Assembly (NCBI GenBank): GCA_020719385.1 | Contig: DYQK01000028.1 | Location: 1 to 32,167, forward strand | Direction: 5' to 3' | Length of the DNA: 32,167 nucleotides | From: Rikenella microfusus | Lineage (GTDB): Bacteria; Bacteroidota; Bacteroidia; Bacteroidales; DYQK01 | Part shown: positions 1 through 32,167 of the stretch, piece after piece | Layout of the letters: the number at the start of each line of letters is the position of its first letter | Numbering within the stretch: position 1 is the first letter of the stretch | Notes under the pieces: model-generated | The model's input: the letters and a program-made list of their open reading frames with translations, nothing else | What the model was told of the DNA's origin: nothing | Database searches by the model: none | Position numbers and translations under genes: made by a program

Positions 1-150
1 GATGTTTCTGAGAAAGTTGTCGAAGTTTTGGAAAAAACGGAGAAAGTTGAAAATAATTCGCAAAAAGAAGAAAGTGCAGCCGATTTAATTTTGAAAAGAA
101 TCGCTGCTATGTCTAAAAATATTGACGAAAAAAAACACGAACATAAATAA
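1..150 (+). CDS. C-terminal end of an unidentified protein (5' partial)
   Basis: Frame 1 is open from the first base and ends at TAA 148-150, giving the last 49 residues of a protein that begins outside the window. The visible part is hydrophilic and rich in Lys and Glu, with a short amphipathic stretch (DLILKRIAAM) near the end and no membrane segment. It lies 23 bp before secG on the same strand, so the two are probably co-transcribed. In other Bacteroidota a TPR or lipoprotein-assembly gene often precedes secG, but the fragment is too short to assign. Function unknown. Confidence 0.7.
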   Translation, partial: DVSEKVVEVLEKTEKVENNSQKEESAADLILKRIAAMSKNIDEKKHEHK

Positions 151-173
151 AATCACTAATAAAATTCATTTTT

Positions 174-539
174 ATGGCATTTTACACGCTGGTTGTTGTT
201 TTAATTTTGATTGCTTGCATCTTAATGGTGTTAATTGTATTGATTCAAAACCCCAAAGGGGGCGGTTTAGCTTCTGGTTTTTCCGCTTCAAATCAAGTGA
301 TGGGAGTTCGCAAAACAACCGATTTTTTGGAAAAAGGCACTTGGACATTGGCAATTTCGTTGTTAGCGTTAAGTTTGCTTGCTTCTATGGCACTTCCGCG
401 TCAACAGCAGGATACGGGAAGAGAATCGTTGATAAAAGAGCAAGTCAATAATGCTGTTGACCCAACGCAAATTCCCAATTTGCCGAATCAAAAAGTGCAA
501 GAACAGACCAAAGAGACGCAAAAAAACGAGAAGAAATAA
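174..539 (+). CDS. secG: SecG, preprotein translocase subunit
   Basis: This is the small membrane subunit of the SecYEG channel, which assists SecA-driven export across the inner membrane. The 121-residue protein has the SecG layout: a first membrane helix at about residues 3-24, the family signature QNPKGGGL at 25-32 followed by GFSASNQVMG, and a second helix at about 57-74. A charged, Gln/Lys-rich tail follows, longer than in the shortest SecG proteins but common in Bacteroidota. The ATG at 174 puts the first helix directly at the N terminus. It follows the unidentified gene by 23 bp and is followed by an inverted repeat that separates it from the convergent kinase gene. Confidence 0.95.
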   Translation: MAFYTLVVVLILIACILMVLIVLIQNPKGGGLASGFSASNQVMGVRKTTDFLEKGTWTLAISLLALSLLASMALPRQQQDTGRESLIKEQVNNAVDPTQIPNLPNQKVQEQTKETQKNEKK

Positions 540-566
540 CCATTTCTTTTTCAAAAGCGTTATTTT

Positions 567-599
567 AACCTTCAAAGTTCAATGTAAACCTTGAAGGTT
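567..599. terminator. Inverted repeat between convergent secG and histidine kinase genes
   Basis: Arms AACCTTCAA (567-575) and TTGAAGGTT (591-599) are perfect complements around a 15-nt loop, in the 64-bp gap between two convergent genes. Neither side has a long T-run, so a bidirectional terminator is inferred from position and symmetry. Confidence 0.55.
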
Positions 600-603
600 T
601 GGG

Positions 604-2163
604 TTATTTCTCTAAATATTTCTCTAATATTTCGAAAAGTTCGTCAATTTCAATAGGTTTCGAGATAAATTCGTCTGCACCGATTTCAAAACCTTGCGAT
701 TTGTGCTGCGGCAAAACCGATGCTGTTTGCAAAATTATCGGGATTTTTTGAGATTTTTTAATTATTTCTGTCGCAGCAAAACCGTTCATTTCAGGCATTT
801 GAACATCCATTAAAATCAACGAAATCAAAGAGTTAGTCGTTATCTCAACGGCTTCTTTGCCCGTTTTTGCTCTCAAAATTTTCACTTTCGTATCAATTAA
901 CATTTCTGACAGCAGTTGAAAATTAGAATCATCATCTTCGGCAATTAAAATAGAATATTTCTCCCATTCTCGCTGAAAGATATTGATTTTTTTCGTTTTC
1001 GATTTTTCAGTGACAGGTTTATAAGGCAAAGTAAATTGAAAAAACGCCCCTTGTTCAACTTCGGATTCTACACTAATTTTTCCGTTCCATAGTTCAATAA
1101 TTCGCTTCGAAATGGCTAAACCTAATCCTGTTCCGCCATATTTTCGTGTTGTTGTGTTGTCTGCTTGCACAAAACGGTCAAAAATGATTTTTTGTTTTTC
1201 CTTTGACATTCCAATTCCTGAATCTTTGACAAAGAAAAGCAACGTTTTTTCGTCAGAAAATTTATACCCAAACTCAATAATTCCTTCGTCTGTAAATTTA
1301 ATTGCGTTACTCAATAAATTTTTTAACACCTGTTGCAGTCGAAACATATCAACAAAAATCAAAATGCTGTGTTTAATATTTTTATCTTTAACCCATCGCA
1401 GTTCAATATTCGCTTTGTTTTTGGCAATTAAATCTTGCGAGTAAAAATTATACATATCAAGCAAAATTCCATTTAAGGAGCATTCGGTTTCAGTTAGCGA
1501 GACTTGTCCCGCTTCAATTTTCGAGATGTCTAAAATATCGTCGATTAAATTGATTAAAGTATGTCCGTTTCGGTGGATGGTGTTGATGTATTGTTCTCGT
1601 TTTTCAGGTGAGAGATTGGGCCTTCGCAGCAAGTCTGCAAAACCGAGAATAGAATTAACAGGTGTTCTAATTTCGTGCGACATGTTTGCCAAGAAAGCGG
1701 TTTTTAAATGTTCCGATTCGGTGGCTCGATTTTGCGTTTCGTGAAGTTTTTTTTCATACGAGAAATTTTGCATTTCAATATTTTTTTGATGTGAAATATC
1801 TCGAATTTTCATCAACATTTCTGTTTTCGAAAATGAAAGCGTCTGTAACTCAAAGAATTTCAATGAGTTATCTATTTGTACCGAATATTCCAACATTTCG
1901 ATATTTTGCGAATTAAACGTTTTTTCTATCAGTTCAGAGATTTTTGTGACCAATTCTGACGGAAAGATTTCGGACAAAGTCGAATGTTTAAAATTATTCC
2001 ATTTTTCAGTTAACCCTTTTGTCGGGATAATTTTTAGACTATCTACGGTTTTATCGGAATGAATCAACAAAACGGTGTCGGAGAATAATTGCAAAAGCAT
2101 TTGACAAAAATTGGGCTGCAAATTTTCGCGTATGCAAAATAAATTTTTCGAATTTTGAGGCAT
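604..2163 (-). CDS. Soluble hybrid histidine kinase (PAS-like, HisKA, HATPase, receiver)
   Basis: This two-component kinase autophosphorylates on His and passes the phosphate to its own receiver domain. In order it shows a PAS-like N-terminal region (about 20-125), then a short coiled linker, then the dimerisation/phosphoacceptor helix with MSHEIRTP (His163). The ATPase domain follows, with N box NLLSNAIKF (Asn285), G1 box DSGIGM (314-319) and G2 box GGTGLGL (343-349). The C-terminal receiver (about 403-518) carries acidic residues EDDD (409-412), phosphoacceptor Asp453 in LMDVQMPEMNG, and Lys502 in SKP. All catalytic residues are present. There is no signal peptide or membrane helix, so the signal is probably cytoplasmic. 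No DNA-binding output or partner regulator lies nearby, so its target is unknown. It is divergent from rnhA, with its own -7 box 22 bp upstream. Confidence 0.93.
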   Translation of the reverse strand: MPQNSKNLFCIRENLQPNFCQMLLQLFSDTVLLIHSDKTVDSLKIIPTKGLTEKWNNFKHSTLSEIFPSELVTKISELIEKTFNSQNIEMLEYSVQIDNSLKFFELQTLSFSKTEMLMKIRDISHQKNIEMQNFSYEKKLHETQNRATESEHLKTAFLANMSHEIRTPVNSILGFADLLRRPNLSPEKREQYINTIHRNGHTLINLIDDILDISKIEAGQVSLTETECSLNGILLDMYNFYSQDLIAKNKANIELRWVKDKNIKHSILIFVDMFRLQQVLKNLLSNAIKFTDEGIIEFGYKFSDEKTLLFFVKDSGIGMSKEKQKIIFDRFVQADNTTTRKYGGTGLGLAISKRIIELWNGKISVESEVEQGAFFQFTLPYKPVTEKSKTKKINIFQREWEKYSILIAEDDDSNFQLLSEMLIDTKVKILRAKTGKEAVEITTNSLISLILMDVQMPEMNGFAATEIIKKSQKIPIILQTASVLPQHKSQGFEIGADEFISKPIEIDELFEILEKYLEK

Positions 2164-2184
2164 ATTTTTCTAAATATAAAAACA

Positions 2185-2192
2185 CAAATTTA
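2185..2192 (-). promoter_or_regulatory. Promoter -7 box for the hybrid histidine kinase
   Basis: The minus strand reads TAAATTTG, matching the Bacteroidota -7 consensus TAnnTTTG, 22 bp before the kinase ATG. It is paired back-to-back with the rnhA box. No clear -33 element was picked out. Confidence 0.5.
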
Positions 2193-2204
2193 ATATTAAT
2201 TTTT

Positions 2205-2212
2205 TAATTTTG
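2205..2212 (+). promoter_or_regulatory. Promoter -7 box for rnhA
   Basis: TAATTTTG matches TAnnTTTG and ends 26 bp before the rnhA ATG. The expected start of transcription is near 2219. Assignment is by consensus and position only. Confidence 0.55.
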
Positions 2213-2238
2213 CAAATCGAAATAAAAAAAAATTTTTT

Positions 2239-2709
2239 ATGAGAAAAATAACAATTTACACCGATGGTGCGTCTCGCGGGAATCCTGGAATTGGGGGTTA
2301 TGGAATTGTCTTATTATCAACACCTTACAGGAAAGAAATTTTCGGTGCGTACAAACTTACGACTAACAATCGTATGGAATTGTTGGCGGTAATAATTGCT
2401 CTTGAGGCGTTAAAATTTGACAATTCCGATGTAACTTTGTATTCTGATTCGCGTTACGTGGTCGATGCAATAGAAAAAAAATGGTTAAATTCTTGGGAGA
2501 ATAAGAATTTTAAGAAAGTTAAAAATGTAGATTTATGGGAACGTTTTCTCAAAGTTTTTCGCAGGCATTCGGTGAAATTTGTTTGGGTGAAGGGTCATTC
2601 AGAAAATATTGAAAATCAACGTTGCGATACGCTTGCCAATTTGGCGATGGACAAGGGGGAATTTTTAATTGACGAGGGTTATTTGGAAAATCTCAAGAGT
2701 GAGATATAA
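2239..2709 (+). CDS. rnhA: Ribonuclease HI
   Basis: This enzyme cuts the RNA strand of RNA-DNA hybrids in the cytoplasm, clearing Okazaki primers and R-loops. The 156-residue length matches the E. coli enzyme (155). The metal-binding carboxylates are all visible: Asp9 in YTDGASRGNPG, Glu47 in NNRMELLA, Asp70 in LYSDSRYV and Asp130 in QRCDTLA, with the catalytic-loop His120 in WVKGHS. The basic-protrusion region containing KKWLNSWENKNFKKVKN (about 80-96) is also present, so this is the bacterial HI form. The gene is monocistronic by appearance, with its own promoter and an A/T hairpin region downstream. Confidence 0.97.
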   Translation: MRKITIYTDGASRGNPGIGGYGIVLLSTPYRKEIFGAYKLTTNNRMELLAVIIALEALKFDNSDVTLYSDSRYVVDAIEKKWLNSWENKNFKKVKNVDLWERFLKVFRRHSVKFVWVKGHSENIENQRCDTLANLAMDKGEFLIDEGYLENLKSEI

Positions 2710-2748
2710 AATTTTTGAGAAAAAATTTATTTTTTGAGAAAAAATTTG
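2709..2748. repeat. Tandem A/T hairpin units after rnhA
   Basis: The 17-bp word TTTTTGAGAAAAAATTT occurs twice (2712-2728 and 2731-2747). Each copy can fold as a small A/T hairpin around GAG. It sits just after the rnhA stop and before the next promoter, so it could act as a weak terminator. A/T richness makes chance symmetry likely. Confidence 0.4.
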
Positions 2749-2776
2749 GAAATATCAAAAATATTTTTCATTTTTG
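2745..2776 (+). promoter_or_regulatory. Probable promoter of the thioredoxin-fold gene
   Basis: TTTG (2745-2748), a 20-bp spacer and CATTTTTG (2769-2776) fit the -33/-7 pattern with one mismatch in the -7 box. The box contains the upstream TTG codon at 2774, which argues that translation starts at the ATG at 2813. Confidence 0.5.
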
Positions 2777-2812
2777 TCTCTAAATATTTATTCTTTTCAA
2801 AAAATTAAGTTT

Positions 2813-3295
2813 ATGAGAAAGATTTTCGTATTCGTATTTGTCTTAACTTTTTCATTATCAATGACTTTCGGTCAGAATATTTATAATCCTGCGGCAAATG
2901 CTTCGGAGGAATTGGCGGCGGCAGTGAGAAGGGCAAGTTCCGAGAATAAACATATTTTGGTTCAAGTGGGCGGAAATTGGTGTTCTTGGTGTTTGAAATT
3001 GCACAAATTTTTCAAGTCCGAGTTATCTGTGGATTCTATCATTCAACAGAATTACGTTTTTTTGTTGATAAATTATAGCAAAGAGAATAAAAATCTTGAT
3101 ATTCTTGAGAAGTTTGAGTTTCCGCAGCGTTTTGGTTTTCCCGTTTTGTTGATTCTTGACAAAACAGGCAAGCGTCTTCATACGCAGGATACTTCTCTTT
3201 TAGAGGAAAATGAGGGTTACAGTGTGAAAAAAGTGAAAGATTTTTTAAAACAATGGACTGCGGCGGCGTTAAAACCTGAGTTATATAAAAAATGA
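2813..3295 (+). CDS. Secreted thioredoxin-fold protein with a WCSWC motif
   Basis: This is a probable periplasmic thiol-disulfide protein of 160 residues. Residues 1-20 form a signal peptide (basic start, Phe/Val-rich core, likely cut after TFG). The thioredoxin-like domain has the redox pair C57-S58-W59-C60 inside GGNWCSWCLKLHKFF and the expected cis-proline at P110 in FGFPVLLILD. The WCxWC sequence resembles thioredoxin_7/DUF255-like domains rather than classic WCGPC thioredoxin, so the exact reaction is uncertain. The ATG at 2813 is chosen because it opens directly into the signal peptide. An upstream in-frame TTG at 2774 would put 13 extra residues ahead of it and lies in a likely -7 box. 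Neighbours give no hint of a dedicated partner. Confidence 0.85.
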   Translation: MRKIFVFVFVLTFSLSMTFGQNIYNPAANASEELAAAVRRASSENKHILVQVGGNWCSWCLKLHKFFKSELSVDSIIQQNYVFLLINYSKENKNLDILEKFEFPQRFGFPVLLILDKTGKRLHTQDTSLLEENEGYSVKKVKDFLKQWTAAALKPELYKK

Positions 3296-3359
3296 GGTTT
3301 TAGAGAAGTGAAATTTTTAGAAAAAGTTTAGTTTAAACACTTAATTTCAATTTTTTTTA

Positions 3360-3367
3360 TAATTTTG
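3360..3367 (+). promoter_or_regulatory. Promoter -7 box for the SiaB-like kinase gene
   Basis: TAATTTTG matches TAnnTTTG and ends 23 bp before the ATG at 3391. No convincing -33 TTTG at the usual spacing was seen. Confidence 0.5.
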
Positions 3368-3390
3368 AAAAATTTATATCAATAAAAAAT

Positions 3391-3981
3391 ATGGAACTTA
3401 GTGAGCGTTTTACGCAATCAATTTTAACAATGTACAACGACTGGATAAGCAACGGTATCTCGTTGATTTATCTCGGCGAGTTTAGTCATGAGATAACAAA
3501 AATGTTTACCTCTATGGCTGAATCGGAAATGTCTCGTAATAGTGAGGAAAGTTCTACGAAAAGAATGGTCTATCACTCAATGGTCGAGACTTTGCAAAAT
3601 ATGAACCGACACTCTGACGAATTGAATGATAAAAGTCATGTTGGTAAAGGACTTTTTATGATAGGCAAAAAAAATGATGTCTATTATATCATTACTTCGA
3701 ATAAAATTGCGGGAGATAAAGTTGAATCTCTTCGCAGTGCTATCGACCAACTAAACGCTTCGACTCTTGAGGAGTTAAAAGCAATGTATAAAAAGCAGTT
3801 AAAGGAGGGTAAACTTTCTGAAAAAGGCGGTGCAGGTCTTGGACTTATTGATATTGCCCGCAAAACTGAACGCAAACTTGAATACGCATTGATGCCTCTG
3901 TTTGAACAGAGTGATTATTTTTTTATTTTAAAAGTCGAAATTGATACTAAAAAGGTAAAAAATGAAGTATGTCAATCTTAG
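3391..3981 (+). CDS. SiaB-like protein kinase (DUF6272 family)
   Basis: This 196-residue protein resembles the SiaB family of GHKL-type Ser/Thr kinases. In Pseudomonas, SiaB phosphorylates the small protein SiaC in a partner-switching pathway opposed by the phosphatase SiaA. Two hallmarks are visible. One is an N-box-like helix VETLQNMNRHSDE with Glu66, Asn70 and Arg73-His74. The other is a glycine-rich ATP-lid motif GGAGLGLIDIARK starting at 146. There is no membrane segment. The expected SiaC (DUF1987) and SiaA/PP2C partners are absent from the window; instead udk and an exonuclease gene follow closely (27 and 19 bp gaps), so the three may share a transcript. Family assignment is fairly firm; substrate and pathway are inferred. 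Confidence 0.8.
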   Translation: MELSERFTQSILTMYNDWISNGISLIYLGEFSHEITKMFTSMAESEMSRNSEESSTKRMVYHSMVETLQNMNRHSDELNDKSHVGKGLFMIGKKNDVYYIITSNKIAGDKVESLRSAIDQLNASTLEELKAMYKKQLKEGKLSEKGGAGLGLIDIARKTERKLEYALMPLFEQSDYFFILKVEIDTKKVKNEVCQS

Positions 3982-4008
3982 TTGTAAAATCTTAATTATT
4001 GAGAAATT

Positions 4009-4620
4009 ATGTTAGTAGTTGGAATTGCTGGAGGAACGGGTTCGGGAAAAACAACGGTTGTGAAAAAAGTTGTCGAGCAATTGCCTAAAAATACGGTTGC
4101 AATTCTTTCGCAAGATTCTTATTATCGGGATAACAGTCATTTGCCCTTAGAAGAACGTTTAGAAATGAACTTTGACCATCCACATTCAGTGGAATTTGAG
4201 TTGTTGGTCGCACATCTCAAGGATTTGAGAAAGGGAAAAAGTATTGAAGAGCCGATTTATTCGTATCTTACGTGTACTCGCGAAAAAAAAACTATTCTTG
4301 TCAAGCCGAAGGAAGTCATTATTGTCGAAGGAATTTTGATTCTCACTCATCCCGAACTTCGAGAGTTGTTGGACATTAAAGTTTTTGTCTTTGCAGATCC
4401 CGATGACCGTTTGATTCGCGTTATTCAACGAGATATTGTTGAACGCGGAAGGTCGGTAGACAAAGTGTTAGACCGTTATCATAAGTCAGTGAAACCGATG
4501 CATTTACAATTTATTGAACCCTCACAGCGTTATGCCGATTTAATTGTTCCGCAAGGCGGACATAATATTGTGGCAATTGACGTTTTAACGTCAATTATTG
4601 AGAAGAACTTGAAAAAATAA
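4009..4620 (+). CDS. udk: Uridine kinase
   Basis: This enzyme phosphorylates uridine and cytidine to UMP and CMP with ATP or GTP, in pyrimidine salvage. The 203-residue protein is near the usual bacterial length (about 210). It begins with the P-loop GGTGSGKTT (8-16). The substrate region SQDSYYRDNSHLP (34-46) and NFDHPHS (54-60) are typical Udk motifs, as is the later lid-like segment RDIVERGR. No residue expected in the family appears missing. It follows the SiaB-like gene by 27 bp and precedes the exonuclease gene by 19 bp without an obvious promoter, which suggests co-transcription. Confidence 0.95.
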   Translation: MLVVGIAGGTGSGKTTVVKKVVEQLPKNTVAILSQDSYYRDNSHLPLEERLEMNFDHPHSVEFELLVAHLKDLRKGKSIEEPIYSYLTCTREKKTILVKPKEVIIVEGILILTHPELRELLDIKVFVFADPDDRLIRVIQRDIVERGRSVDKVLDRYHKSVKPMHLQFIEPSQRYADLIVPQGGHNIVAIDVLTSIIEKNLKK

Positions 4621-4639
4621 CCTTAAAAATTTTCATCAG

Positions 4640-5374
4640 ATGAACATGTTGGAATTTATCAAAAACGAGAACATTTTATTCATAAACATCGAAACTGTTC
4701 CCGTAGTTGCGAGTTTTTTTGAATTACCCGAAGGATTAAAATATTTTTGGGAAGAAAAATCAGAGTTAATGAAGAAAAACTCTGAATTGCCGTCTGAAAC
4801 TTTTGTCAAAGCAGGAAATTTTGCAGAATTTGGAAAAATAGTGTGCATATCAGTCGGATTTATTGTCTACAAAAAAGGAACAAAAGTGTTCCGCATAAAG
4901 TCATTTTACGGCGATGACGAAAAAAAATTGTTAAGTGATTTTGCATATTTGTTAAATAACCATTTTAACGCCGAGGAAAATTATCTCTGCGCTCATAACG
5001 GAAAGGAATTTGATTTTCCATATTTGTGCCGAAGACTCTTGGTCAATGGTTTACATTTGCCCAAACAATTAGACATCGCAGGAAAAAAACCTTGGGATGT
5101 TAAACACGTAGATACTCTCGAACTTTGGAAATTCGGTGATTATCGCAACAACGCTTCCATCGATTTGTTGGCAACAATTTTTCAAATCCCGATAATAAAG
5201 GAACATCACACAACAGAAGACATCGCAAGATTGTATTGGGAAGAGAAAAATTTACCTCAAATTGTTAATTTCTGCCAAAAAGACGTACTCTCTGCAGCAC
5301 AATTATTTTTGCGATACAAAGGAGAAACCTTAATACGCCCCGAACTCGTAGTTGTTGTCGGAGATAAAGAATAA
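4640..5374 (+). CDS. DEDD-type 3'-5' exonuclease-like protein with altered motif I
   Basis: This 244-residue protein belongs to the stand-alone DnaQ-fold exonucleases related to the DNA polymerase B proofreading domain, common in Bacteroidota. Motif I normally reads D-I-E-T-V-P; here it is INIETVP, with Asn16 replacing the first metal-binding Asp while Glu18 remains. Motif II is intact (AHNGKEFDFPYLCRR, Asp125), and so is motif III (FCQKDVLSAAQ, Asp215). The Asn codon is AAC at 4685-4687. The start could be the ATG at 4640 or the one at 4646; either leaves motif I whole. The gene is last in a likely siaB-like/udk run and ends at a strong hairpin. It may be weak, altered or inactive as a nuclease, and may retain nucleic-acid binding. 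Confidence 0.85.
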   Translation: MNMLEFIKNENILFINIETVPVVASFFELPEGLKYFWEEKSELMKKNSELPSETFVKAGNFAEFGKIVCISVGFIVYKKGTKVFRIKSFYGDDEKKLLSDFAYLLNNHFNAEENYLCAHNGKEFDFPYLCRRLLVNGLHLPKQLDIAGKKPWDVKHVDTLELWKFGDYRNNASIDLLATIFQIPIIKEHHTTEDIARLYWEEKNLPQIVNFCQKDVLSAAQLFLRYKGETLIRPELVVVVGDKE

Positions 5375-5394
5375 ATTATTTCTCAATTTTTTTT

Positions 5395-5432
5395 AAATTT
5401 GTCAGATTTCAAAAAAAAAATCTGACAAATTT
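5395..5432. terminator. Hairpin terminator with TGTCAGA/TCTGACA core
   Basis: Arms AAATTTGTCAGATTT (5395-5409) and AAATCTGACAAATTT (5418-5432) are perfect complements with an 8-nt loop, and T-residues follow on the plus strand. It separates the convergent exonuclease and CAP genes. It is one of four hairpins in the window with the same core. Confidence 0.85.
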
Positions 5433-5447
5433 TTCGCAAAAAACAAA

Positions 5448-5915
5448 TTATTTACTCGGTGCAGCAAAGACTTGCACCCAATAAATTCCAACTTTCGCCG
5501 CACCCATTTCGGTATAACTTGCGTTCATCATATTTTTACAATGACCGCTGCTATTTTCCCAACTTTTCATCACCGATGAAATGGAGGAATAACCGTAAGC
5601 AATATTCTCGCCCGCCGCTTTGAACGAATAACCTGCCGCTTTGATTCGTTTATCAAAAGTGCTGTTATCTGTGCCTGTGTGCGAAAAATGGTTATTCTCC
5701 GACATATCTTTTGCGTGACGAAGGGCTGCTGCCTCAAGTTTTGCATTCCATTTCAACTCTGTTGTTGCAGAGCCGCAGTTGCAGCCGCTTTTTCGAAGTT
5801 TATTGACCGCACTCAACATCTCGGTTGCAAAAGTTGACGAAGTACTTGAATCTTCAGTTTTCTCACACGAAAGAATGTACGAAAGAAAAATGAATAAAAA
5901 AATGTTGTTTCTCAT
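5448..5915 (-). CDS. CAP/SCP-domain lipoprotein
   Basis: This 155-residue secreted protein has a CAP domain (cysteine-rich secretory/antigen 5/PR-1 fold; bacterial members are extracytoplasmic and mostly of unknown activity). Residues 1-16 are a hydrophobic leader ending at Cys17 (YILSC), which fits lipidation and anchoring to the cell envelope. CAP landmarks are His67 in RHAKDM, His76 and His79 in NNHFSHTG, GENIAYG (102-108), His125 in SSGHCKNMM and YWVQVFA near the C terminus. C45 and C47 form a CxC pair. The ATG at 5915 is chosen because it opens at the leader. A further upstream TTG at 5939 lies inside the -7 box. It appears monocistronic. Confidence 0.88.
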   Translation of the reverse strand: MRNNIFLFIFLSYILSCEKTEDSSTSSTFATEMLSAVNKLRKSGCNCGSATTELKWNAKLEAAALRHAKDMSENNHFSHTGTDNSTFDKRIKAAGYSFKAAGENIAYGYSSISSVMKSWENSSGHCKNMMNASYTEMGAAKVGIYWVQVFAAPSK

Positions 5916-5936
5916 AAAAAATTTTACTTTTTTTTG

Positions 5937-5944
5937 CAAAATTA
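5937..5944 (-). promoter_or_regulatory. Promoter -7 box for the CAP lipoprotein gene
   Basis: The minus strand reads TAATTTTG, matching TAnnTTTG, 21 bp before the ATG at 5915. Its last three bases form the in-frame TTG at 5939, so that codon would lie upstream of the transcript start. Confidence 0.55.
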
Positions 5945-5951
5945 ATAAAAA

Positions 5952-5977
5952 ATCTCAAATCCGTTCAGATTTGAGAT
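5952..5977 (-). terminator. Terminator after the broken STAS-like gene
   Basis: Arms ATCTCAAATC (5952-5961) and GATTTGAGAT (5968-5977) are perfect complements with a 6-nt loop. On the minus strand a T-run follows at once. It lies between the STAS-like gene and the CAP promoter. Confidence 0.8.
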
Positions 5978-5986
5978 AAAAAATAA

Positions 5987-6392
5987 TTATTTTTCCAACC
6001 ATTCCCACGCCTTCGATTCGTCATCGAAATACGCAAGTTGTACTTTTGAGTCTTTTCCAATTTCCTCCATCGTTTGTTCGGTGGCAACATTCACAAAAAT
6101 ATCAGCAGAAAGTAAAAAAGCACCTTTACATAATCCTGATTCTACTGCTTTTCAAATTAACATTTTCGCCGACCCAATCTTGCAAAGACGTCTGAATCAC
6201 AAATTTATTTTCTCGCATATCGTGCAAAATACCTTTCGCATTCAAATCAAAAAAACTCACATAACGCAACATATCTCTTTTAAACTCCTCTTCTTTCATA
6301 TATTGCGTGTTTTCGAGCCAAATCATTTTGAAAAGAAATTTTGAAGGTTCAAAATATAACTCAAAAAATGAAGTCTCAAATAATTTATTCAT
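5987..6392 (-). pseudogene. STAS/SEC14-like small protein, interrupted by a frameshift
   Basis: From the ATG at 6392 the frame is open for 80 residues matching the start of a small Bacteroidota protein (MNKLFETSFFELYF... WLENTQYM... VIQTSLQDWVGENVNL). It then runs into another frame and stops at 6126. The missing second half lies in the neighbouring frame from 6151 to the TAA at 5987-5989: KAVESGLCKGAFLLSADIFV ... EQTMEEIG ... LAYFDDESKAWEWLEK. Removing one base from the four-A run (minus strand, 6149-6152) rejoins both halves into a 134-residue protein. The motif order (EQTMEE, YFDDE-x-AWEWL) recalls STAS/SEC14-like proteins, but that family name is from memory of related proteins. The extra base may be a true mutation or a sequencing error. 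Confidence 0.75.
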
Positions 6393-6406
6393 AAAAATTT
6401 AATTTA

Positions 6407-6440
6407 AAAAAACAGGTTTATATTTTTAAACCTGTTTTTT
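6407..6440 (-). terminator. Terminator after the POT transporter gene
   Basis: Arms AAAAAACAGGTTTA (6407-6420) and TAAACCTGTTTTTT (6427-6440) are perfect complements around a 6-nt loop. The minus-strand side ends in a T-run, and the hairpin starts 6 bp after the transporter stop codon. Confidence 0.88.
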
Positions 6441-6446
6441 GATTTT

Positions 6447-8243
6447 TTATGCGTTTTTAGTTGCTCGTTCCAAACGATTGAGAATACTAAAAATAAACGC
6501 TGCTGAAAGCAAACAGCAAGTAACCAATATGCCCCAAAATACCCAAAGAGGCACTTTCTCCCACAAAATTCCCATTATGCCGACAAGATAATTTCCAATG
6601 GCTGTTGCACAAAGCCAACCACCTTGCATTAAACCTTTGTATTTGGGAGGAGCAACTTTCGAAACAAACGAAATGCCCATCGGACTAAGGAATAACTCGG
6701 CAATTGTCAATACAAAATACGTCTGAACAAGCCAATAGGGCGAAATCAATGTTTCAGAAACACCAACAATTTCGGAAGGAGATTTTAAACCGAAAGCAGG
6801 AATAATTAATACACAGAAACCTGCAGCAGCGATCAACATTCCGATTCCAATTTTGCGAGGTGCAGAAGGTTCTTTGCCCTTTTTGTTCAACATTGCAAAT
6901 AAACTTACGAAAATCGGCGTTAGTAAAATGATGAAAAATGGGTTAAATTGTTGAAACTTCGGAGGAGTAATTGCGTGTGTAGGACTTGACGAGATATATT
7001 GATAGAAAATTGTTACCGCCAAAATGGCAACGACCAACAAAACTGCACCGACAATTTTATTCTTCGGATTTCCTTTTTGAAACATAAAAAATAAACCGTA
7101 AAAACCAACAGCAATCGGTACCAATGATGCCAATGAGAAGAATAAATAGGTCATTGTGGAAACAGAACCAACCGTATAATCGCGGGCAAAATAGGTCATT
7201 GTTGCTCCGTTTTGATGGAAAGACATCCAAAAGAAAATTACAACTAGAAAGACCAAACCCAATGCAATTAAACGTTCTTTTGTTTGTTCGGGGGTAAGTT
7301 CAATAATCGTTGATTTCTTTGTAGCATCTTTCGCCTTCTGTGCTTCAGTAATATCTACGTGTTTGTAATATTTTCGGAATCCGACAAATACCAACAAAGA
7401 GAGAATTAAACTAAAACACGCAACTCCAAAACCATAATTATACGAGTTGGTTAATGAAGTTAAATAACTTCTTGCGAAAGATTTTGAATCAGTAAATTTT
7501 TCTTTTAATTGTTCTTTGCCAAAAACTTCGAGTTTTCCTGCAATTTTGGCACTGTCCTCAGCAAATAAAACGCCTTCTCTTGACTTCATTTTTTGAATAT
7601 ATTGAGCGGCATCTTTGACATCTTTTGCGTCTGCTAAATGTGTCGCTTTAAACGCTTCGGCATCAACAACTTTATAATTCAAATATTGAACAGCAAGAGC
7701 AGGAACACTCGCTTCATACTTAAAGCCGTCTTTTGCCATGAAAAAGTTACTTACACCTTCGGCAGCACTTGGAGCAAAAAATGCACCAATATTAATACAC
7801 ATATAAAAAATGCTGTAAGCAACGTCTCTTTTGACTTTATATTTTTCCTCATCGTAGAGATTGCCGACTAATGCCTGCAAATTTCCTTTGAAAAAGCCTG
7901 TTCCAAGCGATATTAGACCTAATGCTCCGACCATCATGTAAAAACTTACATCTGCTTCCATCGGGACAGCCAAGAGGAGATAACCTCCGAACATAATTAG
8001 AATCCCTAACATAATGGTTTTGCCGTAGCCCAAGAATCTGTCGGCTAATATTCCTCCGAGAAGGGGCAGAAAATAGACGCAGGCAAGGAATGTTCCAAAA
8101 ATCATACTGGTTTTTCCTGCACTAAAACCAAATTTTGCCTGCAAATACAACGTAAATATGGCGAGCATTGTGTAATAACCGAATCGCTCACCCATATTTG
8201 CTAATGATAAGATAAATAATCCGCGAGGGTGTTCTTTTAACAT
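6447..8243 (-). CDS. POT-family proton-coupled peptide transporter
   Basis: This is an inner-membrane symporter of the POT/PTR2 branch of the major facilitator superfamily, expected to import di- and tripeptides with protons. The 598-residue protein has many hydrophobic segments and begins with the family's TM1 motif in the form NMGERFGYY (16-24). Most POT proteins have ExxERFxYY, so the first Glu is Asn16 here while Glu19-Arg20 stay. A hydrophilic stretch at about 170-265 between membrane helices makes it longer than typical 450-500-residue bacterial POTs. Near the C terminus it has the expected ELFLSPMGISFVSKVAPP segment. It has its own strong promoter and terminator, so it is probably monocistronic. 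Substrate range cannot be read from sequence. Confidence 0.92.
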   Translation of the reverse strand: MLKEHPRGLFILSLANMGERFGYYTMLAIFTLYLQAKFGFSAGKTSMIFGTFLACVYFLPLLGGILADRFLGYGKTIMLGILIMFGGYLLLAVPMEADVSFYMMVGALGLISLGTGFFKGNLQALVGNLYDEEKYKVKRDVAYSIFYMCINIGAFFAPSAAEGVSNFFMAKDGFKYEASVPALAVQYLNYKVVDAEAFKATHLADAKDVKDAAQYIQKMKSREGVLFAEDSAKIAGKLEVFGKEQLKEKFTDSKSFARSYLTSLTNSYNYGFGVACFSLILSLLVFVGFRKYYKHVDITEAQKAKDATKKSTIIELTPEQTKERLIALGLVFLVVIFFWMSFHQNGATMTYFARDYTVGSVSTMTYLFFSLASLVPIAVGFYGLFFMFQKGNPKNKIVGAVLLVVAILAVTIFYQYISSSPTHAITPPKFQQFNPFFIILLTPIFVSLFAMLNKKGKEPSAPRKIGIGMLIAAAGFCVLIIPAFGLKSPSEIVGVSETLISPYWLVQTYFVLTIAELFLSPMGISFVSKVAPPKYKGLMQGGWLCATAIGNYLVGIMGILWEKVPLWVFWGILVTCCLLSAAFIFSILNRLERATKNA

Positions 8244-8287
8244 ACGTTGAACTTTTTTGAATGATTTTATTTGTTTTTAAAATTGCA

Positions 8288-8317
8288 CAAAGATATATTT
8301 TTTTTACAAATTTTCAA
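8288..8317 (-). promoter_or_regulatory. Promoter of the POT transporter gene
   Basis: On the minus strand, TTG (8317-8315), a 19-bp spacer and TATCTTTG (8295-8288) form a good Bacteroidota -33/-7 pair, 44 bp before the ATG. Confidence 0.7.
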
Positions 8318-8358
8318 TTTTTTTCGAAAAAATTTTTAATTTTTTCAGAAAAGTAAAA

Positions 8359-8394
8359 AAGTATTGCCGTCTTTTTAGAAAGATGACAATACTT
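8359..8394 (-). terminator. Terminator after purB
   Basis: Arms AAGTATTG (8359-8366) and CAATACTT (8387-8394) extend inward with a mismatch and a G-T pair to give a long stem. On the minus strand the hairpin is followed by a six-T run. It starts 24 bp after the purB stop codon. Confidence 0.85.
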
Positions 8395-8418
8395 AATTTG
8401 TTAATTAAACAATTTTTT

Positions 8419-9768
8419 TTAAATTCCTGTGTAATTTCGTGGAGTAATTCTTCGCAATTCGTCTTTTATTTCGTCTTTTATGTTTAATGAGGAAATAAAT
8501 TCGGAGATAGTTTCTTCAGTGATTTTCTGTCCGCGGGTAAGTTCTTTTAAGTCTTCATACGGATGCGGATAATTTTCCCTTCGCAAAATTGTCTGTATTC
8601 CTTCCGAGACAACTTCCCAGTTGTTGTCTAAATCTTTCAATATTGCGTCTTCGTTGATGGTGATTTTTTCTAAACCGTTCATTATTGAACGCATCGCCAC
8701 AATGCTGTGGGCAAACGCAACGCCGATATTTCGCAGCACCGTAGAATCTGTTAGGTCTCTTTGTAAACGAGAAAGTGGCAATTTCGAGGCAAAATGGTCA
8801 AACATTGCATTCGCAATTCCTAAGTTTCCTTCGGCATTTTCGAAATCAATGGGATTAACTTTGTGCGGCATCGTTGATGACCCCACTTCGTTTTTATCAA
8901 CACTTAATTTGAAATATTCCATCGAGATATAAGTCCAAATATCGCGGCAAAGATTTATCAAAATGGTGTTGATTCGTTTTGCTGTGTCGAAGATTGCGGC
9001 GATAAAATCGTAATGGTCAATTTGCGTTGTTGTCTGTGAACGGTGTAGTCCGAGTGTTTGATTTACAAAGTAATTTGCAAAATTTACCCAATCAATTTTG
9101 GGATAAGCAACGAAGTGTGCGTTAAAATTGCCGACAGCGCCTCCAAATTTTGCTGACATCGGGATTTCTTTTAACATCAAGACTTGCAGTGAGAGTCTTT
9201 CGACAAATACTGCGATTTCTTTTCCGACTCTTGTGGATGAGGCGGGCTGTCCGTGAGTGTGGGCTAACATTGGGATTTCCTTCCAAAGACGCACAAAAGA
9301 TTCTAATTTAGTCATTAAACTCCAAACCAGTGGGAGATAAACTTTGTTTAATGCGTCTTTTATGGAAAGCGGAATCGCAGTGTTATTGATGTCTTGCGAT
9401 GTTAGTCCGAAGTGAATAAACTCTTTGAAAGCACTTAGTCCCAACATTTCGAATTTTTCTTTCAGAAAATATTCTACGGATTTTACGTCGTGGCGTGTTG
9501 TTGCCTCAATTTCTTTAATTCGTTTTGCGTCTTCGAGTGAAAATGTTTGGTGAATAATTCGAAGTTGCCAATGATTAATTTTCGAAGTTTTACTCAATTC
9601 AACGAGTGGCGGCAGCGGGATTTTGCACAAAGCAATAAAATATTCTATTTCTACAAAAATGCGATATTTTATTAACCCGAATTCGGAAAAATAATCAGCC
9701 AATTCTCCTGTTTGTTTGCGATAACGTCCATCAATGGGCGAGAGAGCGGTTAAACTTTCTAATTTCAT
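8419..9768 (-). CDS. purB: Adenylosuccinate lyase
   Basis: This enzyme releases fumarate at two steps: SAICAR to AICAR in purine synthesis, and adenylosuccinate to AMP. The 449-residue protein follows the E. coli-type PurB layout, beginning ALSPIDGRYR. It contains the catalytic-histidine region MLAHTHGQPAS (His172) and the fumarate-lyase signature GSSTMPHKVNP (296-306), which carries the mobile-loop serine. Substrate-binding segments TSQDINNT (123-130) and TTTQIDHYD (246-254) are also present. No residue looks abnormal. The gene has its own promoter, a leader of about 65 nt with an inverted repeat, and a terminator, so it is transcribed alone rather than in a pur operon. Confidence 0.97.
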   Translation of the reverse strand: MKLESLTALSPIDGRYRKQTGELADYFSEFGLIKYRIFVEIEYFIALCKIPLPPLVELSKTSKINHWQLRIIHQTFSLEDAKRIKEIEATTRHDVKSVEYFLKEKFEMLGLSAFKEFIHFGLTSQDINNTAIPLSIKDALNKVYLPLVWSLMTKLESFVRLWKEIPMLAHTHGQPASSTRVGKEIAVFVERLSLQVLMLKEIPMSAKFGGAVGNFNAHFVAYPKIDWVNFANYFVNQTLGLHRSQTTTQIDHYDFIAAIFDTAKRINTILINLCRDIWTYISMEYFKLSVDKNEVGSSTMPHKVNPIDFENAEGNLGIANAMFDHFASKLPLSRLQRDLTDSTVLRNIGVAFAHSIVAMRSIMNGLEKITINEDAILKDLDNNWEVVSEGIQTILRRENYPHPYEDLKELTRGQKITEETISEFISSLNIKDEIKDELRRITPRNYTGI

Positions 9769-9783
9769 AAAAAACTTTTTATA

Positions 9784-9812
9784 GTTAAATCTTTCAATAT
9801 CAATGATTTAAC
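9784..9812 (-). promoter_or_regulatory. Inverted repeat in the purB leader
   Basis: Arms GTTAAATC (9784-9791) and GATTTAAC (9805-9812) are perfect complements separated by 13 bp, between the purB promoter and ATG. It could be a protein-binding operator or an RNA hairpin. It does not resemble a known purine riboswitch or PurR box that I can name. Confidence 0.4.
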
Positions 9813-9839
9813 AATTTTCTCAAAAATTTTATTTTTTTG

Positions 9840-9872
9840 CAAAGATAAAAAAATTTTAATAAAAATACACAA
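9840..9872 (-). promoter_or_regulatory. Promoter of purB
   Basis: On the minus strand, TTG (9872-9870), a 22-bp spacer and TATCTTTG (9847-9840) match the Bacteroidota pattern. The -7 box is identical to that of the POT gene. The predicted leader is about 65 nt. Confidence 0.65.
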
Positions 9873-9891
9873 ATTTTATTTCTCAATAGCA

Positions 9892-9929
9892 AAAATTTGT
9901 CAGATTCGAACAAAAATCTGACAAATTTT
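9892..9929. terminator. Hairpin terminator with TGTCAGA/TCTGACA core (LRR gene)
   Basis: Arms AAAATTTGTCAGATT (9892-9906) and AATCTGACAAATTTT (9915-9929) are perfect complements with an 8-nt loop, just after the leucine-rich-repeat gene stop at 9938. T-residues end both arms. It is the second of four related hairpins. Confidence 0.85.
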
Positions 9930-9937
9930 GAGGAATT

Positions 9938-10879
9938 TTATTTATTCTCGCACTCAATTCCTGTTTTTACCTCGACGACTAAGATACATTCGGCACTCAC
10001 TTTTTTCATCATTGCTGTAAATTCGTCAGAGTCGGTTTGACAAATGTAATTTCCTTTGCATTTAAACATTCGCAAATTGACGTGGGAATACAAATAGCTG
10101 AGGCTGCTTCCCAAGATTTCTGTGTCTGAGCAGTTTATTTCCTTGAGCGAGCGAACGGTTTGTAAATATCGCAAAGTTTTGACAGGTGTTTTTGAGAAAT
10201 CAACGATTTCTAAGTTTTTCATTCTTTCCAAATAACTTAGGTCATCAACTTTCGTTTCGCTGCAATTCAATTCGACGAGGTTTACTAATTTTTCGACTCC
10301 AGATAGTGAAAATAACGAGATATTTTGAGCCACATTGAGTCTTTCGAGACTTGTCATTGTGTAAAGAATTGACAAGTCGTTGATGGTGCAAAGATGTACA
10401 TCGAGGACTCGCAATTTTGTTAAACCTCGGAGTGGGCGAAGGTCTTTTGTCATCGTGTTAGAGCAGTTCAATTTTTCTAAATTGACAAGACTCGTGAGCG
10501 GAATTAAACTGCTAATATTATCGTTGCTGGAGCAATTTAACTCTTTGAGATTAATTAAATTTTCGATTCCTTCCAAACTTTTAATGTTTGAACTATTATT
10601 GCAGCGAATTTTTTCGAGTAATATCAATTTGCTCAGTGGTTTTAAATCGTTAATGTCTTTGTTATGCGAGCAATCAATTTGTTTGACGGAGACAATACGG
10701 CTGAGCAATTCATCGGAGGGTTCAATATCTTTGCCTTTGAGTTCCTGTTTTTGAAACACTTTTTTCCACCCAGGACTGAGACTATTCCACCATTCGCGGT
10801 CAGATTGCCCCCAAATAAAAGAGTTTCCGCAAAAGTAAAACACAAAAACTAACGCAATATTCTGCAAAAAATTTTTCAT
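9938..10879 (-). CDS. Secreted leucine-rich-repeat protein
   Basis: The 313-residue protein has a signal peptide (about 1-25, cut near WGQ), a short N-terminal segment with WWNSLSPGWKKVFQKQ, and then a series of roughly 22-residue leucine-rich repeats from about residue 60. The repeats follow a pattern like LxxLxxLxELNCSxNxxI, with Cys-Ser recurring at the turn. A non-repeat cap with several Cys ends the protein. Such repeats usually bind proteins or surfaces outside the cytoplasm; no ligand can be inferred. No type IX sorting domain or lipobox is seen. The ATG at 10879 is chosen because it opens into the signal peptide. An in-frame TTG 45 bp upstream is rejected. The gene stands alone between a promoter and a terminator. 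Confidence 0.85.
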   Translation of the reverse strand: MKNFLQNIALVFVFYFCGNSFIWGQSDREWWNSLSPGWKKVFQKQELKGKDIEPSDELLSRIVSVKQIDCSHNKDINDLKPLSKLILLEKIRCNNSSNIKSLEGIENLINLKELNCSSNDNISSLIPLTSLVNLEKLNCSNTMTKDLRPLRGLTKLRVLDVHLCTINDLSILYTMTSLERLNVAQNISLFSLSGVEKLVNLVELNCSETKVDDLSYLERMKNLEIVDFSKTPVKTLRYLQTVRSLKEINCSDTEILGSSLSYLYSHVNLRMFKCKGNYICQTDSDEFTAMMKKVSAECILVVEVKTGIECENK

Positions 10880-10932
10880 AATTCGTTTATTGATTTTAAT
10901 TTTTTCAAAAAAATTAATATACAAAACAAGTG

Positions 10933-10940
10933 CAAAATTA
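10933..10940 (-). promoter_or_regulatory. Promoter -7 box for the leucine-rich-repeat gene
   Basis: The minus strand reads TAATTTTG, matching TAnnTTTG, 53 bp before the ATG at 10879. Consensus match only. Confidence 0.45.
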
Positions 10941-11045
10941 CATACTTTTTTTATATTAACGTTTATTTTTTCGAAAAAATTATACTTTTTTTGCGGAAAT
11001 ATATATTTTTCTCAAAAAAAGTGTACAATAATTAAAAATTTTTCA

Positions 11046-11053
11046 TATTTTTG
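11046..11053 (+). promoter_or_regulatory. Promoter -7 box for the FdtA/QdtA-like and HyfE-like genes
   Basis: TATTTTTG matches TAnnTTTG and ends 37 bp before the ATG at 11091. No clear -33 TTTG was found at the usual spacing. Confidence 0.5.
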
Positions 11054-11090
11054 CCCAAAAATTAAAAGTTTTTTTATCAAAATAATTTTT

Positions 11091-11549
11091 ATGGAGCAAA
11101 TTCGTTCGCACAACTGTTATTCAATAGAATTGCCTTTTATAAAAGATGAAATCGGCGCTTCAATGACCATTATTGAGAATAATTTGCAAATTCCTTTTGC
11201 AATTAAAGGCGTTTATTACATTTATGACTTTCAGCACTTCGAGTCGATGCGAGGCACACACGCACACAAGGAATTGGAGCAATTAATTTGTTGCGTAAAA
11301 GGAAGTTGTGAATTATTGTTGGATGATGGAACACAGAAGGAAAAGATTCTTCTTGATATTCCCAATGAAGCGGTTTATGTCGGAATTGATGTGTGGCACT
11401 CAATGACTGGATTTTCAAACGATTGCGTACTTTTGATTCTTGCGTCAGGTTTTTACAAAGAAGAAGATTACATTCGTCATTATGAGGAATTTAAAAAATA
11501 TGTCGAATTAAAATACGCAAAAAAACAAAATTCTCGATTTTGTTATTAA
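11091..11549 (+). CDS. FdtA/QdtA-family cupin, probable dTDP-sugar 3,4-ketoisomerase
   Basis: This 152-residue cupin resembles FdtA/QdtA/WxcM-like enzymes, which move the keto group of dTDP-4-keto-6-deoxyglucose from C4 to C3 during synthesis of amino sugars for surface glycans. The diagnostic segment is RGTHAHKELEQLICCVKGSCELLLDDG, with the HxH pair His57/His59. It is followed by VYVGIDVWHSMTGFS, VLLILAS and EEDYIRHYEEF, all typical of the family. The ATG at 11091 is used because the family similarity starts there and a -7 box lies at 11046. No aminotransferase, acyltransferase or other sugar genes are nearby, so its pathway is encoded elsewhere or its role differs. The HyfE-like gene follows by 12 bp. 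Confidence 0.85.
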   Translation: MEQIRSHNCYSIELPFIKDEIGASMTIIENNLQIPFAIKGVYYIYDFQHFESMRGTHAHKELEQLICCVKGSCELLLDDGTQKEKILLDIPNEAVYVGIDVWHSMTGFSNDCVLLILASGFYKEEDYIRHYEEFKKYVELKYAKKQNSRFCY

Positions 11550-11561
11550 ACATTTTTTTGT

Positions 11562-12191
11562 ATGACCACTTTTTTAATTATTTTGTTTGCGATAACAAAC
11601 ATTTATCTCAGCGTTATTGAACGTTTTCGAAATTATGCAAAAATGATGGCGGTGCAGGGCGTTTTGCTCTTTGGAATTGCCCTGGCAGAGTTGACAAAAA
11701 TTGATTGGTTAAATTTGACATTTGTCGTTAGTGAAACATTGATTTTTAAAGTGATAATTGTGCCGCTTTTGATGTTTAAAATTATCAACAAAACGAAGAT
11801 TTATAAAGTTCATCAACATTCCTTGCCCAGTTTTTACTCGTTGATTTTTACAATTATTGGGCTAATTATCAGTGTTTTATTTACACAAACGCTTAATAAT
11901 AAACACATTGACACGGTTTATTTCACAATTGCACTTTTTACTTTGTATTCGGGAATGTTTATGGTTATCTCGCACCGCAAAATTTTTAGTCATTTAGTTG
12001 GATTCTTAGTAGTTGAAAATGCGGTATTTTTATTATCTTTGGCAGTCGGAAATGAGATGCCAATAATGATTAACTCGGCAATTTTGCTTGATATTTTTGT
12101 TACCGTTTTGATAATTACAATTTTTATTAATAAAATTGGTGACCAGACAGAGAATTTCGAAGTTGACGACTTGACAACGTTAAAACATTAA
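11562..12191 (+). CDS. HyfE-like membrane subunit (hydrogenase-4/NuoK-related)
   Basis: This 209-residue protein has about seven membrane helices. It resembles HyfE, an inner-membrane subunit of hydrogenase-4 and related proton-pumping complexes whose C-terminal part is like NuoK/MrpC. Evidence is the segment GFLVVENAVFLLSLAV (NuoK-like, with a buried Glu), then INSAILLDIFVTVLIITIFINKI, and a short acidic tail ending DDLTTLKH, as in HyfE proteins. E. coli HyfE is of similar size (216). No other hyf genes are adjacent; the only other candidate is the HyfI/NuoB-like gene at 23002. It is probably co-transcribed with the cupin gene just upstream. Family assignment is good; the complex's reaction is unknown. 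Confidence 0.78.
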   Translation: MTTFLIILFAITNIYLSVIERFRNYAKMMAVQGVLLFGIALAELTKIDWLNLTFVVSETLIFKVIIVPLLMFKIINKTKIYKVHQHSLPSFYSLIFTIIGLIISVLFTQTLNNKHIDTVYFTIALFTLYSGMFMVISHRKIFSHLVGFLVVENAVFLLSLAVGNEMPIMINSAILLDIFVTVLIITIFINKIGDQTENFEVDDLTTLKH

Positions 12192-12204
12192 TTTTTTCAC
12201 AAAA

Positions 12205-12238
12205 AATTCTGTCAGATTTCTTAGAGTCTGACAGAATT
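12205..12238. terminator. Hairpin with TGTCAGA/TCTGACA core after the HyfE-like gene
   Basis: Arms AATTCTGTCAGA (12205-12216) and TCTGACAGAATT (12227-12238) are perfect complements with a 10-nt loop. On the plus strand it is followed by A-residues rather than T, so it is an atypical intrinsic terminator. It is the third related hairpin. Confidence 0.65.
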
Positions 12239-12302
12239 AAAAAAAAATTATAAATTATTCGAATTTTTTATAAAAAATATTAATTAAACAAATTTTTTCA
12301 CC

Positions 12303-13196
12303 ATGGCGTTAGAAATAGAAAGAGAAATGAACACACCAAATGAACCTACCGTCGAAAATAAACAAGGTTACTTGATTCTTATCGGCGGTGCAGAAGACAA
12401 AAAAGGAGATAAAATTCTTTTGAAACGTCTCCTGGAAGTTACTCAGGCAAAGCACATCATTATTATTCCGACTGCCTCGTCTTATCCTCACGAAGTTGGT
12501 CGAAATTATCAAGAGGCTTTCGCAAGACTCAATATCACCGATGTTGAGGTTTTTGATATTCGTTACCCCGAAGAAGCAGATAGAGAGGAACATTTCGCAA
12601 AGTTAGCAAAAGCCGATTTAATCTTCTTCGGCGGCGGCGACCAAGTAAAGTTAGTCGAAACGTTCCAAAATTCTAAATTATTCCAAACCATCAAGGAACG
12701 ATTCTTTGCAGGAACACTCAGCGTCGCAGGAACAAGTGCAGGAGCCGCCGCAGCGAGCAATCCTATGACCTTTGACGGCGATTACGAGGAAGGTTTCAGA
12801 AAAGGACGAGTCTGTTGTATGCAAGGATTTGGTTTCGTTGACAACATCACCATCGACACACATTTCGTTCCAAGAGGCAGAATTTCTCGACTTTCACAAT
12901 TCCTTCTCACAGGAAAAAGCACTCGCGGAATCGGATTAGACGAAGACACAGGAATAATTATTTATCCTGACGAAAAATTTGAAGTCATCGGTACAGGAAT
13001 TGTAACCATCATCAATAGCGACAAGATTACCTGTTCCGACTACGAACACATTGAAGAAGGAGATTTATTTTGCGTCAATAATTTGCGAATAGGTTTCCTC
13101 GCTCCAGGAGCGACTTTTAGTATCAAAAAATGGAGTATTCTCAATGCCAACAATAAAAAAAAAATCGATGAAATAACAGAATATTTCTGTAATTAA
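12303..13196 (+). CDS. Cyanophycinase-like S51 peptidase
   Basis: This 297-residue protein is a serine peptidase of family S51. Cyanophycinase breaks the Asp-Arg polymer cyanophycin into beta-Asp-Arg dipeptides. Family motifs are clear: LILIGGAEDKKG near the start, FFGGGDQ with Gln114, the nucleophile elbow AGTSAGAAA with Ser145, and DTHFVPRGRISRL with His187. There is no signal peptide, so it acts in the cytoplasm. No cyanophycin synthetase or isoaspartyl peptidase is present, so the substrate may be imported or another beta-aspartyl peptide. The amidase gene begins 13 bp downstream and three membrane-protein genes follow, implying one operon. No convincing -7 box was found upstream. Confidence 0.9.
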   Translation: MALEIEREMNTPNEPTVENKQGYLILIGGAEDKKGDKILLKRLLEVTQAKHIIIIPTASSYPHEVGRNYQEAFARLNITDVEVFDIRYPEEADREEHFAKLAKADLIFFGGGDQVKLVETFQNSKLFQTIKERFFAGTLSVAGTSAGAAAASNPMTFDGDYEEGFRKGRVCCMQGFGFVDNITIDTHFVPRGRISRLSQFLLTGKSTRGIGLDEDTGIIIYPDEKFEVIGTGIVTIINSDKITCSDYEHIEEGDLFCVNNLRIGFLAPGATFSIKKWSILNANNKKKIDEITEYFCN

Positions 13197-13209
13197 AAAA
13201 AAATGTTTT

Positions 13210-14034
13210 ATGTTTACTATCAATAACCACATGATTCGCGGCGATAAGGTGCGAGATTTTGTGAAATCTCCGAATTTTAGCGGAGAATTTACGCGTGGCG
13301 TTCTTGACACCATTATCATTCATTATACCGCTGGTCCTTATCAAAGTGCTGTCAATACGTTGATAAACCCTGCGGCAAAAGCGTCTGCACATATGATTAT
13401 CGACAGAGACGGCAGTATCACTCAATTAATTCCTTTGAATTTTATTGCGTGGCACGCTGGTCCAAGTTCGTATAACGGCAGAACAGGTTTCAACCGTCTT
13501 TCAATAGGAATCGAAATTGTCAATGCTGGAATGTTGACAAAAAGCGGAAATGTCTACCGTTCTTGGTTCGGAAGTGCTTATAATCCCAACGAAGTCATTG
13601 AAGCGATACATCGCAACGAAAAAACTCCGCGCTTTTGGCATATTTATACCGAAGAACAAATTGACGCAACCATTGACATTTGTCGAGTTTTAATCGAAAC
13701 TTACAATTTAAAACACATTCTCGGACACGAGGAAATTTGCAAAGGAATGAAATTCGACCCAGGTCCGGCATTTCCGTTAGACAGAATGAGAAATCAACTG
13801 CTCGGCAACGGCAGAAATCAAGATGATGACGCAACAGAACTTCCTTCTTTTGGCAGAGTGACTGCTTCGAGTTTAAATGTTCGCTCCTCCGCCGATGTGA
13901 ACGCCGAAAAAGTTTCGAAACCTCTCACAAAAGGGGCAAAAGTCAAAATTCTTGACCAAGCAAATGGCTGGTATAAAGTTATTGTCGAAGTGGAAGGTTG
14001 GGTTTTGGGGCAATATGTTGAAAATGCCACCTAA
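13210..14034 (+). CDS. N-acetylmuramoyl-L-alanine amidase with C-terminal SH3 domain
   Basis: This 274-residue protein cleaves the bond between N-acetylmuramic acid and L-alanine in peptidoglycan. The amidase_2/PGRP domain (about 25-195) shows the zinc ligands His38 (IIIHYTAG), His173 (ILGHEEI) and Asp183 (KFDPGPAF), with Lys181 two residues earlier as in AmpD. A bacterial SH3 domain follows (about 213-272: VTASSLNVRSSAD ... GWYKV ... GWVLGQYV) and probably binds cell wall. There is no signal peptide or lipobox, so it would need another route to reach the wall, as phage endolysins do through holins. It sits between the S51 peptidase and three small membrane proteins, with gaps of 13 and 12 bp. 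Cytoplasmic recycling (AmpD-like) is the main alternative. Confidence 0.92.
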   Translation: MFTINNHMIRGDKVRDFVKSPNFSGEFTRGVLDTIIIHYTAGPYQSAVNTLINPAAKASAHMIIDRDGSITQLIPLNFIAWHAGPSSYNGRTGFNRLSIGIEIVNAGMLTKSGNVYRSWFGSAYNPNEVIEAIHRNEKTPRFWHIYTEEQIDATIDICRVLIETYNLKHILGHEEICKGMKFDPGPAFPLDRMRNQLLGNGRNQDDDATELPSFGRVTASSLNVRSSADVNAEKVSKPLTKGAKVKILDQANGWYKVIVEVEGWVLGQYVENAT

Positions 14035-14046
14035 AATTTTGTTAAA

Positions 14047-14457
14047 ATGAATCGAAAAACTCTTTTGATAATTGCAGGTGTTCTTGTGCTTTTGTTTGTT
14101 ATTGGTTATTTGCAGGACAAGGGAATGTTAAACTTCAAATGGCAATGGTTGACGATTCTTTTTGCCGCACTCTCTGGACCGTATAAACTTGTCAAAGGAA
14201 TGCTCGCGTCAGGAAAGGCAGACAACATTGTTGACAATTTGGATAAAAAAATCGAGGAAGAGAAAAAATATCGAGAAAATATGGACACACAAATTGCCGA
14301 CAAGGAGAAACGAATCGAAGCATTGAACAAGGAACTTGAAATTATTGACGCAAAATTGCGTCTCATCGAAGCACAACGAGCAAATTTGAAAACAGAAGTG
14401 AACAAAAAATCTGTTGACGAATTGCGAAATGATGCAGTAGAACTTTTTGGAAGTTAA
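14047..14457 (+). CDS. Small membrane protein with a cytoplasmic-type coiled coil
   Basis: This 136-residue protein is not assigned to a family. It begins with a membrane helix (about 5-21) and has a second hydrophobic stretch (about 33-48), making a hairpin. A long, charged coiled coil follows (about 58-125, rich in Lys/Glu with heptad-like spacing). Positive residues near the N terminus and after the second helix fit both ends being in the cytoplasm. It starts 12 bp after the amidase gene and ends 21 bp before the next membrane-protein gene. By position it could be holin-like or a scaffold for the amidase; this is inference from context only. Confidence 0.75.
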   Translation: MNRKTLLIIAGVLVLLFVIGYLQDKGMLNFKWQWLTILFAALSGPYKLVKGMLASGKADNIVDNLDKKIEEEKKYRENMDTQIADKEKRIEALNKELEIIDAKLRLIEAQRANLKTEVNKKSVDELRNDAVELFGS

Positions 14458-14478
14458 AAAATTTTATTTCCTAAAAAT

Positions 14479-14919
14479 ATGATAAAAAAATGGTTTTTAT
14501 TTGGAATTTTGGGATTTTGCTGTCTGAACATTTTCGCTCAAACCGATTCGACAAAGATTTATCCTAAAACTATTTTTCCTAATAAACCTGAACTCATCGA
14601 TTCTAAGAGTGATACTCTTTGGGTCTTGCGACATTCTCAATTCCTCAACGCAATTATTGCAGCGAAGGAATTAAAATTGGCAAATTATGAAAATCAAGAA
14701 CTTAAAAATCAAACTTTAACCTTAAAAAGTATTATTCAAGCACGCACCGAAGAAGTTGAACTGCTCAAAAAAGACCGCGACCATTACATAACAAATTATA
14801 ACGAATGTATTCGCGACCAAAAAGACCTCGCAGATGCTTATAAACGGCAAAAATGGTATCTCAGAGCCTCGTTCATTGGAATTGGTGTCGCTTTTTTGGC
14901 AGGTTATCTCATTCGATAA
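14479..14919 (+). CDS. Exported coiled-coil protein with a C-terminal membrane anchor
   Basis: This 146-residue protein is of unknown family. A signal-peptide-like start (1-20, ending IFAQ) is followed by a periplasmic segment with a coiled coil (about 57-122). It ends in one membrane helix (about 126-144) with a basic tail. This layout is loosely like spanins or other envelope-spanning lysis proteins, though no sequence similarity is recognised. One Cys (in NYNECIRD) lies in the coiled coil. It belongs to the amidase gene run, with 21 bp before and 18 bp after it. Confidence 0.75.
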   Translation: MIKKWFLFGILGFCCLNIFAQTDSTKIYPKTIFPNKPELIDSKSDTLWVLRHSQFLNAIIAAKELKLANYENQELKNQTLTLKSIIQARTEEVELLKKDRDHYITNYNECIRDQKDLADAYKRQKWYLRASFIGIGVAFLAGYLIR

Positions 14920-14937
14920 ACTCTTTAAAAAAATTTT

Positions 14938-15417
14938 ATGGAAAATCCAAATAGCGTTGTTCAACATCTCTCTGCCTCCTCCGACCAATTTATGTTTCAA
15001 GTGTATTTGCCTGTAATGATTTGGATGGGGTCAATAACGATTGTGATTTTATTTTTGTTAAAAAAATACACTTTTGGAAATTGGACTACACAAAATCCGA
15101 ATCCTTACGCAGGAGAAACTTTTGATATGCCGCGAGGTGTAATGCGAGGAATCCTCAGCATTACGTTGCTTTTTGTGACGATAGTCTTCGAACTCGTAGC
15201 AGTTCACACACCAGGATTCGAAGCCGAAATGCAAGGTTTAATGACATCTTTTCAAATGATGTTAGCATTTTACTTCGGCTCAAAAGTGATGCACCACGTA
15301 ACAAGTGCCGAGAGACAAAAAACCGAAATCACTGCTCAAGCACAAGTGTCAGCAGCTCAGGCAGTAAATCCACAAACAACAACTTCAAATTCCACCGAAG
15401 AAGAACCAATGGGCTAA
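14938..15417 (+). CDS. Three-helix membrane protein with an FYFGSK motif
   Basis: This 159-residue protein has membrane helices at about 20-42, 69-90 and 99-116. Before the second helix lies a Pro-Arg-Gly turn (DMPRGVMRGILS), and after the third comes FYFGSKVMHHVTSAE. This pattern recurs in small bacterial membrane proteins of unknown role. The C-terminal tail (about 120-159) is polar, rich in Ala, Gln, Thr and Glu, and probably disordered. It is the last gene of the run from 12303 and ends at a hairpin. A holin-like role is possible given the amidase three genes upstream, but no feature proves it. Confidence 0.75.
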   Translation: MENPNSVVQHLSASSDQFMFQVYLPVMIWMGSITIVILFLLKKYTFGNWTTQNPNPYAGETFDMPRGVMRGILSITLLFVTIVFELVAVHTPGFEAEMQGLMTSFQMMLAFYFGSKVMHHVTSAERQKTEITAQAQVSAAQAVNPQTTTSNSTEEEPMG

Positions 15418-15436
15418 GAAAAAATTTGATTAAAAT

Positions 15437-15469
15437 AACTTGTCAGACTCTGAAAAAATCTGACAAGTT
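15437..15469. terminator. Hairpin terminator with TGTCAGA/TCTGACA core (pheS side)
   Basis: Arms AACTTGTCAGA (15437-15447) and TCTGACAAGTT (15459-15469) are perfect complements with an 11-nt loop. It lies between the convergent amidase-operon end and pheS and is the fourth related hairpin. T-runs on either side are short. Confidence 0.75.
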
Positions 15470-15476
15470 TAAAGTT

Positions 15477-16493
15477 TTATCGAAATTGACTCAAAAAGCG
15501 AATATCATTTTCAAAGTAAAGGCGAATGTCTTTGATGTGATATTTTAACAACGCAATTCTTTCGATGCCCATTCCGAAGGCAAAACCGCTGTAAACTTTG
15601 CTGTCGATTCCACAGTTTTCTAAAACATTGGGATGAACCATTCCGCAACCCAAAATTTCGAGCCAACCTGTGTATTTGCACAAATTGCAGCCCTTGCCGT
15701 TGCAGTTGCACGAAATATCCATTTCAGCAGAAGGTTCTGTGAACGGAAAAAATGAGGGACGCAAACGAATCTGCGTTTTTTCACCGAACATTTCTTTTGC
15801 GAAATACAAAAGTGTCTGTTTTAAATCGGCAAACGAAACTTTTTTGTCAATATATAATCCTTCTACTTGATGAAAAATACAATGAGAACGAGCCGAAATC
15901 GCTTCATTTCTGAAAACCCGCCCTGGCATAATTATCCGAATCGGCGGTTTTTGCTTCTCCATAGTTCGAATTTGCACCGAAGAAGTGTGTGTTCGCAACA
16001 AAACATCGTTTATATCTCCATTTTTCTCAATGAAAAACGTATCTTGCATATCTCTTGCAGGGTGGTTTTCAGGAAAATTTAACGAAGAAAAAACATGCCA
16101 ATCGTCTTCAATTTCGGGACCTTCAGAAACGGTAAAACCAAGACGGGCAAAAATCTCAACCATCTCATTGCGAATCAACGAAACAGGATGACGCGAACCA
16201 ACATTCAACGACTCAGCGGGCAAGGTCAGGTCTAATAATTTCGATTTCTCGTCATTTTCTGAAGTTTTTTGCAACAAAAAATCGAGTTTCTCTTGTGCCT
16301 TAACTTTCAACGTGTTCAAAATTTGCCCAACTTCTTTTTTCTTCTCAGAAGGAATTTGCTTAAAATCTTCGAAAAGCTGCGGAATTATTCCTTTGCGAGA
16401 AAGAAATTTTATGCGAAATTGCTCTATTTCTTCTTTTTTGTGAGAGGCAAAATGTTCAATTTCACCTAAAAATTGTTTAATGGAATCTAACAT
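15477..16493 (-). CDS. pheS: Phenylalanyl-tRNA synthetase alpha subunit
   Basis: This catalytic subunit of the alpha2-beta2 enzyme charges tRNA-Phe. The 338-residue protein has an N-terminal coiled-coil region, then the class II catalytic domain. Visible parts are [14 protein letters not shown], motif 2 with [14 protein letters not shown] and [10 protein letters not shown], and motif 3 [17 protein letters not shown] Cys-rich stretch between motifs 2 and 3 ([18 protein letters not shown]) is usual in many bacterial PheS proteins. The ATG at 16493 is preferred; an in-frame TTG six codons upstream touches the end of the preceding gene. It lies 18 bp after the binding-lipoprotein gene and is probably co-transcribed. 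pheT is not in the window. Confidence 0.96.
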
Positions 16494-16511
16494 TTTAACT
16501 TTTTTTAACAA

Positions 16512-17669
16512 TTATTCGAGTTTTTTATAAAATGTGAAATTTTTTTCTGTAAATTTTTCGTTGTAAAAAATCATTATTAAATCTTTTAAAATCAAATGTG
16601 GTTTCATTATTCCTGATTCGAAAAAATCATTGCCCCCAAAAGAATTTTGACGCAAATTATTGTTAAAAATTTTATTATTTTTAAAAGATTTTAACATTTT
16701 TAAACGTTCATCAAATTTTAAAATATCATTTTTCGTTTTGCAATTTCCAACATTTAACCAAATATCGGCGTTTTTTGCTTGCGAAAAAATTGTTTCAAAT
16801 TCTAAAACAAAACTTTCTGTCGAGGAATTTTCTTTCCAAATATATTCGCCGCCTGCGTCAGAGATTAATTGTGCCGTGTAAGATTTGCCGCCTGCCAAAA
16901 ACCATTTGCCCAAATACGAAGTATTTAACAAAACAACAGGTTTCTGTTTCTCATTGATAATCAATTGTTTATACGCGTTATATAATTTTGCGATAGAATC
17001 AAATTTGTCTGCAGCAACATTTTCTTTTTCATAAAACGAGGCAACAACTTTGCACCATTCCGCTTTTCCCAAAGGATGCGTTTCCAAAAATTCGGAACAA
17101 TAAACCGCAGGAATGCCCAATTGCGTAAGACGATTCACATAATTTTGAGTACTCTCATCTACGGCATAACACAAAACCAAATCAGGCTGCAAAGATAATA
17201 ATAATTCGATATTTAAACTCTGCTCGAAACCAACATCTTTAATTTCTTGATATTCAATGCGTTGTCGCACTTCGGGGTGAAAAACAAATTCTTTTCCCGA
17301 AACTCCAACAATAGTTTTCGTTTCGTTGATAAAATCAAGCAACGCAATATGCGTGGTCGAAAGACAAATTACGCGGCGAATCGGCGTCTCAATAATTTGT
17401 GTTTTTTTGAAATTTTGAGGTTTCTCAGCACCGCGTTTAATGATAACATATTGAAATTCAACATCTTGACTTTTTTGCCAAGGTTTGCGAACACTCAATA
17501 ATTTATAATTTTCGAAATATTGTATCGAAAAATTTTTTGCAAAATAATTTGGTAAAGTTTTTGTGCAGGAATCTTTTTTATTTTGCTGCGAATTATTTTG
17601 TTTACAACTTTCTCCGACACAAAAAAACATAAAAAATGTTAAAAAAAGCAAAAAATCTTTGAAATTCAT
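16512..17669 (-). CDS. ABC-transporter substrate-binding lipoprotein (FecB/BtuF type)
   Basis: This 385-residue protein resembles periplasmic-binding proteins for iron-siderophores, haem or vitamin B12. It has a hydrophobic leader with Cys22 in GESCKQ, which may be lipidated. The two-lobed TroA-like domain follows: PIRRVICLSTTHIALLDF, TIVGVSG, DVGFEQSLNIELLLSLQPDLVLCY, then GIPAVYCSEF and later lobe 2 segments. The Asp-Val-Gly and LxPDLV motifs are typical. No permease or ATPase gene is adjacent; instead pheS follows by 18 bp. The substrate cannot be told. It is transcribed divergently from the GT-C/TPR genes across a 381-bp spacer. Confidence 0.85.
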   Translation of the reverse strand: MNFKDFLLFLTFFMFFCVGESCKQNNSQQNKKDSCTKTLPNYFAKNFSIQYFENYKLLSVRKPWQKSQDVEFQYVIIKRGAEKPQNFKKTQIIETPIRRVICLSTTHIALLDFINETKTIVGVSGKEFVFHPEVRQRIEYQEIKDVGFEQSLNIELLLSLQPDLVLCYAVDESTQNYVNRLTQLGIPAVYCSEFLETHPLGKAEWCKVVASFYEKENVAADKFDSIAKLYNAYKQLIINEKQKPVVLLNTSYLGKWFLAGGKSYTAQLISDAGGEYIWKENSSTESFVLEFETIFSQAKNADIWLNVGNCKTKNDILKFDERLKMLKSFKNNKIFNNNLRQNSFGGNDFFESGIMKPHLILKDLIMIFYNEKFTEKNFTFYKKLE

Positions 17670-18050
17670 AAAAATTTACTCTTTAATTAAATTTTTGGGA
17701 TTGTTGTTTAAATATAGGTTTGCAATTATTAACCAAATATTATGGATAATTTTGTAAAAAATTAAAGACAAAACAAGAATTTTCCCTAATTTATTACATT
17801 TAAACTCTATTTTTTGTTAAAATCTGATAAATTAAGTTAAAATTTGTGAAATATTTTAATTGAATTTCCCTTTTTTCAGGGTCACGAATGATAATTATTG
17901 ATGTACCTACATTTAAACAACAATCCCTTTTATTTTTTTTACAAAATTACAATTTTTTTGAAAAAAATAAACTTTCTCAAAAATTTTTCGCAAAATTATA
18001 AAAAATATTTTTACTTTTGCGGAATAAAATTAAATTTTTTGAAAAATTTT
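17670..18050. other. 381-bp divergent intergenic region
   Basis: This spacer lies between the divergent binding-lipoprotein and GT-C/TPR genes. It is very A/T-rich apart from a short stretch near 17866-17910. I see no convincing protein or RNA gene. One -7 box for the rightward gene is at 18012. No exact -7 box for the leftward gene was found. An 11-bp word (TACATTTAAAC) occurs at 17795 and 17908, which could be chance. Confidence 0.5.
18012..18019 (+). promoter_or_regulatory. Promoter -7 box for the first GT-C/TPR gene
   Basis: TACTTTTG matches TAnnTTTG and ends 31 bp before the ATG at 18051. It lies inside the longer open frame that begins at 17898, which supports the downstream start. Confidence 0.5.
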
Positions 18051-20144
18051 ATGAACAAAAAAACGCAAAAAAAACCTCAAAATTCTGTTTCGCAAACGCA
18101 AAAAACAGAAAAACAAAATTCTTTGCTGGTTTTTAAAACCGTTTCGCAAAAAACTTTTTTGATTCTGCTCGGAATTATCGCAATGATAACGTTTTTAACT
18201 TACTCGCCAACGTTTCAAAATGCAGCAACAAATTGGGATGACGATGCTTATGTTACCTCTGGACATTTTAAAAATTTATCAAGCAAAACACTTCACGACA
18301 TTTTTTTCGGAACAAATAAATTTTATATGGGAAATTATCACCCATTGACGATGACCTCGCTCGCACTAAATTATCAAATGACAGGAATACAGCCTTTCTC
18401 TTATCAACTGACAAATATTTTACTTCACATTTTAACGACTCTCTTCGTTTTGTGGTTTGTTTATTTATTAATCAAAGATATTGAAATTGCGTTTATTGCC
18501 TCGCTATTATTTGGGATAAATGCGATTCACGTTGAGTCTGTCTCGTGGCTCTCGGAGAGAAAAGATGTTTTGTATTCGGCTTTTTTCGTTGCGGCGTTGG
18601 TTGCTTATGTGAAATATCTCGATACTGAAAAAATAAAATTTTATCTCATCGGAATATTTCTGTTTTTTCTGTCGCTTCTCTCGAAGGGACAAGCCGTTTC
18701 GCTTGCGGTAACATTAATTGCTGTTGATTTTGTGCGAGAAAGAAATTTATTGTCGAAAAAAGTGATTTTCGAAAAAATTCCGTTTTTTCTTTTGGCAATA
18801 TTATTCGGACTAATTGCCGTCAAGGCACAAGGCGAGGCAGTGCAGGATATTACTGATTATGAAATGTATAAACGCGTTGCGTTTGCCTCGTATAGTTTTG
18901 TTCAATATTTGGTGAAAACAACAATTCCTTATCCGTTGTGTGCGATGTATCCGTACCCCGACATTATCACGCGTTCGGTGCCGCCGCATTATTGGCTGTT
19001 TGTTATTCCTACGATTCTCATTGGTTTTCTTGCAATTTTATCTGTGAAAAAGAAATGGAATTTTCTTGCTTTTGGAATTTGGTTTTACATTTTCAATATT
19101 GCGTTACTTTTGCAATTTATTCCTGTCGGAGGTGCCATTTTGTCAGACCGTTATGCGTATATTCCCTCTATTGGTTGGTGTTTTTTGGCAGGTTTTCTCT
19201 ATAAATTTTTAATTTCGAAATTTTCAACAACTTACGTACAAATTGCGTTTAGTTTATACGCCATTTTGTTGATTCTTTTAACGTTAAACAGAATTCCTGT
19301 TTGGAAAGACAGTTTAAGTTTGTGGAATGACGTTTTGGAAAAAGAACCCAGAGCGAGCGTTGCATGGAATAATCGCGGAAGTACAAAAAATAGACTTGCC
19401 GATTCTCTTGCGAAAAAAGGTTTTTTCGACGAATCAAAAAAACTTCGCATCGAAGCAGTTTATGATTTCGACAAAGCAATGGAAACAAAACCTGATTATC
19501 ACGAGGCGGCTTATAATCGCGGTATTTTGAAAAAAGAATTAAAAGATTTTAACGGTGCTTTGCAAGATTTCGAGTTGGCAATTTTGTTTAAACCTCAATT
19601 TGCTGACGCATATTTGAATCGCGGAACGATAAAAGATGAATTGGGAAAATTTAAGGAAGCAATAGAAGATTTTAACAAAGCATACGAGTTGAATCCGAAT
19701 TTAGAATCGATTTTTGTGAATCGCGGCGTTTCGAAAGGAAAAATGGGAAAATACAAAGAAGCAATTGAGGACTTAAATACCGCAATTGAAAAATCACCCA
19801 ATAATCCGACTGCTTACTCCAATCGCGGAATGGCAAAAAACGGTCTCGGAGATAAAAAAGGTGCTTTTCAGGATTATTCCAAAGCAATAGAACTCGACCC
19901 AACATTCGCAACCGCCTATTTCAACCGCGGAATTATTCATCAACAACTGGAGAATTTCAAAGGTGCAGTGCAAGATTTCTCAAAAGTCATCGATTTAAGA
20001 GCAACTTATCTCGAAGCATATTATTTTCGTGCAATGGCTTTTGTCAAACTCGGCGACAAGGAAAATGCGTGCAAAGATTTGCAAACGGCGTACAAATCCG
20101 GCGTGAAATACGCACTCAAAGATATTCAAACTTATTGCAAATAA
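18051..20144 (+). CDS. GT-C-like membrane protein with C-terminal TPR repeats (paralog 1)
   Basis: This 697-residue protein has a polytopic membrane half and a TPR half, like TMTC/DUF1736-type proteins, some of which are O-mannosyltransferases. TM1 (about 36-54) is followed by the acidic motif NWDDD (61-65), typical of GT-C glycosyltransferases. Next come GNYHPLTMTSLALNY and HVESVSWLSERKDVLYS, diagnostic of this group. From about residue 430 there are about seven TPRs with the recurring NRG at helix A. Donor and acceptor are unknown; polyprenyl-linked sugar transfer outside the membrane is the usual role. The ATG at 18051 is chosen since upstream codons are A/T-rich, poor in protein-like sequence and contain the promoter. 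A close paralog follows 12 bp later. Confidence 0.88.
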   Translation: MNKKTQKKPQNSVSQTQKTEKQNSLLVFKTVSQKTFLILLGIIAMITFLTYSPTFQNAATNWDDDAYVTSGHFKNLSSKTLHDIFFGTNKFYMGNYHPLTMTSLALNYQMTGIQPFSYQLTNILLHILTTLFVLWFVYLLIKDIEIAFIASLLFGINAIHVESVSWLSERKDVLYSAFFVAALVAYVKYLDTEKIKFYLIGIFLFFLSLLSKGQAVSLAVTLIAVDFVRERNLLSKKVIFEKIPFFLLAILFGLIAVKAQGEAVQDITDYEMYKRVAFASYSFVQYLVKTTIPYPLCAMYPYPDIITRSVPPHYWLFVIPTILIGFLAILSVKKKWNFLAFGIWFYIFNIALLLQFIPVGGAILSDRYAYIPSIGWCFLAGFLYKFLISKFSTTYVQIAFSLYAILLILLTLNRIPVWKDSLSLWNDVLEKEPRASVAWNNRGSTKNRLADSLAKKGFFDESKKLRIEAVYDFDKAMETKPDYHEAAYNRGILKKELKDFNGALQDFELAILFKPQFADAYLNRGTIKDELGKFKEAIEDFNKAYELNPNLESIFVNRGVSKGKMGKYKEAIEDLNTAIEKSPNNPTAYSNRGMAKNGLGDKKGAFQDYSKAIELDPTFATAYFNRGIIHQQLENFKGAVQDFSKVIDLRATYLEAYYFRAMAFVKLGDKENACKDLQTAYKSGVKYALKDIQTYCK

Positions 20145-20156
20145 ACTTTTTTTCGT

Positions 20157-22040
20157 ATGAAAACAAAAAATATTTCGCAAAAAAACGAAGTTTTGCAAAA
20201 AATTTTTTCGCAGAAATATATTTTTTTGATTTTGGGAATAATTTTGTCTGCCATAACTTTTCTGACCTTTTCTCAAATGTTTCAAAACGAATTGACTAAT
20301 TGGGACGATGATATTTATATCGAAAAATTGCCGTTTAAAAAAGTTTCAACAGAGAATGTTGTTGAGATGTTTGCGGGAAAAGATAAATTTTACAACGGAA
20401 ATTATCACCCTTTAACGATGTTGTCGTACTCTGTCAATTTTCAGCAGACAGGAATAAAGCCGTTTTCGTATCATTTAACGAATCTTTTGCTGCACGTTTT
20501 TACTACGTTGTTGGTTTTTTGGTTCGTTTATTTGCTTGTCAAAAGTATTGAGATTTCGTTTATTGCGTCTCTGTTTTTTGGGATAAATACGTTGCACGTT
20601 GAGTCTGTTGTGTGGCTTTCTGAGCGAAAAGATGTTTTATATTCGTTTTTTTTCGTTTTGTCTCTGATTTTTTACCTCAAATATATAGATACAAAAAAAT
20701 TTACTCTATATATAATTGCGTTTTTTCTGTTTCTATTATCTCTTTTTTCGAAAGGACAAGCCGTTTCGCTTTCGTTGAGTTTAATTGTTATTGATTATTT
20801 TCGCGAAAGAAAATTGTTTTCTTTAAGAATAATTCTCGAAAAAATTCCGTTTTTCATTTTGTCGTTGATTTTTGGACTAATTGCCGTTGTAGCACAGGGC
20901 GGCGGTCTCGGCGATATTGTCGAAACGAAAATTTATCAACGAATTATTTTTGCGTTGTATAGTTTTTCGCAATATTTAGTGAAGTTAACGTTTCCTTTCT
21001 CTTTGAGTGTGATAAATCCTTATCCCGATGTAACGAAAATTTTACCTTTCAATTATTGGTTTTTGTCAATAATCTCAATTTTCATCATCATAATTACGTT
21101 TTTTGCGATAAGAAAAAAGTTTTCAACCTTAGTTTTTGGGATTTTATTTTATTTTGTGAACATAATTTTCTTATTACAATTGATTCCTGTCGGTGATTCG
21201 ATTTATTCAGACCGATATTCGTACATTCCTTCCATTGCTTGGTGTTTTTTAATTGGAATTTTATATAAATTTTTGATTACAAAATTCGAAAAGTTAAAAA
21301 ATTTAGTGAGAATTGCGTTTTTTTTATACGCAATAATGTTTATTTCGCTAACTATCGACAGAATTTCTGTTTGGAAAAATAGTTTAACGCTTTGGAATGA
21401 TGTTATCGCAAAAGAACCTACGGCTTTGACTGCGTATGATGCGCGTGGTTCATTGAAAAATTCTCAAAATGATTTGCTCGGTGCGTTAAAAGATTACGAA
21501 TTTTTGATTTTTTACAATTCCGAATTTGCAGAACTGTATAAAAAAAGAGAAATACCGACAAAAAATTATGCGAAATTGCTTTCTCGCCGTCCACTTTTGG
21601 AAAAAGCCTTAGGCAATGTTGGAGTAATAAAAGGGAAACAGGGCAATTTGAAAGATGCAATTTATCATTTTAACGTTGCGATTCAACAGAATCCAGAGAG
21701 TGTGTTGGGTTTTTCGAATCGCGGAATGGCAAATTTTCAACTTGGCAACTACGAAGAAGCAATAAAAGATTTTAACATGGCAATTTCGTTGTCGTATTTA
21801 AGTATTGAGGCATATTATAATCGAGGTTTAATTTTCGCTCGGCAAAATAAATTTGTCGAAGCAGAATCAGATTTTTCGCAAGTTATTTCGCTTTCTCCAT
21901 ATTTTGCTGAGGCATATCGTTCAAGAGGGTTGGTTCGAATGAAGTTAAATCGCAAAAAAGAAGGCTGCGAAGATTTACAAAACGCATATCAACTGGGAAT
22001 AAGAGACGCAATGAAAGATATTTTAACTTTTTGCAAATAA
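20157..22040 (+). CDS. GT-C-like membrane protein with C-terminal TPR repeats (paralog 2)
   Basis: This 627-residue tandem paralog of the preceding gene has the same membrane half: TM1 about 21-40, NWDDD at 48-52, GNYHPLTMLSYSVNF, then HVESVVWLSERKDVLYS and LFSKGQAVSL. Its TPR half is shorter, with about four to five recognisable repeats and an irregular stretch (EIPTKNYAKLLSRRPLLE) where repeats of the first copy would be. Both copies end in a similar DI-x-x-(Y/F)CK tail, so the duplication covered the whole gene. A 12-bp gap suggests co-transcription. Different TPR sets may give different protein partners or acceptors. Function as for paralog 1, inferred. Confidence 0.88.
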   Translation: MKTKNISQKNEVLQKIFSQKYIFLILGIILSAITFLTFSQMFQNELTNWDDDIYIEKLPFKKVSTENVVEMFAGKDKFYNGNYHPLTMLSYSVNFQQTGIKPFSYHLTNLLLHVFTTLLVFWFVYLLVKSIEISFIASLFFGINTLHVESVVWLSERKDVLYSFFFVLSLIFYLKYIDTKKFTLYIIAFFLFLLSLFSKGQAVSLSLSLIVIDYFRERKLFSLRIILEKIPFFILSLIFGLIAVVAQGGGLGDIVETKIYQRIIFALYSFSQYLVKLTFPFSLSVINPYPDVTKILPFNYWFLSIISIFIIIITFFAIRKKFSTLVFGILFYFVNIIFLLQLIPVGDSIYSDRYSYIPSIAWCFLIGILYKFLITKFEKLKNLVRIAFFLYAIMFISLTIDRISVWKNSLTLWNDVIAKEPTALTAYDARGSLKNSQNDLLGALKDYEFLIFYNSEFAELYKKREIPTKNYAKLLSRRPLLEKALGNVGVIKGKQGNLKDAIYHFNVAIQQNPESVLGFSNRGMANFQLGNYEEAIKDFNMAISLSYLSIEAYYNRGLIFARQNKFVEAESDFSQVISLSPYFAEAYRSRGLVRMKLNRKKEGCEDLQNAYQLGIRDAMKDILTFCK

Positions 22041-22045
22041 AAAAG

Positions 22046-22077
22046 TTTGCTTTTTCTCGAAAAAAATATTAACTTTG
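22046..22077 (+). promoter_or_regulatory. Promoter of the Rpn-type nuclease gene
   Basis: TTTG (22046-22049), a 20-bp spacer and TAACTTTG (22070-22077) match the consensus well. The TTG at 22075 inside the -7 box is in frame with the gene but cannot be its start if this promoter is used. Confidence 0.7.
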
Positions 22078-22104
22078 CCGCAAAATTTTAAAACCATTTT
22101 TCTT

Positions 22105-22992
22105 ATGCGTTTAATTCGTTTTGATTGGGCAATGAAAACGATTTTGCGAGACAAGGCAAACTTCGATATTCTCGAAGGATTTCTCTCCGCACTTCTAAAC
22201 GATGACGAGATAAAAATTCTCTCGATTCTCGAAAGCGAAGGGAATCAAATCTTAGAGACAGATAAGTTTAACCGCGTCGATTTGTTAGTGCAAGACAGTT
22301 TGAATCGCAAAATTATTATTGAGATACAAAACTCACGCGAGACAGATTATTTGAAGCGAATTTTGTACGGAACTTCGAAAATTATTGTCGAAAATCAAAA
22401 ACTCGGCGATAGTTTTGTGAACGTTGCGAAGGTTATCTCGATAAGTATTTTGTATTTTAACCTTGGTTATGGAAATGATTATTTGTATTCGGGGACAACA
22501 GAGTTTCGTGGAATGAATTTGGATGAAAAATTAGTGATTCGCGAGCGTGTCAAGTCTGATGAGGATTCTGACCGCAAGTTTAAACTTGTCGAGACAAATA
22601 TTTTTCCCGAATATTATTTGATAAATGTTGAGCGTTACAAAAATATTGTGAGCAAACACATTGACGAGTGGATTTATTTGATGAAAAATAATGAGGTTTT
22701 AGAGAATTTTTCGTCGAAAAACATAAACAAAGCACGGCAAAAGTTAGCGGTTTTGAATATGTCGGATGAGGAGCGCAAGATTTATGAGCGTTACGTTACA
22801 GACGAGGTTATTGACAAGGCACAGATATTAGCGATAAAAGAAGTGGCAGAGATTTTTAATGAGGGGAAAAACGAGGGGAAAATCGAAGGGAAAATCGAAA
22901 CGGCTCAGAATCTGAAGAAGTTAAATGTTCCTGTTTCGACTATTTCTGAGGCAACAGGACTCTCGCAAGAGGAAATCGAAAAAATTATTTAA
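22105..22992 (+). CDS. Rpn-family PD-(D/E)XK nuclease
   Basis: This 295-residue protein belongs to the Rpn (recombination-promoting nuclease) or 'PD-(D/E)XK nuclease family transposase' group. RpnA-type proteins cut DNA and promote RecA-independent recombination; they are not classical transposases. The core is FNRVDLLVQD (Asp59) and KIIIEIQN (Glu73, Gln75), a D...ExQ form of the active site, followed by DYLKRILYGTSKII and KVISISILYFNLG. The C terminus has an EGK-rich linker made of 12-bp DNA repeats, then a short helix-turn-helix-like end (VSTISEATGLSQEEIEKII). The start is the ATG at 22105 because the upstream TTG is inside the -7 box. The HyfI-like gene begins 9 bp after it. Confidence 0.88.
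   Translation: MRLIRFDWAMKTILRDKANFDILEGFLSALLNDDEIKILSILESEGNQILETDKFNRVDLLVQDSLNRKIIIEIQNSRETDYLKRILYGTSKIIVENQKLGDSFVNVAKVISISILYFNLGYGNDYLYSGTTEFRGMNLDEKLVIRERVKSDEDSDRKFKLVETNIFPEYYLINVERYKNIVSKHIDEWIYLMKNNEVLENFSSKNINKARQKLAVLNMSDEERKIYERYVTDEVIDKAQILAIKEVAEIFNEGKNEGKIEGKIETAQNLKKLNVPVSTISEATGLSQEEIEKII
22861..22896 (+). repeat. Three 12-bp tandem repeats in the Rpn-type gene
   Basis: Units GAGGGGAAAAAC, GAGGGGAAAATC and GAAGGGAAAATC follow each other directly and encode EGKN, EGKI, EGKI. In-frame repeats of this linker are common in Rpn-type genes and can change copy number by slippage. Confidence 0.85.
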
Positions 22993-23001
22993 AAAAATTT
23001 T

Positions 23002-23763
23002 ATGTTTATCAAAGAAGTTGATGTTTTGCGACATCACGGTTGGCAATTTGTTCCTGATGTTACAAAAGTTTCGTTGACGCCGTTATTTCGTGGGCGTCCT
23101 GAAATTAAAAAAGGAGTAACAACCGAGGAAGGAAAAATGTTGGAGAAACTTTGTCCCACACACGCAATTACTTCGTTGCCTTTAACCATTGATTTGGGAA
23201 AATGTGTGTTTTGCAAAGAATGTCATTTTGCTTTGCCCGGCAAGATTCGATTCACAAACGATTACAAAATTGCCACTAACGACAGAAATAAATTAATCAT
23301 TCGCGAAGGGTTAAACGAGGAAATTACTTTTTCGTATGAAAATATTCGTCACGAAGTGAGAAATTTGTTTAAACATTCGTTAAAATTGCGTCAAGTCTCT
23401 GCCGCAGGCGACAACAGCTGCGAGATGGAGTTAAATGCTGCTGCGAATGTCAATTTTGATATGGGCAGATTTGGCTTCGACTGGGTTGCCTCGCCACGTC
23501 ACGCCGATGGAATTGTTATCACAGGACCAATATCGGAAAATATGGCTGAAGCATTGCAAATTTGTTATGACGCAACGCCTGACCCCAAAATTGTTGTGTT
23601 AGTCGGCACTGACGCAATTAGCGGCGGAATCTTCGAAAACAGCAACGCACTCAACAGAACTTTTCTAGACAAAATAAAAGTTGATTTATACGTTCCAGGA
23701 AATCCGACACACCCTTTAACTTTTATCAACGGACTTTTAACTTTAACAGGAAAAAATTTGTAA
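23002..23763 (+). CDS. NuoB/HyfI-like subunit with N-terminal ferredoxin remnant, most N2-cluster ligands lost
   Basis: This 253-residue protein joins a ferredoxin-like N-terminal part and a NuoB/HyfI (20-kDa subunit) domain, as in hydrogenase-4-like or related complexes. The N-terminal part has Cys51 (CPTHAI) and C68-x-x-C71-x-x-C74. This is just the set expected for one [4Fe-4S] cluster, since in two-cluster ferredoxins the fourth ligand comes from the other motif. The NuoB-like part is clear (SPRHADGIVITGP, LVGTDAISGGIF, DLYVPGNPTHP). But the usual four cluster ligands are largely gone: position 137 is Asp, Cys140 remains, Cys is Asp203 in GTD, and PGC is PGN (Asn234). Reading frame and length look intact. 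Its complex partners are not adjacent, apart from a HyfE-like gene 11 kb away. Confidence 0.82.
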   Translation: MFIKEVDVLRHHGWQFVPDVTKVSLTPLFRGRPEIKKGVTTEEGKMLEKLCPTHAITSLPLTIDLGKCVFCKECHFALPGKIRFTNDYKIATNDRNKLIIREGLNEEITFSYENIRHEVRNLFKHSLKLRQVSAAGDNSCEMELNAAANVNFDMGRFGFDWVASPRHADGIVITGPISENMAEALQICYDATPDPKIVVLVGTDAISGGIFENSNALNRTFLDKIKVDLYVPGNPTHPLTFINGLLTLTGKNL

Positions 23764-23788
23764 TTTTCGAGAAAAAAGTGTAAATTTG
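23757..23788 (+). promoter_or_regulatory. Promoter of the coiled-coil nuclease gene (and probably argS-mutS)
   Basis: TTTG (23757-23760, overlapping the end of the HyfI-like gene), a 20-bp spacer and TAAATTTG (23781-23788) fit the consensus. The GTG at 23788 lies at the end of the box, so the ATG at 23809 is the likely start. Confidence 0.7.
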
Positions 23789-23808
23789 TGTTTCAAATTT
23801 TTAATGTT

Positions 23809-24468
23809 ATGGAACAATTAACTTATGAATCGGTGTTGAACTTAATTTATCAACAATCAACCATTTTTTCTGCTCAATTAGCAGCACAAAGCAAAGACTT
23901 TTCTGCTCAATTAGCAGCACAAAGCAGAGACTTTTCTGCAAAAATGGAGGAAATGAGAAATTCTCATATTCAATTGGAAAAGTCTCTCGTTCAATTGGAA
24001 AAAAGAGTTTCACAGACAAATAAAACTGTGGCAGATTTTACCAATTCCTACGGCGAAGCAGTTGAGGAATCGGTGAGAATGCACGCAAAAAATTTGTTTC
24101 GCAAACGCGGAATTATTTTAAACGAAACTTTACCAAGAATCGTTAAAGAAGACAATGCTGACAGAAAATTGTACGAAATTGATTTGTTATTAGTCAACAC
24201 AACTTGTGCTGTTGTCGTCGAAGTTAAACATAAATTTAAACCCGATGATGTTGATAATCACTTACTTCGTCTCGAAAAAATAAAAAAAAATCCTATTTCT
24301 TCGGTGAAGGGGAAAATTTTGTACGGAGCAATCTCTGCTACAATTATTCACTCTGAAGTCGAAAAAATGGCAATGAAAAACGGTCTTTTTGTGATAAAAC
24401 ATCATCATAAACATCTTTCAATAGTAAATTCGCTTAATTTTAAACCCAAAGAATGGACAATTTTTTAA
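23809..24468 (+). CDS. Coiled-coil protein with a PD-(D/E)XK nuclease-like domain (DUF3782-like)
   Basis: This 219-residue protein has an N-terminal coiled coil (about 15-85) built partly from 11-residue repeats (FSAQLAAQSKD / FSAQLAAQSRD). A C-terminal PD-(D/E)XK-like domain follows. The active-site pattern is YEIDLLLVN (Asp125) then CAVVVEVKHK with Glu138 and Lys140, preceded by the helix RMHAKNLFRKRG. Similar proteins of unknown role (DUF3782-like) are common in Bacteroidota and cyanobacteria. Metal-dependent nuclease activity is inferred from residues only. The gene has its own promoter, and argS starts 12 bp after it. Confidence 0.8.
   Translation: MEQLTYESVLNLIYQQSTIFSAQLAAQSKDFSAQLAAQSRDFSAKMEEMRNSHIQLEKSLVQLEKRVSQTNKTVADFTNSYGEAVEESVRMHAKNLFRKRGIILNETLPRIVKEDNADRKLYEIDLLLVNTTCAVVVEVKHKFKPDDVDNHLLRLEKIKKNPISSVKGKILYGAISATIIHSEVEKMAMKNGLFVIKHHHKHLSIVNSLNFKPKEWTIF
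23866..23931 (+). repeat. Two 33-bp direct repeats in the coiled-coil nuclease gene
   Basis: Copies 23866-23898 and 23899-23931 differ at a single base and each encodes 11 residues (FSAQLAAQS then K/R and D). Eleven residues is a known coiled-coil period (hendecad). A partial third unit follows. Confidence 0.9.
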
Positions 24469-24480
24469 TTTTTTAAATCA

Positions 24481-26277
24481 ATGTTTTTACCCATCGAAAA
24501 TTTACTCAAAAAAAATATTATCGAAGCAATTCAAAAATTGTATGAAACTTCGATAAACGACCAACAAATTCAACTTCAAAAAACAAAAACCGAATTTAAA
24601 GGTGATTATACCTTAGTTGTTTTTCCGTTGTTGCGAATCTCGAAAAAATCGCCTGACATAACTGCCGCCGAAATCGGCAATTTTCTCAAAAATCAAATGT
24701 CCGAAATTGAAAGTTTCGAGATAATTAAGGGTTTTCTCAATTTTTCGCTCACCGAAAAGTTTTGGTTAGAGACATTACAAAATATTTCGCAAATCGAAAA
24801 TTATGGAAAATTATCGCAAGAAAATCCAAAACATATTGCCGTAGAATTCTCCTCGCCAAATACAAATAAACCGCTTCATTTGGGGCATATTCGCAATAAT
24901 TTATTGGGTTGGTCGGTGGCAGAAATTCTCAAAACAGCAGGTTTTCAGGTTACAAAAGTCAATTTGATAAACGACAGAGGCATTCATATTTGTAAATCGA
25001 TGTTAGCGTGGGAGAAATGGGGCAACAACGAAACTCCCGAATTGACAGGAATGAAAGGCGACCATCTCATTGGAAAATATTACGTGAAATTTGATGCAGC
25101 GTATAAAAACGAAATCTCGCGTTTCGAAAGTCAAGGTTTAACAAAACAGGAAGCAGAAAATCAAGCAGGAATCATTCTCGAAGCGAGAGAAATGTTGAAA
25201 AAATGGGAAAATCAAGACCCACACACTCGCGAAACTTGGGAGAAAATGAATTGTTGGGTCTACAAAGGTTTCGAGGAAACTTATAAAAAACTCGGAATCG
25301 ATTTTGATAGAATTTATTACGAATCAGAAATGTATCTCAAAGGCAAAGAGATAATCTTAGAATCTCTTGGCAAAGCGAATATTCGCAGAAACACCGACAA
25401 TTCCGTCAGTATTGACCTAACTGCAGACGGTTTGGATGAGAAAATTTTGCTTCGTTCAGACGGAACTTGCGTTTATATTACGCAAGACATCGGGACGGCT
25501 ATCGAAAGATATAACGAGTTAAATTTTGACAAATTAATTTATGTTGTCGGAAATGAACAGGATTATCATTTTCAGGTTTTGTTTCTGATTCTCAAAAAAC
25601 TGAATTTTCAATGGGCAAATCAACTTTTTCATCTTTCCTACGGAATGGTCGAGTTGCCTGAGGGAAAAATGAAATCCCGCGAAGGAACAGTTGTTGACGC
25701 AGACGATTTAATCGAAAAAATGATAGAAACTGCTTGCGAAAAAACGCAAGAATCGGGCAAACTTTCCGATATTTCTGAAGAGGAGAAACAAGAAATTTAC
25801 CGAATCATCGGACTCGGAGCGTTAAAATATTTCATTCTAAAAATTGAACCGAAAAAAAATATTTTGTTCAACCCACGCGAAAGCATTGATTTTAACGGCA
25901 ACACAGGAACTTTTATTCAATATACGTATGTTCGCATAAAATCGATTTTTCGAAAAATCACGGAACAAAATGTTTCTGTGAAGCCTAATTTTTCCCTTTC
26001 TATTTCAATTTCGCAAAAAGAAAAAGATTTAGTGAAACTTTTGTACGAATTTCCTGCCAAAATCAGCGAAGCAGCAGAAAATTATAGTCCATCAATAATT
26101 GCAAATTACGTTTACGATTTGTCACGCGAGTATAACCAATTTTACAACGACCATTCCGTTTTAAACGAAAAAAACAAAGAATTACAAGCATTTCGCGTAA
26201 TGTTATCTCGACAAACGGCAAATACCTTGTCTCTTGGTTTGCGACTTTTAGGAATCGAAACTCTCGAAAAAATGTAA
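24481..26277 (+). CDS. argS: Arginyl-tRNA synthetase
   Basis: This enzyme charges tRNA-Arg with arginine in the cytoplasm. The 598-residue protein is of normal length. It has the N-terminal additional domain, then the class I HIGH motif as HLGH (133-136, within [12 protein letters not shown]), and KMSKS replaced by GKMKSREG (395-402), the usual ArgRS form. The C-terminal DALR-type anticodon-binding domain ends with FYNDHSVL and SLGLRLLGI. The ATG at 24481 fits family length. It lies 12 bp after the coiled-coil nuclease gene and 2 bp before mutS, so the three are probably one transcript. Confidence 0.97.
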
Positions 26278-26279
26278 AA

Positions 26280-28913
26280 ATGGACTCAAAAGGTTTTAAC
26301 ACGCCGCTAATGCGTCAATATAAATCTGTCAAAGCAAAACATCCTGACGCAATTTTATTGTTTCGCGTAGGCGATTTTTACGAAACTTTCTCCACAGATG
26401 CAGTCAAAACTTCAGAAATTCTCGGAATAGCACTCGCAAAAAGGGCAGGAATAGAGTTAGCAGGTTTTCCATATCACGCACTTGACACTTATTTGCCCAA
26501 ATTAGTCCGAGCAGGGCAACGCGTAGCAGTTTGCGAACAACTTGAAGACCCAAAGTTGACCAAAAAAATCGTAAAACGCGGAATAACAGAGTTAATCACG
26601 CCCGGAGTCGCACTCAACGACAATATTCTCAAACATCGGGAAAATAATTTTCTTGCCTCCGTTCATTTTGCCAAAAACGAAATGTGCGGAATCGCTTTCG
26701 CCGACATTTCAACAGGAGAATTTTTTTGTGCAGAAGGAAATATCGAGTACGTTGACAAAATTTTAAACAATTTTAACCCGAAAGAAGTTTTATTCGAAAG
26801 AGAAAAACAGAAAATTTTTGAGGAATATTTTGGAAACAAATTTTATAAATATCCCGTCGAAGATTGGATGTTTGTTTATGAAAATTCGAAAAGCAGACTT
26901 CTCAAACAATTTGATACGCATTCGCTAAAAGGTTTTGGAATCGATTCTTTGCCCAACGGAATTACCGCTGCGGGAGCAATTTTGCATTACATTGACCTCA
27001 CGCAACACAATAAAATCCGCCATTTCACTAAAATAATGAAAATTCAAGAGGAACGTTATGTGTGGTTAGACAAATTTACCATCAGAAATCTTGAAATTTT
27101 TCACCCAATTCATGAAAATGGCAAAACATTAGTCGAAATTTTAGACAAAACAAAAACTTCAATGGGCAGTCGTTTGTTAAAACGGTGGTTATCTTTTCCA
27201 TTGAAACAACTAAAACCCATCGAAGACCGTTTAAATGCAGTAGAATTTCTCACTAAAAATCTTGATACGAAAGTCGAAATACAAAATTTTCTGAAATCAG
27301 TCGGCGATTTAGAACGTTTAACATCAAAAATTGCAACGCAAAGAATCAATCCGAGAGAGTTATTGCAGTTAAAAAACACTCTTGACGCTATTGAACCTAT
27401 CAAAAAATTATGTTCAACCGCTGAACAAGAATGGTTAAAGAAAATTTCTACGCAATTAGATGGTTGTGAGTTGATAAAAAATCGTATCGCAAAAGAAATT
27501 CGCGAGGATGCACCTTCGTTACTCGTTAAAGGAAATGTTATCGCACAAGGTGTTTCGCAAGAATTGGATGAATTGAGATATATTTCTACCTCAAGCAAAG
27601 ATTATCTCAAGCAACTGGAGCAACGTTTATCTCGAACAACAGGAATTTCCTCGTTAAAAATTGGGAATACAAATGTTTTTGGGTATTATTTCGAAGTGAG
27701 AAATACGTATAAAAATCGTGTTCCTGCCGATTGGGTGCGAAAACAAACGTTAGTCGGTGCAGAAAGATACGTCAATGAGGAATTAAAACAATATGAAGAG
27801 AAAATTTTGAGTGCAGAGGAGAAAATTGCGTTGCTGGAGGAGAAATGTTTCGCCGATTTAGTCTTGACGCTTGCCGATTATATTTCTGTGTTGCAGGTAA
27901 ATGCTTCTTTGCTTGCTCAACTTGATTGTTTGTTGTCGTTCTCCGAGGTCGCTGTTGCGAATAAATATTGTAAACCGAATATTAATGAGAGTCAAGTCAT
28001 TGATATTAAACAAGGTAGACATCCTGTTATTGAGAAACAATTGCCCTTCGGCGAGGAATATATCGCTAACGATATTTTTTTAAACCCCGAGGACGAACAA
28101 ATTTTAATTATAACGGGACCGAATATGTCGGGCAAATCTGCGTTATTGCGTCAAGTTGCGTTGATAGTTTTTATGTCTCAAATGGGAAGTTTTGTGCCTG
28201 CGGAAAGTGCTAACATTGGTTTTGTGGACAAAATTTTTACTCGCGTAGGTGCGTCAGACAATATTTCTCTCGGCGAATCGACTTTTATGGTAGAAATGAC
28301 CGAAGCAGCAAGCATTTTGAACAATCTCTCGGAACGAAGTTTGGTTTTATTCGACGAACTTGGCCGCGGCACAAGCACTTATGACGGAATTTCTATCGCT
28401 TGGGCAATTGTTGAGTACATTCATAATCACCCAAATTTTTCTCCCAAAACTTTATTCGCAACACATTATCACGAGTTAAACGAAATGATAAAAACTTTTT
28501 CGCGAGTGAAAAACTTTCACGTTTCTGTGAAAGAAGTCGAAACCCCCGATGAACACAACAAAGGGAGAATTATTTTTTTGCGAAAGTTAGTCGAAGGTGG
28601 AAGCGAACATAGTTTTGGGATTCACGTTGCACGAATGGCAGGAATGCCGCTTGAGGTGATAAATCGGGCAAACGAGATACTTTCTGAATTAGAACAGGTA
28701 AATGAAAAACGAATCAGCACTTCGACAATCGAAATTGCACCGAAAGATGAGTTAAATTTACCTTCAGGCAATTATCAACTTTCATTTTTCGATATAGAAG
28801 ATCCATTATTGAAAAAATTTAGAGACGAGTTGAACTTAATCGATGTCAATAACATTACTGCAATGCAGGCTTTCGCAAAAATTTCTGAATGGAAAAAATT
28901 ATTTGAAAAATAA
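26280..28913 (+). CDS. mutS: DNA mismatch repair protein MutS
   Basis: MutS recognises mismatches and small loops and recruits MutL in an ATP-dependent way. The 877-residue protein has the full set: mismatch-binding Phe-x-Glu (Phe33-Tyr34-Glu35 in GDFYETF), connector and lever/clamp domains, and the ATPase with Walker A GPNMSGKS (613-620) and Walker [14 protein letters not shown] (688-700). The final signature ATHYHEL and C-terminal dimer helices are also there. Presence of the Phe-x-Glu motif and lack of a Smr domain make it MutS1, not MutS2. It starts 2 bp after argS. A strong terminator follows. Confidence 0.97.
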
Positions 28914-28940
28914 ATTAAGAAAATATTCACCAAAAAAACG

Positions 28941-28983
28941 AATTTGATATAAAATATTTCGATATTTTGTATCAAATTTTTTG
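28941..28983 (+). terminator. Terminator after mutS with UUCG loop
   Basis: Arms AATTTGATATAAAATAT (28941-28957) and ATATTTTGTATCAAATT (28962-28978) pair over 17 positions with one G-T pair around a TTCG loop, followed by a T-run. Flanking AAACGAA and TTCGTTT can extend the stem. Confidence 0.9.
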
Positions 28984-29009
28984 ATTCGTTTAAAATTAAT
29001 TTAATTTTG
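28980..29009 (+). promoter_or_regulatory. Promoter of the OmpP1/FadL-like gene
   Basis: TTTG (28980-28983), an 18-bp spacer and TAATTTTG (29002-29009) match the consensus. The -33 element coincides with the T-run of the mutS terminator, so the two signals are packed together. Confidence 0.6.
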
Positions 29010-29040
29010 TGCAAATATTTTAACGAAAAATTTTCGCAAT

Positions 29041-30558
29041 ATGAAAAGAATTTTTGTTTTTCTCCTCGTTTTTGGAATTTTTATTTCCAATTTATTCGCA
29101 GGTGGAATTGTAACCAACACGAATCAAAGTTGTTCATGGATTCGTATGCTTGCACGCGATGCTTCCACCGACATTGATGCAGTTTATTATAACCCTGCAG
29201 GCGTTATGGAATTGCCCAATGGACTTCATCTCTCGTTCAATAATCAAACTATTATTCAGAAACGAGAAATTAAAAACGAATATCCTTTGTTGAACGACAA
29301 AACTTACAAAGGAGACGTTTTTATTCCCTCAATGCCGACAGCATTTTTCACCTATAAACAAGACAAATGGGCTGTTTCGGGAGGTTTTACCATTGTAGGC
29401 GGCGGCGGCGGTGCAGATTACAAAACAGGACTTCCGTCTTTTGAGATTCCTATTTCGAATTTGAAAAGTTTATTAACTCCTCTTGGAGTAACTGCGTACA
29501 AAACCAACATTTCTTTTGAAGGTGCATCAACATATTTTGGTTTTCAACTTGGAGGTGCGTACAAAATCAACGAAATGATTTCTGCCGCAGCAGGCGTGAG
29601 ATATGTTTACGCAATAAACACTTACAAAGGGCATATCAAAGACATTCAAGTGAATCCTGCCAATAATTGGATGCGTGCCGACAAGTTTCTCAACGACGTA
29701 GCCGCTCAATGCGACGCTGGCTCGGCTCAATACGCCGCAGGCGCACAACAAGCACAGCAAGCCATTGATTCTTACACTCAAGTAGGTTTAACCGACAGCG
29801 TGGCGAAATATACCGCAATGAAACAATTTTTACTCGGCGAAAAAGCAAAATTAGACGCACAATCAACAATGATGCGAGGAAATGCCGCACAACTTGGCGA
29901 CAAAGAAGTGGATGTTACTCAAACAGGAACAGGAATTTGTCCTTATTTGGGGTTAAATTTGTTGCTTTTAGAAAAGAAATTGAATGTTGGTTTGAAATAC
30001 GAATTTATCACAAAGATGAAAGTTGAAAATGAAACGAAAAAAGACGATGTAAAAATGTTTCCTGACGGCGAGAAAACTGCTTCAGACGTGCCTGCGTTGT
30101 TGTCTGTTGGGGTTTCGTATCAATGGTTGCCGAATTTTAAAACGTCTCTTGGTTTTCATTATTATTTCGACAAAGACGCAGATTACGGCAAAAAAGACAG
30201 CATTCATACGGGAAATGATTATTTTATCGAAGACAACGCTTACGAAATTGCCGCAGGAATCGAGTTTTTGCCGTCTGAAAAATTAACATTGAGTGTTGGT
30301 TATCTCTACGCTTCAATGGGAGCAGCAATGGCGTTTCAAACCGATTTGAGTTATTCGCTAAGTTCACATTCGTTTGGGTTCGGCGGAATGTACAAAGTTT
30401 CTGACCGTTTTAACATTGAACTTGGAATTTTTTACACCAATTACACTGACGGCGAAAAAACCATTTCTTACGGAAATAATTTGAACGTAAAAGAAACGTA
30501 TTACAAAAATAACGTTGTTGGTTCGATTGGTTTAACTTATCGATTTTTTGGAAATTAA
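29041..30558 (+). CDS. OmpP1/FadL-type outer-membrane beta-barrel protein
   Basis: This 505-residue protein resembles the OmpP1/FadL/TodX family of outer-membrane barrels that let long-chain fatty acids or other hydrophobic compounds through. Residues 1-20 form a signal peptide (cut near LFA). The mature protein starts with the family pattern GGIVTNTNQS, then RDASTDIDAVYYNPAGV. Alternating polar/aromatic strands continue to the C-terminal strand SIGLTYRFFGN, ending in an aromatic-rich strand as expected of a barrel. An Ala/Gln-rich insert (about 220-280, likely a loop) is unusual in composition. Its own promoter and a palindromic terminator suggest a single-gene transcript. Substrate unknown. 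Confidence 0.9.
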   Translation: MKRIFVFLLVFGIFISNLFAGGIVTNTNQSCSWIRMLARDASTDIDAVYYNPAGVMELPNGLHLSFNNQTIIQKREIKNEYPLLNDKTYKGDVFIPSMPTAFFTYKQDKWAVSGGFTIVGGGGGADYKTGLPSFEIPISNLKSLLTPLGVTAYKTNISFEGASTYFGFQLGGAYKINEMISAAAGVRYVYAINTYKGHIKDIQVNPANNWMRADKFLNDVAAQCDAGSAQYAAGAQQAQQAIDSYTQVGLTDSVAKYTAMKQFLLGEKAKLDAQSTMMRGNAAQLGDKEVDVTQTGTGICPYLGLNLLLLEKKLNVGLKYEFITKMKVENETKKDDVKMFPDGEKTASDVPALLSVGVSYQWLPNFKTSLGFHYYFDKDADYGKKDSIHTGNDYFIEDNAYEIAAGIEFLPSEKLTLSVGYLYASMGAAMAFQTDLSYSLSSHSFGFGGMYKVSDRFNIELGIFYTNYTDGEKTISYGNNLNVKETYYKNNVVGSIGLTYRFFGN

Positions 30559-30567
30559 CAAAAAATT

Positions 30568-30600
30568 AAAACTTCTCAAAAATTTTTGAGAAGTTTTTTT
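30568..30600 (+). terminator. Perfect 30-bp palindrome and T-run after the OmpP1 gene
   Basis: Arms AAAACTTCTCAAAAA (30568-30582) and TTTTTGAGAAGTTTT (30583-30597) are perfectly complementary with no spacer, and T-residues continue to 30600. It begins 10 bp after the stop codon, and the next gene starts just beyond it. Confidence 0.85.
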
Positions 30601-30612
30601 AAACAAAATTTT

Positions 30613-31053
30613 ATGGAAAATATTTCACAAAAACTAAAAACTTTGCAAATTCTTTTTTTTGCAATGATTTTGGGACAAATATTTTTGTTTTCAACATTTT
30701 TTCTTCTTCATTATCAAGGAGTTAGGATTTTTGAAAATTCAGAATCGCTTTTTATTTTTAATTTTATTGCACCTCTCGGAATTTTAATTTTCACTCCTTT
30801 GGGATATTTTCTCTACTCGCAAAAATGCAAAGAAGCAAGAAAATGGCGTTCTGATGGACAAAAAATGAGTTTTTATTTCTCGGCTTGTTTGCAGAAATAT
30901 GTCTGTTTTGAAATGATTTCGGTTTGTGCAGCTTTTGCGTTACTTTTTAGTAAAAAACCGAGTCAATCTTTGATAATTTTGGGAATAAGTTTAGTTTTGT
31001 TTTTCATCAATAAACCTTCACTTTTTCGTTTCGAAACCGACACAAAAGAGTGA
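30613..31053 (+). CDS. Four-helix membrane protein of unknown function
   Basis: This 146-residue protein has four hydrophobic segments at about 10-32, 46-67, 92-112 and 118-135, separated by basic loops (KCKEARKWRSDGQK after the second helix). I do not recognise its family. The ATG at 30613 is used; an in-frame TTG upstream lies within the terminator palindrome. It starts 13 bp after the T-run of the preceding gene and ends 2 bp before the stop codon of the convergent SemiSWEET gene, leaving no room for a terminator between them. Confidence 0.7.
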   Translation: MENISQKLKTLQILFFAMILGQIFLFSTFFLLHYQGVRIFENSESLFIFNFIAPLGILIFTPLGYFLYSQKCKEARKWRSDGQKMSFYFSACLQKYVCFEMISVCAAFALLFSKKPSQSLIILGISLVLFFINKPSLFRFETDTKE

Positions 31054-31055
31054 AA

Positions 31056-31307
31056 TTATTTGTATTTAAGTTTAAGAATCAAAATAGTAAACGAGAAAAC
31101 ACTTGTAACGACATTCGCTGAGATAAGGGCAAAATCATTGATTCCGATTCCGTAGGTGAGCCACAAGAGATTTCCTACAAAAATCAAAATGTACATTTGC
31201 AGCGAAATATCTTGAGTTCGTTTTGTGCGAATTGTTTTGATTACTTGCGGCAAAAGAGCAAAAGTTGTGCAAGCCGCAGCGAGTAGCCCAATAATTTTTA
31301 TAAACAT
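31056..31307 (-). CDS. SemiSWEET sugar transporter
   Basis: This 83-residue, three-helix protein is a bacterial SemiSWEET, which dimerises in the membrane to move sugars down their gradient. The PQ-loop motif is clear: TFALLPQVIKTIRTKRTQDIS, followed by helix 2 with GNLLWLTYGI and helix 3 NVVTSVFSFTILILKL. The length is right for the family (about 80-100). The ATG at 31307 is chosen because the next in-frame upstream codon, TTG at 31328, sits in the -7 box. The stop is 2 bp from the stop of the convergent membrane-protein gene. Confidence 0.9.
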   Translation of the reverse strand: MFIKIIGLLAAACTTFALLPQVIKTIRTKRTQDISLQMYILIFVGNLLWLTYGIGINDFALISANVVTSVFSFTILILKLKYK

Positions 31308-31325
31308 AAATGAAAATTTGAGCGG

Positions 31326-31333
31326 CAAAAGTA
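31326..31333 (-). promoter_or_regulatory. Promoter -7 box for the SemiSWEET gene
   Basis: The minus strand reads TACTTTTG, matching TAnnTTTG, 18 bp before the ATG at 31307. The in-frame TTG at 31328 is formed by the end of this box. Confidence 0.55.
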
Positions 31334-31363
31334 AAAATTTTTTCGAAATTTCTCAAATGTTTA

Positions 31364-31392
31364 TTGTTTTCACAAAAAATTTTGTATTTTTG
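31364..31392 (+). promoter_or_regulatory. Promoter of the Uma2-family gene
   Basis: TTG (31364-31366), an 18-bp spacer and TATTTTTG (31385-31392) fit the consensus, 14 bp before the ATG at 31407. Confidence 0.6.
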
Positions 31393-31406
31393 TAAAAAAT
31401 TTTCGT

Positions 31407-32167
31407 ATGAAATTGCTTGAAAAAACAAAAATTTTATATAATTTGCAAAACGATAATCCTGAACGTTTAAAATTTTATCAAAAAATTTCTGACGACCAAA
31501 AAGCAGAATTTATCAATGGAAAAGTTGTTTTGCATTCGCCTGCCGCACGAAGTCACACCGCAGTAGGACGACGGTTGATTACGTTGTTGCAGAATCACAA
31601 TTCGCAAAGTAAATTAGGTGAAGTTGGTTATGAAAAAATGATGATTCACCTGACCGAAAATTCGTATGAACCCGATATCTGTTTTTTTCTAAAGAAAACG
31701 GCAGATTTGTTTTTTGACGCGTTGTGTTTATTTCCTGCTCCCGATTTTGTTGTAGAGATTCTTTCGAAACGCACAAAGAAAAACGACCGCGGCATAAAAT
31801 TTCAAGATTACGCCGCACACGGCATTCCCGAATACTGGATTATTGACCCTGTGAAAAAAGTTGTGGAGCAATATTTTCTGACCGACAGCGAATATCAACT
31901 TTTTCGAAGTTATACGGAGGGCGAAATTCAGAGTTTTGTAATAAAAAATTTCATTGTTCCGATAGAATGTCTCTTTGATGAGCGTTTATTCGACATTTTA
32001 AACACATCAGATAAACGACAGATCAAAGTTTTGATAAGCGAAATTTTCGAGCAGAAAGAGATAATTTCTAAAAAAGAGAATGTTATCTCGGAAAAAGACA
32101 AACTTTTGTCGGAAAAAGAGAATGTTATCTCGGAAAAAGACAAACTTTTGTCGGAAAAAGAGAATGT
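31407..32167 (+). CDS. Uma2-family nuclease-like protein (3' partial)
   Basis: The gene starts at the ATG at 31407 and stays open to the window edge (253 residues seen). The Uma2 (DUF820) domain, a PD-(D/E)XK fold, is clear: AEFINGKVVLHSPA, SYEPDICFF with Asp90, and PDFVVEILSKRTKKNDRG with Glu117. The typical FQDYAAHGIPEYWIIDP follows. Biological role is unknown; Uma2 proteins are numerous in Bacteroidota and cyanobacteria. From about residue 210 the protein becomes a charged coiled coil made of 14-residue repeats (ENVISEKDKLLSEK) encoded by perfect 42-bp DNA repeats. The real end and repeat number lie outside the window. Confidence 0.9.
   Translation, partial: MKLLEKTKILYNLQNDNPERLKFYQKISDDQKAEFINGKVVLHSPAARSHTAVGRRLITLLQNHNSQSKLGEVGYEKMMIHLTENSYEPDICFFLKKTADLFFDALCLFPAPDFVVEILSKRTKKNDRGIKFQDYAAHGIPEYWIIDPVKKVVEQYFLTDSEYQLFRSYTEGEIQSFVIKNFIVPIECLFDERLFDILNTSDKRQIKVLISEIFEQKEIISKKENVISEKDKLLSEKENVISEKDKLLSEKEN
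32076..32167 (+). repeat. Perfect 42-bp tandem repeats at the end of the Uma2-family gene
   Basis: Copies 32076-32117 and 32118-32159 are identical, and a third begins at 32160 and leaves the window. Each encodes 14 residues, two heptads. Perfect identity suggests recent expansion or ongoing copy-number change. Confidence 0.92.

Follow-up and report, generated by a model that had tools for sequence, protein, structure and literature searches.

The gene studied here encodes the small subunit of a complex that, from its sequence, is an Ehr-type complex of Bacteroidota, consisting of two antiporter-like subunits, one HyfC/NuoH-like and one HyfE-like subunit, a large subunit that is a NuoC+NuoD-like fusion, and a HycF+HycG fusion. 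Three of the four cysteine ligands of its N2 cluster are replaced by Asp, Asp and Asn. Members sharing these replacements are referred to as N2-minus, and those with all four cysteines as N2-plus. The subunit set, the ligand states, the separate losses of the N2 and N6a-type clusters and the conservation of the substitutions are directly supported by the data. As to function, we give an even chance to the reading that an ion-translocating complex has been retained without electron flow through N2, with a non-redox plug or relay at the former cluster site and the remaining cluster as a sensor.

The small subunit and its cluster ligands

The window analysed is a stretch of 32,167 nucleotides of Rikenella microfusus DNA (contig DYQK01000028.1). 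The position and extent that the first-pass annotation had assigned to the small-subunit gene were correct (Table 1). Pfam detected an Oxidored_q6 domain at residues 138-247 of the protein (E 2e-21), and NCBIfam models of the NuoI/HycF type gave weak matches at the N terminus; in a relative, P0002, HycF/NuoI-type models matched this part more strongly. The NCBIfam NuoB models stayed below their curated cut-offs (NF005012, 91.6 against 116 bits; TIGR01957, 85 against 142.7), and the best solved relatives found by phmmer were MbhJ (6cfw_J) and HycG (7z0s_G). An AlphaFold2 model with 31 family members as input reached a pLDDT of 88.6 and a pTM of 0.87, with HycG as the top Foldseek match, which is consistent with the earlier view that the fold is retained. 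Genes of the N2-minus clade run the risk of being misread as hydrogenase-4 or NADH dehydrogenase subunits. A search of viral contigs yielded no relatives of the small subunit.

Table 1. Features of the Ehr-type complex encoded in the window
Feature	Position	Strand	Remarks
HyfE-like membrane subunit	11562..12191	+	NCBIfam PRK11492 (hydrogenase 4 membrane subunit), E 5.5e-12, below curated cut-off
Ehr-type complex small subunit	23002..23763	+	253 aa; N-terminal ferredoxin-like (HycF/NuoI) domain fused to NuoB/HycG-like domain
C51, Cys 4 of dicluster ferredoxin motif	23152..23154	+	invariant in 109 rows and in fused relatives with N2
C68, C71, C74 (Cys 5-7); Cys 8 position (78) is Leu	23203..23223	+	three Cys invariant in 109 rows
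D137, first N2-cluster Cys position	23410..23412	+	Asp in 109/109 of N2-minus clade; Cys in 53/53 N2-plus relatives
C140, sole Cys left at N2 positions	23419..23421	+	Cys in 86/109; otherwise A, N, G, V, D or T
D204, third N2-cluster Cys position	23611..23613	+	Asp in 106/109, Glu in 2, His in 1; Cys in N2-plus relatives
N234, fourth N2-cluster Cys position	23701..23703	+	Asn in 107/109; Cys in 53/53 N2-plus relatives

In the phmmer alignments to MbhJ and HycG, the four cysteine positions of the proximal cluster fall on D137, C140, D204 and N234. The three replaced ligands recognised at first reading are thus borne out, except that the residue called Asp203 is D204 (G202-T203-D204); the other numbers were right, and C140 is indeed the only cysteine left. 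The tandem cysteine pair of the NuoB N2 site corresponds to S139-C140, and neither the four-cysteine site of NuoB nor the four-cysteine proximal [4Fe-4S] site of group 4 [NiFe] hydrogenases is present. The three-cysteine open coordination of MBS/Mbx is absent as well, C140 being the lone cysteine at the four positions and itself missing from 23 of the 109 aligned small subunits (median pairwise identity 60%).

Where C140 is replaced, the position scatters over many residues, indicating that this cysteine is dispensable. Positions 137, 204 and 234, on the other hand, are nearly fixed as Asp/Asp/Asn, with GAT and GAC as well as AAT and AAC all used across the relatives; near-fixation with synonymous codon change marks them as being under purifying selection. 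The first-pass annotation had held that the gene had not simply decayed and that the ligands of the terminal cluster had been lost selectively. The contrast between the fixed residues and the scattered positions 140 and 78 agrees with both claims, and the conserved substitutions in relatives that it had named as a check are carried by more than 100 of them. The N2-minus type was present in 26 of 99 same-order genomes, the genome of the window included, mostly as full-length genes of 54-66% identity, and a scan of the genome collection added 80 loci, mostly from Bacteroidota. Some members depart from the usual form. L085 has D137, D140, H204 and F234 in place of the D, C, D, N set, the copy at L028 (genome G012) is divergent and contains an in-frame stop, and in G053 the gene is divided between two contigs. 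L039 and L044 (labelled Delongbacteria or unclassified) have two N2-minus small-subunit genes each, about 7 kb apart, in what appear to be neighbouring operons.

The N-terminal domain retains four cysteines (Table 1), which can be placed on the full dicluster motif of P0002, C-x3-C-x2-C-x3-CP followed by C-x2-C-x2-C-x3-CP. In two-cluster ferredoxins the ligands are swapped such that cysteines 4, 5, 6 and 7 make up one full [4Fe-4S] site. Since C51, C68, C71 and C74 are these four, one complete site only is predicted to remain, presumably corresponding to N6b of complex I, the cluster adjoining N2. The position of the lost eighth cysteine (78) is taken by F, L, K, A and others across the 109 rows, and the N6b-type cysteines are retained in all complete fused members, both N2-plus and N2-minus. 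The original proposal of one complete site from these cysteines therefore holds, with the restriction that "exactly one cluster" describes the end state only.

Large subunit, membrane arm and gene organization

The closest match of the large subunit is HycE of formate hydrogenlyase (E 1.4e-31). Its L1 CxxC motif reads A-G-D-T, and of the L2 CxxC motif the last cysteine alone is kept, in 79 of 97 members. Three of the four NiFe cysteine positions are thus lost and the two CxxC motifs are gone, as is typical of Ehr; whether the NiFe ligands had also disappeared was a question raised by the first-pass annotation, and the answer is yes. A hidden hydrogenase was ruled out on the same grounds. At the aligned NuoD positions that we take to be the quinone-site His and Tyr, the large subunit has Ile156 and Gly206. 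With neither NiFe ligands nor the quinone His and Tyr, ordinary hydrogen or quinone chemistry at the N2 site would be very unlikely, in line with what had been suggested.

Other parts are strictly kept, namely the large-subunit motifs GDxxxxH, EGWRGE, KDPSxHNW and a C-terminal NKSFxLSYxGxDL. These motifs are largely common to members with and without N2, hence their function should need no N2. In the membrane arm, charged ion-path residues, among them E140, K219 and K250 of the HyfB-like subunit and E124, E183, D190 and E197 of the HyfC-like subunit, are invariant.

In most relatives the genes are arranged in the order HyfB-like antiporter, HyfC-like, HyfE-like, HyfF-like antiporter, NuoC+NuoD-like large subunit and, last, the small subunit, with no formate dehydrogenase or HycB gene within this conserved operon. 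In the genome of the window (3.66 Mb, 98% complete) all six genes are intact and spread over five contigs. The HyfE-like gene lies about 11 kb from the small-subunit gene and shows the key charged residues in an alignment that includes 64 HyfE-like genes from conserved operons; the large subunit is encoded on contig C32, the HyfB-like on C95, the HyfF-like on C247 and the HyfC-like on C152. Each of the scattered genes sits inside its contig among unrelated genes. The small-subunit gene as an orphan was thus ruled out. An adjacent large-subunit gene is also absent from six other N2-minus loci (L050, L054, L068, L098, L109 and L110).

No other Oxidored_q6 protein and no other NADHdh protein were found in this genome, hence it has no NuoB or NuoH of complex I; it has one NQR2/RnfD-type gene. 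A dependence of the N2-minus complex on complex I was rejected, its occurrence among the same-order genomes showing no association with that of other NuoB-type proteins (14/26 against 37/73, p 0.82). One relative, G365, carries a separate Mbh-like operon (L150) with intact NiFe and N2 cysteines.

Directly 5' of the small-subunit gene, at 22075-22992, lies a gene for an Rpn-family recombination-promoting nuclease or PD-(D/E)XK transposase-like protein, which may be relevant to the break-up of the operon. On the other side, an ORF of 226 aa (23788-24468) has no Pfam match and combines a coiled-coil-like N terminus with a nuclease-like "VVVEVKHK" stretch. Further upstream, 17898-22040 encodes two adjacent large membrane proteins, clearly related to each other, with C-terminal TPR repeats.

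History of the cluster losses

A phylum-wide search and one within the class to which G199 belongs turned up relatives that have this operon and retain the four N2 cysteines. Close homologs of this kind had been named beforehand as what would speak against the proposal. They do exist (G199 and G678), but they represent the ancestral state, and the substitutions are no artefact. The two sequences make up the whole of the nearest N2-plus group, and both ferredoxin motifs are present in them too. On a tree calculated with the ligand columns left out, the N2 state changes once. The N2-minus members together with G199 and G678 received an SH-aLRT value of 96 and the N2-minus clade alone 73; owing to the latter value, one loss is the most economical interpretation and not a proven one. 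N2 was thus probably lost in one derived event, in which three cysteines gave way to a fixed Asp/Asp/Asn set.

The motifs show that the loss of the distal N6a-type cluster was a separate one. The first ferredoxin motif is kept in three N2-minus Cytophagales (L081, L085 and L094) and is missing from several N2-plus lineages, hence N6a and N2 were lost independently.

When N2-minus members were compared with all N2-plus members, the small subunit showed exactly three fixed differences, at positions 137, 204 and 234. The large subunit showed six, two of which are new cysteines, C256 (94 of 97 N2-minus members) and C452 (91 of 97). Q280, W282, K289 and R293, in the part that aligns with the segment of Nqo4 facing N2, were considered as compensating changes and dismissed: the all-cysteine sisters G199 and G678 have them too, and they are thus older than the loss of N2.

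Proposed mechanism and related systems

Ehr complexes are defined by group 4 hydrogenase architecture, including antiporter-like subunits, and a large subunit that lacks the Ni/Fe-binding residues, and redox-driven charge translocation is suspected, not proven, for them (PMC6349859); those of CPR bacteria are likewise without NiFe ligands (PMC7304191). The complex described here agrees with this in the homology of its subunits to those of group 4 hydrogenases, in its antiporter-like subunits and in the missing Ni/Fe ligands of its large subunit, and by this definition would belong with the Ehr group (PMC6349859). It differs in the Asp/Asp/Asn replacement of the N2 ligands, in the fusion of the ferredoxin subunit to the small subunit and in its single cluster. 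Among solved structures, the large, small, HyfB-like and HyfC-like subunits are closest to formate hydrogenlyase/hydrogenase-4 (HycE, HycG, HycF, HycC and HycD; 7z0s), but here NiFe and N2 ligands are missing, HycF and HycG are fused, and there is no formate dehydrogenase or HycB. MBS, the sulfane-sulfur reductase, is likewise related to complex I and has no NiFe cysteines left; its remodelled proximal site keeps three cysteines and a cluster that is thought to be catalytic (PMC7684303), whereas the N2-minus subunits are left with one non-essential cysteine. Respiratory complex I (NuoB, NuoCD, NuoH and NuoL/M/N) has homologous folds and subunits; it differs in having N2 ligands and the quinone His and Tyr, and no other NuoB-type protein accompanies the complex in the genome of the window. 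In the literature covered, which included few subscription papers, searches on Bacteroidota Ehr, N2 loss and SulP linkage yielded nothing about the N2-minus clade, and we found no Ehr or complex I relative whose proximal-cluster ligands had been lost altogether and no case that combines such a loss with a one-cluster fusion.

In the preferred reading, ions would still move through the intact membrane arm, while no electrons would reach protons or quinone by way of N2. Coupling or gating would fall to the peripheral arm, Asp/Asp/Asn might act as a polar plug or a proton relay at the former cluster site, where the folded protein probably holds no cluster, and the remaining N6b-type cluster might be structural or sense the redox state. 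This reading is favoured by the ligand states and the selection on them, the intact fold, the six-gene operon, the integrity of all six genes, the missing NiFe and quinone residues, the invariant membrane charges, the single change of N2 state on the tree and the large-subunit motifs that N2-plus and N2-minus members have in common. The Mrp antiporters, whose antiporter-like subunits are homologous and keep the Glu and Lys, offer an analogy for how ions could be transported without redox chemistry; Mrp has no peripheral arm, however, whereas the large and small subunits are conserved here. In complex I, N2 is regarded as the cluster where electron transfer and proton pumping are coupled. A clade that keeps the pump but has exchanged precisely the ligands of N2, beside sisters with the full chain, is thus a natural test of whether the coupling machinery works without N2 electron flow, and it bears on the interconversion of redox pumps and non-redox antiporters such as Mrp.

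Two observations argue against this reading: no loss of the N6b-type site is seen, a pattern that a functional entry point for electrons would explain no less than a structural role, and the two cysteines gained in the large subunit could constitute a replacement redox site. Both lead to the possible, though doubtful, explanation that the complex still works as a redox pump but has changed its electron acceptor. Ferredoxin would pass electrons through the N6b-type cluster to a mononuclear metal or small molecule at D137/D204/N234 in the vacated N2 pocket, or to the large-subunit thiols C256, C452 and C503, and this step would be coupled to the pumping of ions. Asp/Asp/Asn is a plausible set of O/N ligands and is fixed, the deviating set of L085 could be read in the same way, and C256 and C452 appear together with the loss of N2; remodelling of a proximal cluster site for new chemistry has a precedent in MBS (PMC7684303). 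The new cysteines, however, are not universal, C256 being absent from three N2-minus members and C452 from six. An exchange of N2 for an O/N-ligated centre at D137, D204 and N234 together with C256 and C452, by which a complex I-type ion pump would run on thiol/disulfide or mononuclear-metal chemistry instead of electron flow through a terminal cluster, or transport would be gated by redox state, seems to us unlikely. We know of no complex I relative that works as a redox pump with a changed acceptor. Clusters of the [4Fe-4S] type with one Asp ligand exist, and C140 is kept in most members, but a conventional cluster held at N2 by C140 and Asp/Asn ligands, and with it an ordinary Ehr redox complex, is highly improbable, because it would need residues other than Cys at three of its four ligand positions, and C140 disappears in the 23 exceptions with no other change. 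Finally, the missing ligands, the missing ferredoxin cluster and the broken operon might be taken for a decaying remnant or a sequencing artefact. To this we attach almost no weight: error and decay were ruled out by the orthologues, over 100 in number, in which the substitutions are fixed although their codons vary synonymously, the six subunits are intact, and elsewhere the operon is conserved.

Neighbouring genes may hint at a further function. A SulP permease gene occupies three operon positions depending on the lineage, being found 3' of the small subunit, between the large and small subunits, or 5' of a regulator gene. This regulator, which combines HTH_17 and PTS_EIIA_2, lies directly 5' of the HyfB-like gene and is the usual first gene of N2-plus operons, opening about 20 of them; it was not found at N2-minus loci. 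The recurrence of SulP at three places suggests a link between the Ehr operon and anion uptake, and we take SulP as a lead that stands outside the proposed mechanism. Just as DabA is served by DabB-type antiporter-like subunits, the complex could energise or regulate bicarbonate or sulfate uptake via the permease. The varied positions, including one 3' of the small subunit in the N2-minus member L085, and the regulator at the start of N2-plus operons favour such a module. Nevertheless, we think it rather improbable, as no SulP was found in the genome of the window, most N2-minus loci have none nearby, and the two tend to exclude each other among same-order genomes (SulP in 1 of 26 with the N2-minus complex and in 36 of 73 without, p 1.3e-5, uncorrected for phylogeny). 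The same absence and anti-correlation led us to reject SulP as an obligatory partner. Operons that start with the regulator include L204, L205, L207, L215, L216 and L218, and SulP lies in or beside the Ehr operon at L085, L154, L156, L200, L204, L206, L208, L211, L214, L215 and L221. The SulP protein of L154 carries a C-terminal PTS_EIIA_2 domain.
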